DNA of 64,000 nucleotides, from positions 3,162,001 to 3,226,000 of the forward strand of contig CM065880.1 of NCBI GenBank assembly GCA_033439255.1, given 5' to 3'. The first letter of the stretch is position 1; every line of letters begins with the position of its first letter. This DNA comes from Hericium rajendrae. Its lineage: Eukaryota > Basidiomycota > Agaricomycetes > Russulales > Hericiaceae. Under the pieces are notes generated by a model that had not been told where the DNA came from, searched no databases, and saw nothing but the letters and a program-made list of their open reading frames with translations. Positions 1 to 64,000 of this stretch are shown piece by piece. Position numbers and translations under genes: made by a program.

Positions 1-23
1 TGTAAAAGGCTATTCTCAGCGCC

Positions 24-669
24 CTAGGGTCGTTGAAGATATCTAGCACGTCCGGTGGTCCAGCGTTCGAACATGGTCCGGCGACGTTGATGCGACGGGT
101 CCTCCCTGAAGGCATGTGGCAGATCGAACATCATTTCAGGCGCTTTTAAACTGATTGTATCGATCGCAGCCTTACTGATATATGTTGCTGGATTCGGCGT
201 TACCTCTGCCTCTTTTGTGGGCGGGGGCATGTCCATGCACTCTACGAACATAAGAATCATCACGGTTCTGAAGATTTGCGCTGAGACGTACGGATTCTGC
301 CCGAAATCCCAGGAGAGCTATCCTAGGAATTTGGAAGACAGTAGGCGCTCGGCGTGCGGAATAAGTACTGACGATCGGCTGCGGTGGTATTATAACCATG
401 AGAGGTGATGTCGTTCGTACGTTCGCTTCTTCGCATTTACGATGTCGGGACACGACTTCTGAATTCTCTTGGAATCTTAAGGCAAACTTACACATGTTGC
501 TGTCGCCTTCATGAGACCCAATTCCTTTTTTCGGGACGCGCAGGAATGAGCTGAACGGTGCGCCACGGTCTGCCTCCAGACAAATATGGTTCCACACGAA
601 TGACATGCCCAGGATTTCGAAGTACAGGATAACGCCCCCCTTAGCGCTGGGCCCGAGGTGATTGTCCAC
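24..669 (-). CDS. possible uncharacterised gene (fragments)
   Basis: Two open stretches on the minus strand look weakly coding. One, around 495-669, reads as ordinary mixed residues and ends at a GT-AAGT-like donor near 492. The other, at 24-263, includes PPPTKEAEVTPNPATY and ends in a stop at 24-26. I could not join them with a consistent intron phase and recognise no domain. They could be exons of one small gene or chance open frames. The plus-strand frames here look no better. Low confidence. Confidence 0.2.
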
Positions 670-978
670 GATAATCTATCAAGTCTCAAGACTGTATCAA
701 GCCTCCTCAGCTCCTCTCCTCCCTTCATTTGTTCTCACGATGGACGGCCACCTTCATTATCCCCCCCGTGCTCCCGCGCACCGGGCCTTTGTCTCAGGGC
801 CTGAACAGAAATAGCAGCTCAGAGTGCTGTCTCCGCAAGACGTAAGTAAGGCCAAGTCCTTGCTCAACTGTTCCTCTTTTCGGTCCTTGTGTTCCCCACC
901 GAATTAATGCCATCGAATGCCTGCCTCGCTCCGGAATCTCGCCGTCCGGCATGCCCGAATAGGCATCGGGCCACGCGG

Positions 979-986
979 TATATAAA
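979..986 (+). promoter_or_regulatory. TATA box
   Basis: TATATAAA lies 100 nt upstream of the ATG at 1086, a good distance for a core promoter of the small membrane-protein gene. Confidence 0.5.
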
Positions 987-1085
987 GGTGAAGAACAGTG
1001 GCCACCATTTTCTCAGCAGTCCCACCCCGCCTCCTTTTTGAAGACTGTTCTCCGTCATTATCATCACCTCCATCATCACAATTCC

Positions 1086-1456
1086 ATGCCTCCTGGCCAT
1101 GTTGATATGATGACGGAAGAGGACGGTAGTGGTGCGATGTCACCTCAAACCAAGGTCGGTATTGGTATTGGCGTCGGTGAGTCGTTCTCTCTGTCATTTG
1201 AACCCGTCAGGGCAGAATTGACGTCTTCCGTCATGCGCCAGTCTTCTTTCTCGGTGTCATCGCGAGTTTCTGGTTGCTCGCCCGATGCTGCCGCCGGCGT
1301 CCCTCTTCTCCACCTGCTGTACATCATAATGTCAGCAGCCATATGTGGACCTGGCCTTATCCTGTTGCTGTGCCGCAGCGGACGCTTGATGTCCCCACCC
1401 CCGCACTCCATCCCGATCGTCGCCCCAGCGACGTCGTCTTCCTTTCCTCGGCATAA
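1086..1456 (+). CDS. small single-pass membrane protein
   Basis: Two exons, 1086-1176 and 1242-1456, joined by a 65-nt GTGAGT..CAG intron in phase 1, give a protein of 101 residues. Residues 1-22 are polar and acidic (MTEEDGSG). A hydrophobic span follows at about 23-45 (GIGIGV, then VFFLGVIASFWLLA), then a Cys-Arg patch (RCCRRRP) and a Pro/His-rich tail. The intron falls inside the membrane span. The basic residues after the span suggest a cytosolic C-terminus. There is no cleavable signal peptide. The compact size and single span resemble small fungal membrane adaptors, but I recognise no family. A TATA box lies 100 nt upstream, which supports transcription. Confidence 0.55.
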
Positions 1457-2066
1457 ACTGCCTTGGATCCCGACTACAGTGGACAGAGCTCATATCGAGC
1501 TTTCAGGAATCCGCACACCTCTGCTCTCAAGACTCTCTGCATCAGTGCAGCATGGCCACGCTATGGGCCATTTCTTGCTACGGCGACGCATCATATCGCC
1601 CTGTATTCATTTACCCTGTAATCCCTAATTTTTCCGTCCCATCTTTCCCGCTCACTTTTTGTTCTCGTGCGGAGCTGTGCCATCTGCTGATTTAATATAT
1701 GGTTGTGTCGGTTCCCCTGATTTTTGGGCAGTACGTAGTTGTAGATCTCATATTGCATGGACATTACGGCGTCTACAATACTTGCCCTTATATTTTACGT
1801 AATCACTACATATCTGGCGGTTAACCTCATTACACGCTCTTCCGTCTTCCTCCCTCGTCCGACGTCGTCGACGTTACATAGTTGCAGGCAACCTTTGTCT
1901 CAATTCTACCATTATCAGCTCTTGAACTTTGCTGTGAATCTGGAACATTCATTTGATTCCAAGCAGGTGAGTAAGGGGAGTCAGCGCGAAATCTTGTGGT
2001 ATTCACCGTGTCGTATCGCAGAAATTACAAGAAAGCCTCCGAACCTGAAGAAATATTCCTTCTGCC
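1457..2066. other. intergenic, upstream of MSP1
   Basis: No gene is supported here. A 117-codon open frame from 1757 starts with a hydrophobic stretch, but it does not join MSP1 in frame, and MSP1 has its own good start at 2067. The stretch probably holds the MSP1 promoter and leader. Confidence 0.4.
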
Positions 2067-3586
2067 ATGGCGGTATCTCCAACAACGAAGAAGATAATAC
2101 TCGATGGTAGTGTATGGTCATTCTGTTCTGTAAGCTCGATGCTGATTGCTTGGTATATGATAGTGGCTATCTTCGTGGCTTCTCAGGTGAGTACACATAT
2201 CCGTCCATATTTTACATACAAGCTGAGCGTGTTTCTAGGCGGCGATGTGGTATACGGTGACAGTAAGCTACCTTCTGTTCACGAGTGATCTATGACTGAG
2301 ACGTCGGAACAGTGGATGCTTGACTCATGGGGTCCGACGAAGCGGAAGGAGGTGAAGGCGAAGCCATTGGAGGCGCTGAAGAAGATGGGGCATGTGGATC
2401 TGCAGTTGGACGAGTACGAAAGTGAGCGCTCTACCTTGTGTCAGGGTGACTCGTGCTGATCGTTCTGAAGAGACGATTGCGTCCGAAATTATTCACCCCG
2501 ACGACATCAACGTCAGCTTCGATGGTACGTGTAATCATCTTCATGGTCAGGAGTTAACTGGTCATGACCTTTGGATGGTGCAGACATTGGCGGACTAGAC
2601 CACATTGTCTCGTCTCTCCAGGAGTCTATCATCCTACCCCTTGTCTACCCCTCGCTGTTCACTTCAAACTCAGGACTGCTCACCGCACCTAAAGGCGTCC
2701 TTCTCTACGGACCTCCAGGATGCGGGAAGACCATGCTTGCCAAGGCTCTCGCCAAAGAGTCCAAAGCCACGTTCATTAACATCGCCGCATCCGTTTTGAC
2801 CAACAAGTGGTTCGGCGAGTCCAACAAGCTCGTCGCAGGCCTCTTCAGCCTGGCGCGCAAGACCCAGCCAAGCATCATCTTCATTGACGAGATCGACTCA
2901 TTCCTGCGGGAGCGAAGCAAGGGCGACCACGAAGTCACGGCTATGATGAAAGCCGAGTTCATGACGTATGTTCTCCGTATGGCGTAGACATTATGATCGC
3001 GCATCGTGCTGATCGGCCATGCTCAGATTATGGGACGGCCTGCTCTCGGCTTCGGACAGAATACTGGTCCTTGGCGCTACAAATAGGATTCGCGATATCG
3101 ACTCGGCCATCCTACGACGCATGCCGAAACGATTCCCCGTACATCTACCAGACGTCGACCAGCGCGAGAAGATCCTATATCTGGTCAGTTCGAGTTTCTC
3201 ATGTGGGTTTGGTCCGTTAACGGTTTTGCTTTAGATGCTGAAAGACATGCCTCTTGAGCCGAACTTCCCGATGCGCAACCTCGCCGAATACTCGGAGGGT
3301 CTCTCGGGCTCAGATCTGAAAGAGCTGTGTCGAAGTGCCGCTATGCTCCCCGTGCGCGAGTTCGTCCGAAAAGCGGGTGGCGATGTCTCCGTCCTGGCAA
3401 AGAGTCAGGAAGAAGTGAGTAACTCTGCGTATTGCCATACTATCATCGCTAACTGAAAGATCACAGGCTTTCGAATTGCGTCCGCTCACTATCACCGACT
3501 TCTTGGAGCCAGACGGGGTCACCCCTGCAGGAATTATCCCACATTCTCACTTAGAGGATGATGATGATGAACTGACGCTCGACTGA
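2067..3586 (+). CDS. MSP1: Msp1/ATAD1-type membrane AAA ATPase
   Basis: MSP1 extracts mislocalised tail-anchored proteins from the outer mitochondrial and peroxisomal membranes. Eight exons (2067-2186, 2239-2262, 2313-2421, 2471-2524, 2584-2965, 3027-3183, 3235-3414, 3467-3586) give 381 residues, close to yeast and human homologues. Residues about 19-40 form the N-terminal membrane anchor. The AAA core shows Walker A GPPGCGKT, Walker B IIFIDEID, the sensor region LGATNR and the arginine-finger region [10 protein letters not shown]-terminal [12 protein letters not shown] segment is typical of the subfamily, and the tail is acidic (EDDDDE). The 24-nt exon 2 is needed to keep frame between the anchor and the linker. 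All phases agree, so the model looks intact. The start is the first ATG before the anchor. Confidence 0.93.
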
Positions 3587-4217
3587 CGGTCCAGAATGAT
3601 CATTATTGTTATAACCTCGGTTCCTTATAGACTGCAATGTATCACCAGCTCATGCACGGATATAGTCCTTATAATTGTTTCAGTCGTCCACCTCACCTCG
3701 CGCGACAAGTGAACTGAACTGAGGCATCAATGTTTTTAGCACCGACTGCCTGTGTTGCTCTCAGACTCACTTTCGCAACGATATACCAGCCAAAATAGGT
3801 TAGCGTACGTCAAAGAGATTTTGGAGAACATCATGCCAGATCGGGGATGACCCTTCGAGGAACAGTCATATCCAGCATCTCCAGACTCCAAGGTCAAGCT
3901 GTCCACCGGGGCGGCGGCGGCGGCGACATATATCAATGATAGACCGTGTTGTCAAATAACCATAGGGCTCAAGTCTCGCGCATCGAGAGGGCCGGTGAAA
4001 ACGGATCGGTCTCGGATGAAAGTAAGTAATGTGACTTACGACCTTTGAGGTAGCCCTTCATGTCTGCTATTGGAATAGAAAAAAAAGGCCTGACTTGGGG
4101 GATGACTGCAAACATGGTATCAACATGGTATATCGTGAAATCTAGTAGGACATGTCAGCCTCCTCGAACACGACACAAAGGACGGCACACATACCATTAA
4201 CTCTGCGATGACAGATA
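3587..4217. other. convergent intergenic region
   Basis: This lies between the 3' ends of MSP1 (plus) and the esterase (minus). A 66-codon minus frame at 3736-3936 has a polyalanine run and no recognisable domain, and I do not call it a gene. Confidence 0.4.
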
Positions 4218-6644
4218 TCACAGAGGGTGCGCCAACGTCATCTGCGTGAGGAGATTGAACCCCTCGGTGCGATACGTGTCCTGTGTTATCTCCAAAGGAG
4301 TGAAGCCATCAAGGAAGGTGAGGAGGTTAGGTGACTGCGTAGTGTACTTCGGCCAGCTTATCCCTGTATTGCCGTCGGGATCCAGGTTCGCTGCGAAGCG
4401 AATGAGATAGTCTGCCATTTCGCCTCCGCCGTAGACGTTGAGTATGTCAGATGCGTGGACCTATGAATCAACTTTGGTGTCAATTGGGCGCTTGTGAGAG
4501 CGGTTCACGAGACGCACGGAGCCGAGGAAAGGTAAAGCTTTCAACCGCTTGCTCACTGGACAGGCCAAATAAGCACAGGAAATGCGGAAGCGGCAGCGAT
4601 GCTCACAAAAAGACCACATATTTTGCTCCCCAGATCGCTGTTGCAAGAAGAACCTGCGCGGCGCTTGGAATACGGCATCGCCCTGAATTGCAGCGATGCG
4701 CTTGAACTGGGGACTCAACGCATCTAAGTCTCCGGTATCGAAGGGCGACCCTTTGGTGATGTCACTGGGGTAGACATCAAGGATCTGGTCGATCTGGTCA
4801 CTGGATGCTTGAGGGAAGTAGATTTTTGACATGAAGTCGTGTACTTCCTTGTCAGTTCTGAGTACAAGATAGTCGGCTACAATGTTTCCAGGCTAGAGAC
4901 AACCACATAGCCATACGTCACATTCAGGCTAGAAAGGGAGAACAGAGTGCCCTCATCATCGCAGTCACCTGGATACACATGAGCGTATCAACAGATATCT
5001 GAGCTCGCATCTACCTACCTGTGATGAATGGAATATTCGCTACGCTTCCCTGTTGGACCAGACTTTGTGGGCCATCCTTAAGGAAGACGCCGTCGGTGCG
5101 AGGTAGCCACGCCAGTGCAAGCGACTGGGGAAAGATGAAGCGTATAGTCAGTCAATCTCTGACATAGCATGAGATAGGCAGTACGCTAATACCTGATACG
5201 CGAAGATGGACGGCGACTTGTTCATGGCGTCCTTCAACATGCTGTACGGAACCTCCCTCAGACACTGCAGCGTATTCGAAGACCCGGAGCATCCAGTCCT
5301 CTCGACAAGATCGTCGTAATAAGGTTGACCATGTGAAATGTCTCCAACCGGGATCGGCGAACCAGACTCCATGAAGGCTGCGCGGAATAGGCCTTCCGTG
5401 TCGCCGCCGTTTGTGATCATTTGCATAGCGACGCTGATGGCGCCGGCACTCTCTCCCCAGCTGTGTAATTGTAAGGTATCTTATGAAGGAATATATATAC
5501 AATATAATGCTTACATGGTGACCTTCTTTGGGTCTCCACCAAAGGCACCAATGTATTTCTGAATCCACCGGAGTGCTTGTCGCTCTATCGCGCTGCATTA
5601 GTTGAATTCAGTAGAATGAGGTAACACGAGATGTACGATCTTGCAGACCAAGATTCCCGACACCAGCCTCCTTGACCTCTTGGCTGGCTAAAAATCCGAA
5701 TGCTGGGAAAATCTTTCGGTACGCGCTCGACGACAGAAATAGGATCCCCCTACCAGAAACTCTGAGACAGAGTCAATGAATGAGTTCGGTCAGGCTGTAC
5801 TTAACGCAAAGCGGCGAACCTATAGTTCAGGCTGACATATACCACTGGCTCGCCGAGGTCAATGGACCTCTGGACGATCCCTCCACCATCATAACTAGGC
5901 ACACCGGTGAATACTTCTTTGAGGTCGGGACTCGTACTGAAGGTGGACGTACAGTGACGGTCCACCGAGCTCGAAGCCTCCTGCATAATGCCTTTAACAG
6001 GCGTGCGGCAACGAGAAAAGTTGGAGCACACCTCCAAAGATCCACTATGCCGAAATTTAATGAAATACAGAGAAATCAATTAGGAGGAAACTTACCACGA
6101 GGATAGGCAACACCGTACCAGGCTTCACATTGTATGGCACGACGACGTTAACAGTGAGACCTAGCACGTTCAATATATGTTGGCAGAGGCTTTCGCATGT
6201 ACAGTGTGTTTCGGAGACTTACAGTCCTCGCTATCGGGAAAAGCAAGACCATACACAGTATTGACGAGGAAGTCGACTGCATCCTGCGCCAAACCCGGTG
6301 GAATAGGCAATGTGACAGCCTGCTGAGGGCAAGATGGACCAAAGGCCGTGGCAGTGTGCGTTCCGGTGTACGGATCGTTAGGCTTCGGTAGCCGGAATCG
6401 AAGATCTCCGGTCCTATCCACACGTTAAAAATAGGGTCGAGAGTCGAGACAAAAGTACTCGGACGACTCACGGCGGCTGGGCGAACGGTATGCCCAGGAA
6501 CTTGTTAAATTTTCCTGACGCCTGTCCTATGAACGTTGCATTGTCGAGCTTGACAGCGGGGCTGGCGGCTCGGCTGGTCGGAGCTGCTGCGTGAGCAGTC
6601 AGGATGGCGAAAATGGCGCTAGTTCGCAGGAAGAAAATCATCAT
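4218..6644 (-). CDS. secreted type-B carboxylesterase/lipase, copy 1
   Basis: This is an alpha/beta-hydrolase of the carboxylesterase type-B (Candida rugosa lipase-like) family that cleaves carboxylic esters outside the cell. The start at 6644 opens a signal peptide (MMIFFLRTSAIFAILTAHAA). Landmarks in order are: FLGIPFAQPP; PDSEDC; oxyanion-loop WIFGG then GFELGG; nucleophile motif WGESAGA near 5450; LQCLREVPY; the acidic-residue region DDEG near 4960; and the C-terminus ending in LAHPL. The gene is cut by many short introns. Two exons are tiny: 13 nt at 6032-6044 (WIFGG) and 8 nt at 5754-5761. Both recur in the paralogue at 21577. A minus-strand TATA box lies about 75 nt upstream. Exact substrate (lipid, sterol ester or other) cannot be told. 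I did not place every splice site. Confidence 0.88.
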
Positions 6645-6714
6645 AATCGCCTAGAGGATCGATCCACGGGTGGAAATATAGGGCTCCTCATGGCCTCGAT
6701 CGAGCGGTGGCCAG

Positions 6715-6722
6715 TCTATATA
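6715..6722 (-). promoter_or_regulatory. TATA box of esterase copy 1
   Basis: The minus strand reads CTATATAG here, about 75 nt upstream of the esterase ATG at 6644. Confidence 0.45.
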
Positions 6723-7366
6723 GGTTGATACGACCGCCCAGAGAGTTCCTGGAGAACCTCAGGCAGGGCAAGCGCATGGGGACAATAGCATCGCGTTCGG
6801 TACAGGTCACCAAGAGCATCTCGGGGCTTTTCCTGGACACGGCAAAGTCACTCGCTGCGGGGAAGAGGACATTAATCAATCACAAGCTTTATGGAAGGAT
6901 CCGGGGTTCGAATTGACATGTCGAAAATGAGAACACACCGGTATCGGACGAGGGTAAAGTGACTCGTGACCTTTATATAGATGCACGTCCTGGGAGAAGT
7001 GTAAATAGGTTGACAGCACGTGGGCAATCCGGGCATGGATAGTGTGTGAGGTCAGAGAAATAAAAGAAGCACGAAGTTGCAACGATCAAACCTTAGGTGG
7101 GCGAGGAACCCTGTGACGGTGGACACATACTAGTATGAACTTGATGATCATCAACATTCCGAAACGGGTAACGGTACAAGTTCGCGCACTGCCACGAGCA
7201 AAGTCAATCTGTACATACATATATTTCCCAAGACATACAGTGACGCTGCACGCACGAAGACGTCTGAGGGAACAATAAATACACAAAACCCACATAAACA
7301 TTGGGACATGACTGACCATAGAACGAGAGAACCTAGGGAGCAGTAGGCCCCTACTCTGCACCCAAA
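6723..7366. other. intergenic region
   Basis: This is the spacer between the 5' end of the esterase and the 3' end of the F-box gene, both minus strand. I see no supported gene. It presumably holds upstream control sequence of the esterase. Confidence 0.4.
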
Positions 7367-8846
7367 CTACGCCTGGTTGCTCCATTCCTCTGGCCAGATC
7401 CACCACCACCCAAAGAAACGACCCGTGCCCCATTTACCAATGATCCCAAATGGCGTCAAGATGCCGGACCAGGTCCAAGAATGAGTCTCGTAGGTCTTCA
7501 TCGCGTCCACGATCCCCGACTGCGTATTGGCCCTGCCTATAATTTGGAAGGAACCGACGTGGTCTTGTCCGCTCCCGACGAACTCTATCGCATCTCCATC
7601 ACTGGACCAGACGGGCGCAACTGCCACAATGTGTTGTCGCTCTTCGGGAAGCAGCGCCCGCACGAGGATACGCATGGACGGGTCAAGACAAGGCTGGCGG
7701 CCAGATACAAGGCTGTAGTAGCCAACCCACGCGGTCTCACCCTGCATCAGACGAGTCCGCAGCAAGTCGCATGCTGAAGGGAGCCATGGTCTTGAACAGC
7801 GCTGCCTCGGCTGAAAGGTCATAAAGGACCAGTCGGCTCCCCTGGTCAAGGGAGGGAGAGAAGGCGCCGGAACGATCCAGGACTCGTGGCGAAGCTGCGG
7901 TTCGACGAGCATGCTGTATATTACCGCCTGGACCATGAAGCACGTAGCATTGCGTGTTGCGACGTACTCGGAATCCGCATCGCGGGATGCGAAAATAACG
8001 TCCTGAAGTTCATAAGACGCTTCCCCACGGAAGAAGAGATTGAAGAGGGAGACTTCGATTTGGCCCTCACGGAAGAAGTCGTGGACAACTTCATTAATAA
8101 ATGCAGTACCAGCTAGGACTTGACGTGAGAATATACGACTGCTTGGATATTGAAGACAGCCTACCATGCTTGAACAGCATCGAGAGACTGAAGCTCAAGC
8201 GCTCTAGCATCTCCCCGTACGAAACTGTACGACTCCCTGTTGTGATTCCAGGATGCTCCGTATGCGTTGGATCCGCGAAAAACATGTCCAGGGTATGTAT
8301 TATGACTTGCCATGGAGGGGGAAGTTCGAGTTGCCGCACGTTGCGAGATACTGCGAATTGCAAGCAATTAATACGGGCCCTGCCAGTGTGAAATCGTGAT
8401 GGCTCACCATTATGCGCTAGAATTGGAGGTAATACTTCTGCGACCCGTACCATCCACGAGAGGAATTCTGGATCGCCCGTAGGGTCATCTTGCAATTTGC
8501 CTTTATAAGAAAAGGACAAGCGAGGCTCCCGCGTAATTTCAAAGTGCTCCGAGAACTGTGGTCCAATCATCAATTCTTGCAGGACAAAATGCATGTGGTC
8601 AATTCGAAGCCACCGCATCCGCTGTTCGTCGGCAGTGGCGGAAGATGCCTCATGATCGGCATCCCATAGTTCGATGTCCCACCCGGCAAGGGCGATTCGC
8701 CGCTTGTGAAGAGCAGGGGTGAATAGCGCGTTTCTTACTGCATGATTTGTGAGGTGAAAGGCGAGGACATCGTATGTGGATGGTAAATGTAGCGCGATCT
8801 CCTGTATGAGCTCGTCCGGGATTGAGGTTAATGCTTCAGACGACAT
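7367..8846 (-). CDS. F-box protein, fungal type
   Basis: Two exons, 8165-8846 and 7367-8112, are joined by a 52-nt GTAGGC..CTAG intron in phase 1 and give 475 residues. An F-box-like segment sits near the N-terminus at about residues 8-48 (IPDELIQEIALHLP, then DVLAFHLTNHAVRNAL). F-box proteins bind Skp1 and bring substrates to SCF ubiquitin ligases. The rest has no repeats I can name (no WD40 or clear LRR), as in the many lineage-specific F-box proteins of mushrooms. The C-terminus is rich in Trp (WWWIWPEEW). The start is the ATG just before the F-box. The substrate is unknown. Confidence 0.75.
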
Positions 8847-9280
8847 GCCGCGCTGTCTAGATCAAGTTTAGCACCAGTGATACTGGATATACGTCGGCCT
8901 GTGGAGGCAACACTGTTCAGCAATGACCACAACTGTAGAGAGTGTGCGTATCCGACATGACAGCCGTTTGCTGATGCATATGGACTGGTTTTGAGGCGGA
9001 ATAACTGTCAAATTCACGTTTTGAAGAAGCGCGCCACCTAAATTTGGATCGCCGCTAAGAAATTTACATAAACCAGGTCAACATTTATTTCAATCGGAGA
9101 TAATCACAGACAACGATTAAAGGAAGGACAAATGTTCATGTCACTGGTAGCTACACTATGTCGAATCGCTCCTTCCTTCTACGAACCCATTTTCCCGTCT
9201 CCCGTCAACGTTTGGAAAATCACAAAGAGACATACTATTGCGTAGCAGTAGGCAATGGCCGCCTCATTTCCGTACAACAG

Positions 9281-9840
9281 ATATGGCGTCTCCACTGATG
9301 TAAGGCCCGTCGGTCCGCTTGAAAAAGATGATGTTCAAGTTCAGATCCTGGTACATGCTTCCCGTTTGGATTGTAAACGACTCGGTGGCCTGTGCACGAA
9401 GCGTTGATCAGTTCGATGACGGGTGGGGAGTAAATAACGACTTCTCCGTCCAGGAGAGCTTGTAACGGGCTCTCAAGAACACCGTTCCTGGAACGCAGTC
9501 AGTCAAAACTCCATGAGTTAAGAGCTCAAGAACTCAAATGCAAGGGCGGACCTATGCAGATTATGAAAGCCACGCAGAATTGGAGAAAGTTGGACCGGCA
9601 TGGCCGCTTTGAACAATGAGCTGAGTATCGGGGCTGAACGAAAAAAGCGGGGGAATTATTGTTGCGAGACAATAACTAGTGGCTACAGCTCTGATCTTGC
9701 TGAAACGCGCGCAGATCGGATCTCCCTTTGTGAGCAGCGCTTTGTTGGTTGATACATACCACCACGCTGAAGTAACCCCCGGAGTTGCTCTGCTGTCGCT
9801 GACAGGGTAGCTCCTGGCATGCAAAGATCTGCAGGGCTAT
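9281..9840 (-). CDS. possible uncharacterised coding region
   Basis: The minus strand at about 9260-9480 reads like protein: SPLQALLDGE, a possible 52-nt intron ending TGCACAG, then FTIQTGSMYQDLNLNIIFFK and YISGDAIS before a stop. An exon-like stretch at about 9770-9840 ends in a GTATGT donor. I could not connect them with agreeing phases and know no matching family. It may be a small gene or a relic. It lies between the divergent F-box and FunK1 genes. Confidence 0.22.
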
Positions 9841-10124
9841 TCCTCAGTATAAAAATAATGGATACATGAATGAGAATACGCAGAGTCTAACTGATTGTAT
9901 CTGTCTTACGACCGAAGGGTCGGAGGAGCAAGGCGAAAGGCGCGTCGGGATGATTGTCGACGCGATCACATGACGACACCCGAACCGTGGGCTCCATGAA
10001 GCGCCTTTGTTCTTGTTGCAATTCCAACTTGATTTCAACCTCAGCCTCATGTGGCTACCTCATGGTCTTGTTCTCGTTCACATTTGTCGTCAGCCACAGC
10101 CGACCAAGTCCACATCTCTCAAGG

Positions 10125-10131
10125 TATATAA
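10125..10131 (+). promoter_or_regulatory. TATA box of FunK1 gene
   Basis: TATATAA lies 84 nt upstream of the FunK1 ATG. Confidence 0.5.
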
Positions 10132-10208
10132 GCCCGCCCGCCTGCCCTTAGTTGAATGTAAGCACCGTCTACTCCCTGCGTCGCCGTTTGCTCTTACCGA
10201 CCTGCACC

Positions 10209-12579
10209 ATGGCTCCTAAGAAAAGCAATACTTCGACCGACCAAAACAAACGCGACCGCACGCAGAAGATTTTACAGTGTGCTGGTCCGACAAAGAAGAC
10301 GATAGACGGTGAGTTTATTCTCTGTGGGTTCTGTGACGCCTGACGGAGTGATTGACTATTGCATACAGGCCCTACGCCTTTGAAGTCTGGACTCAGCTCT
10401 ATAACGGCGCCTCACTTCGTCAAGAACATAGTTGATCCGCAGCTCAAGGACGACGTCAACAGGAATATGCAAGGCCTACTTGATGTCAGCGATTTCGTCA
10501 AGAACGTCTTGGGCTTCGACGAGCAGGAGCTGAAGTGGCAAGAGTGGCCGTTTAAGCCGCCTATGTCGCTCTACGACAAATATGCCGCATGTCGCCTGGA
10601 GCCGTCCCGTTATGTGCCATTCTGCGAGATGCTTGAAGATGCCTTCGAGCAATGGACCAAGGGCACACGGTCTGACCGGAAGCCCACTATCCGCCTTCAG
10701 CCAAACAAAGATGGGAAGAGGATCAAGGGCTACAAGGGTTACGAAAGGCCGAATGACCGGGACCCGGACCTTTTTTCGATTCTCCCTCATGATGATCCTG
10801 ACAAGATCATTATCCAGTGGCGGGGGATCACAATTGTCGCCGAGTTCAAGAAAAAGGGAACCCAATTGGCGGATCGACTTCAGGATATTTACCGCAAAAT
10901 GGGTCTCGTATCGTGCCCAGATCCCCCACTAACAGTTCCCAGCACATCCTCGCGCACGAAGCGGAAGCTGGAGTCGGTTGATGAAACCAACAAGGCGCAG
11001 AAGACTGGGCTTAGCTCTCTTCCATCGTCACGCGTCAATTCCCAGCCCAACGAACCCGATGTCTTCTCCGCCACAGATTCTATGGCTGCCCAAGATGGCG
11101 CTACTCCACGCGCAACGGACGATCACATTCAGCTTGCAGGGTATGCGAACGAGATGTTCGCGTCGGTCGGCAACCGGCGCTACGTTACAGGTATCTTCGT
11201 CAATGACGATAAGGTGTCGCTCTGGTACTATGATCGGATCGGCGTCGTGCGGTCGAAGGAATTCAGCTTCATCGAAGATCCAAAGCTGTTTGTGCTTGTC
11301 GCCGTTGCCGTCGCCGTCTGCGATCGCAAGCACTTTGGATACGAGCCGTTGCTCATTCCGGAGGAAGAGGTCGTCAATCCGTCGACCGTGGACAACAGCA
11401 CCCTCCGCCTTCCCGTCGGAAGCGTGGTCGACGGCGCCGGCGCTCCAATCCACGAGCCCGTTTCATTTCAGGTGCAGGGCGAACCCCTCTATATCCAATA
11501 TGGAATCATCGGACGAGGCACCGTTGTGTATTCTGTGAAGCCCAAGGAGAAGGGCGGCTTGACGCTCCCGGAGGGAAAGCTCATCGCGAAACTGAGCTGG
11601 CCGGTGAAGAGCCGCGTCGCCGAGGACTCCCTCATCCGTGACATCCGCACGAAGATTGGTCCGATGTGGTCGAGGCATATTCCGGAGCTTTTCTATTCGA
11701 TGACGCTCGATGGAGCCGCGTTGTCTCTCCCGCGCAGTCTTATGGCTTCTCTGGACGGGAGCCACGAGGAGCGTGTCCTTCGACTGTTGATATCCCGCTA
11801 CGCCCACGAGCTAAAGGATGTCAAGTCTATTGAGGAATTCAAAGCCACCTTCATTCAGTTTGTACGATGTAAGCATTGCAGGATTTCCCACCTACCCAGC
11901 CTTGCTTACCGTTCCGTTTCCAGGCCACCGATATGTGTTCGTGAAAGCAAAAGTTCTGCACAGGGACTTGAGCGTGGGTAATCTCATGTTCCTACGTGAT
12001 GGCGACACGGATCTTTTGGCCCTCCTGAATGACTGGGATCTAGGAAAACCTATCCCTGACGACGAGGACGAGGAACCTGAAACGTCTACCGCTCGTCATC
12101 GTACTGGGACAGCCCCCTTCATGGCCATCGACCTCCTTCGCAAAGACCCTCCTACCCACCTCTATCGCCACGATCTCGAATCATTTATGTATATTCTGAT
12201 TTGGTGTGCCATCCACTTCAACCTGAACGGTTCTGAAGTGCCAGGCGTCAAAGAGGTTGTGCAGCGTTGGACATACAATTCTTGGGAAGTCATCAAGAGC
12301 GTGAAGATGGAACTTCTATCGGACAAATCCGTCCAAGACTCAATTCTTGGCGCAATCACACCGGCCTTCCGTCCCTTGGAGAGATGGGTGGCAGGACTGA
12401 TCTATATGTTTGACGACGGTTACTCTGCCAGAAAGGACCGGGACAAGCGTCTCGGACGCTTGAGGTGGGATGGTAAGGACGAAACTCCGCAATCTTGGAA
12501 CGAAGATACCCTTAACGGACACATCACTTACGAGAAGTTCATGGCTGTGGTCGGCGCGGACGCAAAGCTCGACGATTAG
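10209..12579 (+). CDS. FunK1-type protein kinase
   Basis: Three exons (10209-10308, 10369-11868, 11924-12579; both introns phase 1) give 751 residues. FunK1 kinases are a family expanded in mushroom-forming fungi. The N-terminal ~400 residues hold the family's own region, with a charged linker. The kinase core is in the C-terminal half: a lysine in LIAKLSWP, catalytic loop HRDLSVGNLM, metal-binding segment NDWDLGKP (DWD where most kinases have DFG), then TGTAPFMA and HDLESFMYIL, typical of FunK1. The second intron falls just before the catalytic loop. All key residues seem present, so activity is plausible. Its target is unknown. A TATA box lies 84 nt upstream. Confidence 0.85.
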
Positions 12580-13991
12580 CATCGTCCTGGTTCGTCGCTA
12601 TTAGATAGTGGCCATCATCAATTCACGAATAGTACTGTCGTCTCGCATATATGGCCGTTATGATTTATGAATACTTACTCTTGTCTCGAACGTATGATAT
12701 ATATGATATGCCGATAAGTATACATGGTCCAGAATAGAGATGACAACTAATGTGGATCCATTTGCAGTCCTATAGTGTAGATTGAAGTATTCCAGGGGAA
12801 GGACTAACATACGGCGGTGTGTCGAGGATGGAGTCGGTGAGCGCTTTCAAAATAGTGCTGGCGGTGAATTGAGACATGACAGTGGACTCGAACACATGCA
12901 TTGAACTCCCGTCATGCTTTGTATGTCGTCGGGAATCTGTTGGCCTGCATATGAATCAAGTCATGAGTGTCGCTTCTGAAGAAGCAACGCCGTTGTACCG
13001 TAGATGTTAACGATAGAGGAAGGACACCGCAATAATGAAGTTCACACGAGAGTCAGCGGCGTCGTCAGTAAGAACCACGTTATGCTGGAGAAGGTCGAGT
13101 AGATTTGTGACTCTCGGGCGAAATTTGCAGGAAGACGTACTTACTGCATAACTGCAGGATTGGAAACAGGCCACCGGATTCTCGCAGGATTCGCATCGAT
13201 TTGCATGTCGAGAAGCCTATTCAGTGACTCATGTCGGTGTGTAGTCAAGTCTATGCGACATACGGAGGCTACAGTAAGTATGCAGTGTCAGTGTCGTAAG
13301 CGCTAGCGTGCCACGAATTTCGAGCCCTTGAAGATAGTGACGAAGAGTCAAAGCATAGACTTTCCGCTGTTCTCAACTAACGTACGCATGATGCGTAAGG
13401 CTGAGATGGTGTTCAAGTCTATGTATTGGTATCATCAGAGTGTCACGGATTACAAGGGAACGAATGGACGTGAACTAAAAGTGTTGCCACGTCATGAAAC
13501 TCCCGCCTACATGGAATAGTGTGAAAGGAGCGATTAAGGAGGCTGTTTATCTCATTCACCGAAAGAAAAAACACGCCCGAACCAAGCATCGAATCCAACG
13601 GAACGTTGGCAAAGATGCATGGCGACGAAGTGGTGAATGGTGAGGAAAAATAAACGCTGCGCAAGCCTTATAAAGATTCTTCAAGCGGAGCTTGAAATCC
13701 GCGACGGTGAGCTTGAGCTCGCCGATTCGACTCCGAGCTCGACAACGACCACGACGGCGAGCAGCACTGCAACAGTGACGAAGGCTGACTCGTTTCCTTT
13801 CTGCTCATAAACCTCTGCTTTACTTGTATCCTGCTTATCTCCAAACTGCTCTGGCCCGTTGTCGCGATCTGGTGTGTTCTACTTCTCTTCCTTGTCTTCT
13901 CCGTCTCATTGCGCTCCTTTCCGTTCTCAATTCCAGAACACGCTTATTAGAACCAAGCTCTACATCTTTCGATAAATAAAGTGTTGCCACA
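12580..13991. other. intergenic, 1.4 kb
   Basis: No gene is supported. Short open frames (for example 13328-13519 plus and 13443-13664 minus) lack domains and splice context. The 3' part, with pyrimidine-rich tracts at 13,800-13,980, is probably the RBM25 promoter and leader. Confidence 0.4.
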
Positions 13992-16171
13992 ATGCAGCAA
14001 ACTCCAAACCGGCTAGGACTTGGTCTGCGTCCACCTCTGCCGTCCTACGGACAAGGACCCTCAATGTCGGCTCTTGCACAGCAGCCGCAGATGCTTCATC
14101 CCCCGGCCTTCGTGCCCCCACAACAGCACAAGCAGGTCACGCTCTTTGTGGGCTCAATATCGGGTGGGATAACAGATAGCTTCTTGAACCAACTACTCTC
14201 GGTGAGTGACCACTTCTCCGGCCCACAGAACGGCGCTCACGGTGCACATAGGCATGCGGCCCCGTGAAATCCTTCAAACGGCTCATCACGCCTGCAAACA
14301 AGCCGCAAGGCTTCGGCTTTGCGGAGTTCGAGGACCCGGATTCGGCGCTGCGCGCCATGGCGCTCTTGAACAACGTCGAGCTGCCTGCGCTGGAGGATGG
14401 ATGTGTGAACAAAAAGCTTCTGGTGAGTCCCCTCGTCATTGCATGTACGATTTGATAGAGTGTGCGCGGCAGATCAAAGCAGACGAAAAGACCAAGGCGT
14501 TCCTGGATGCGTATCAAGCGCAGCGGATGAAGACCGATGTGCGTCCCGCCTTCCTCCATTTATACCTGATACTCATCCCCCATCCAGGCCGATGACCACG
14601 CGCACAAATCCGCGCAGGAGAAAGTGGTGGCGTTATTGAACGAGATCAATCGCACCTCGCAAGAAGCATCCTCGAACGGCCTGCTCGACAAGGAGAAGTA
14701 CGTGATCCCGCCGCACCTGCACGACCTGCAGGAGGCGGACCTGCCCGAGACGCAGCGCGGGCTCGTGATCTCGGAGATCGCGCAGTTCCGGGAGCGCGCG
14801 GCGAAGCGCGAGCGCGAGAAGATGCGCGACGTCAAGGCGAACATCCCGGCTGTCCCCAGCGGGGCGCCGAGCGGGCCGAAGGTGCGCGAGTGGGGCAAGC
14901 CCCAGGCGGGCGCGCCGCCGGGCAAGGCGCTCGGGAAGGATGCGCAGCAGGGGTATAACAAGCCGGTTGGGTTTGTGAAGGCGGTGTCGGCGCATGACCG
15001 GGAGGAGGAGGACCGGATACTGGCGGGGAGGGCTGGCAAGTCGGATGAGGAGCTCGAGGCGGAGCGGAAGGAGGCGCGGAGACGGGATGAGGAGAACTCG
15101 TTTAGAGATGTGAGTGCTGTTGTTCATATCGGCATTTGAATGCGCTCATGAGCTCGGGTATGAACAGCGTGAACGACGTTATGAACCCCGGGAACGGGCA
15201 CGTATCCAAGCACTCGAGCGATCCATCGCACGCGATCGCGCAACCGCCGACGCCGAGACGCGCGACCGCACGGAGATGCGCGCGCGGCTTGACATCTGGG
15301 ACGACGACGAGTCGGACGAGCTCTTCTACACGGACCGGCTACGGTGGCGCTCCGCACGCGCACGGCGGCTCGCGACCGAGGAGGCCGCGGACGCGGAGAG
15401 CCGCGCGTTCGAGGAGCGCGAGGCGGAGAACCTGCGGCGCGAGAGCGAGGCGTTCCTCGCGCGGCAGATGGACGAGATGCAGGCGCTTGCGGACGAGCAG
15501 CGCAAGGCGGGCATGTTGCTGGACGACGGTGCGCCTGTCAAATTGCATGTCTCGTTGGCGCCGGCTGGGGCCCCAGGGGGCGCGGGCGAGGAGAAGCCGG
15601 TGAAGGCCAAGAAGGCTGCGGTGTTTGGGATTGAGGAGGAGGAGGAGGACGCGGTGCGGAAACGGAAGGCGCCGCTTGTCAAGCTTGATTTCAGTGCGAC
15701 AAATAACCTGGAGAAGGCGAAGGAGAGGCTGGAGCGGATCAAGGCGGCTGTGCCGACGGACAAGGAGACTCTGTTCAAGTCCAAGGTGCGGTGGGATGGT
15801 GTCACAGATGTAAGTGCTTGCATGCCTTTCCGAAGAGGCTTGTGCTGATCTATTTGCAGGCCATGATCGACCGGAAGTTCGAGCCGCTCGTGAAACGACT
15901 CATGGTGAAATACCTCGGCGAACTGGAAGACGACGATCTCGTCATGTTTGTACTCGAGCATCTGAAAGATCACAAAAGCCCACAAAAGCTTATTGAAGGA
16001 CTGGAGCCGGTGCGTCTGACTTTCATGGCTGAGCTGCAGTCCATTGACAAATTATCACAGGTCCTGGAAGAGGAAGCGTCTGAGCTCGCCATCTCAGTCT
16101 GGAGACAAGTCATCTTCGAGAGCATGGCATACGGCGAGGGACTGCATACAGACCGGATGCTCATCGCATAG
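13992..16171 (+). CDS. RBM25: RBM25-like splicing factor (RRM and PWI)
   Basis: RBM25 is a U1-snRNP-associated splicing regulator in the nucleus. Seven exons (13992-14201, 14252-14422, 14473-14538, 14588-15109, 15168-15809, 15860-16009, 16061-16171), all joined in phase 0, give 623 residues. An RRM spans about residues 48-130, with RNP2 LFVGSI and RNP1 GFGFAEFED. A long, highly charged Arg/Glu helix region follows (RERAAKREREK, then EEREAENLRRE). The C-terminal ~90 residues form a PWI domain (FEPLVKRLMVKYLGELEDDDLVMF in part, then WRQVIFES). Domain order matches animal RBM25 and yeast Snu71-type proteins. The opposite strand of the charged region carries long false open frames. Confidence 0.92.
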
Positions 16172-16669
16172 CGTCGTTCCGAGGGGAGGGCAGGTGCGTA
16201 TAATGCTTGGTGAGGATGGGCGCATGAAGACCTGACGCGACGATTCGGGGGTGTAAGAGTAGCGTACGTATGTGCCGCCGGGTACCACCCGGGCACGGAG
16301 GAGAGGGATGCGGGCAGTCGTGAGTTGCACCATTTGATCCGCTGTTTTGTTGTGAATGATATTACTTGCTGCTGTTTCTCTGCGATCGCAATACGCTACC
16401 TGCCATGCGCAAAAGCATGGGCACGTCCTGGTCGTGGACGAGGTGAAGTGGACAATGGACGGCGGCGCCTCGCTAAGTACTCTCTTTCTGTCGGTCGTAG
16501 GGTGCATTGATCAGCGCTAGCACTCCCCAATGTTCACTGCGTACTCAGTACGCGCCGTCTCAAGCTCGACTGCTGCCATATACTGTAGGTGCGTGATCCG
16601 TCTGCGTATGTACGGGACCTCTCCGTGGATTCTCACCACGACGTTGTATACTGGATCTGTCTGACTAAT
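16172..16669. other. intergenic, downstream of RBM25
   Basis: I see no gene here. It is the RBM25 3' region. Confidence 0.4.
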
Positions 16670-17128
16670 TCATTCTACACGTCTTGATGTCGGCTTTCCC
16701 AATGCTGTGAAGTTTTGGCGCAGAGCCTGTACAAATGCCTTGCAATTCCATACAGTTTTCAGCATTTCCTGACTGTGGTCTTGTCGGAGGGTGTCGGGCG
16801 GCCATGGTAGGATTGCCATGTAGTTATGGGGTAAAGTTGGGGTAAGGACGATCTCGAAGTGTGGGTATTGATGAGAATTGAGGCACCGAGATGAGAAGAT
16901 GCGGGGAAATGATGGCATCGTCCTCGATGTGATTCGCTTTTTTCTCTGTTTTTCTGCATTTCTTTGAACGCGGTGATGCTTTAACCATTTATTCAGTCTT
17001 GAAACCTGCTCGCAGTGATAAGGAGGTATTTTATGGCTATGAATCTTGCTCGTTCCCCTTCCTTCCAAAGCGAGGAACAATTTCTGGCTCGATCTAAATG
17101 CATTTCTCGAAGAATGGGCCTTGGCCAT
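16670..17128 (-). CDS. hypothetical protein, 152 residues
   Basis: This is an uninterrupted minus-strand frame from an ATG at 17128. It is basic overall, with a Lys/Arg stretch (NAEKQRKKR) and a Pro/His-containing middle. I recognise no domain. It lies between the 3' end of RBM25 and the trehalase promoter. An intronless frame of this length can arise by chance, so the call is weak. Confidence 0.2.
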   Translation of the reverse strand: MAKAHSSRNAFRSSQKLFLALEGRGTSKIHSHKIPPYHCEQVSRLNKWLKHHRVQRNAEKQRKKRITSRTMPSFPRIFSSRCLNSHQYPHFEIVLTPTLPHNYMAILPWPPDTLRQDHSQEMLKTVWNCKAFVQALRQNFTALGKPTSRRVE

Positions 17129-17487
17129 AACGTTTTGCGGACATTCCGATAGTGAGTTGCGGGCACCAAGATCACATGATGATGAAACTCACAGCGCTAA
17201 CAGAATGATGATCAGAGGAAGCCATACTCCTGCCGTGGACGTCAGAGTCGGAGGTCAACTGACCAACCTTCCTGGGCGTTGTACTCCAGTTTTCTTTTCT
17301 TAAGTCCTTCTTTTCCCCTTATTTATGATCGTCCTTCAGAGATGAACGTTCTATCCTTCTTTATACCCGCTCGAGGGATCAAATAAATAGCGCCAGGTGT
17401 GTCCGAGTTCCTTTCCAGCTTGCTTCCTGCAACGGCGCCCTCGGAGCATTCACGTCGCCTCCGCCATCGTTGAACGGTCGTAGCACA

Positions 17488-20286
17488 ATGCTCACAAACG
17501 TCGCAGCCGTGGCGCTCTGCCTCGTCCAGCTGGCTCGCGCGGCGCCTCAGGGCGCAAACCCTTCAAGCGCGTCTAGCTCGTCCAGCGACGCGTCTCTCAC
17601 AAGTGTTCCAGCCCCGACTGTGATGGTTTCCACCGCAGTCGCGAGCCCGACAGCGTCATCGGACGCGGTACTTCCGTCCCAGATCCCAGATCCTCCAGTT
17701 CAATCGTGGTGCACAAGCCAGATCTTCTGCGCGGGTCCCGTACGTGATCCTGCTATCCGTTTCTGCGCCTCTTCTAACGTTCCATGTTTGCGCTTCTAGC
17801 TTCTGCAGACAGTCAACATCGCTGAACTCTACGCTGATCCTAAGACCTTCGTCGACAAGCCCACGTCTGCCTCTGCGCAGTCCGTGCTCGCGAACTTCAA
17901 CAACCTCACCAATTCATCGAGCAGTCTCACCGAGTCGCAGCTCGTCAACTTCGTAGACAGCAATTTCGGTGGCGAGGGAACGGAGCTTGAGGGTCTTCCC
18001 ATCCCAGACTTCGACCCGTCGCCATCCTTCCTGCAGAACGTGACAGACCCGCTTGTGCGCGCGTGGTCAGGCGTCGTGCACGGATACTGGACACAGCTCA
18101 TTCGCGGGACGAACCAGTCGGCGCTGTGCTCGGAGGGCGACGCCGGGCCAAAGTGTGAGAGCACTTTGATCCCGCTGAACCATACGTTCGTTGTCCCGGG
18201 TGGGAGATTCAGGGAACAATGTACGTGAAGCAGTTTCCATCTGTGCACAGATCTTATAGAGAATGTGCATAGATTATTGGGATAGCTACTGGATTGTCCA
18301 AGGCCTGATAAAGTCCGAGCTATTTGATCTTGTCAATGCGACGCTGCAGAATTTCAGGGACGAGTTGGAGACAATTGGCTTCATTCCTAACGGCGGCAGA
18401 ATCTACTGTAAGGAAGGTGGCCTGCTTTTGTACAGGGCTGAAATTCACGGCGTCCTTTTATCGTATAGACTTGAACCGCTCGCAGCCGCCATTGTTCATT
18501 AACGTTTGTATCTGACCTCGTTCCCAGTATTCATCACTCACGTCGTGTTCTATTCAGATGCTTGCCGATTATGTCTCCGCGACGAATGATACCGCCATCC
18601 TCGATCGGGCGCTCCCTCTTGCAGAGGTAAGTTCTTCTGCTTCGATTACGCCAGACATGAATGCATGAATGCTCATGCATGCCGACAGCGTGAACTCACT
18701 TGGTGGCAGGAAAATCGCACTGTGAACGTAACGAGTCCATTCACGAACCAAACATACGCGGTAGCACGGTATGCAGCTGCCAACACGGCGCCACGCCCGG
18801 AGTCGTATCTGACCGGTGCGTTTCCTTGCCTCCCTTCGCACTTCCATTGCTGAGCTCGAGATGAAGACTACAACACTGCGAACGACCCTGATCTGCCTAC
18901 GCTTAGCGAGTCGGAGCGTTCCGATCTGTATGCCGAGCTTGCGAGTGGTGCAGAGACCGGATGGGACTATACCGCGCGGTTTATCGCCCAACCCCTTGCG
19001 GGCGGCAGCAATAATACCAACCCGGCGCTCAGGACGCTTCAGGTTCGCAGCACGATTCCCATCTGCCTCAACAGCATCCTTTGTGCGCTCCCCTCCTTTT
19101 TTGCTTTCCATTGATGTTCTGACTAGCACCGTAGACCGCGCCAACACACTCCTCGCTTCCCTTTATGAGCTGCGCCACAACACCACAGCCGCCTCGACGC
19201 ACCTCGAGACCGCGTCGCACATCCGCAGCGCCGTCCTCGATCTCTTTTGGGACGCCAACAAGCTCGCCTTCTACGACTTCAACCTGACCTCGCACGCGCG
19301 CAACAGCATCCTCAGCACGGCGACGTTCTACCCGTATTGGGCCGGCATCATCCCCGACGCCGTCCTCAGCGACGCCACGCACGCCTTCGGCGCATTCGCG
19401 TCGCTCAACGCCGTGCTGCGCCGCTACAACGGCACGTATCCGACGACGTTCGTCGAGAGCGGCCTGCAGTGGGACGCGCCGAACGCGTGGCCGCCGCATC
19501 AGTACATCCTGCTGGATGCACTGCGTGCGCTCCCAGCGAACGTCTCGGGCGCGCCGCTGCCCGCGCCGCCCGGCGGCCAGTCGGGCTTCGCCTTGGTGCC
19601 CGCGGGCCAGATGGGCATGGACGAGGGCGCGCTGCCGGGGCAGCCGCTCGCTGCGGGGGAGAATGCGACGCGGACGGGCGCGGGCGCGGATGTGAATGCG
19701 CTCGATGGGACGGTGGTGAATGGCGGGAACGCGACGCAGGGTGAGGGCTGGCGCGACCAGCTGGCGCGTGAGCTGGCGAACCGCTACATCTCGAGCGCGT
19801 TCTGCAGCTGGTGAGTATCTTGCGCAAGTCTGCAGTGTGGCCGTTGATGACTCGGGATGGAATAGGTACTCAACGGGCGGCTCTATTCCGGGCGTGCTCC
19901 CACAGCTCTCGCAGCAGGCATTGAATATCAGCAACAGCATCGGAAACACCGGCAATGTGTGTCCTGGCTTTCCATTCGGTTCTCCCGTACTCAACCTGCA
20001 TTCATAGATGTTCGAGAAATTCTCGAACCAGGATGTAGACGCTGGAGGCTCCGGAGGCGAGTATACCGTGCAGGCCGGCTTCGGTTGGACGAACGGTGTG
20101 GCCCTTTGGGTCGCAAGTCAGTTCGGTGACGTGCTCGTGGCGCCTCAGTGCCCAAACCCGTTGATTGAAGCTGGAGTCATCGGGGGTAGCGGCACCCAGA
20201 CGAGCGGTGTTCCCAGCTTGAATAATAGCCGCATGGGGATGCTGTCGGCTGCTCTCGCGGCCGTCGCGGGATACCTGCTGTTGTAA
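17488..20286 (+). CDS. secreted GH37 trehalase with GPI-type C-terminus
   Basis: It hydrolyses alpha,alpha-trehalose to two glucose units outside the plasma membrane. Ten exons (17488-17739, 17800-18220, 18273-18407, 18469-18503, 18558-18626, 18689-18815, 18867-19082, 19135-19810, 19866-19956, 20008-20286) give 766 residues. The ATG at 17488 opens a signal peptide (NVAAVALCLVQLARA), then a Ser-rich stem. Both trehalase signatures are present: PGGRFREQYYWDSY and QWDAPNAWPP. YLNRSQPPLF and GFGWTNGV also match the family. A low-complexity insertion of about 75 residues (Gly/Ala/Asn-rich) sits after the second signature. The protein ends in a small-residue stretch and a hydrophobic tail (MGMLSAALAAVAGYLLL), as in GPI-anchor signals. 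Many N-x-S/T sites fit secretion. Confidence 0.92.
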
Positions 20287-21576
20287 ATGGATGAGAGGGA
20301 CTCCTGCTGAGCCCTGACGGATTGTCGCGCAGAATACATGAAATCCTGCCAGGAATTTTGACGTGTTCGATGGGTTGCACGATATAATGTTGTTCATATC
20401 CTGATGACCTTCACACTGCGGAGAACGACTAGTGGCGGTTTGTCTCTTGAAGGAGGCATCTGTAAATGAATTATCGTCTTCCATGGCCAGTCATTACTTG
20501 ACTGAAGGGAAGCAAGTGGTAACGCGTAACGTGAAGCGCAAGGGTCGTTGTCTAAAAATATACGCGATTAGCGATTTTTCAGTGGAAAATGTTCCTAGAA
20601 ACATACACCTGTTGAAAACTTCCCTACATGCTAATCACGCATAAGTTTGACAACAAAATGATAGCCAATTGCAATAGGAAGAAAGACTTGGACGCTGCGA
20701 TAGGCTCGAACAATAGTGTTATATTGATAATAACGGACAGAATTGAATTCGAACACCGCTCGCTTCTTCAAGAAGATCACGTCAGGCCGCGACACTCGAG
20801 CCATATTCCAACCATTTCTTCCACTTATTTACGACTGCTTTCTACAGAGCCTGCTCTGAAGCCAAACGTATACTTTGTCCAATCATGAGGGAAGCAGCTT
20901 CGATGGCTCCAAGCCATTCCTCGAGGAGAGTCCATTCCCTTACTTGATGATCCAGCGTCGTCGGGGTTCGCTTTTCGGTACCTAATCAGGCAGTCATTCC
21001 TCTTTTCACGTCTTGTAAAGGCATCCGGGTTCTTGGATTCATTCACTGGACAGTCTTTCTTTGACGTCCATGGTCACAAGAAGGGAACTCCACGGACTGA
21101 GCAAGACGCCGAGGCGGCGGGTCTTAACCTTGCGTGGTTAGTGACGGGACGAGGTTGCTGGCAAGGGTAGGCATTATTTGCTATATCCTGGTTTCACGTG
21201 TCGCGCACAATGGGAGAGTAAGATTCAGGTCCAAATGCTGACGACTTTGCTGTGTTTGTAACGTACTAACGACCAGGCCATATTCGTTTCACCGGCGCGC
21301 TTGGGCGATGAGCTGACTGCACCGTGACTGTGCAGTGTCATGGTGGACTTCGTCTTCCAAGGTAATCTCGTCCCTGTTACTGTCTCTTGGTTTTGGATTA
21401 GGCCGAACTCAGAAATTCTCGCTATGTGAACCGAACACCGAACATGCTCGACACAGCCTCTACTTGGGTTTCTCAATTTCGGCGGTATCTTTTCGTAGGC
21501 TATTTGAAGCCCAACCGGTAGGCGTACTTTATCCTCACTTTACCATCCTCGACCTCGTCTCCCCTTTGTGTCCGTG
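20287..21576. other. intergenic, 1.3 kb
   Basis: I see no supported gene. The region is AT-richer than its neighbours around 20,500-20,800, and it ends in the promoter of the second esterase. Confidence 0.4.
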
Positions 21577-23992
21577 ATGCCTAACCTGCGACACATAGCT
21601 GCCACGCTGGCGGTATCAGCGCGGATTTTAGTATCCTATGCGACGCCCATGGTACCCCTGGTAGTACCTGGACCCACCGTCACTCTAGACAAAGGTGTAT
21701 TCCAAGGGTCGACCAAGGGCAAGACTGCACAGTTCGCAGGCATCCCGTTCGCCCACCCTCCGTACGTCGCAAGTCTCGTGAATTTTGCCTTTCCTCTCAC
21801 CGACTTGAATAAAATCCAGAGTCGACGACAGACGGTTCCGCCTGCCCGAGCCTTTGCCGCCGTACGAAGGCGCCTACGATGCAACCGCATACGGGAAGTC
21901 GTGTCCGCAGCAGGCTATGACCCTGCCCGGCTGGGTCAATAATGAGCTGCAGAAGGCGATCAATACCGTTGTAAACAATATATATCAGGCGTTAACGCCG
22001 GAGAGCGAAGATTGTGGGTTTTTCTCCGTGGCCTTTGTTCTGTCCTCTGATGAGGCTGCAGGCCTGACCATCAACGTCGTCAAGCCAGCGAATGCGCCGC
22101 CTTTCGCGAAGCTCCCCGTCGCCGTGGTATGTTCTCACGCTCGTGGTTATACTGCTGCTGCTGACGCTGTCTTCATCCATGTAGTGGATATTTGGAGGTC
22201 TGTTGGACTTTGACCTGCATTCTACAGCGATGCTCAAATTCTCTTCTAGGTGGTTTCGAGATGGGCGGCACTTCAACGTCAGTCTTTGCTGCAGCACATT
22301 GAATGATGCTTCATCTGAAATGCTGCCGCACAGCTATGAACTTCCCGGGAAGGAGTTCGTCGAGAGGTCTATGGACATGGGCACACCGACAATCTATGTT
22401 AGCATGAACTATCGGTGAGTTTTCTTCACTCGTGTGCAAAGTGCTCACCCAAGTGTTTCCCCACATAGTTTGTCGGGTGAGTGCGACGGCTAGTCTTTCG
22501 GGCTTTAGTCTGAATACAGATATTTCATGGATAGCATTCGGATTCCTCGCATCTAAGGAAGTTAGAGAGGCTGGTGTCGGTAATTTGGGGCTGCAAGATC
22601 GTAAGTATGTGATCGTATCCTCTGAGCAATTGCATATAGCTCTCCACTAGAACGGCTCGCTCTCAAATGGATCCAGAAGTACATCGCCAACTTCGGCGGC
22701 GACCCGACCAAAGTCACCATGTACGTCCCTCTCACAGGCCATACCCTCGTCGCAGCTGCTCACCGCACCTCTAGCTGGGGCGAGAGCGCCGGCGCCATCT
22801 CCGTGTCCCTGCACATGCTCACGAACGACGGCAACACTGAAGGCCTCTTCCGCGGCGCTATCATGCAGTCCGGCGGCCCGATCCCCGTCGCGGACGTCGA
22901 GAACGGGCAGCCGTACTACGATCGGATCGTCCAGGGCACGGGCTGTGGCGGCAGCAACGATACGCTGCAGTGCCTTCGCGAGCTGCCGTTCGAGACGCTG
23001 AGCAGGGAGGTCGATAAATCGCCTAACTTCTTCTCCTATCAGGTTTCTCCGTTCCTTGTGGCTGCAGTTATGCCATGTACTGATTTTTGGGTAGGGGCTA
23101 GTGCTTGCTTGGTTGCCGCGCGTCGATGGCGTCTTCCTGAAACAGCCTCCTCAGAGGCAGGTGCTGACGGGCCCGGTGGCTAACGTCCCTATGATCACCG
23201 GTGCGTACACAATGTCCATTCCCTGCTCACCTCAGCTGAACTACCAACCCAGGAAACTGCGACGACGAAGGCTCCCTCTTCTCAATCTCCAGCGCCAACA
23301 TCACGTACGGACCGCTTCTTATAGCCGAAGCGACCAACTGACCTGCGTCCCCTACAGCGACGAAGACGAGGTCCGCGTGTTCCTGAAGGAATTCATGCTC
23401 CCCAACGCGACCGACTACGAGCTCGACCTCCTGCTGCGGCATTATCCCGGACTCCCCTCCGCTGGGTGCCCATTCGATACAGGCTTCAGGAACATGCTGG
23501 GCCCGCAGTACAAGAGGGTCGCCGCGATCCAGGGGGACGTCGTCTTCCACAGCCCCCGCCGCTTTTTCTTGAAGAACCTCGCGGGAAGGCAGAACTCATG
23601 GTCATTCCGTAAGAACACCTTTGCGCGTCCTATTCATCCATCTGATGCCGCTCGACAGTCAGCAAGCGGATGAAAGACTTGGCTTTCATGGGATCGGTGC
23701 GTAGAGCGTTCGAATGGCACTCGGACTGCGCTCATCGAAGCAATAGGCCCACGCGACCGACATTCTGAACGCGTTCGGCGACGGCGAGCTGCGGGACTAC
23801 ATCATCCGCTTCGTGAACACCCTCGACCCGAACGGCGGGCGCGCGCACGCGTGGCCGAAGTACGACCTGCAGAACCCGCAGGCGGTCGTGTTCCAGGACA
23901 GCGTCATCTGGCCCGTGATCTCGGTGCAGGATGATTACAGGAAGGACGCGATGGCGTTTGTGGCGAATTTATCGCTGCTGCATCCGCTGTAA
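21577..23992 (+). CDS. secreted type-B carboxylesterase/lipase, copy 2
   Basis: This is a paralogue of the esterase at 4218-6644. Fifteen exons (21577-21761, 21820-22013, 22062-22126, 22185-22197, 22250-22277, 22334-22414, 22469-22476, 22535-22600, 22651-22720, 22775-23042, 23095-23200, 23253-23304, 23358-23608, 23659-23696, 23747-23992) give 556 residues with agreeing phases. An N-terminal signal sequence is present. The active-site Ser lies in WGESAGA, the acidic residue in the CDDEGSLF region and the probable His in AHATD. WIFGGGFEMGG forms the oxyanion loop and is split over three exons, one of only 13 nt. Exon 7 is only 8 nt. The C-terminus LSLLHPL matches LAHPL of copy 1. It seems intact. 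Confidence 0.93.
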
Positions 23993-24161
23993 TGGACGTT
24001 GTCCAGAGTCGTAGAGTTGTCGTATTTCTTGACTACGAATCTTGTTTGGAAGCTGTATAGACCCATCCGCGATTGACTTCATCCGTAATACATTGCAAGT
24101 CATAAAAGACTGAGATACACAGCAAGTACAACTTTACTTTTACTTCTAACGGTATGATCAA

Positions 24162-26337
24162 CTACCGCACTTGGAATATCTGCACAATGGCATTATCCGG
24201 CATGGGAGCCTCCGCGTTCTCCTTCACAACATACCGAATCTCCACATCCAGCTCGCGGATGTTCTCCTCGCTCTTCTTGCACGTGAATGTCCCCGTCACC
24301 ACCGTCCCTGTGCGTCCTCCATTAACACTACGCGCACGCAGATACACAGAACATACGCACCTTCCTCCACCAATATCGGATCCCTCAACAAAAATATCGT
24401 CTGTTTCCAATGTGTCGGCTCGCTCTGCGGCCCCGTACTGAAGCTGGTGATGTGCGCGTGCTCCTTGTCCTTCGCGCTCTGACTCGCCGCACGCCGCGGC
24501 TTCCCGCTGTGGCTCGCGCGCCGCGGGAGCTGCCACACCTCCGCGAGCACGCCGCCGCCCTCCTTTGCGATGTGCGCCTGCGTGCCCGCCGGAATCGGCT
24601 CGCCGCGCGCGTTGAAGAACGTGTCGAAGTAGAGGACGAGCGCGTGCACCTTGGTGCGCCGCTCGGCGGTGGACACGAGCGTGAAGGGCGCGGTGAAGTC
24701 GAGCTGGCGAGGGGTCACGTCGCGCAGGAAGAGGTCCTGGGTGCCATTGTTAGTTGTTTTGAAGGGGAGGGAAGGGCGGGGTGTACCTTTACGGTGTAGG
24801 GCTCGCTGACCATGCTGTCGGGGCCGACGACGTCCACGATGGCGTCGTCGTAGACCTCCTCCGCCATCGCGGACAGGTCGAACCCTGCGGCACGTCAGCG
24901 GTGACAACCAACGTGAAAGACGGCCACGCACCATACACGTCGCTCCAGAACCCGACGCGCTCCTTGAAGATCTCGCTCCCCTCGCACAGCCCGAGCTGCA
25001 TCTGGCACTGGCTCGGCGCCATCACGCCCCCGGGCTTCAAGAACCGGTCGCGCGCATGCAGCACCGAGTCAAGCATCGACTCGTACAGCAGCGCGTAGCC
25101 CATCCACTCCGATATGATAATGTCAACGTACGTGATGTCGTCCGGCAGCACGATCTGCTCGACCTTGCCCTGGATGACGGTGATGACGTCCTCGAACCCA
25201 TTCGCCTTGACGATTTCGCGGGCCTTGTTGGCGATGTCGCTCGCGTCGACGGCAAGCACGCGCCGCGCGCCCGCTTTGGCTGCGAAGAGTGAGAGGATGC
25301 CCGTGCCGCAGCCGACGTCGAGCACGACGGCGTCCGCGAAGAGCTGCGGGTTTGTGAGGACGAACGACGCGTACGACGCCGTGCGCACGCGGTCCTGGAT
25401 CATCACCGCATGGATGTCTGCCACCCGTCAGCTTTCCGCCATGCACGATGGAAGAAGGGGGAGCGCACCGTTGGCGCCGTAGCTCTGGAAGTAGTGCGTG
25501 TCGTCGTCACGCGTGCTCGAGCCCGCGGCCGGCTCGTCCGCAAGGGCCGCTTGGAGACGCGAGACGTCGAGCTGCTTCTGCACGAGCGCTTTGTACTCGG
25601 CGAATTCCTGCTGCGTCTCCTGGAGCTTGCGTTCGAGGAAGCGCAAGCGCTGTTCGAGGGCCGCGGGCGGCTGCTCCTCGTCCTCGGACCAATCGCCTGA
25701 GGGTGCCACTGCGACACGACGTTGATCAGTGATAAATGATAAAGATAGATTAGACAGTTTTCGCAACCGATTCTGAACCATTTCGAAAGCGGTTGCAAAA
25801 ATTCTCTATTTACCCAGACTTACGAAGGAGGGGGTCGTCCTCGACGACGGGTAGCAAATATTCATCGGATGTGAAGATAGGCTCCTGTCCGGTGAGCGAT
25901 TGCAGCGCTGCCGGAGACGGTTTCTGCGAAAGCACCACACACAAATCTGCATCGATCCTCATTCGCAAAGTACGACACTCACCTCTTTCCGGATATAATT
26001 GATCAGGCGAATGCGACAGTGAAAGTCCAGCCCTGTCCCCCCGCACAGGTTGGCCAGGGGTCGCGCGCACCTGATATGAACACGCACCTAACCGCGTGCA
26101 CACCGCGCTAAGATCGAACCCATGCGTCGTCTTGTCGTGCGCCAGTGCCTCCGCGGCCGAGGCGAATGTTTTATCTTCGAACAGCGATCTGCACGGCTGC
26201 CGAGCCAGGTCGGCAGAGTCGGAGACCCAGTCGCTCCAGGTCTCCTGCTGCTCGTCGCCGTTCGATATCGAGCCCGTGTCGTCGTCGGATGCGTACTCCA
26301 GGTCCAGGGCCGGAGACGCGGGGAGTCGTAGGGTCAT
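24162..26337 (-). CDS. PRMT3-type protein arginine methyltransferase
   Basis: It transfers methyl groups from S-adenosylmethionine to protein arginines; PRMT3/Rmt3 members modify ribosomal protein S2 in the cytosol. Eight exons (26088-26337, 25983-26032, 25824-25923, 25469-25708, 24932-25417, 24787-24884, 24361-24736, 24162-24307) give 581 residues. The N-terminus is acidic, with a zinc-finger-like segment (PCRSLFEDKTF, then ALAHDKTTHGF) that has one Cys where PRMT3 has a CxxC pair. A coiled segment follows (LEQRLRFLERKLQET). The catalytic core has VLDVGCGTGIL, the double-E loop SEWMGYALLYESML and THWKQT. The C-terminal barrel carries a basic insertion (PRRASHSGKPRRAAS). It is convergent with esterase copy 2, with about 170 bp between them. 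Confidence 0.92.
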
Positions 26338-27458
26338 GTTGCGCTTTGTACAGATATTTTTGCGGGAGAGGGGCGGCGCGCTCTGCCAAGTTCTGGAAAC
26401 AAAATCTGGTTGCCATATCTGGATGATATTCGCACGATTTCTATTGCTAATAGGGTATCCGAGAGTCGGTCAACGTCGCTCCTGACGTTGCACGAACGTT
26501 GAAGCCATGTCCTTTTGACGGTTTCTCTATGTTAGTATAATTGGTACGTAAATTCGGGAGGTCGGACTCTCATGAAATCAAGGCAAGAGTCGTCTTCACT
26601 TGCTTGGATTTCCGAGTCTGTTCGGGTTTCTACGTCTTGACTCATGCTAGTGCGTTTACTACCGTTACCCTTCGCCCACTTGCCTCGCTTACATTGTTTA
26701 CGGCGTTCGCAAGCTATGCGAATGCATGGCTTATCCTTGGAGATAGAAGCCCTTTTGTCTCGTCGTGACAGCGGGCGCAGTTAAGCTGTTGATGGTGGTC
26801 CGAAAACAACTCCACTTACCCCAGGCCGAGTCATTTTCCAACCATCGAATACAACAATCCTCTCGAATGGAAAGCCTGTTTAGTCGGCAACTGATGCACA
26901 TGATAGGCTCTGCGTGACTCTCGAGATGATGAGATGACTAGCCCGGCTATAGAACAACGTCCGGGTGCGCGTTGCGCAGCCTTTCTTCCAGGAAAGGCCG
27001 CCAGTTCACTGTTTCGCATGTCACATCCTTCGCATACTCTTGCTAATGCGTATGGACCTGCAGAGTACTCAGTTGGCCACTGACCATGTGGCTCCCAGGG
27101 CCAGCTTCAGCTGCGCAACAGATGGCGCGTCTTTTCAGCGCCCGTCATCACATCACTCAGCACCATTCAGCTCGCAAAGGCGCCGATTCGGCTACGTACC
27201 CTTAACAATTCGGTGGCGTTCCGCATCTGCACGTCCTCAGACACGTATCCGCATCCTGAGCCGCGCGAGCGGTTGCCACACGTGCGGCGCAGTCATATCC
27301 ACCAGGAAGGACCCGACGGTACGTGGCGCTGACTCGATTTTGCAGGGGAAGCGTGTCCCGGCCTAGGCCACTGCCAGGAGCTCAGACCATTGTGGGTGTT
27401 GCTCGCAGCAGGGACAAGAGCTGCTCGTCGTCCTGAGAGTGTGGGCCGCCGGCTATGG
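26338..27458. other. divergent intergenic region
   Basis: This is the spacer between the PRMT gene (minus) and the small Ser-rich gene (plus). I see no supported gene and presume promoters for both. Confidence 0.4.
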
Positions 27459-27465
27459 TATAAAT
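27459..27465 (+). promoter_or_regulatory. TATA box
   Basis: TATAAAT lies 87 nt upstream of the ATG at 27546. Confidence 0.5.
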
Positions 27466-27545
27466 GGCTGCGCGATGGACCCAGTCCTCAGCGCCAACCG
27501 CCCCTCCCAGAACACCAGCATCACCCCACAGCCACCAGCGCACCC

Positions 27546-27974
27546 ATGTCTTCTGACCACTCCAAGTCAGACAGCCCCGCTTCGTCAAAGGCCTCGCTGC
27601 TATCCACCGAGACTACATCCTCCACCTTCTCAAAGACCGCGAAGCAGAAGAGCACGAAGCATTACCTTGCGAACCTCGCGAAGTACGCGTCGGGCGGGGG
27701 CACGAACAGCAAGGCGGCGTCCGCGCCCAATGTCGCCTCCCCGTCCTCTCCATCGCCCACGCCCACCCCCGCGCCGGCATCGCAGTCGCAGACGACGCTG
27801 GTCAACCCCGCGAACGCGCGTCCTCCACCGCCGAAGAACTACGAGGCCGCGTTCGGCGCGCTCGCGACATCGTTCGGGACGGCGGGGCACGCGCCCGTCG
27901 TGGTCAAGAAGGCGAAAAAGGCGGACGCGCAGCCGGCGGCGTCGTCGAGCACCAGCTCTGCGCCGTGCAAATGA
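27546..27974 (+). CDS. small Ser/Pro-rich protein, possible family member
   Basis: An intronless frame of 142 residues with its own TATA box. The N-terminus is Ser/Thr-rich, followed by a basic helix-like segment (KSTKHYLANLAKYAS), a Pro/Ser/Ala-rich linker, a short motif (NYEAAFGALATSFG), a Lys patch (VVVKKAKKA) and a Ser-rich tail. No signal peptide or membrane span. It is the first of four small genes between 27.5 and 36.6 kb. Its FGALATSFG segment resembles LGQMASKYGYG near the C-terminus of the gene at 33750, so it may be a distant member of that family. Function unknown. Confidence 0.6.
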   Translation: MSSDHSKSDSPASSKASLLSTETTSSTFSKTAKQKSTKHYLANLAKYASGGGTNSKAASAPNVASPSSPSPTPTPAPASQSQTTLVNPANARPPPPKNYEAAFGALATSFGTAGHAPVVVKKAKKADAQPAASSSTSSAPCK

Positions 27975-30896
27975 GTGGCTCCGCGTCTCGATGGTATGCT
28001 GCCCTCGTCCAGCTTTCGAGCGAATGCTGATGCGCGGTGGTCTGAAACGACAGGTACGCGCCTGTGCGCTGATGTTTTTTTTCCTTGCGCCCCCGGAAGA
28101 GAGGTTTCGGGTTTGCTTTCGCTGGATTTGTGGTGGATAGGGTATTGTTATAGGTATTGATATTGCGTTCGATGGATACTGTTGATAGGTATACGTGGAA
28201 AGCTTCTGTGTTAGTCTCATTTACCTCTTTCTGCTGTATCAGTGTCATGTTTTACCTGCTATCCCGTGCGGTGCATTCTCAAGGCCTCCATACCCCGCCT
28301 TACCCCGCCTTACCCCGCCCTCGAACCTGGTGGAGGGCCGCAGCCTTCCCGATCTCCGTCGGTGCCGGCAATATCGTCATGGCTTGGCGCCAGATTCAGA
28401 TGGATCTCAGATCCGATCAAGTCCAACCTGCCTCCGCTTACGTCATATGCCCTCGGATGATTTGCGTTTGTCTCCGTCTTCCTCGACACGTCGTCAGTTC
28501 TGCTTGAGCGGGTTCTACCAGGCTCTACCTTCACGCAAACCTGTTCGTCATGCCGTTATTCTCCTGTATCTTGCTTTATCTAGGTTGACTGCCATTACTG
28601 GCCCCAAAAGCACGCAACGTATTTGATGCTCACAGCGCATGGAGCGCAGCAGGCCTACCACTGGCCCACCCGCAGCAGGCTCGCTTCTTCCTTGTTCCTC
28701 CTTCTTGCATCCCTGCGTCGATCCGCAGCAGGAGTTCTGGCGCTATACGCTGGGACCAACCCTTCCAGATCACCACAAAGTCCCGCTGTCGTGACGTCCG
28801 CTGAGCCGCCCCTGCGAGCATGCTGCACCGCGCAGCAGGGCGTCGAGCCGACTCGAGCGGACGCGCATCTTCGCGAAACACTTCGTTTCTCGGACTTCAT
28901 GGAGTGCGAAGGTGTGCCCTTCTTCCATCCGGGGCACTGATCTGCGTTGCCCGGCAATGCGGCTTGGGCCTGAGGATCGCAGCGGGGCAGCCGCGCACGG
29001 TCGCCCAATGCAGCGCGCCTAGTGCATTCCATCGGTGCCGATAAGGTCCTATGCCTTGTTCTTCCACGCCAGACTCGTATGCATCATGCCTTGGGAGGGC
29101 CGCAGCAGTTTCGGGCGGTTATAGAGGCTGGTACTTCTCGTAGATCCAGACATCCCCGCCGGAGCACCTATCGGTAACACGGGGATCCGGTGCTGTGCAG
29201 CGCCCACATGTTGAGCCTGGGCGGGCCTGCGCTGTATTTTGTAGGCTTCACCGCAGGATGTCGATGCGTAAGTGCCAGGACTGACTCAGCTTCGACAAAG
29301 CCCCGATAATGATTCAGACGTCCTTACACCCAGCGCATGACATGTGGAGCTACATTTTCTAGCCCGCTTGTTTCCAGAAATCGACAACGCCACTCGTGAC
29401 GATATCTTCACTCATGCAACTCTTCTGACACCGCCCTTTGTTTCGACATTCATCATCACTTCCATAAGCAGTAACCGTCCCAATGATGCCGATTTACCAC
29501 TCACCTCTTGACTTGTTCTGCCAGAACCCACACGCAATGCCGAACCGTCTTCACAATTAGGACCACCGCAGCCAAGCATCGCGATGAATATTGGATCCTT
29601 CGGTATCCCGTAAAGCTTGTACCGATTGGTGTCTATTTCGTCTAACTCAATATCACTCGCCCAGGGCCTTGATGGCCATATAGTACCGTGTGTATGGCAT
29701 TCTCCATCGGACTACTGGATGGCGTAGTACAAGCAAGGTCCATTAATTTTGACAAGATAAAGTGGTTCCATGGATGTCATTCTGCCGAGACGTCAAAATT
29801 GTACGTCCTTTGGCTTTTCTACTTATATCATTCCATGTCCAATCTCGGATTGCTGTCGGATGCCATACGGCAGTCCTTGGGCGGCCCTGTCTGCTAATTT
29901 TTAGAGTCTGATTCCCGGCCCACGATGGTGTAGCTGAGTAAATACAGCAGCCTCTGGATCGTAAGGCAACACAGCATCCGCTTACCAGCGATATTCGTGC
30001 CAGTGACGGAGACTGGCTGATCTGGCTGACGACAAGCCGCACTGGCCATTTCCGACTTGTCGAGAAACGCGCTGGACGTCTGCTGCCACTGGATAGATCT
30101 TGGATGAGGCCGAAGTGCTCCGGGCACTCGGACCCGTCCGAGCCGGCCGCGCGGCGATGCGGGATCCCCGCAAATGCTGCATTGCTGCTGCAATGCGCCC
30201 GACGCCGTCCGACAGCCCTCGATTTCGACCGCAACTGTATGCCATATGGCGGCAAGATCATACAAGGTCAGCACGCAAGCGGCATGAGATGCGGTTCGTA
30301 ATCTGATAAGATCAATTTGATTCTAATGGTGGTCAATAATCAATACTGGCTCCTTACTACGAATCGACCGCGAGGGTACCCCGCTCTCTATGACATGAAC
30401 GCGCCCACGATAAATACACTGCAAAGGTATCCAAAGCCCTTGGACGTGGGTATGTGCTCCGGAGTGCGAATCAACTGTGAGAGTACCCCGCCCCGCCACA
30501 TCGCCGATAGCCGATTTCGAACGGCGCGATATTCGCACGACGCACGCACTAGGACAAAGTTCCCCGGTCCACGAATATGAGATACGGGGACCTGCCTGCT
30601 TTCATTTGTTTTTTGGTGCGCATGACGTGGATAACCCCGCCGGGCACGCAGGCGTTGTTCCAGACACAGAACCCAAAACGTGGTGTCCGATCGGCCAATA
30701 GCTCTCGCCTGTGCGTCTGACTCAGGATGCTTAACGACATTGGACGCGGTGATTCCAGCCGAGTCACTGACATGCCGCCGTATCCCCACAAAAAGAAGCG
30801 CTGGAATATGCAGGCGTACGACATATAAGATGCCAGGCCATGGCGCAAAGTTAACACCATCTTTCCAGCGAATTAACCGGATACTCGCTATTTGCC
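27975..30896. other. 2.9-kb gene-poor region
   Basis: No gene is supported by domain, splice pattern or signal. Several overlapping frames on both strands (for example 28655-29032 minus, 29743-30261 minus, 30388-30912 minus) look like chance frames in GC-rich DNA. It holds the 10-bp tandem repeat at 28291-28320 and several scattered CCGCAGCAG-like words between 28640 and 29115. Confidence 0.45.
28291..28320. repeat. 10-bp tandem repeat, three copies
   Basis: The 10-mer TACCCCGCCT occurs three times head to tail, with one mismatch in the last base. Each copy contains CCCCGC, whose complement GCGGGG fits the SYGGRG consensus of fungal carbon-repressor sites (Mig1/CreA type). A regulatory role is only a guess. 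Confidence 0.6.
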
Positions 30897-31271
30897 ATGT
30901 CGCAAAACCCACCGAGCACCCCTACCCCATACACGGAATCCGACCCAACGGCACAACGCAACCCCCCCTCCGTCCCCTCGCCACCCATGCCACCCTCGCC
31001 CACGTCCTCGACCGCCGCGCTCGTCCCGAAGCCGCTGCTCCCGCAGCGGAAAAGTGTCCTGGAGAGGCTGCTCAGCAGCTCGAAGCACCCGTACACGTAC
31101 ATGTCGGACATGGGTCAGTCTCAGTCTGCCGCCCTTGTGCTTGGCTGGTTGGCTGACGGGGCGCCAGCAGGTCTTGCTGTCGACGCGGCTCAGACGTCCG
31201 CACCCTCATCCTCATCCGCTGCTTCGAAGAGGAAGTCGTCCGATGGGGGGAAGAAGGGGAGTGCGAAGTAG
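30897..31271 (+). CDS. small paralogous protein, member 1
   Basis: Exons 30897-31113 and 31168-31271 (phase 1) give 106 residues. The N-terminal half is Pro/Ser/Thr-rich. SSTAAL, then VLERLLSSSKHPYTYMSD, forms the motif shared with the genes at 33750 and 35954. The intron follows that motif directly, as in the other two. The 54-nt intron has no stop and keeps the frame, so an unspliced 124-residue form could also be made. The acceptor is a CAGCAG tandem, allowing a one-residue difference. The tail is Ser/Lys-rich (KRKSSDGGKKGSAK). A TATAAG lies about 70 nt upstream. Function unknown. Confidence 0.65.
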   Translation: MSQNPPSTPTPYTESDPTAQRNPPSVPSPPMPPSPTSSTAALVPKPLLPQRKSVLERLLSSSKHPYTYMSDMGQSQSAALVLGWLADGAPAGLAVDAAQTSAPSSSSAASKRKSSDGGKKGSAK

Positions 31272-31717
31272 CGCGTCCCTGCTCTGACACGGTTTTCCGG
31301 CTGCAGTGCATATCGAATGTCTCTGCATTTTGAGGGGAGAAGAGGATCGGCGGTCGGTTGTATTTGTTTTGGAAGGGAGGGAAACGACAGACCCGCTTGC
31401 AAGACCACGGTTGGGACTCGATGCTCTATGCTTTGTTGCAGCTTTGCCTATTTTTTTTTGTGAAGACATCCTGCTACGGTATATCCGTACTAATGGTATC
31501 CCGCATTACCCTTCTATGCGGATGGGTGATGGGTGAAATCAGCAGTAATTCAAAGAATAAATATGCAGTTCCAAATCCGCATGTCGGGCTAAATGCAACA
31601 CGCTCTGTGCTCCAACGTCGCACCGCTTGATGGCTTGAACTGACTCACGGTCCATCTGAAGGCACCGCGTGGGATTGGGGCAGCAGGATCTGCATCAAAA
31701 TGGTGAGTAGCCCAGAA

Positions 31718-31780
31718 CAACAGGGTTGCCAAGGCGGCTTGGTCGGTGAGTCAACGAGGTTCGAGAACCACTCGGTACCG
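31718..31780. repeat. diverged direct repeat, copy A
   Basis: About 62 bp similar to 31876-31935. Shared words include GGTTGCCAAG, GTGAGTCAAC and GTTCGAG, in the same order and spacing. Confidence 0.6.
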
Positions 31781-31875
31781 CTCAGCAGTCCGATGCACTG
31801 ACGATCTGTACATAGGGCTATCAGCTCTGCAAATTGCGCGCATCGAGATACAAAGGCGTCTTACTGCTCGAGCAA

Positions 31876-31935
31876 GCAACCTGGTTGCCAAGACCAGCTT
31901 GTGAGTCAACCATGTTCGAGCGCCATTCGATGCCG
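31876..31935. repeat. diverged direct repeat, copy B
   Basis: Second copy of the repeat at 31718-31780, starting about 158 bp downstream of it. Both copies end in a short GG/GC-TACCG or GATGCCG word. Origin unknown. Confidence 0.6.
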
Positions 31936-33619
31936 TTGTTTTTTGCAGTTCAGGGCTTGCCGCGCCAGAATGTCAAAAGTTTCCATTTAACCGTCGATCA
32001 CGGGCAAGGCCAGGTTCCTAAAGGAAATTGCGTGCGAGATGAGCGATGCACACATGTTCAAACTGCAGACTTACTGCCGTGAAGGGATCCAGAGCGCTCA
32101 GGTCAAAGGGCGACTGGCGCCCAGCGCTTGCTGGATATGTGCATGTCGACACCGAGGAATTGGAAATTTATGTGTCCAATCTGCGAGTGTGATGAAGGCG
32201 GCGCGTGACCATCATCGAGTTTTATGAAAAGGCCTGTCGACGACGCTATGGTGTGGCATTGAAATTTGACTACAGCCGATTGTTTCTTGCCTGGTGAGAT
32301 AAGACACGGCGAGTTCTTTACAGCACATTATCGCATATCATATAGCAGCAATATGCTGGTGCAGGCTCCACGCGTCTGGTCCACTAAAGCTCGCAGAACA
32401 GCTGCATCCGAGCTCGACATGACTAGCAAAGTCCCCGGCGTTTGAAGATGAGACAGAGTGAACCAACCGATTATAAACACGCACATGAGTATCTCTGAGA
32501 AAGAAACCTCTGCACTGTGGTCAGCATGACCTCGCACTGGCGGCATTTGGAGTCGTTGTACATTGACTCGAGGACGATGGACGAGTTGAACGTGTGGTGG
32601 CGTAAGCGCCCACAGAAGTGACGGAATAGGCGGCCCGAAATGCCGTCGCGCGCAAAGCTCCCGCCCGAAATTCTTCTCTGTAATCTTGTAAGACTTACGT
32701 TCGGTGGTCCACGCAGTTGTCTAGACCTCTTCCTCTTTCCTTTCATCAATTCCGCAGCATTTTGGGTGATGCACGTACCTCGCGCTCTGCGGCACGAGAC
32801 GAACATGCGCAGTCGCCAAACGTTTTGCCAGAAGTCTCCTGCTGCGCTCCCGATTGCGCTCTGGGCGTAACGACGCCGGAGCGCCCTGCAGGTGCCAACA
32901 TTATTGGGGTTGCGACCCTAGGTGCCTGTCATATAGCTGGACAAGCTCCGTAGGGGATTGGGACACGTATCGGGCAACTGTGCAGGTGATTTTTCGTCGA
33001 CGAACAAGCATCTAGAGGACTTGTTGCACTGCTTTGGCGTTGTGAAGAGACAACCTGTGCTATGTTGTGTTTGGCGATCCCAGCATCAGTGCTGCAAGCT
33101 GTGGTGGGCGCCTGTGGTGTTGGTCTTGGCGCTCAGATCAGCCTTCGACGATGCGCCAAGTGGCTGGGTGCCCCAGGAACACGGCCTGCGACCTTCGATT
33201 CGCAGCAACAAAAGATTGCAAAGGGGTTTCCAGTCAGACATCGTGATAGTTTCCAAACATAACCCTTCGAACAGATGAAAATTCAGTTTCATCTTTGACT
33301 TCTGCAACTCCTGTTGATCAGGCTGATACCTGAACAGCTTCGACGATCTGCGAGTGTTCGTCGGGTCTACTACAGGAATCATAGTCGCAGCGCGCTTCCG
33401 CAGGGGAGGTTTCGAGTCAAATGCCTGACTCGCTGAGACAGGCGCCCTCGTTCCTGTATTCTATTCTGGCTTCCAGTCACCGCCACCCGATGATCCAGGC
33501 GCATGACTGCGTTGAATCACGCATCGCTGTTTGTCCCTCGAGTCAATGATCGTCTTCATTGACATCTCGCGCCTATGACTGCGGAGAAGTGGCGGGCCAA
33601 GGCGCAGCAGTGCGTGGGT

Positions 33620-33627
33620 GGTATATA
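33620..33627 (+). promoter_or_regulatory. TATA box
   Basis: TATATATA lies 130 nt upstream of the ATG at 33750. Confidence 0.5.
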
Positions 33628-33749
33628 TACTTTGAAAGTGCATCCAGAGACTCCACAAGCAGCAGCAGCAGCACAGTGAGCTCTCCAGTCACATCAGACA
33701 CACTAGCAGCACCCCGTCCAGCACCCAGCAACCCAGCAACCACCCAACT

Positions 33750-34201
33750 ATGCCCCAGACACAGCTCGCCACCCTCGCATACTTCCCTGAGCCGTCGAAG
33801 AAGTCGAAGCCGTCCTCATCCTCCGCTTCATCTTCTTCGCCCTCATCCTCCACCGCGTCGCTCGTCGACGGCAAGAAGTCCTCCAAAGGAGGCCTGCTCT
33901 CGGCGCTCCTGCGCCGATCGAAGCATCCATATACCTATATGTCGGACGCAAGTGAGTATTCACCCATTGTAGCCATGCGCAAGCCTGAGCATGATCCCAA
34001 GTCTTAGCGCCAGACGCGAGGTCCGTCGTCTCGCACGAGTCGACCGCGACGCTCGTCGCGAGTCCTCCGCAGAAGGCATCTGCCACCACTGCCACCACCA
34101 CTGCCACCGCGCCGAAACGCAAACCGTCCCCCGACGAGGTCCTTGGCCAAATGGCCTCGAAGTACGGCTACGGCCTGCCGATGGGCCGATATCACAAGTA
34201 G
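33750..34201 (+). CDS. small paralogous protein, member 2
   Basis: Exons 33750-33951 and 34008-34201 (phase 1) give 131 residues. The N-terminus MPQTQLATLAYFPEP closely matches MPQTDLSGLAYFPST of member 3. A Ser/Lys stretch and SSTASLVDG lead to the shared helix GGLLSALLRRSKHPYTYMSD, followed at once by the intron. The second exon encodes a Ser/Thr/Ala linker and a C-terminal motif (DEVLGQMASKYGYGLPMGRY). No signal peptide, membrane span or known domain. The helix is amphipathic and basic, so membrane or partner binding is possible. Confidence 0.7.
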
Positions 34202-34828
34202 TCTTGTCCTGTCGTGTCTTCTTCCCGGGCGGAGCGGGAGGCAAAAGATACTTTAGCGCGGACGAGATACCCCATCTGCACTCGTATAATGGTAATGTAC
34301 TGTACTCTCACGGTCTGCCTTGCGCGGTTATAATGCCTCGGTAGTGTAATGGATGGATTTCCTCGGTTTAGAACAGTGTTGCAATGACATCATCTGTGCT
34401 TGACGACGCCTCCTCGACCATGAGAGTCGCCCATTTAAGCCGTGTTAAGCCTGAAGCACCCAGAAACAATCGCATCCGATCAGAATTACCCAGTGGGGAT
34501 GCTGGCAATCGGACAGCCTCTTCCACCTCGTCTCAGCTCTATGTCATCCGACGCTTTGATCCCCGGCAGCACAGACGATCGAGCCTCCAGATCGTCCAGA
34601 TCGCCCTCCGAGGTTGCTAAGGAAAGACGATTCCGGGGTAAAGCACGGGGTCGTTGCAAACGAGCCGGCGGGGGGCGCATTCTATGGAGGGGGATCGTAC
34701 TAGAATATCTGTCCCGTCCCGAATGGCAAAAATACCAGCGGCACTCGCAGCGCTTCTATGCACGTTTCGCATGGCAAAGAGCGCACTCGCACTGTAGAAC
34801 GGATTAACAGCAGACTCGACGTCGGCGA
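34202..34828. other. intergenic with possible decayed repeat
   Basis: A 121-codon frame at 34442-34807 is basic and Ser/Arg-rich. It has no domain, and I do not call it a gene. A GACCATGAGAGTCGCC word near 34417 resembles the start of the repeats that follow. Confidence 0.35.
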
Positions 34829-35243
34829 AGATGAGAGTCCGACCCTGCTATGGCGTTCGCTGGACTGCTGCGGAATAAGACTGTTGGTTCCTTGAACCTG
34901 AAATGTGCAGCATCAGTGCACGTCGATCGCTCACCTGAGGAGAAACCTCAGAATCCGCAGTAGTTTTGAAATGAACCCGAAAGCACGAGAGTCCGACCAT
35001 GCGAAGGAAGGAAAGAAGGAAGTATCGTTCCTAGCTGGATTGCTGAGAGACGAAGTTTCGTCGTTATCTGAACCTGAAAACGCGGACGACGGTGAGAGTC
35101 GTGTTGTCACACGTGGGGGACGCACGAATCCGCAGCATAGTGGGCGTTCACCAGCAGACGAGAGCACGACCCAGCTTCCTTCCTCGTTCAGCCTGCTGCG
35201 GAATAAAATCCAGGAAGAAAGGAAGCTGAATGCGCAGCAATGA
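34829..35243 (+). repeat. three decayed tandem units with coding look
   Basis: Three diverged direct repeats lie at about 34829-34963, 34984-35140 and 35158-35243. Each opens with a GA(T/C)GAGAG word. Each contains a CTGCTGCGGAATAA-like core and closes with GAATCCGCAG or GAATGCGCAG plus a stop. The translated cores are alike: FAGLLRNK, FLAGLLRDE and FSLLRNK. They sit between small-family members 2 and 3, and the core recalls that family's GLLSALLRR helix. They may be relics of extra family copies or a small expressed peptide. Confidence 0.5.
34971..35243 (+). CDS. possible 90-residue protein made of two repeat units
   Basis: An ATG frame covers units 2 and 3 of the repeat region. It carries FLAGLLRDEVSSLSE near the start and FSLLRNKIQEERKLN at the end, and is highly charged. 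It has no upstream TATA box that I can see and no splice evidence. It could be a real small gene or just the longest surviving frame in decaying repeats. Confidence 0.25.
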   Translation: MNPKARESDHAKEGKKEVSFLAGLLRDEVSSLSEPENADDGESRVVTRGGRTNPQHSGRSPADESTTQLPSSFSLLRNKIQEERKLNAQQ

Positions 35244-35870
35244 GCGACCCGTGCGCAGACGTACACCCATAATTCAGGCTCGACCCGTGCCCACTCCTCC
35301 CCCCTCCCGCGCGTCCAGGTACCAGTGCCTGCAAGGGCGGAGGGATAATGACTGAGCATGAGTTCGATCTGTTATCTGATAAGACCAAACGTTCATGATC
35401 GTGAGTATTGACCGGATGCATTGATGCCGTACATACTACCGCCGGGATCTTCGACGAGGCGTCTAACGCGCCCGACCCAGGGCGACCTAAAGTAAATATG
35501 CAGTGGGCTCCTCGGAGCCGGAGAAAGGACCGCGTTATGCTACACGCGCTGCAACCTCTACTCCATTGGAGCACGGGGGGGTACCATCAGAACTGCGGAG
35601 CAGCGAGAGATGTGGTTACTTACCACTCATACGACCGAAGCGCGCTGCATCAGGCGGCCACCAACACACCTGACTCAGGCTGACTCGGAATGACTTGATC
35701 TCACCCGCCACGCCGCAATTTAGCTCCTCGGATGCGAGAAACAACCTCCCTGGCAGGTGGTTGTGGACCGACGCGAGCGCGTCCGGCGTTGAGGGACGGA
35801 TTGCATATGTCGCAAATCGCGTGTCCATAAACGCGTATGCGCCCTCTCCCCATTCGGACAAGAGCCAACG
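35244..35870. other. intergenic region
   Basis: I see no gene here. The end of the stretch is the core promoter of small-family member 3. Confidence 0.4.
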
Positions 35871-35876
35871 TATAAA
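35871..35876 (+). promoter_or_regulatory. TATA box
   Basis: TATAAA lies 83 nt upstream of the ATG at 35954. Confidence 0.5.
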
Positions 35877-35953
35877 GGGGGCGTCGCGTGCTCTCGAGTC
35901 ATATCAGGACTTCCTGCCACCACATCTTCATCCCCTGCACCAACGAACGCACC

Positions 35954-36616
35954 ATGCCGCAGACCGATCTCTCTGGCTTGGCCTACTTCCCCAGCACGAA
36001 CCCCCAGAAGTCGGCGCGCAACCGCACCGCGGGCACTACCACCACCACCTCGTCGAAGCCGCCAACGCCGTCGTTGCCCAGCGTAAAATCATCGAAGCCG
36101 GCACCTGCATCGAGCTCGCCGGCCTCCTCGACCGCGACGCTCCTCGACGGCGCGCAGTCCAAACGGTCGTTCGGCGGGAAAGGCAAGGGCCTGCTCTCTG
36201 CCATGTTCAAGCGGTCGAAGGCCCCGTACCACCACGCACAGGAGTCCAGTATGTCCACCCACCATCTTGACAACTATCGCACCACTGATCGCATGCCGCG
36301 CAGCGTCGACGCTAGGCTCCGTCGCGGCGTCGTCGCAGCCCGACTCGGACACGACCCTCGAGGCGACTGAGTCGGGGTCGGGGAGTTTCCAAGGCGGTGA
36401 GCAGCTGGGGTTGGGTGAGTGCTTGTTGTATGGCGGAAGGCAGGTTGATGCTCACCGTGCGATGCGGGTGTAGGTTCCATTCCTGAGCTGGACCAAGGTG
36501 CTACAGAGGCGCCGAGGGCGTTGACTACGATGGAATCAGATGGCGATAAGGACGCCGCGGGCCATGACGGCAAAACGTCCTCGGAGGCCGCTAATATCAC
36601 TGCTCTAGGAATATAA
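35954..36616 (+). CDS. small paralogous protein, member 3
   Basis: Exons 35954-36248, 36304-36414 and 36474-36616 (both introns phase 1) give 182 residues. The N-terminus MPQTDLSGLAYFPST and SSTATLLDG match member 2. The shared helix has drifted to GLLSAMFKRSKAPYHHAQES and is again followed directly by an intron. The longer C-terminus is acidic and Ser/Thr/Gly-rich (DSDTTLEATESGSGS), and it lacks the ASKYGYG motif of member 2. No known domain. Gain of a third exon suggests this copy has diverged most. Confidence 0.65.
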
Positions 36617-36897
36617 GTCTCATGGTAGATATCATTGACAAGGCGAACAGAGGACGGCGGCTCTATCCGGTGGCCGAGGGAAGAGCGATTTACACGGCGC
36701 GTTTTAATGTTTATATTGAGTTTTGCTACTTGTCTTTCTTGTTCTCACACACATGGTGCCGATGAAATGGGAGAACCCAGGATACACGATTGTAGATCGT
36801 AACTATGTCCTCTTAGCTCGTAGAGGATCTATACCCTTATCTATGGGACAGGCAGAGGTCAGAGAACTCCCGGGAAGCAATTTACCGACGGCGTACA

Positions 36898-37937
36898 TCA
36901 CATAAAATCCTCCTCCAACTCGCGCACGGACTTTTTCGGCGCCTCCTCTCCCTCCTCCTCAACGTCCTCGCTGAACAAAGCGTCATACGATCTCGCCGCC
37001 TTTTCAGCCTCACGCGCCTTCGCCAGCTCCGCATCTGCCTTCTTCTGCTCGGCGCAGTCAGCAGCAATTCAAGATAGGAAGCGGTGACGGATTTAACGTA
37101 CCTTCTTGGCAGCCTCTGCACGCTTGGCAGCATTTTCCTCTCTGATCCTGTCGATGCGCTCTTGCTCGTGGTCGACTACGCGCTCGACTTTCGTCTTGTT
37201 GAGTCTGTTCACGATCACGTTCTCGCGCTTCGCGACATGAACTGGGTAGAGGCTATTAGATCCACGAAAGAAGATTGCGTAATTTAAAGCGTACTGCGTT
37301 TAACCTAGATCTCGTGTGAGAAAGTCAAATATTTACAGCGACGAAGTGTCTGGCTCACCCGTTTGTCGCTATGAAAGGAGACTTGTCCAACAGCCATATC
37401 GCCCGTTTTCTTTTCCGTTGTCAGAATTGTCATAGCCGGATACCGACGAAAGTAGTGCCGAGGAAAGCTTACCTTCAGATTGTCCGCAGGAGTATAAATA
37501 ATGGTAAGGTTATCCTTCTTGTTGCCTAAGCGCAATGTGAGCACTCTGCACCAGACGAAATCGCAGAGGACCAAGCTCTTACCCTCTATCGAGTTCGCCT
37601 TGACGAGCTGCGCACAGTCCATAAGCACAGATTCTGGTATGCTCTCCCATGATGGGATCGAGTCGGGTAATCGTATGTAGACATGAGCGGACGAGAGCTT
37701 GTCGACGTGGAACCACACATCTCGCGGCCATGCGTATTTGATCAGGTCCTCATCTAAGGGAAAAAACAGTTAATCCTGTCATGGGATGACGAGAAACGGA
37801 GACCTACGCACTCACTTTCCACTTTGTCACGGCCCATGTAAATTGTCACCGGCGGATCTACGACTGCCGCGAGCTTTAGCTTCGTTCCTGGTCATGTAAG
37901 GTGGAGAGGTACCTGTTGAGGTGAAGAACAGAACCAT
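36898..37937 (-). CDS. CCDC25/Jlp2 homologue (NFACT-R domain)
   Basis: Homologue of human CCDC25 and yeast Jlp2. The start at 37937 gives MVLFFTST, then a 48-nt exon (37816-37863) ending in YMGRDKVE. The core NFACT-R (DUF814) domain follows with [43 protein letters not shown] and [13 protein letters not shown]. The C-terminal third is a charged coiled coil ([14 protein letters not shown], then [15 protein letters not shown]) ending in ELEEDFM, as human CCDC25 ends in EFM. At least six short introns interrupt it. The yeast and animal proteins have been linked to translation quality-control factors through the shared domain, and human CCDC25 to DNA sensing. The fungal role is not known. It is divergent from the dioxygenase gene, with 233 bp between the starts. 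Confidence 0.9.
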
Positions 37938-38170
37938 GGCACGCAATGACCGGATTCCTTGAGCGGGGTATTATAAGTAGATGAGAGACGAGATGAAGAG
38001 ATGGGCGTTACTCAAATGAAGCGCCCAAAGTAAATGAGCGCCCGGGTATGGCGGTCCGGGATTTCCGCTATCTTCAGGCTGTCCGCAAGCGCGGGCAGGC
38101 TTCAAGTTCCTCTATATCCCCACCTCTGCCAACTCAACGTGGTATTGTTGTAACCTGTGAATTAGCCAGA

Positions 38171-39763
38171 ATGACGATATCGCTGGTACAGTCTGCGCAG
38201 AATGCAGACTCTGCATTCTCAGAGATTCCAATAATGTATGTATCACTTCAAGAACGGTCAGATATGCGTAGTTTCTACTAACGAGTTCTTATCAGAGACC
38301 TTCAAGGTCTGTCGAGCTCAGATCCAGCTGCCCAACGGGCTATAGCTGCAGGGATACGCCATGCGTGTATAAACGTCGGATTCTTCTATGGTGCGTGCAT
38401 GAATTATCTACAGGAGGAACAGGAAGACAACGAGTGCAGTCAAGAACCATGGTATCCCCGAAGCAACCTTATCTGGCGCCCTCAACTCTATGAAGGAGTA
38501 TTTCTCCTTGCCAACTGAAATCAAGACGGAGGCATGGCATCTACTTACCCAGCACATGTGCAAAGCATGGCTGATCAGCCCTTGTCGAACAGCTCGATAT
38601 CAGGAAGACGCCCAACTTCAAAGGTTACAGCGCGGTCCTCACCAGCAACACCGACCCGCTCAACCGCGGCGACATGCACGAGGGCTTCGAATTTGGCTGG
38701 GAAGAGCTCGATGCGTCGAAGGCCGCCAATGATCCCAAGAGAGGCAACGATGGCGCCATGGCGGGCGCGAACGTCTGGCCTGACGCCGCTCCGGGCTTCA
38801 GAGAAGCCATGCTGTCGTACTAGTAAGATTTATTGTTGACTTCGTACATGTTCCCTTCACATCAGCATGGATACCAGCCATGGTGCTGTAGCACTCGGAA
38901 AGGCCATGTTCCCGCTGTTTGCAATGGCGCTGGACCTATCCCCGGATTACTTTGACGATAAGGTAAACGCACGCCTTAGAGCGAAGCACCATATATAACA
39001 CAATGCTCTGCAGACAAAGACCTCGGCCGCCATCATGCGCGCTCTGCATTACCCGCCTCAGACGGGGCCCGTCGACGACCGCCTCATCGGCATCGGCGCT
39101 CATAGCGAGTAAGCTTCAGCTCTGTTTATGCGCGTGAATCACTCACCCGATCCTATGCCTATCCGTAAGTTACGAGGTGCGTACACCGACTTCCGAAAGA
39201 TACTCTCCGTTTGTTCACGTAGCTTTCGCTATACTACAGTGCTTCACTATCCTTTGGCAAGAGCCAGGGATCCAGGCACTCCAGGTCCTAAACGCAAACA
39301 ACCAATGGATCGACGCGCCGCCCATCCCCGGGACGCTTGTCATCAAGTAGGAGCCAACTACTTTGGCCTCCGCGCATCGCTGATCGCCGCGTTTCCAGCC
39401 TAGGGGACCAATTCGCCCGCTGGACAAGTGCGTATAGAGATAGGTTGGTGCGTTGCACGGGTGGCGAGCTGACGTGCCGCAGACGACGTGTTTAAGTCAA
39501 CCATGCATCGCGCTATCAACCGCAGCGGCGTCGAGCGGTACTCCATCCCGCTCTTCTTCGGCACGGACTACGATGTCCCGCTGGAGGTGAGCGATGCTAA
39601 CAACCACGCCCATGGTGGTCCCCGCGTCTCGTCTCGCCGTGGCTGATACACGTACCTTCAGGCTATTCCGAGCTGCGTCAGTGAGGACAGGCCGGCGCAC
39701 TATGAGGTCGTGACGGCGGGCGACTATGTCAAGGAGAAGTTGAAAGCTACTTACGGGCATTGA
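38171..39763 (+). CDS. isopenicillin-N-synthase-like 2OG-Fe(II) dioxygenase
   Basis: This non-haem iron oxygenase should use 2-oxoglutarate and O2. Eleven exons (38171-38235, 38296-38390, 38440-38531, 38593-38822, 38866-38962, 39014-39108, 39170-39176, 39240-39346, 39399-39427, 39483-39586, 39662-39763) give 340 residues. The N-terminal domain reads IPIIDLQGL, VGFFY and VKNHGIPE. Iron ligands are HSD (completed across the 7-nt exon) and the His of STMHR. RYSIPLFF holds the Arg and Ser that bind 2-oxoglutarate. The 7-nt exon at 39170-39176 restores the family motif HSDYECFTILWQ. The third intron appears to start with GC instead of GT. The substrate is unknown; relatives act in secondary metabolism or modify gibberellin-like compounds. 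Confidence 0.88.
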
Positions 39764-40202
39764 GAGGTCTTATGAACTAGGTGTATTTTTTGGTGTTATA
39801 GTCAGGGACCCTGTACAGTATCGAATACGTTCTCTTTGGATTCACGGACGTTTCGTCTCAGCCTCGTACAACCACTTCGAAAACGCCGACGCCGACGCGC
39901 CTGCCGCGTCGATAGTGACTTCCGCCGCGACTGCGACGTTCCTCACCATTACTTACATAGCATTCACAAACTTACTGACCTTCGAATTATAATCCTGTCG
40001 TCCTACGTAATTTATTCTCGTTCTTGTGTATTGTCTGTTCATGAAGTTACGAGCTATCGCGCAATGCCATGTCTATCATGACATCTTCGAAGTCCCGCGG
40101 CGCTGATCCTAATCTCGAGCTGCACCTTCGACTTCAATCCCTACCACCACCACGTTGCCGCCGCCGCCATTGTTTCTAAAGTTATACTGTATCTATTAAA
40201 TC
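39764..40202. other. intergenic region
   Basis: This is the spacer between the dioxygenase and glutathione synthetase. I see no gene in it. Confidence 0.4.
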
Positions 40203-41947
40203 ATGGGCTCGTTTGTAGATTGGCCACCAGAAATTACACCCGCACAGCTCGATTATCTGACATTGCAAGCGACGACATACGCGCTCGCCCACTCGCTTCT
40301 CTATCTCCCAGTCCACACGCCTGAATCACCACCATCGCCAGCACCGACAAGCGCCATTCATGCCCCCCTCTCCTTGTTTCCAACACCGATCCCGCGCCAT
40401 CTCTTCGAGCTCGCGAAACGGCTGCAGCGATCGTACAATGTGTTATACGCACGCATCGCGATGGATGAGGCATTCCTGGACGAGAGTATGGGCGAGAAAG
40501 GAGTTGGCAGCGTAGATGAGTTCTCTGGCGAGCTATGGAGAGCTTGGAAAGAGGCGAGGGACGGGGGTGTTGAGCAGGTGTGTCTCATTTATTCACCATT
40601 CAGTAGACAGGGATTAAATCTTTGCAGAAATTGCATCTGGGCCTCTTCCGTTCGGATTATCTGCTTCACCAACCGGAAAATAAAGGTCCGATATCGCTCA
40701 AGCAGGTCGAGTTCAACACCATATCGTCGTCCTTTGGTGCGCTGTCGCAGCAAGTCTCGAAATTGCACAGGTCGGAACTTGCCCATTCCATGGTAGAATA
40801 CGTCTTCATTGCATTTCTAGGCATCTACAGGCTTCGACCGCATATTTCAATGCATCGCCTTTGCTGAAACCAGCGAGTTTCCCGCCGAATGAGCCCGTAC
40901 GCGGACTTGCAGCAGGACTTGCCGAAGCGTACAAGGCCTATGGCCAGCCCTCGTACGCTCGCCTTTCTACGTCCCCATTTTATTTTCTCAAAATCTCCCA
41001 GAGCAAATATTCTTTTCGTTGTCCAGCCAAACGAGCGAAACGTCTTCGATCAACGTCTGCTCGAATACGAGCTCCTCGAAACGTCAGTCCGCATCACCTA
41101 CCCTCTCTGACCTCACACAAACGCGTCTCGCAGACACAAGATCCCCGTCCTCCGCCGCACGTTCCCCGAACTCGCCTCCGACGCCACCCTCGACGCCACC
41201 CGCGCCCTGCGCATCGCGTCTGCGCTGGACACCGCGCCGCACGAGATCGCCGTCGTCTACTTCCGCGCGGGCTACACCCCCACCGACTACGATGCGCGCG
41301 CCTACCGCACGCGCCTGCTGCTCGAGTCGTCGCGCGCCGTCAACTGCCCCACGCTCGCGCTCCAGCTCGCCGGCAGCAAGAAGGTGCAGGAGGTGCTTGC
41401 GCGCCCCGGCGTGCTCCCGCGCTTCCTCGCCGCGGAGGAGGGCGCCGCGGACGTGCGCGCGAGCTGGATGCGCATGTGGGGACTCGATGCGCGCGCGGAC
41501 GGGCTGCCCACCGGCCTCCGCGAAGACGCGGGCGAGAGCGACGCGGACGTGCCGGCGGGCACGCGGCTCGCGCGCAGGCGCGCGGGGGACCTCGTGCTCA
41601 AGCCGCAGCGCGAGGGCGGCGGGAACAACGTGTACAAGGGCGCGATCCCCGCGTTCTTGGACGCGCTGCCCGAACGCGAGCGCGCGGCGTGGATCGCCAT
41701 GGAGCTCATCCGGCCGCCGCGCAGGGTCGGCGGATATCTCGTGCGCGCGGGTGGCGGCGAGCAGGGCGTGGTGCGTGCGGATGTCGTGAGCGAGCTTGGC
41801 GTGTTTGGGTGGGCTTTGTTTGGGGAGGGACAGATACGGCGCGAGGAGGAGGTCGGATGGCTGGTGCGGACGAAGGGGGAGGATGTAAATGAGGGCGGTG
41901 TCGCCGCTGGGTTTTCAGTGCTTGATAGTATTCTCCTGGTCGACTGA
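40203..41947 (+). CDS. GSH2: glutathione synthetase
   Basis: It joins glycine to gamma-glutamylcysteine with ATP, the last step of glutathione synthesis, in the cytosol. Five exons (40203-40577, 40628-40770, 40821-40952, 41002-41082, 41134-41947) give 514 residues, near the usual length for eukaryotes. Landmarks are LFRSDYLLH, KQVEFNTISSSFG (substrate binding), NERNVFDQR, VYFRAGYTP, and the glycine-rich ATP loop LKPQREGGGNNVYKG. The C-terminal part has MELIRPP and AGFSVLDSILLVD. The last exon is very GC-rich, so the other frames carry long Arg-rich false proteins. All parts expected of a working enzyme are present. Confidence 0.95.
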
Positions 41948-42561
41948 GCAAGATGGTACGTGCTCTGATGCTTAGGCCGTTGTTTATGCTGACAACCGTT
42001 GTGCGTTTCAAGTGTAGCAAAGTTAAACCGATATGTATTGGACAAACATTATAGAGAAGGGGCCTTCACAGCAAATAACATTTCTTGCTTAAAGAGACTC
42101 ACGCCAGCGATACCGGCATGACACCTTTCTGCTTCTCCAGGTTCGGGAAGAGAACCACCAAGTAATCCCGTTCACAATCATGCTTGTCAGGTGTTGTTGG
42201 GGATCTTTTCACTGATCACGAGATCTAACTTTGGACAGGGCATGAATTAACGGGTTTTTTTTCGAAGGTCTGAATGACAGGAAGCGGCCAGATTTTGCTG
42301 CGATGCCCACGACCTGCGGGTCGACAGCTGGTTCATCCAGGCACCGAGACAGATGTCACCGCTTTACATCCACCGTGTAAAACAAGCGAGGCTCCACAGT
42401 GCATAGAAAGGAAAGATATGTGCTAAAACTGTTCACTGATTCTCCTGCGGAGATGCTGCTCCTGTAGACAGACGTGGGAGTGGCCACAAACCCCAACAAC
42501 GTGCGTCCATATCACAGCTCGTCTCTGGGTCAGGATCTTTGGACTTCATCCTCCGTCACCG
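41948..42561. other. intergenic region
   Basis: I see no supported gene. The end is the leader and promoter of the phosphate permease. Confidence 0.4.
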
Positions 42562-44974
42562 ATGAGTGAAGAAATTCAGATTCCACCTACCATGTCTCAA
42601 GACTTGTCTCCAAATCCGTCCGCTCTCGAAGAGTTCGAGCGATCTGGGGAAAGCCGGCCGGCCTTTGTTTTGACGTCGACGGAAGTGAAGCTACTGGCAA
42701 TTACAGGCGTGAGCGTGGTACTGATCTGTCTTCGTCGTCATCTGATTAGTTGACGCATCTTAGGTTGGTTTCTTTTTGGACGGTAGGTATCATCTTCAAT
42801 TATCTAGACCCGTGCTCATAGAACAGGGTAGCCTATGACTTGTTTATCATCAACGTGAGCTGCTCCCCCGGTTACAAGCCATTCATCACTAAGCCTGTTC
42901 ACTAGCCCGTGTCGACGATGCTGCAGTATCGTCTTTATGGTGGTGGCCACTTACCGGCCGGCTTGGAGGGGTTCTTAAAGGCCTCTGCAAATATTGGTAA
43001 CGTAGTCGGACAACTTTTCTTTGGTGCGCCAGAACGACTGCTTGTCCTTGCGAACGTCAATTCACCTTCTTCAATAGGCTTCGCGGCTGACCGATTCGGT
43101 CGCAAAGCCGTCTGTGAGTGGGTGACTACTGTTTGTTGTCGATGTATTGAGCCCCGCCCCAGATGGGAAAGAGCTCATGCTTATCATCGTTGCGACCATT
43201 CTCTGCATCAGTGCTCCCACCGGTAAGCTGTAAGCCCTCCTGCTGAATCCGTTCTGACTATGTTCCGTAGGAAGCCTGTCTCCGGCCAGCTCGCTGATCT
43301 ACCTCGCTTGCTTCCGCATTCTCGTCGGCGTCGGTGTCGGAGGCGACTATCCGATGGCCGCCTCTGTGACCTCTGACCGCACGAGCGTCCGCAAGCGCGG
43401 CGTTATGCTAGCGTACATCGTCACGAACCAAGGCTGGGGCAACCTCATCGGGGGCGTTGTCACGCTCATTGTCCTTGCGTGTTACAGACACGTCATGGAC
43501 ACCAAAGGGGACACAAGTAAAGTCGACGGCGGTATGTTTAGCTCGTTAAAGCCAGCATGTCTACTGACCTGATCTGTTGATAGCGTGGAGGATCATCATT
43601 GGGATATCACTCGTTCCTGCCTTCGGGACGCTCTATCAGCGGTTGACCCTCCCTGAATCAACGCGATACCTGAATCAGACGAAAGTCTACCAAGAGATCC
43701 ACGATGAGGTCCACAAGGTGGAGGCTCAGCTAGAGAAAGTTACAACGAGCCCTACCAGTGCAAGCGAAAAGGAACAAGAGGAAAAGGTCTCAGCAATCGT
43801 CTGCAACGCGACTGGCGATATCGAAGTGACGCCAGTTCCTGAGCAAACGACTAGCCAGCCCTCGAACAGGAAAGCACATTTTGGGGAATGTCTCTCGTAT
43901 TTCAGGGAGTGGCGGCACTTCAAGCTTCTCCTTGGGACGAGCGTGTGCTGGTTCCTTGTCGATATCGCGTTTTACGGCGTGAACTTGAACCAGAACTTCG
44001 TGCTGCAGCAGATAGGATTCGATGGCTCGTCCGGCACGCCGTGGCACCGCCTTTGGAAAATCTCCATCGGAGATATCATCATCGCCGTGCTGGGCTTCGT
44101 TCCGGGTAGGCATCCGCAATCTGAAGTCACTCTCGAGGCTCATGGTCTTCTTGTTCTTTAGGATACTGGGTCTCCGTTCTGAGCGTCGAGTACCTTGGTC
44201 GAAAGTGGATCCAGATTCAAGGATTCCTTCTCGAAGCCCTTTTTCGTGCGTGCTTTTCGCCCTTCTCAAGCAAACGTCAATTCGAAAGGACTCCCAGTTG
44301 GTATCCTGGCTGGCAAGTTCCACACGTTCAGCACGGCATCATTCGTCGTCTGCTTCGCCTTCCTCCAGGTTCGTCATCAGGTTTGAGGGTAACGCCGTTA
44401 ACCACCGAGCCTTCCGCATTACTTCACATATAGTTTTTCTTCAATTTCGGCGCGAACACGTTCGTCCAATTCTCAGCTATGTCATAACCATGTACTTCTC
44501 CACTCAGCTCCACCCTGCAGGACGGTCTTTGTGCGCACCATATATCTCAGCCATGAGGCTCTTCGCATTATCTGAGCTGCTACCGCCGTTTCCCCGCAGT
44601 TATATCCCGCAGAACTGTTCCCGACGCGCTACCGCGCGACGGCGCACGGCATTTCTGCAGCAATCGGCAAGAGCGGCGCGATCGTCTCGTCGCTCGGATT
44701 CAACTCCCTCAGCAACCGCATCGGGACGAACAATGTCCTCTGGAGTACGTCGCGTGCCTTTATCATCTCGTGCTCCGCTCAGACTTTTCGTAGTCTTCAC
44801 GGGCTGTTGTCTCCTCGGCGCGGGTATGTGCATGTCCCGGGTTTCTGCGATAGGGTGTTGAATGGGAGGTGGACAGCGTTCACGCTCCTCTTGCCTGAGG
44901 TCAAAGGCCGCGATCCGGACGCTGTCTTCGAAGAAGAGCTTCGGCAAGGGCGGCTTAACCTCGATCGAACATGA
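42562..44974 (+). CDS. PHO84-type phosphate permease, copy 1
   Basis: A major-facilitator H+/phosphate symporter at the plasma membrane. Fourteen exons (42562-42708, 42764-42782, 42832-42854, 42906-43023, 43078-43113, 43163-43222, 43271-43531, 43584-44105, 44162-44245, 44298-44368, 44434-44463, 44600-44744, 44794-44823, 44877-44974) give 547 residues with agreeing phases. Family marks are [76 protein letters not shown] and LLPEVKGRD. Two clusters of spans flank a hydrophilic loop near 43680-43890. One intron (44464-44599) is 136 nt, over twice the usual length. The copy at 57801 is its paralogue. Confidence 0.9.
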
Positions 44975-45463
44975 TGCGATGGGGTGGTGGTGGGAAAGAA
45001 GAATTATCGTCGACACAAGTTATCGACCTGTTGCTTAAATTTACATATGGTTGGATGCACGGCATACAATGTTGGGTCGAGACCAACGTTAAGGGAGTAT
45101 ATCACGGGCCATGTCGGTCGTTTACCGCGCGTTGACCCTAATTGCCGGAGCAGGAAATCTAGAGTGACAATTGAGCGAATGTCCCTCAGGCTGAATGACC
45201 AGCGAATATCCTAAGAGGACAGAGACGCCTGCAGGTCTATTTTATCTAAATCATGCATTGGGGTTATATTTGTAGGAATAACACGTGAGTACGCGTTGTC
45301 CGCAGGGAGACATGAATATCTCCTCGTCCCGTTTTGGTTCTGTCATGTTCGGTTTCGGTTGTTCTCTGCCTGCTCTGCCTGCTAATGATGTCATGTTCAT
45401 GTATCGTCCCGCCAGTGTCTGCCTCGCTTGTATTTATACCGTACGATCCTCGTCTCTCTCCCT
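44975..45463. other. intergenic region
   Basis: I see no gene between the permease and MON2. The part just before MON2 holds the hairpin repeats listed separately. Confidence 0.4.
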
Positions 45464-45494
45464 CAGTCGTTCTTCCCCCCCGTCTACGACTGAG
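45464..45494. repeat. hairpin-forming direct repeat, copy A
   Basis: A 31-bp unit with 7-bp inverted arms, CAGTCGT and ACGACTG, around a pyrimidine-rich loop. It recurs at 45583-45613. Confidence 0.65.
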
Positions 45495-45582
45495 GTGAGC
45501 TTCTCTTTCTTTACCTTCCGTTCGATCATATGACTCATGTACCTTACCCGATAGACTAACCAGGTTATACAGGTACATAAGA

Positions 45583-45613
45583 CAGTCGTTCTTTCCCTCC
45601 GTCTACGACTGAG
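45583..45613. repeat. hairpin-forming direct repeat, copy B
   Basis: Second copy of the 31-bp unit, with the same CAGTCGT and ACGACTG arms. A further shared word follows (ACTTACCGGGTTATCCAG, against ACTAACCAGGTTATACAG before copy B), so a longer segment seems to have been duplicated in the MON2 upstream region. Confidence 0.65.
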
Positions 45614-45892
45614 ACTTACCGGGTTATCCAGTTTTCTACAACATTCGCTATTCGCCTCTTGAGTTCGGAACCCCTTACATAAATTGGTAGGAAGCGACGG
45701 TGCCGATTCCGACGGATCGTTAGATCACCCGGATGTGTCTGACTTTCCGATTCCGAGCCGCTTGCTGCCGCGCGCTCAGCCGCGCACTCATCTCCCTCCC
45801 CTTCGTCGCTGCGCTGTACACACCACTGGCGAACTTACAACAGAACCGCAAAGATATAGACATAATCCACTCAACAACGTGGCTACACAGCC

Positions 45893-48800
45893 ATGAGCGC
45901 GCTTGCGTTTCTGGTCACTGAGCTGCAGGTTCGTCGCGGTTCTTACTCTCCGATCATTTCTACTTACACGGCTACACAGTCGCTGGCAAGCGAGACGCGC
46001 AGGAAACATCCTGATGTGCGCGAGGTGCGTCCATCTTCTCGGTCTGGAAAGGAACGGTTGGCCGACTGGGATCGGACGTAGGCGGCGGAGAAGGCCATCG
46101 CGATACTAAAGGCGGCACCGGAGTCGGCAAGCTTTACTTTGGATGCAGGTGAGTTGCATTCCGGACTTCTTAGTATGTATTACTCTTTCTTATCACGCAA
46201 CAGATGGCCCGCATGCCAATGACCTCCTCCGCCCTGTGTTCATGGGCTGCGCGACGAAGAACGCCAAGGTCATTGGCATTGCCCTCGGCCCGCTCCAGCG
46301 TCTCATTGCCCTGCACGCCGTACCCCTCTCCGCCGTGCCTGCTATCATCTCGACGATGGGTGACTGCATGTCGCAGGGCGTCGACATCCAGCTCAAGCTC
46401 CTCCAGACCCTGCTCTCGCTGATTACCAACTTCCCGGACGTGCATGGGCGACTGCTGGGCGACGTAAGTCGCAGTTTGTGTCGAATGGAATTGTATGAAC
46501 TCAGTGCATCTGTCGGAGGCAGGCTTTGCTGTTGTGCTTCAAGCTCCAGGAATCACGCATCGCGGTCGTATCGTCAACTGCCGCTGCGACGTTGCGTCAG
46601 CTCGTCATGTTCGTCGTTGACAAGGTTGTGGATGAAGACAGACGCGTCGCCGAGGTCGAAGAGCAAGATAGCGTGATCGAACGCACGGATACGCCTCTCC
46701 CAGACGGAAGCATGGCCGCCCTTGGCCCCGCCGCGCGCGACGCGTTCGCAGTCTTCGAAGATCTGTGCCTGCTCGCGAATGCAGAGCGGCCCCATTTCTT
46801 GAAGCTGGAGGCGCTGCCCAAGACGTTCGCGCTCGAGCTGATCGAGAGCGTGTTGACGAACTATCATGACTTGTTCCGTAAGGTGGGTTGTTTCGTTCTC
46901 GTCATAAACGTTTCGTAGAATAAAGACGGATTCATGCAGCACCCAGAGCTGCTTCTTCTGCTCAGGCATCACCTCTGCCCCATGCTGCACAAGGCCCTCT
47001 CCGATCGCCCACTTTTCCCACTCACCCTCCGATCGACGCGAGTCGTCTTCCTGCTCCTCAAGCAGTTCGCGACGGAACTAATCACAGAAGCTGAAGTTTT
47101 CCTTACGCTCCTCATCCGCATCATCAGCGGCGAATCCGATGTCGGCGCCACCGCCTCCGAGCGCCCACCCTGGATGCGCGTCCTTGCAATGGAAATCTTG
47201 CGCGGGTGCGTACCGTCTTCCTCTGCCCTTCATCTTATTGACACACGTGGGCACCTCAGGCTGTGCAGTGACGGCGAGTTCATCCGCGCAACCTGGCAGC
47301 GCTATGACGCACAGAACACCACCGAATCTGGCTCGCAGGTTTTCGTCGGTCTCGTCACTGCGCTCAAGCGCCTCATCACAGAACGCCCTGCTGTGCTCGG
47401 CGTCAGTGCGCAGATGCTTGGCACTGGCGGCACCCCCGACTCTCCTGGATACATGCTCGACGTGGGCGGCGTCGCGGGCATGGTCGCGACGGCTGCGAGC
47501 ACGACAGTGTCGAATGTGGTGGGCATGATGGGTAGCGAGGCGGGCTTGAGTATCGCAGGATCGAGCATGAAGGTGCAATGGTACGCGTGTTTTGTATCTT
47601 TGTTTGCTGTGGTCAAGGCTGAGAACGCTGGTAGCATCGATCAGCTCGACAAGGCTGACGCTCCGCCCATCCCCGAGACATACATCTACCTGCTCGGCCT
47701 GCAGTGCATTGTAGCGCTCTGCGAAGGCTTCATCACCTACACCACGCCGATCTACAGCGCTCTGATGATCCAGAAGCCACGTGCAGCAGGCGATGCTGCG
47801 GTGCGCGCCCCGCCCGCACTCGACCCGTCTACCCTACCCGAGTCGGAACCCGCTCGCGCCGGCCTGATCGCAGTGCGCTCAATGGTCGCCGCGGGATGGC
47901 CGGCGCTGCTCGCCGCGCTCACGTTCCTCCTTCCGACGAACCTGTCTGACGAGCTCTTTGCCTCCGTGCTAGCCGCGACGCAGGCCCTCACCACCGTCGC
48001 CGGCACGCTCGCGCTCCCGACGCCGCGCGACGCATTCCTGACTGCCCTCGCGAAGGCCGCGCTCCCGCCGCGCGTCGTCGCAGGCCTCGAGACACACGCC
48101 GAGCCGTCAACCCCGCGCGCCGCCGCTGCCTTCGCGGATTCAGCAGCTACGCCGCCGATGCTCTCCGAGCGCAACATCGCGTGCCTGAAGGTGCTTGTCG
48201 GCTGCGCGCTCTATCTCGCGGGCTGCCTTGGGGAGAGCTGGTTCGACGTGCTCGAAGCACTGCAGAACGCAGAATATGTGCTCACGAACCGCGGCACACG
48301 CGCGCCGGCGGGCAAGCGCGGCTCCGTCGTGGCGCAGCGCTCGGTGTCGGCGCCGGCACCTCCTGCGCCGCGGCATCCGCTGTTAACAGACCTCGAGCCG
48401 GAAAATGTGCTCGCTTCCATGCAGCGCCTGTTCGACGCGTCGAAGAACCTCGAGGACGGCGCGTTCCGCGACTTTGTTGGCGCGCTATGTAGGTTGAGCG
48501 GCGAGATGGTCGGGATGCAGGCGCAGGCGCTGCAGGGCGAGGGGCTGGGGCTTGAGGTCGAGAGCGCGGACGAGGCGAGCGTGAGGGGGAGCGTGACGAG
48601 CTTGAGCTCGACGCTATCACCGACCAAGTCGGAGGCAAGTAGGAGACGCGCGAGCGGGATCCATTTGCCGAGGACGCTGGTGAGTGATCTGTCTTGTGGA
48701 CGATGATGCGGGCTTATATCTTTCAAATAGCGGTCGGGCGACTTTGGGGTTAACAAGATCGGGAGAGTGGCCGTACTCAACATTCATCGGTTAATCTACC

Positions 48801-51800
48801 GTTCGCCAGATATCGCATGGGACCCCATCACAACGCATCTGCTCTTTGTCATTCGGCTTTCTACTGCGCCACAGCCAATTCGGCTGCAAGCAGCCCAGAC
48901 GCTGGATGACATCTTGCTTGTTGTGCCCCGCAACTTGACCACCGCCGGGGACCGCCTGGCCTTGGTACAGAGCCAAATGCTCGATGTGCTCGCGCAACAG
49001 ATCATGCTAGACTCTGCCTCGTCAAATGCCACCATCGAACTGCGTCGCATGGGTCTGGAGACGCTGCATCAGATTCTGCAGGCCTCGGGACACACACTCA
49101 TCGTTGGATGGGAGACCATTTTCGACATGCTGAGCAGCGTGTGCAAGCCGGCAGATATTCCGCCTCCGCTGCCGAGCGAGCCTACATCGCCCGTGTCGTC
49201 GACGGCACGACCTAGAATAACGCCATTGGGACTGGGGCAGCCGAGCGAGAAGGGCTATACCACTCTGATCAAGATTGCGTTCCAGTCGATGACTCTCGTC
49301 TGCGACTCCCTCTCCGCGCTGTCTCCCGAGCACCTTCGCATGTGCATCAGCACGCTCGGGCACTTCGGTCGGCAGGCGGACACGAACATCGCACTGACGG
49401 CAGCTGAGAGCCTCTTTTGGAGCGTGTCGGACTCGATCCAGGCGAAGCGCAAGGACGCGGAGAAGGAGCCCGAGTACAGCGAGCTGTGGATGTTCCTGCT
49501 GCTCGAGATCCTGCGGCTCTGCACCGACGTGCGGCCGGAGGTGCGCATGGGCGCCATCCAGACGCTGTTCCGCACGCTCCAGCTCTACGGCGCGACGCTC
49601 AGCTCGGATACCTGGGACGAGTGCGTCTGGAAGGTCACGTTCCCGCTGTTGGATGCGCTCGGCACCGCGGCGTTGCAGAACCCAGCGCCGCCGTCGGTGG
49701 ACCTGGCCCCGGTGTCGCAGTCGTGGGATGAGTCGCGCGTCGTCGCGTTCCAGTCCGTCGGTGCAATCTTTACCGACTTCCTTGCGTCGAAGATTCTGCA
49801 CCTGGAGTCGTTCGCACGTGCATGGGACGTGTTTGTCGATCATATCCGGGACGCGTTCGTGCATGGCAGCAGGACGATCAGCGCGCCGGCACTGCGCTGT
49901 CTCGAGAAGGCTCTGCGAGCGTTACAAGCAGGCATTGTCGATGCTGATGCGGACGTGAAAGTGAAGGTGCTGGATGCGGCGGAGAAGGCCTGGAGTGCTT
50001 GCGACGAAATGGGCGATGTAGTCGTGAACGCAACGAATGCCTCGACGACGAAGACGCCCGTTGCACCGCCGTTCACGCAAGAGAGCCTCGTCGTGTTTAT
50101 GAATGTCATTCAATGCACGAGAAGTCTAAGCCGAACGCTCAAGGAAGAGGAATGGCCTCTGGACCGCATCGCGAGGCTCTTGGTCATCCTGAAAGGTGCG
50201 TAGGCGGCATGTTTACATGTGAATCGTGCTCATGAAAGACTCTCAGGTGCATTGACGTATTCACATTCACCAGACATCAGGCCGGACATTGATAACCTTA
50301 GTCCGCTGCAGGTAAGCTAGCTCTTGCATCGGTATGAGAGCATTGCTGAGCTAACGCGTTCAATAGTCTGAGGTAATGAGCACTTTGGGAGACATCGTCC
50401 TCAATGCAGATGGTGCACCGTCTCTGGTGCTGAAAGAGATATCCGAATTTGCCAATTTATCCTTCTCCGCTGCCTCTCACGACTCGGATCCTGTCTCAGG
50501 CCGATTACTCGGTGCGGATGCGTCGAAAACATTGCCAAAACGCGTCACATATGTTGCGTTGACGAAGAAATGTCAACCTTTACTCGTCGACCTTTTTATG
50601 CAATTCAAGGACCGCGTAGAAGTTTACGTGAATGGAACTCTGGAGGCCGTGCTGTGGGCGTATTCGATACCCATCAAGATGAAGTACGAGTGCCCGCCTG
50701 CATCCAAGTTTGGCAAGGACCCACCTCTGTGGAAATCGGCCACGACAAGCTTCCTGAACATTGTCAAGCACATTGCACCGCAATTGGACAAACTGGATGC
50801 AGGTATGGTTTGCTTGGTAGCAATTGTTTCAGTCCCAATGACTGTTCATATCCAGATATACCTAGTGATCGTGTCGAAGCCATCTGGAGACAAACGATTG
50901 ACGTGTTTCGTGGCGGCATCCTAGCTGATTGGTATGCCTTTCCAGCCTTTGTCTCCGAGCTTGCTCTCATAGACATGTAGCACATTCGCAGAAAGCCAGC
51001 CGTATGACGTCCAAGAAGAAGAGGAGACCTTCGATCTCACCCTCATCGCATCACTCGAGACGGACGTTGTCCCATATCTTGGAGATCGTCGCATCTCAGA
51101 CCATGTGATCACGCCACTGGTAAAAGTCTTGCAACAGGGCAGCCAACTGCGCGAATACGAGCCCGAAGAGGCATACTTGCATAGCCCATCAAGCCCTACG
51201 AAGGCGCCGTCGGACAGCAGCAGACGCAATGCCTGGACACACAGCGAGAAGGAAGATGCCGGAAGCACAGAGCCTGGCACGGTCGTGTCGAGAGAGCGCT
51301 TTTCATACTGGTGCTTTGATCTACTGTTTCTCGTCTGCTCGAATACTTTCCAAGGTAAATCACCTTTGCAAGAATCATTTCTGCATATTGACTGGTCGTG
51401 TAGACCATGTAGATTCCCGCAAACGCGTCGCGGTGCTAAGCCTGTCGCTGTTGTTGGGTCGATGTCGTCAGACATTGGCCCAATATGTGGCCGACGAAAG
51501 TCTGCGAGGAGCACTCCCCTTCCCGAGGTATTATAATAATTCGAGAGTGTGACGAAATTCTGACTCTGTGTTGAAGGGTCCGCGAAGAGGAGTTGGTCTA
51601 TGTCTTGCACAAGCTTCGTGAGCTTCAAGTATGGCCGGGGTCGTTGTGGGCTGCGCTATCGGACTCTCCCTCCGATTATGCAACGGAACAACCTGGTACG
51701 TCGGTCTTCGATACATCTTTGTGCATTCCGGCTCATCAAATCCCTAGCTATCAACCCAAATTTGCCACCGTCAGAGCTCATCGCCGACACGATCAAGCGC

Positions 51801-52064
51801 TCGTCAAGAGCCCATCTCTTCCATTTGTACTCGGTCATTGGCCAGATTGCGTCTGTTCCCCGCAAAGCGCCATCAGCGTGGGTCATGTCAGACAGCCTGC
51901 TTTCACCTCCAACAACCCCCGATTCGTCGTCATCTTCCATGGAGATCAAGAGCAAAGTCGCAGCTGGAGGCCTTGGCCCTGGACGGCTCGTATCGATGGA
52001 TTCGAGAGCATTGGCTAGAGAGTGCCTGAAGGAAATTGGAAGGGAGATGGGGGTGCCTCCGTGA
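45893..52064 (+). CDS. MON2: Mon2 trafficking protein
   Basis: Mon2 is a large peripheral protein of the late Golgi and endosomes, related to Sec7/BIG GEFs but without a Sec7 domain; it works in retrograde traffic. Sixteen exons give 1782 residues: 45893-45928, 45980-46024, 46082-46148, 46204-46463, 46523-46882, 46940-47205, 47260-47580, 47635-48679, 48731-50195, 50274-50311, 50367-50802, 50856-50931, 50981-51354, 51404-51527, 51577-51695, 51748-52064. The N-terminal DCB-like region has SLASETRRKHPDVREAAEKA. QCIDQLDKADAPPIPETYIY and the helical-repeat C-terminus (RKRVAVLSLSLLLGRC, LFHLYSVIGQ) match Mon2. Intron 47581-47634 is 54 nt with no stop, so retention would keep the frame. Convergent with the next genes. 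Confidence 0.9.
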
Positions 52065-52346
52065 TCTGTGATTAGGTCGTGGGGATAACCTTTGTCTATT
52101 ATTGACGTTCAGTCTCGTATATCTTTGTACCACCTTGTTCATACTCACATTCTGTAATTGAGGTCTATTACTGCATCACTGAACCAAGTGTGGATCAAGA
52201 AATTCTCGGGGAATGCGTACCGCACAACTGCACACGGGTCGGCAATGCAAAAGATGAGCCGTTTCCGAGGTGTCGTCAAGTCTCCAGCATTCAGAAAAAT
52301 AGTGGATTTGTACAATAAACTACTACATATTTTCGCTAACGAACAT

Positions 52347-52625
52347 TCATCGGAACAGGCATGGTATAACACGTGTGTATACAAGATAGATGCCGACCGC
52401 ATATAAGCCAATTCTAAAATAAGATTGCCCCAGCGGAGGTTGAGACGCAACAGGTGGGTTGGGCTGGGAATCGGCGGTAGGTGTCGTCTCTCTAGGCGGA
52501 GGCTGAGATGAAGCAAATACTTTAGGTTCGGAGTCTGCAAAGGGTGACCTTTCTCTAAGCGAAGCCTTAAATGAGGCAGACAGTTTGGGTATGGGTTTGG
52601 GTTTGGAATCGGTGGTTCGTGGCAT
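52347..52625 (-). CDS. possible small repeat protein with C-terminal membrane span
   Basis: A minus-strand frame of 92 residues starts 49 bp past the stop of the DUF4470 gene. It holds three repeats of about 21 residues, with the pattern R-x-x-P-x-A-D-S-x-P clearest in units 2 and 3, then a hydrophobic C-terminus (YFRIGLYAVGIYLVY). That layout fits a tail-anchored protein. It could be a separate gene, an alternative last exon of the DUF4470 gene, or a minisatellite that stays open by chance. The DNA shows the same three-fold repeat. Confidence 0.3.
   Translation of the reverse strand: MPRTTDSKPKPIPKLSASFKASLRERSPFADSEPKVFASSQPPPRETTPTADSQPNPPVASQPPLGQSYFRIGLYAVGIYLVYTRVIPCLFR
52438..52625. 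repeat. minisatellite-like repeat, three ~63-bp units
   Basis: Three diverged units lie end to end, each with an (A/C)GCGGAGG- or AGCGAAGC-like word at one end and a GTCT/TCTCT word at the other. Units one and two are about 60-63 bp and the third about 70 bp. Confidence 0.5.
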
Positions 52626-52673
52626 CTCTCCAGCTTGTGCACAGTGTCAACGTGAACGGATTTGCGTTTGGGA

Positions 52674-55600
52674 TCAGTCAAGGCTTAAGTCGTCCAACGG
52701 AGGGATTTGCACATCAGGAGGGGACACGTCTTTCCAGCTCTTCGCTGGAACTGGACTGATGACTGCAACAACATTCAGCTCTCGTCTCCCCTCCGCGCAG
52801 AAACAAGGACTTACCAAGCTCATGCGTATCAAACCGGTGCGCGCACATCGCCCAACCCTCCTCTTTCATCTTCTCCACCCGCTTGCGGCTCATGCGCCAC
52901 CGCACAACATGACCTGGAACATTGACCGCCTCCTGTACAGTCACGATCTGCAGATCGCCCTTCGCAGGCGTGCTTCGCCCCTCCAAAATCGCGCGCATAT
53001 TCTCTGCAAAGTCCCGCGGATTGTACGCCTTCAGCGGCTTGTAAAACATCAGCGACACGACCGCGTCGAACGGCGGCACTGGCGGGAGGAAGTAGCTGCG
53101 CTGCGCCTCGTGTGCACCTGCTTCGTACGTGCCGATCTCGTCCGCGCGGCTCGCGAAGCCCGCGGGGCGCAGAACGGGGAAAGGGATCGCTTCGTACGCG
53201 AGCGCGAAGAGTGTCTCGAGTTCCGCGCGCCACGGGTCGAGGCGCACGCGGCGCGGCGGCACACGGCGGTTCATATCGGCGATGGGGACGGGCAGGCGCT
53301 GCGCGTACGGCGCAACGTCTGTGGTGAGCGTGTCATGCAGGATGTTATGGACGACGTCGGCGAGCCAGTGCGCGGGGAAGCCGACGCGCCGGAGATGGAT
53401 GAGCAGATTGAGGAAGGCGGCGAGGTTGTTGGGGTAGCGCACGCGGTTGCGGCCTTCGCCGACGTCGCCGGGGACGAGGGTGTTCAGCAGGACGCGCGCG
53501 AGCCAGGCGCGGAGCTCGTCGCGCGAGGCGAGCTCGTTGAGCGGCAGGGGGAGCGGGAGCGGCGCGAAGACGATCAGGCCGAAGCGCGGTTTCATCTCTA
53601 TGGAACGGCATCCGAGGTAGCGCGGCAGGTCCCGGGGTCGCAGAAGAGCGTAGCTAATGGCGCATGAGCGGTCTGCAGGCATGCGGTGAGGACTAGATGT
53701 ACTTGTGACAGTATTCATCGTCGCTATTGAAGATGGTCATGTTGAGCATGCAGTTGGCACCGACCCGTGCATCGGGGATGGGCTGCATATTCGGAAGCAC
53801 GAATACCGCGGTGTTGAGGGGCCCATGGGCATAGTCCCTAGAACAGATGTCAAGTCGGTGTCATAATTTAGACAATCAGCATGGACACTTACGGGACATT
53901 ATTGAGCCATGCCCTGGTATACAACCTCGGGAAACCTGCTGGACGGGTACGATTTGTGTCAAGCATCATCTTGGATAACTCCTGGTTGAGCTCTCCCGCG
54001 ATAAATTCAAGCTTGATGCGGCCCTTGAGCTCTTTAAACGCTACTACGACATGGTCGAAAAATGCTGATGCCATAAGGTAGCTTGTTCCGTCGGGTGAGC
54101 TCGTGGCCCTGTCGAGCTTCATCCGGTCGAGGAACTCTCCGAACTCGCGCGCTTGCTTGACGCTGTCGATGGTGAGAGCAGGATAACCATCCACAGTCAG
54201 AGACGGATGGTCACAACCGGCCGGATCCTGATGACAACTTGTAAGTCAGGTGGGAACAGGCCCTCGGACAGAGTACTCACAAAATACGTGAAGTTCATTG
54301 TCCATGTCTTCTCGATGTGATTATTGACCTATGGGATGAAGATCAATCGCCGTTCCCTATAGTTGACACAAGGTGGAGGTCTCACCTGCTGCAGCAAACT
54401 CTTCGGCGCCTTATCCAGTTCCCCGATTCTCGCATAGCGGAAGAGGTCGTCGAATCCAGGATGGCGCGAGCGCAGTTCCTCCGGGAGGACGAACGTCTTG
54501 GTTTCGATATACCACGTCTTTTCCGCGACACCGTCTACCGTATCGAGACCGCTGTCTCTCGAAGTCATGAGCAGCGTCTTGATCTGCTCCTTATGCTCCT
54601 GGATCCATGCCCGTGCCTCCTCGGGCGACGAGCCCTCCGGCATGAGCCCCATCTTCTTGATGTCCTCCGTCGTCAGATTGTCAATCACGGAGTCGAGGCG
54701 CTTGCGCTGTGCCGCCGTGCCCTTGTTGAATTTCGCCTTAAATTTCGGGGAGGTCATGGAATCGCTCAGGTTCGCCATCATGCCGAACATGGACTGGTCG
54801 CCGTGCGCAGCGAGGATCCCGCGGGTGGTGCGACCCCGGGTGGGGAAGGTCTGCCACCAGCGCAGCACGGCCAGGATGGGGATGATGGAGTCCGCGTCGA
54901 CATGCAGCCAGGAGGGCAGACGTGGGGGCTTGGCCGAAAGTCTTGACACGAGCTCGTTGACAGCATTTTCCAGCCTGCCATGTATATTATTTGGGATGCA
55001 GATGTCCAAGGCAGAGAACTTACCTCGCGTGGCAGTAGGGTGGGAGGACGACACCGAGGAAGGTCATAAGCAGGGTGGTCTTGATCTCCGCTGCTGCGAC
55101 TTGGTCGTCGCTGTTCTCGAGGAGCTCATTTATGAGCATAAAAAATACAAGATCGCGGGCTAAGCAGGTTGGAAGCCAATCAATGAGCGTCACATGGACC
55201 TTTAACTTGTCCTGGCGCTCCTTGTTCAAGGTCTTCCAGGCATTGTGTACGCCGATCACCGAGCCGAATGCATGGCGGCCTGAGGAACAAGAGCTCAACA
55301 GACATGCTTGGGTACCAGGAGAAAGTGCGAACCATCGCCGGCGCCGCCCAGGAGGAAGGCGATGTTTGACAGTTGCTCCAGGGGCATTTCCTTGAGCTTT
55401 ACAGGATCATTGATAACTCTGCTGTCGCTGGCGGCCCGGCTGCCACCCCAGCCGTCAATGAGTGATATGATATTGTCGGTACCGATCTGTGAAATGGTTA
55501 GCTCTTTACACCGCAAGATACTCATGAAGACTAACATGGAAGAACTCTCGTCCCGGGTCACTGTTGTCGAAAATCAGCACCGAATAACCTATGAGGCACA

Positions 55601-56230
55601 TTCACTTACGTGCCCTTCCTGAAGATGGGAATGCGGGTCAGGCGCGAACGCGCCTCATCTGCGCCCTCAGCGATCCTCTTCATTTCCTCCTGCACGCGTT
55701 CCCAATCGCCCCATACATGGGCATGCTCCAGCTGAGCCGGGCTCGCCTTCTCGTCCGAAGTCTGCTCGCGACTTGCAGCTGTCCGCAGATCGCTCGCAAG
55801 CACGGCATGCTCCGTCACTTCCTCCTCAGATATAGCGCCACTGCATGTGCCGTTGATCAGCGCGCGCGCAAGACGCGTCGATAGCCTCAGGGCCAGCTTT
55901 GCGTCCGGCGCTGCCTCCATGAGCTTCCACGACCGCAGGACGGCATCGCGGCAGCCTGCGTAGTCTCCTGCTTCGTATAGTGCCGCGCTGAGGTTAGAGG
56001 GATAGACGGACTCGTTCGGCGCGATATTTTGGGCCTTGCGACGCTTGTCAGGATGTCGTCAAGAAGTCCTGATAGGCGCGTACCTTTGTGTACAACTTTG
56101 CCGCCCTGCAAGAGATGTTGAGATGCTGGAATCGGGGAGGCACAGATAAAACTCACTCTCTGAAGTTTCCATTCTTGAATGCTGCATTGCCTTTCTCCTT
56201 CAGATCTTGTGCGGATTGTTTCGGTGCCAT
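52674..56230 (-). CDS. TPR and DUF4470 protein
   Basis: The start at 56230 begins with a TPR-like pair of helices split over three exons (56157-56230, 56084-56105, 55610-56034): LKEKGNAAFKNGNFREAAKL, then YPSNLSAALYEAGDY. A DUF4470 domain follows near 55060-55300 (RHAFGSVIGVHNAWKTLNKE, then LARDLVFFMLINELL). The long remainder is alpha-helical looking, with LTTEDIKKMGLMPEGSSPEE, FFDHVVVAFKELKGR and FPAHWLADVVHNILHD. The last exon ends in PPLDDLSLD. I estimate about 1000 residues. DUF4470 proteins are common in mushrooms, often with TPR or MYND parts; no MYND finger is visible here. Function unknown. I placed only some splice sites. Confidence 0.8.
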
Positions 56231-57800
56231 GGTAAACGGACGAACCAAGTTTTCCAAATGCTGGGGAATATTATAACCTGATTTTCGGAAGTCTCCGGTA
56301 ACCATCCCACGGTGCTAATTGGAGTGTCTGGAGATCTCTAGCCGCACGATGCTGGACAGGAAGAGAGGTATTTACGATTATATGTACTCGACGGCGTGGA
56401 TGTGGTGAGGTGGAGAAATGGTGCTGCAATTTTAATATGTGGTGTCACAGTACGGGGAAATCGGTAAGCTGATGACCGTGGTCTTCATGCCAGTAACCAG
56501 ACGCTTATGAAGGTGCTTGGCTTCTTGCAGCACGGTAAGTGAGACATTATGCATGATGTTGAGAACAGAGCTGGTCCGAGTGCCGTGGGGCATTTCTCGA
56601 CGCTGGTGCCCACCCTTCCCGCCTCAATACCAAATGCGGCAGTGCGCCGTGCTGATTTGGACAGCCGAGCTTGACAGTTTCAGAAAGAGCTGCGAGGAAG
56701 AGATCAGTGACTGCACAGTGCACGCAGTGCATAGTTCTTCCAGCATGAACCAAATCCGTGAAACAACCTTCGACGTCTTCTCTCGTACCTGTCTGGTTTG
56801 ATATCGTTATCAAGGATCGCTCAATCCAGAGGCCTGGAATCTGGGAGCCAGATATTGTTGCTACTGCGCATGCCCGCCTCAATCGGCTCCGACCATTCGT
56901 GTGTCTCGCAGGACGAGACTGTGTCGATCGCCATTCTATCCAGTCTGTCCTGGAGATACTTATCATAAGCCGCGGAACAGGCATCTAGGCCCCTCGTCAT
57001 CTAATGCAGTCGAGCAGATGTGAATCGACGCGCTGACGCCATAAAGGACTCCTGTACATGTGTTTCTGCAAGTCAACGGCATAAAGGAGTACGAGTGCAT
57101 TCAGTTCATCGCCAGATTCAACGCACATTGCATCTAACTTAGGAGATCCATAGTAGGTGCTCGAATTTCTGGTTGCATATTGATGGGAGAAATTGACTAA
57201 CTTGTCTTGCTATAGTACGTGGTCTAGCAGTAAGAGGTTCTTCCTTCAACTTTCGATGACCTTTGACAAGCGTTCTTTCGGTCAAAACGTCTTTCGTACA
57301 CATTGGCAACACAGATCTCGTCAGATTTCGTCCGGTCAACCGGTCAGCGCTTGTTTCATTAGGGGACCGGCGGGCGCCGCGGGACCGAAATTGGCCGGAT
57401 GATGAAAGTTGGAGACCCCCTCCAACTCAACGTACTCAACTCCAAGTTGTCTCCGCTCGCTATCGTCGCCCTATTCCATTCAGTGTCGCCGCCCATCGCA
57501 GCACGTTTGTTGGAACAATGTCTGAGCTTTATTCCCGTTTATTTATTGGCCAAGGTAAACGTACGGGACGGGCAGGACCAGTGGGCAGAAGTTTCTCGCA
57601 CCGCCATGCCGTCGGCAACACGAAATAGTGGTCGTGTGCTCCAAAATTTTCTCCGCAAAGGAAGGTGTTCTCTTGCGACAGTTGCAGTGGAGCTCTTTCC
57701 CAGTTTCGTAACACCCCCTCGCGAACGTGCGTCCGTACCACCGCTCTTATACGGTCGGTCGCGAGCACAGACAGTGTGCGCTACCCCCCTCTGCTCCATC
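56231..57800. other. divergent intergenic region, 1.6 kb
   Basis: This lies between the DUF4470 gene (minus) and the second permease (plus). A 145-codon minus frame at 56547-56984 has no domain or codon signal I trust. I see no supported gene. Confidence 0.4.
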
Positions 57801-59874
57801 ATGAGTGAAAAGTCTCAAGAGCCTTCCTCCCAACCTGCACCCGCCGACTCGCTCGCGCCGAATCCATCGGCGCTTGAGGAGTACGAGCGGTCAGGAGAGG
57901 ATCGACCGCCGTATGTGCTGACATATACGGAGCTGAAGTTGCTTGGGATTGCTGGTGTTGGATTTTTCTTGGACGGTGCGTATCCGCATCCTCTTGTCGG
58001 ACTTGGCTAATTAATTTGTTCCTGGTAGCCTACGATCTGTTCATTATCAATGTACGTTCTCCCTATAGCCTTCATGCTTATGAAGACTAGCGCTTGGCCT
58101 AGCCCGTAGCAACGATGCTGCAATACCGTCTCTACGGTGGTGATAAACTGCCAGCCGGACTTGAGGGTTTCGTCAAGGCCGGTGCGAACATTGGCAGCGT
58201 CATTGGGCAGATTGGATTCGGTGAGCCATTACCATGATCGTCTCGTACACCCGCAATGTGGCTCATACTTCGAGACAGGTGTCATGGCAGATCGATTCGG
58301 TCGTAAAGCAGTCTGTCAGTTGCCATTCTCACTTTACTCTCGTGCGCGCTCACATCTTATCACCAACAGACGGGAAAGAGCTCATGCTCATCATCGTCGC
58401 GACCATCATGTGCATCAGCGACCCGACGGGCGACCTCTCGCCGAACAGCTCGCTCATATGGCTCGGCTGCTTCCGCATCCTCCTTGGCATCGGCATCGGC
58501 GGCGACTACCCCATGTCCGCGTCCATCACCTCCGACCGCACGAACCTGCGCAAGCGCGGCACGATGCTGGCGTATATCTTCGCGAACCAGGGCTGGGGCA
58601 GCCTCGTCGGGAGCCTCGTCGTAATTATCGTGCTCGCGTGCTACAGGCATGCCATGGACGTCAACGGCGAGACGAGCAAGGTCGACGGCGTGTGGAGAAT
58701 TGTCATCGGGCTGTCGCTCATCCCCGCCATCGGCACACTCTACCAGCGTCTCACCCTCCCCGAGTCGACGCGGTACCTCAAGAGCAAAGCCGACGAAGAG
58801 GACCCCATCGAGGCGCTCAAAAAGGCCCGAGCGGACCAGCCGCCTGCGGCGCACGGCGAGGGTGAGAAGGACAAGACGACTGCCGGCAGCATCTCCGCGT
58901 CGAGCGGCGACACCGCGTCCGGGTCGCCCGAGATCCCCGAGCGCGTCATCGAGCAGGCCGTGCACCACAAAGCGCACTTCGCCGAGGCGTTCCACTACTT
59001 CGGGGAGTGGCGCCACGCGAAGATCCTCCTTGGCACGAGCGTCTGCTGGTTCCTGCTCGACATCGCGTTCTACGGGATCAACCTCAACCAGAACGTCGTG
59101 CTGCAGCAGATCGGGTTCGACGGCTCATCGGGCACGCCCTGGCACCGTCTCTTCAAGATCGCGATTGGCAACCTCATCATCACGGTGCTCGGTTTCGTGC
59201 CAGGCTACTATGCCACGGTGCTGACGATCGAGTATCTCGGCCGCAAGTGGATCCAGATCCAAGGATTCCTCTTCGAAGCCCTGTTCCGTGCGTGCTCTCC
59301 CACTTTCTCCTTGGAGTGTGCTGACGCGACGCGTTTCAGTCGCGATCATGGCGGGCAAGTTCCACACGATGGGCACCGCGCCGTTCGTCGTCTGCTTCGC
59401 CCTGCTGCAGGTCCGCTCTCCCGCCGTGCCTGATCCGACCCTTTCACTAACATCCCCCGCAGTTCTTCTTCAACCCGGCGCCAACGCGACGACATATGTG
59501 CGTCCCGTAGTCTTGTTTGTACCGTATTCGCGTGCTGATCGCGTCGCAGTGCTACCCTGCAGAAGCATTCCCGACGCGCTACCGCGCGACTGCGCACGGC
59601 ATCTCCGCCGCGGCGGGCAAAGCGGGCGCCATCATCGCCTCGCTCGGGTTCAACTCGCTCAGCAACCACATCGGGACCGATAAGGTCCTCTGGAGTGCGT
59701 CGCCCTTCGGCTCTGTTCTACACTCACGTACTGATACATTTTTGTGTTGCAGTATTCGTCGGCTGCTGTCTGTTCGGCGCGCTGTTCACGCTACTGCTGC
59801 CCGAGGTCAAGGGCCGCGATCCGGATGCCATCCTCGAGGAGGAGCTGCGGCAAAAGAGGCTAGATCAGATCTGA
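57801..59874 (+). CDS. PHO84-type phosphate permease, copy 2, one base short
   Basis: Paralogue of the gene at 42562, with the same exon plan: 57801-57975, 58029-58051, 58103-58220, 58279-58314, 58370-59287, 59340-59410, 59463-59497, 59550-59694, 59753-59874. Family marks include [64 protein letters not shown] and LLPEVKGRD. The exons sum to 1643 nt, one short of 548 codons. The deficit lies in exon 59463-59497: FFFNP and GANATTY lie in different frames around the AACCCGGC word. Downstream exons match copy 1 only if one base is missing there. It is either a young pseudogene or an assembly error. Two introns of copy 1 (in the middle and at the end) are absent. Confidence 0.85.
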
Positions 59875-60317
59875 GCAGTCATGATTCCCGGTAGCGGCGA
59901 GCCGTCCACTTACTCACGAGCAAAAAGTGTAGGTCATGGAAGTGTGTAGCTGATCAACTTGTTGTACCATGCTTGTCTTGATCTAGAGAACAGTCGGTGT
60001 ACTTAGAAATACATGTACTGCAGTGGATTTCGTTCAAGAGACGACGGTGCTGGGTGTCAGAGCATGCATAGAGTATATGAAGGTACCGCCAGTGTTTACG
60101 AGCGAGGCACCGAGGCATGCGTTCTCAAGAAGTATCGAGGCGTCACCTGAGGCACATGTTGCGCCTATCCCATTTCGAACCAGTCTTCCTTACTGAAATT
60201 ATTCCAGGACTGTCACCGATGTTTTCCCCAATGCCATGATTTCTCCGTAAGACCTGTTAAATCATGCAAGCCAACGCGCGATTAAAGGGAGATCTGCCCT
60301 TCCAGCGCGAACTCGCG
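59875..60317. other. intergenic region
   Basis: This is the spacer between the permease and the GH131 gene. An upstream in-frame ATG at 60264 would lengthen the GH131 protein, but it would bury the signal peptide. Confidence 0.4.
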
Positions 60318-61471
60318 ATGGTCCCCGTCGTGCCGATCCGTGTTTCGTTGCTTGTCGGCCTTCTCACTTTCACAGCTGCGACGCCAGTGCTGTGGGACGG
60401 GCGCGCTCAGCTCAACTATACCCCGTCCCAGCTCAACTCATCCAGCGGCCCCTACCTAAGGTTCGTGCGGTCCCTCTCCATAACAGTTCCACACGACGGA
60501 CTGTTCCCCTCAGCGCAGTAAAGGGTACAGAATCAGCGACGCACGTAAGTACCCCCCATCTCTCCCCATCCTTGCCCGCGCTGACGCTTCTGCCAGTACA
60601 CGACCCTCCTGGGCCCGGGCTACGCCGTCCCCGCGACGCCGCTCTGGTCCACGCCCGAGCAGGCGCTCCGCATCACCATCGACAACACGTCCGTCTTCAC
60701 GCCCGGCTCCGGCGGCCCACAGAACGGCTTCCGGCGTACAGAGCTCATCGCGCAGTCGCCGCGCGCCGCTTCCAACCAGACCGCTTTCGACGCGCGACTG
60801 GAGGCGCGCACAAGCGTGTTCCACTTCTCGGTGAAGGCGGACGAGGCACGGCCGCTGAATCTGGCGCATGAGTACCAGGTCGTGTTCATCGAGCCGGCGG
60901 ACGGGACGCATGTCTTTGAGCTGCAGATTGGTGCGCGTAGCGAGTTGTTTGCGCATAGGACTTGAGGGTTGAAAATGCTGTAGGGACGCCATTCAATACG
61001 ACACCAGCGGAGACTGCGGGTGCGCTGAAGATCCGGTCGCACGACCTCACGGAGCTGTTCAGCTCGCCCTTCGCGCCGCGCACGTGGCACAACTTTGCGG
61101 TCGTGGTCGACTGGATGAACCGCACGCTCGCGGTGCTCTACTCGCAGAATGGCTCGCACCTCGTAAAGGTTACCGGCGTCGTCGCGAATACAGGAGCCGC
61201 GGAGGGTGCGGCGGGGCAGGGTGATTTCCACTTCGGTGTGCTGAAAGTAGGTAGCCGTAACTTGAGAGGAGTGGTATCTCACCTGGGCGTCTTTCAGCTG
61301 CCGCTTGTTGACCCGACAGATACGCCTGCGGAGCAGGCCGATGTTGTCCATTTTGGGATACAAGAAGGCGACGAGGAAGGACTGATCTACTCCGGGGTAT
61401 TTGTAGAAGATTCGAGGGATGGAATTAGTCTTGGGCATGGAGAGGTTGTCGCTCTCCAAGATGTACTGTGA
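60318..61471 (+). CDS. secreted GH131-like beta-glucanase
   Basis: GH131 enzymes cleave beta-1,3/1,6 and beta-1,4 glucans and occur almost only in fungi. Five exons (60318-60460, 60514-60544, 60597-60930, 60984-61246, 61298-61471) give 314 residues. I chose the ATG at 60318 because it opens a signal peptide at once (MVPVVPIRVSLLVGLLTFTA). The mature part begins VLWDGRAQLNYTPSQL. Other family-like marks are NGFRRTELIAQ, LNLAHEYQVVFIE, FELQIGTPFN, TWHNFAVVVDWMNRTLAVLY and VVHFGIQEGDEEGLIYSGVF. Several N-x-S/T sites are present. No carbohydrate-binding module is attached. The family call rests on recall of these motifs. Confidence 0.8.
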
Positions 61472-61743
61472 AATGTGAGATGGCATCTTTTGTGTGGAAA
61501 CCGGACACAAAAGATATGCGAATAAGCATAAGAAGACCTAGAAGTCTCCTATCATGACACGTGCACGAAGGGCATAACACTAGAAATTGATCAGAGACTG
61601 AGCGATATATGAGTGAATTTACGGTTGAGGTGATTAAAAGTGAGTGTAAGAAGTGAGAATGGCAATGGCCAGACCATCAATGGTTGGAGAGGCTCGAATT
61701 GTATTCCGTCATTTCGATTTACGAACGCTGTGAAATCATGCCA

Positions 61744-63147
61744 TCAGTCCTCAGTCAGATCGATGACTTCGCCGTTGTGCGGGCCTAGACGTATTGGCGA
61801 AGGCCGTTCGACCTTGGATGCGGAGGATGGCCCGGCATGCTTTGATTTCAGGTTCTGAAGTTCGGCCTGTATATTTGCAAGAGCGTCCTGCGAGGATTTC
61901 AGCGCTTGCTATGACGCAGGCAGCGTCCATCAGTAACTCATCTATCGGCGAATAGCCAAGGAACAGGATTAACGGTCGAGTCTCACCTCCAGAAGCTGGA
62001 TTCGATCGGCATTAGACGAAGAGTTCTGACCCAAGTTGCTTCCTTCGGCGGCTTCTTCCTTCACCTATGGTGAGCAAATCAATTCGATATCAGCGCTACT
62101 TTCGAGGGTACTGATGGGACAGCTTTGACCTGTGTCCTATTAGGAGGCGGGCGAGTCTCTGCTGCTCGTTGGCGCTTTGTGTTCCTGTCAGCGCCTTTCG
62201 AGGGAGACTCAGCACGCTTCTTGTCATTCTTTTCCGGTTTCCGACCCGGCTTTGCCTCTTTCTTCTTCGGATGGCCAGTGCGTAATATTCTTCGAGCCTG
62301 AAGGAGCTCTGCATGATAGATGATGCTGAATTTTCAGGCGCACTGAGCCGATGGACAGATATATGCGACAAACCTCGAGGCAAATAGCGGAAACGAAACA
62401 CCACATATGGATTGTCATTTGCGTCCAAAGGCTTATGTTTAAGCCTGCGCACTATCTCCGCCTGGATTGGTGCTCCCAGCCTGCGTGCGTGTCGTGAGAT
62501 AGGACGGTCCAGAGGTGATCAAACCCACGCCTACGTCGTACAATGGGACCCAGCTAATTTCGTCCTTTCCGAAATGGTGTCGAACGTCTGGAACTCCGAA
62601 GTGCCGAGGTAAGGGTCATTCGTCGACAGCATGATCTTAGTGCGACAGAGTTTCAGCTCCAATGTACCTATCTGCGATAGATCGCGGGCTGGACTATCAT
62701 CGTGGTCTCGATGCAACAACAAGAATTACATGACGCCGATAATTTTGGAGAACTCACATACCGCTAGTCTCAACAGAGGCAAAGACGAACGGGCGTAGGC
62801 TACGGTCGCGCTGGATGCCCCGGAACGTGGAAGTGCCTTTTTGCAGTTGGGAAGATCTGACGCAGCCTCCGTCTGCTTCAACCCCATCGACGAATATTCT
62901 GGCAAAAGTGTCGCCATTGTACCCGTCACTCGCATAATGAACAACAAAGGTCTAATGGATCAGCGTTGATACGTATGGAGCATAAATTAGAAGGCAGATG
63001 CGGCGGTGATCGTTTGCGCACCTTTCCCACTTCACTGGGAACATAACATATTATCAACCGTTCGTTCTCGACCTGGACTTGATACTCGGGGAGCGCTTCG
63101 CCCTCGCACGAGACCCATGCTTTTAAGCCGCCGAGAGCGAGTGGCAT
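61744..63147 (-). CDS. DUF7918 protein with SUMO-interaction-like tail, copy 1
   Basis: The start at 63147 gives exon 1 (63022-63147) with LKAWVSCEGEALPEYQVQVE and IICYVPSEVGK. Exon 2 has FVVHYASDGYNGDTFARIFVD and GIQRDRSLRPFVF. Later exons hold ERTKLAGSH and NDNPYVVFRFRYLPR, together the layout of the fungal DUF7918 domain. Then comes a very basic stretch (HPKKKEAKPGRKPEK), probably nuclear targeting, a short coiled coil (ADRIQLLE, ALKSSQDALANIQAELQNLK) and the end SPIRLGPHNGEVIDLTED. VIDLT followed by acids fits a SUMO-interaction motif. A tandem copy lies 360 bp upstream. A nuclear adaptor or regulator role is an inference. Confidence 0.75.
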
Positions 63148-63507
63148 GGCGAGACGTCAAGACACAAGATCTGCAGCGAGCTGCATGAGAATATTTTAAT
63201 GATGAGATCGTTAACGTTCATCAACGATTGAACTTGAAAAAGAGTTTGGCTCGATAAGTCCACTTATATGGCTAGAAATGAGCAAAACAATATCGTAAAG
63301 CCCAAAGACAATCGTAAGATTCTCTTGTCTTCAGCTCCGCGTCAGCTATCCAGCACAGAATCATTACATGATGATCAGGTATCGTAGATAGGGAATATAG
63401 AGATAAGTGACTTTGGGAACTTAACAGAGGCCAGGATATCATGGATTGGAGGGGTATGAGTCCCGTTCTCGCGATGTGCAAATGCCAGAAAGCCGAGCGA
63501 TCAGATC

Positions 63508-64000
63508 TCAGACCTCGGTTAAATCGATGACGTCGCCATTGTGGGGGCCAAGCCGTATTGGCGAAGGTCGCCGCTCGACTTTGCATGGAACGGATGGTAC
63601 ATGCTGCGTTGACTTCATGTCCTGAAGTTCGACCTGTATACTTTGTAGCGCATCCTGTGAGGCTTTGAGTGCTTTCTGCGACGGGAAACATCATTGGGAG
63701 CGAATCAAACAAGTGGTTTATGAACCCAGTCTTACCTCTAATCTTCGAATTCTCTCAGCATCAAACGAATAAATTTGGCCCAACTTGCTTTCGTCTGTGG
63801 CCTCTTCCTTTACCTATGTTCAATGAAATATCTGGGTGTGAGTGTTATCTAAAGGAACATAGTCAACGTAGTTTTACCTGCGTGCTGATAGAAGACAAGC
63901 TATCTTTCGCCAGTCGTCTGCGTTTAGCATTTCGAACAGTCTCTTGCTCAGCAGGAGCAGCGCGTTTCTTGGCGCTCGCTTCCTTTTTGTCAATCAACTT
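63508..64000 (-). CDS. DUF7918 protein, copy 2, C-terminal part (cut by window edge)
   Basis: Tandem paralogue of the gene at 61744, with its 5' part beyond the window. Visible are a basic stretch (KKEASAKKRAAP, NAKRRRLAKDS), then a small exon VKEEATDESKLGQ..ERIRRLE, and a last exon with KALKASQDALQSIQVELQDMK ending in SPIRLGPHNGDVIDLTEV. The exon borders match copy 1. The SUMO-interaction-like end is kept, although the last residue and the linker have changed. Confidence 0.75.

What the first reader, a model, noticed from the sequence alone, without database searches (positions are those of the whole stretch)
30897..36616. A family of small, undescribed proteins with a shared basic helix and intron position
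Genes at 30897, 33750 and 35954 share SSTA-x-L, then LLSALLRRSKHPYTYMSD or a drifted form, with a phase-1 intron immediately after that motif in all three. Members 2 and 3 also share MPQT-x-L-x-x-LAYFP. Outside these parts they are Ser/Pro-rich and differ freely. No signal peptide, membrane span or known domain is visible. Each has its own TATA box or a close TATA-like word, which suggests strongly regulated expression.
Basis: partly seen in the sequence, partly recalled or inferred. Interest (0 to 1): 0.75.

Follow-up and report, generated by a model that had tools for sequence, protein, structure and literature searches.

The report
Tandem trio of small fungal proteins
Three neighbouring genes in a mushroom-type fungus encode related, probably unstructured small proteins of unknown function, and their promoters carry the same switch sequence as several amino-acid-synthesis genes, which suggests they are made when the fungus runs short of amino acids.

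Summary
Three same-strand genes (105, 131 and 178 aa) share SSTA-x-L-[VL], a short amphipathic helix with SK-x-PY, and a phase-1 intron exactly 34 nt past the first base of the Ser codon of SK-x-PY. Each pair aligns better than any of 2000 shuffles. In searches of their own 46.8-Mb genome only the neighbouring copies stand out: a local tandem family. Pfam, NCBIfam and PDB sequences give nothing. A fold of exon 1 shows coil with one helix, at low confidence.

New here: TGACTC/GAGTCA is the most over-represented shared 6-mer in the three 350-bp upstream regions: 8 sites against 0.55 expected, 0 of 400 random triples as extreme. It matches the Gcn4-type site reported for Ganoderma GCN4 (PMC10653791, passages). 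It also lies upstream of 4 of 6 amino-acid-synthesis genes checked here and 0 of 1 degradative gene. Best reading: amino-acid-starvation-inducible disordered proteins that dock to a partner through one Phi-x-x-Phi-Phi helix. Regulation is moderately supported; docking is inference. Homologues in other fungi could not be searched.

The parts
30897..31113 (+). G1 exon 1 (aa 1-72 plus one base)
31114..31170 (+). G1 intron 1, 57 nt, phase 1, in frame and stop-free; GTCAGT...CTGAC...CAG
31171..31271 (+). G1 exon 2 with stop; KRK near the C-terminus
31005..31025 (+). G1 SSTAALV motif
31053..31109 (+). G1 helix motif SVLERLLSSSKHPYTYMSD
33750..33951 (+). G2 exon 1, begins MPQTQLATLAYFP
33952..34007 (+). 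G2 intron 1, 56 nt, phase 1
34008..34201 (+). G2 exon 2 with stop; PKRKPSP near the C-terminus
33846..33866 (+). G2 SSTASLV motif
33891..33947 (+). G2 helix motif GLLSALLRRSKHPYTYMSD; predicted helix is residues 49-56 (low confidence)
35954..36248 (+). G3 exon 1, begins MPQTDLSGLAYFP
36249..36315 (+). G3 intron 1, 67 nt, phase 1
36316..36414 (+). G3 exon 2
36415..36473 (+). G3 intron 2, 59 nt (a donor 18 nt upstream, at 36397, is an equally in-frame alternative)
36474..36616 (+). G3 exon 3 with stop
36125..36145 (+). G3 SSTATLL motif
36188..36244 (+). G3 helix motif GLLSAMFKRSKAPYHHAQE
30718..30723 (+). TGACTC element (TGACTCA), G1 -179
30761..30766 (-). TGACTC element (TGACTCG), G1 -136
30823..30828 (+). 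ATATAA, TATA-like, G1 -74
33414..33419 (-). TGACTC element (TGACTCG), G2 -336
33426..33431 (+). TGACTC element (TGACTCG), G2 -324
33540..33545 (-). TGACTC element (TGACTCG), G2 -210
33622..33629 (+). TATATATA box, G2 -128
35671..35676 (+). TGACTC element (TGACTCA), G3 -283
35681..35686 (+). TGACTC element (TGACTCG), G3 -273
35871..35876 (+). TATAAA box, G3 -83
35896..35901 (-). TGACTC element (TGACTCG), G3 -58

Best explanation
Three paralogues arose by local tandem duplication of one small gene. SHOWN here by sequence: common descent of the three (shared protein motifs, same intron position and phase, neighbouring places; no other copy found in the genome by these searches). SUPPORTED but not shown: all three are targets of the fungus's general amino-acid control, a Gcn4/CPC1-type bZIP acting through TGACTC(G/A) clusters and a TATA or TATA-like word, so the proteins would be made when amino acids or nitrogen run short. 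INFERRED: the proteins are disordered adaptors. One conserved Phi-x-x-Phi-Phi amphipathic helix with the basic SK-x-PY tail folds on binding a hub protein, while SSTA-x-L and the Ser/Pro-rich tails hold phosphorylation or turnover signals that differ between copies. KRK clusters in G1 and G2 make a nuclear place plausible, so the likeliest role is a small modulator of the starvation transcription programme, for example a coactivator-binding competitor. My rough odds: real family 0.95; general amino-acid control 0.6; disordered adaptor docking by the helix 0.45; nuclear transcription modulator 0.15.
For: Descent: alignment scores beyond all 2000 shuffles for each pair; intron at the same nucleotide and phase in 3 of 3; in protein searches of 46.8 Mb only the neighbouring copies stand out. 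Regulation: TGACTC/GAGTCA is first of the 14 6-mers present in all three 350-bp upstream regions, 8 sites vs 0.55 expected, 0 of 400 random triples as extreme. Six of 8 are TGACTCG. The 1000-bp upstream regions share no word longer than 12 bases in any pair, so the sites are not a by-product of alignable promoters. Only 0.5% of 350-bp stretches elsewhere in the window (30.3-36.2 kb left out) hold 3 or more sites and 1.8% hold 2 or more. TGACTC lies within about 225 bp upstream of the likely start in 4 of 6 independent amino-acid-synthesis genes of the same genome (argininosuccinate synthase, tryptophan synthase, isopropylmalate synthase, homocitrate synthase), 6 of their 7 sites being TGACTCG. 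A mushroom GCN4 is reported to bind GA[C/G]TCA by yeast one-hybrid, EMSA and ChIP-qPCR (PMC10653791, passages). Helix: exactly one Phi-x-x-Phi-Phi match per protein, in the conserved segment in 3 of 3; predicted helix 49-56 in an otherwise coil model; 66-72% polar or disorder-promoting residues (S, P, T, G, Q, K, E, D, N, R), no Cys or Trp.
Against: No expression data. The TGACTC word was found after looking at the promoters, though a word-by-word control was run. With 1000-bp regions it ranks second, behind a CAG-type repeat. A further cluster (3 sites, 31641-31908) lies downstream of G1 and far from any of the three starts. HIS1 and HIS3, textbook general-control genes (recalled), have no TGACTC upstream in the loci read, so 2 of 6 controls fail. 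In an unguided ranking of those six promoters TGACTC is first among 6-mers, but TGACTCG is only third of 12 7-mers. The isopropylmalate synthase start is uncertain. The responsible bZIP was not identified: of 3 bZIP_2 loci found, two have a basic region that I recall as Cys3/MetR-like, and bZIP_1 was not searched. The fold has mean pLDDT 61.6 and pTM 0.21 from a 3-row alignment, so the helix is weak evidence. Phi-x-x-Phi-Phi is a short, common pattern. G3 lacks a KRK cluster and has net charge -1, against one shared nuclear role.
Confidence: 0.4

Rival explanations
1. A tandem family of disordered proteins under another bZIP or Myb programme (AP-1/Yap-like oxidative stress, or Bas1-like purine/histidine control), the TGACTC resemblance to general control being shared core chemistry. 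Function: stress-phase cytosolic disordered protector rather than adaptor.
For: TGACTC is a core read by more than one factor class (recalled). Two of 6 amino-acid genes lack it. Two STRE-like AGGGG words lie near the G3 start, at -78 and -22. Composition is Ser/Pro-rich and disorder-prone.
Against: TGACTCG, the commoner form at G1-G3, recurs in four amino-acid-synthesis promoters. A protector would not be expected to keep a sequence-conserved 19-residue helix segment.
Confidence: 0.25
2. Peptide precursors (pheromone-like, KEX2-processed or RiPP-like), the conserved stretch being the mature peptide or leader.
For: Small size, tandem arrangement and a conserved short block between variable parts; a dibasic site directly before SK-x-PY in G2 and G3 only.
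Against: No secretory signal is visible, no CAAX end (ends SAK, YHK, LGI), no repeated core seen, and the dibasic site is absent from G1.
Confidence: 0.05
3. Spurious or decaying reading frames: GC-rich, low-complexity DNA that looks coding.
For: Ser/Pro-rich composition inflates alignment scores; coding GC3 is 0.77-0.78 but high GC3 is common in this window's exons; G1's intron can be read through.
Against: Shuffles of the same composition do not reach the scores; differences in the shared blocks are most frequent at third positions in G1-G2 (13 of 22) and G2-G3 (20 of 40) (the blocks were chosen for protein likeness, and G1-G3, 11 of 32, does not show it); intron place is identical in 3 of 3.
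Confidence: 0.05
4. A known, conserved basidiomycete protein family, annotated 'hypothetical protein' elsewhere, of which this is an ordinary set of members.
Against: No Pfam or NCBIfam model matches (NCBIfam is prokaryote-oriented); five motif strings occur in no paper of the held library, which says little, since papers rarely print sequences.
Confidence: 0.25

Closest known systems
Gcn4/CPC1 general amino-acid control regulon (UAS_GCRE, TGACTC / GA[C/G]TCA)
   Same: Clustered TGACTC sites upstream, as in four amino-acid-synthesis genes of the same genome; same core as the site reported for Ganoderma lucidum GCN4.
   Different: The products are not enzymes or transporters. The listings I saw (15 of 45 papers; 2 papers; titles and abstract starts only) name no small disordered tandem paralogues as targets. 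The base after TGACTC is mostly G, where the classic yeast site has A (recalled).
Unannotated conserved gene families of Agaricomycetes (158 such families in Coprinopsis cinerea by PMC10949477; one characterised member, snowball snb1)
   Same: No known domain, fungal.
   Different: SNB1 is predicted to have seven transmembrane helices (PMC10949477, passages); these are short, soluble-looking and disorder-prone. Whether they belong to one of the 158 families could not be tested.
Disordered proteins with a Phi-x-x-Phi-Phi (LxxLL-type) coactivator-docking helix (recalled)
   Same: One amphipathic Phi-x-x-Phi-Phi segment in a Ser/Pro-rich chain.
   Different: No DNA-binding domain, no partner known; resemblance is a short pattern only.

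Membership tests
Tandem paralogue family (G1-G3) | Sequence similarity beyond composition | tested here: met
   0 of 2000 shuffles reach each pair's score
Tandem paralogue family (G1-G3) | Shared intron position and phase | tested here: met
   34 nt after the first base of the Ser codon of SK-x-PY, phase 1, 3 of 3
Tandem paralogue family (G1-G3) | Homologues with the same intron in other fungi | not testable with these tools
   No other fungal genome is held for this window (note); exon 1 of G2 has no relative in the prokaryote collection
Gcn4/CPC1 general-control targets | TGACTC-type sites over-represented upstream | tested here: met
   8 sites vs 0.55 expected, 0 of 400 random triples
Gcn4/CPC1 general-control targets | Same element upstream of amino-acid-synthesis genes in this genome | tested here: inconclusive
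   4 of 6 genes yes, HIS1 and HIS3 no; 0 of 1 degradative gene
Gcn4/CPC1 general-control targets | Induction on starvation that depends on the factor | not testable with these tools
   no expression data
Any Pfam family | Profile match | tested here: not met
   0 families at E <= 10 for 3 of 3 (HMMER's filters drop most matches above about 0.1)
Basidiomycete pheromone precursors | C-terminal CAAX | tested here: not met
   ends SAK, YHK, LGI
Small secreted proteins / effectors | N-terminal signal peptide | tested here: inconclusive
   none visible by eye in the sequences (printed); no predictor available
LxxLL / Phi-x-x-Phi-Phi coactivator ligands | Conserved Phi-x-x-Phi-Phi helix | tested here: inconclusive
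   pattern met: LERLL, LSALL, LSAMF, one match per protein; the helix itself is predicted only for G2 and at low confidence
LxxLL / Phi-x-x-Phi-Phi coactivator ligands | Binding to a coactivator domain | not tested
   no complex prediction or binding data

The most novel reading that the evidence does not exclude
Mushroom-type fungi have a previously unseen output arm of general amino-acid control: a tandem set of disordered micro-adaptors with one conserved docking helix, induced together with amino-acid synthesis, which retune the transcription or signalling machinery by competitive helix docking and diversify through their free tails.
Probability: 0.12. Interest if true: 0.75.

Novelty: new variant of a known kind. 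Interest (0 to 1): 0.42.

Why it matters
Orphan disordered proteins are among the least understood parts of fungal genomes, and usually nothing says when they act. Here the promoters offer a concrete hypothesis, general amino-acid control, that one starvation RNA-seq experiment can test, and the conserved helix offers a bait for finding a partner. If right, it adds a non-metabolic arm to a classic starvation regulon in basidiomycetes.

Tried and rejected
Domain searches: Pfam and NCBIfam at E <= 10, none; PDB sequences with the core profile A2, none. Prokaryote genomes with exon 1 of G2: 597 pattern matches, none a relative. Weak hits of the proteins elsewhere in the genome (six loci: L004-L007, L014, L017) were read by eye and show no shared motif; one search read the three minus-strand loci in the wrong orientation and one search corrected this with the same outcome. 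G2's last 29 residues have no relative in the genome. Further or decayed copies in the window: none with tblastn. RNA genes: no tRNA in the window, no Rfam family above gathering score at 28-39 kb. Bacterial-type promoter and terminator scan: at chance level and not relevant to a fungus. Promoter words tried beside TGACTC (1000-bp regions): STRE 6 vs 3.6 expected, heat-shock GAANNTTC 2 vs 0.6 and TTCNNGAA 0 vs 1.5, Mig1-like 9 vs 5.6 (7 in G1), PacC 5 vs 3.1, CCAAT 5 vs 4.2, GATA 4 vs 2.2, E-box 1 vs 0.6, CRE and pheromone-response 0: none is as strong; CTGATAAGA occurs at -594 of G1 and -578 of G3 but not in G2. Own-genome controls: pyruvate carboxylase (L038) was not scored because its start lies outside the locus; the second HIS3 copy, 98% identical over 3.1 kb, has no site either and was left out of the count. 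DNA alignment around exon 2: too gapped to use. Fold search was not run because the model is too uncertain. Papers: searches; I saw titles and abstract starts of the listed papers (15 of 41, 15 of 45) and passages of three (PMC10563202, PMC10653791, PMC10949477); none seen names this family, which is no proof that it is not in print.
Full report
What is there. Three genes lie head to tail on the plus strand: G1 30897-31271, G2 33750-34201, G3 35954-36616. Their spliced products are 105, 131 and 178 aa. The splice sites are GT...AG with lengths of 57, 56, 67 and 59 nt. Intron 1 falls in phase 1, exactly 34 nt after the first base of the Ser codon of SK-x-PY, in 3 of 3 genes. The G2-G3 protein alignment runs on into exon 2; a DNA alignment of that part is too gapped to add to this. 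The neighbours are ordinary: trehalase, carboxylesterase and arginine methyltransferase exons upstream, an NFACT-R (CCDC25-like, name recalled) gene on the other strand, and a gene downstream resembling 2OG dioxygenases, below Pfam's cut-off.

More than chance. Pairwise local scores are 94 (G1-G2), 78 (G1-G3) and 135 (G2-G3); the best of 2000 shuffles per pair is 85, 76 and 85, so G1-G3 clears it only narrowly. In the motif blocks, differences at codon positions 1, 2 and 3 are 7, 2 and 13 for G1-G2 and 14, 6 and 20 for G2-G3, but 14, 7 and 11 for G1-G3; the blocks were chosen for protein likeness. Searching the whole genome (46.8 Mb, 19 contigs), the helix segment of G2 finds itself, G1 (E 0.006) and G3 (E 0.04) and nothing else at E <= 10; G3's exon 1 finds G2 at 3e-4 and one unrelated place at 0.26; full-length G2 finds G3 at 0.008 and four places at 0.48 or worse. 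G1's full-length query finds G2 only at E 0.25 and an unrelated place at 1.25, so the case for G1 rests on the helix segment, the shuffles and the intron. No other member was found; the tool scores only its best candidates, so a very divergent copy could be missed.

What the proteins look like. They are rich in Ser, Thr and Pro (36-46%), without Cys or Trp. AlphaFold2 on exon 1 of G2, with the other two as alignment, gives a coil with one helix at residues 49-56 (LLSALLRR), mean pLDDT 61.6 and pTM 0.21: consistent with disorder plus a short helix, but weak. Each protein has exactly one Phi-x-x-Phi-Phi match and it is in this segment: LERLL, LSALL, LSAMF. G1 and G2 have KRK near the C-terminus; G3 does not. 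G2 also has a second STATLV in exon 2, resembling its SSTASLV (seen in the sequence). No family matches in Pfam, NCBIfam or PDB sequences.

The promoters. Among 6-mers present in all three 350-bp upstream regions (14 words), TGACTC/GAGTCA is by far the most over-represented: 2, 3 and 3 sites, 0.55 expected, and in 400 random triples of 350-bp stretches of the window no triple had a word as extreme. All eight lie within 340 bp of the start; six read TGACTCG and two TGACTCA. With 1000-bp regions the word falls to second place behind a CAG-type repeat. Another cluster of three lies at 31641-31908, downstream of G1 and away from the starts. The 1000-bp upstream regions share no word longer than 12 bases in any pair. 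G2 and G3 have a TATA box and G1 a weaker ATATAA.

Is it the general-control element? TGACTC is the sequence bound by yeast GCN4, by a paper title seen in a reference list (Arndt and Fink 1986). In Ganoderma lucidum GCN4 is reported to bind GA[C/G]TCA, tested by yeast one-hybrid, EMSA and ChIP-qPCR (PMC10653791, passages only). I looked at genes of this genome found by Pfam family; gene names are mine, by family and recalled protein likeness, and starts were chosen by eye. TGACTC sites within 350 bp upstream: argininosuccinate synthase 2, tryptophan synthase 2, isopropylmalate synthase 2 (start uncertain), homocitrate synthase 1, HIS1 0, HIS3 0 (its 98% identical second copy also 0, left out); degradative HMG-CoA lyase 0. 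So 4 of 6 amino-acid genes and 0 of 1 degradative gene carry it, and 6 of the 7 sites are TGACTCG. An unguided ranking of words found in at least three of those six promoters puts TGACTC first of 102 6-mers but TGACTCG third of 12 7-mers. This supports general control without proving it. The factor was not identified; of three bZIP_2 loci two have a basic region that I recall as Cys3/MetR-like.

Reading. I take the trio as a tandem family, of unknown age, of disordered proteins under general amino-acid control, each carrying one docking helix. The helix-docking role is inference from anatomy; a nuclear transcription modulator is only the likeliest of several roles. The finding is real and gains a testable regulatory link, but the molecular function is open, and relatives in other fungi could not be examined.

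Noticed in passing
L021 (G000 C7 about 3.127 Mb) and L022 (G000 C12 about 0.888 Mb): Two copies of a HIS3-type gene (IGPD) on different contigs, 98% identical over 3.1 kb including flanks; the copies differ in where the reading frame stays open around one intron. Could be a recent segmental duplication or an assembly artefact.
   Followed up: partly
window 31746-31935: A direct repeat of 35 nt (80% identical, 155 bp apart) between G1 and G2, each copy holding a GAGTCA word; no RNA family matches.
   Followed up: partly
window 12880-13450 and 26570-26980: Two further dense TGACTC clusters (3 or more per 350 bp) outside the trio region; which genes they serve was not worked out.
   Followed up: no
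window 31114-31170: The G1 intron is 57 nt, in frame and without stop, so intron retention would insert 19 residues right after the conserved motif.
   Followed up: no
window 10356-11978: An exon matching Pfam Pkinase_fungal (PF17667).
   Followed up: no
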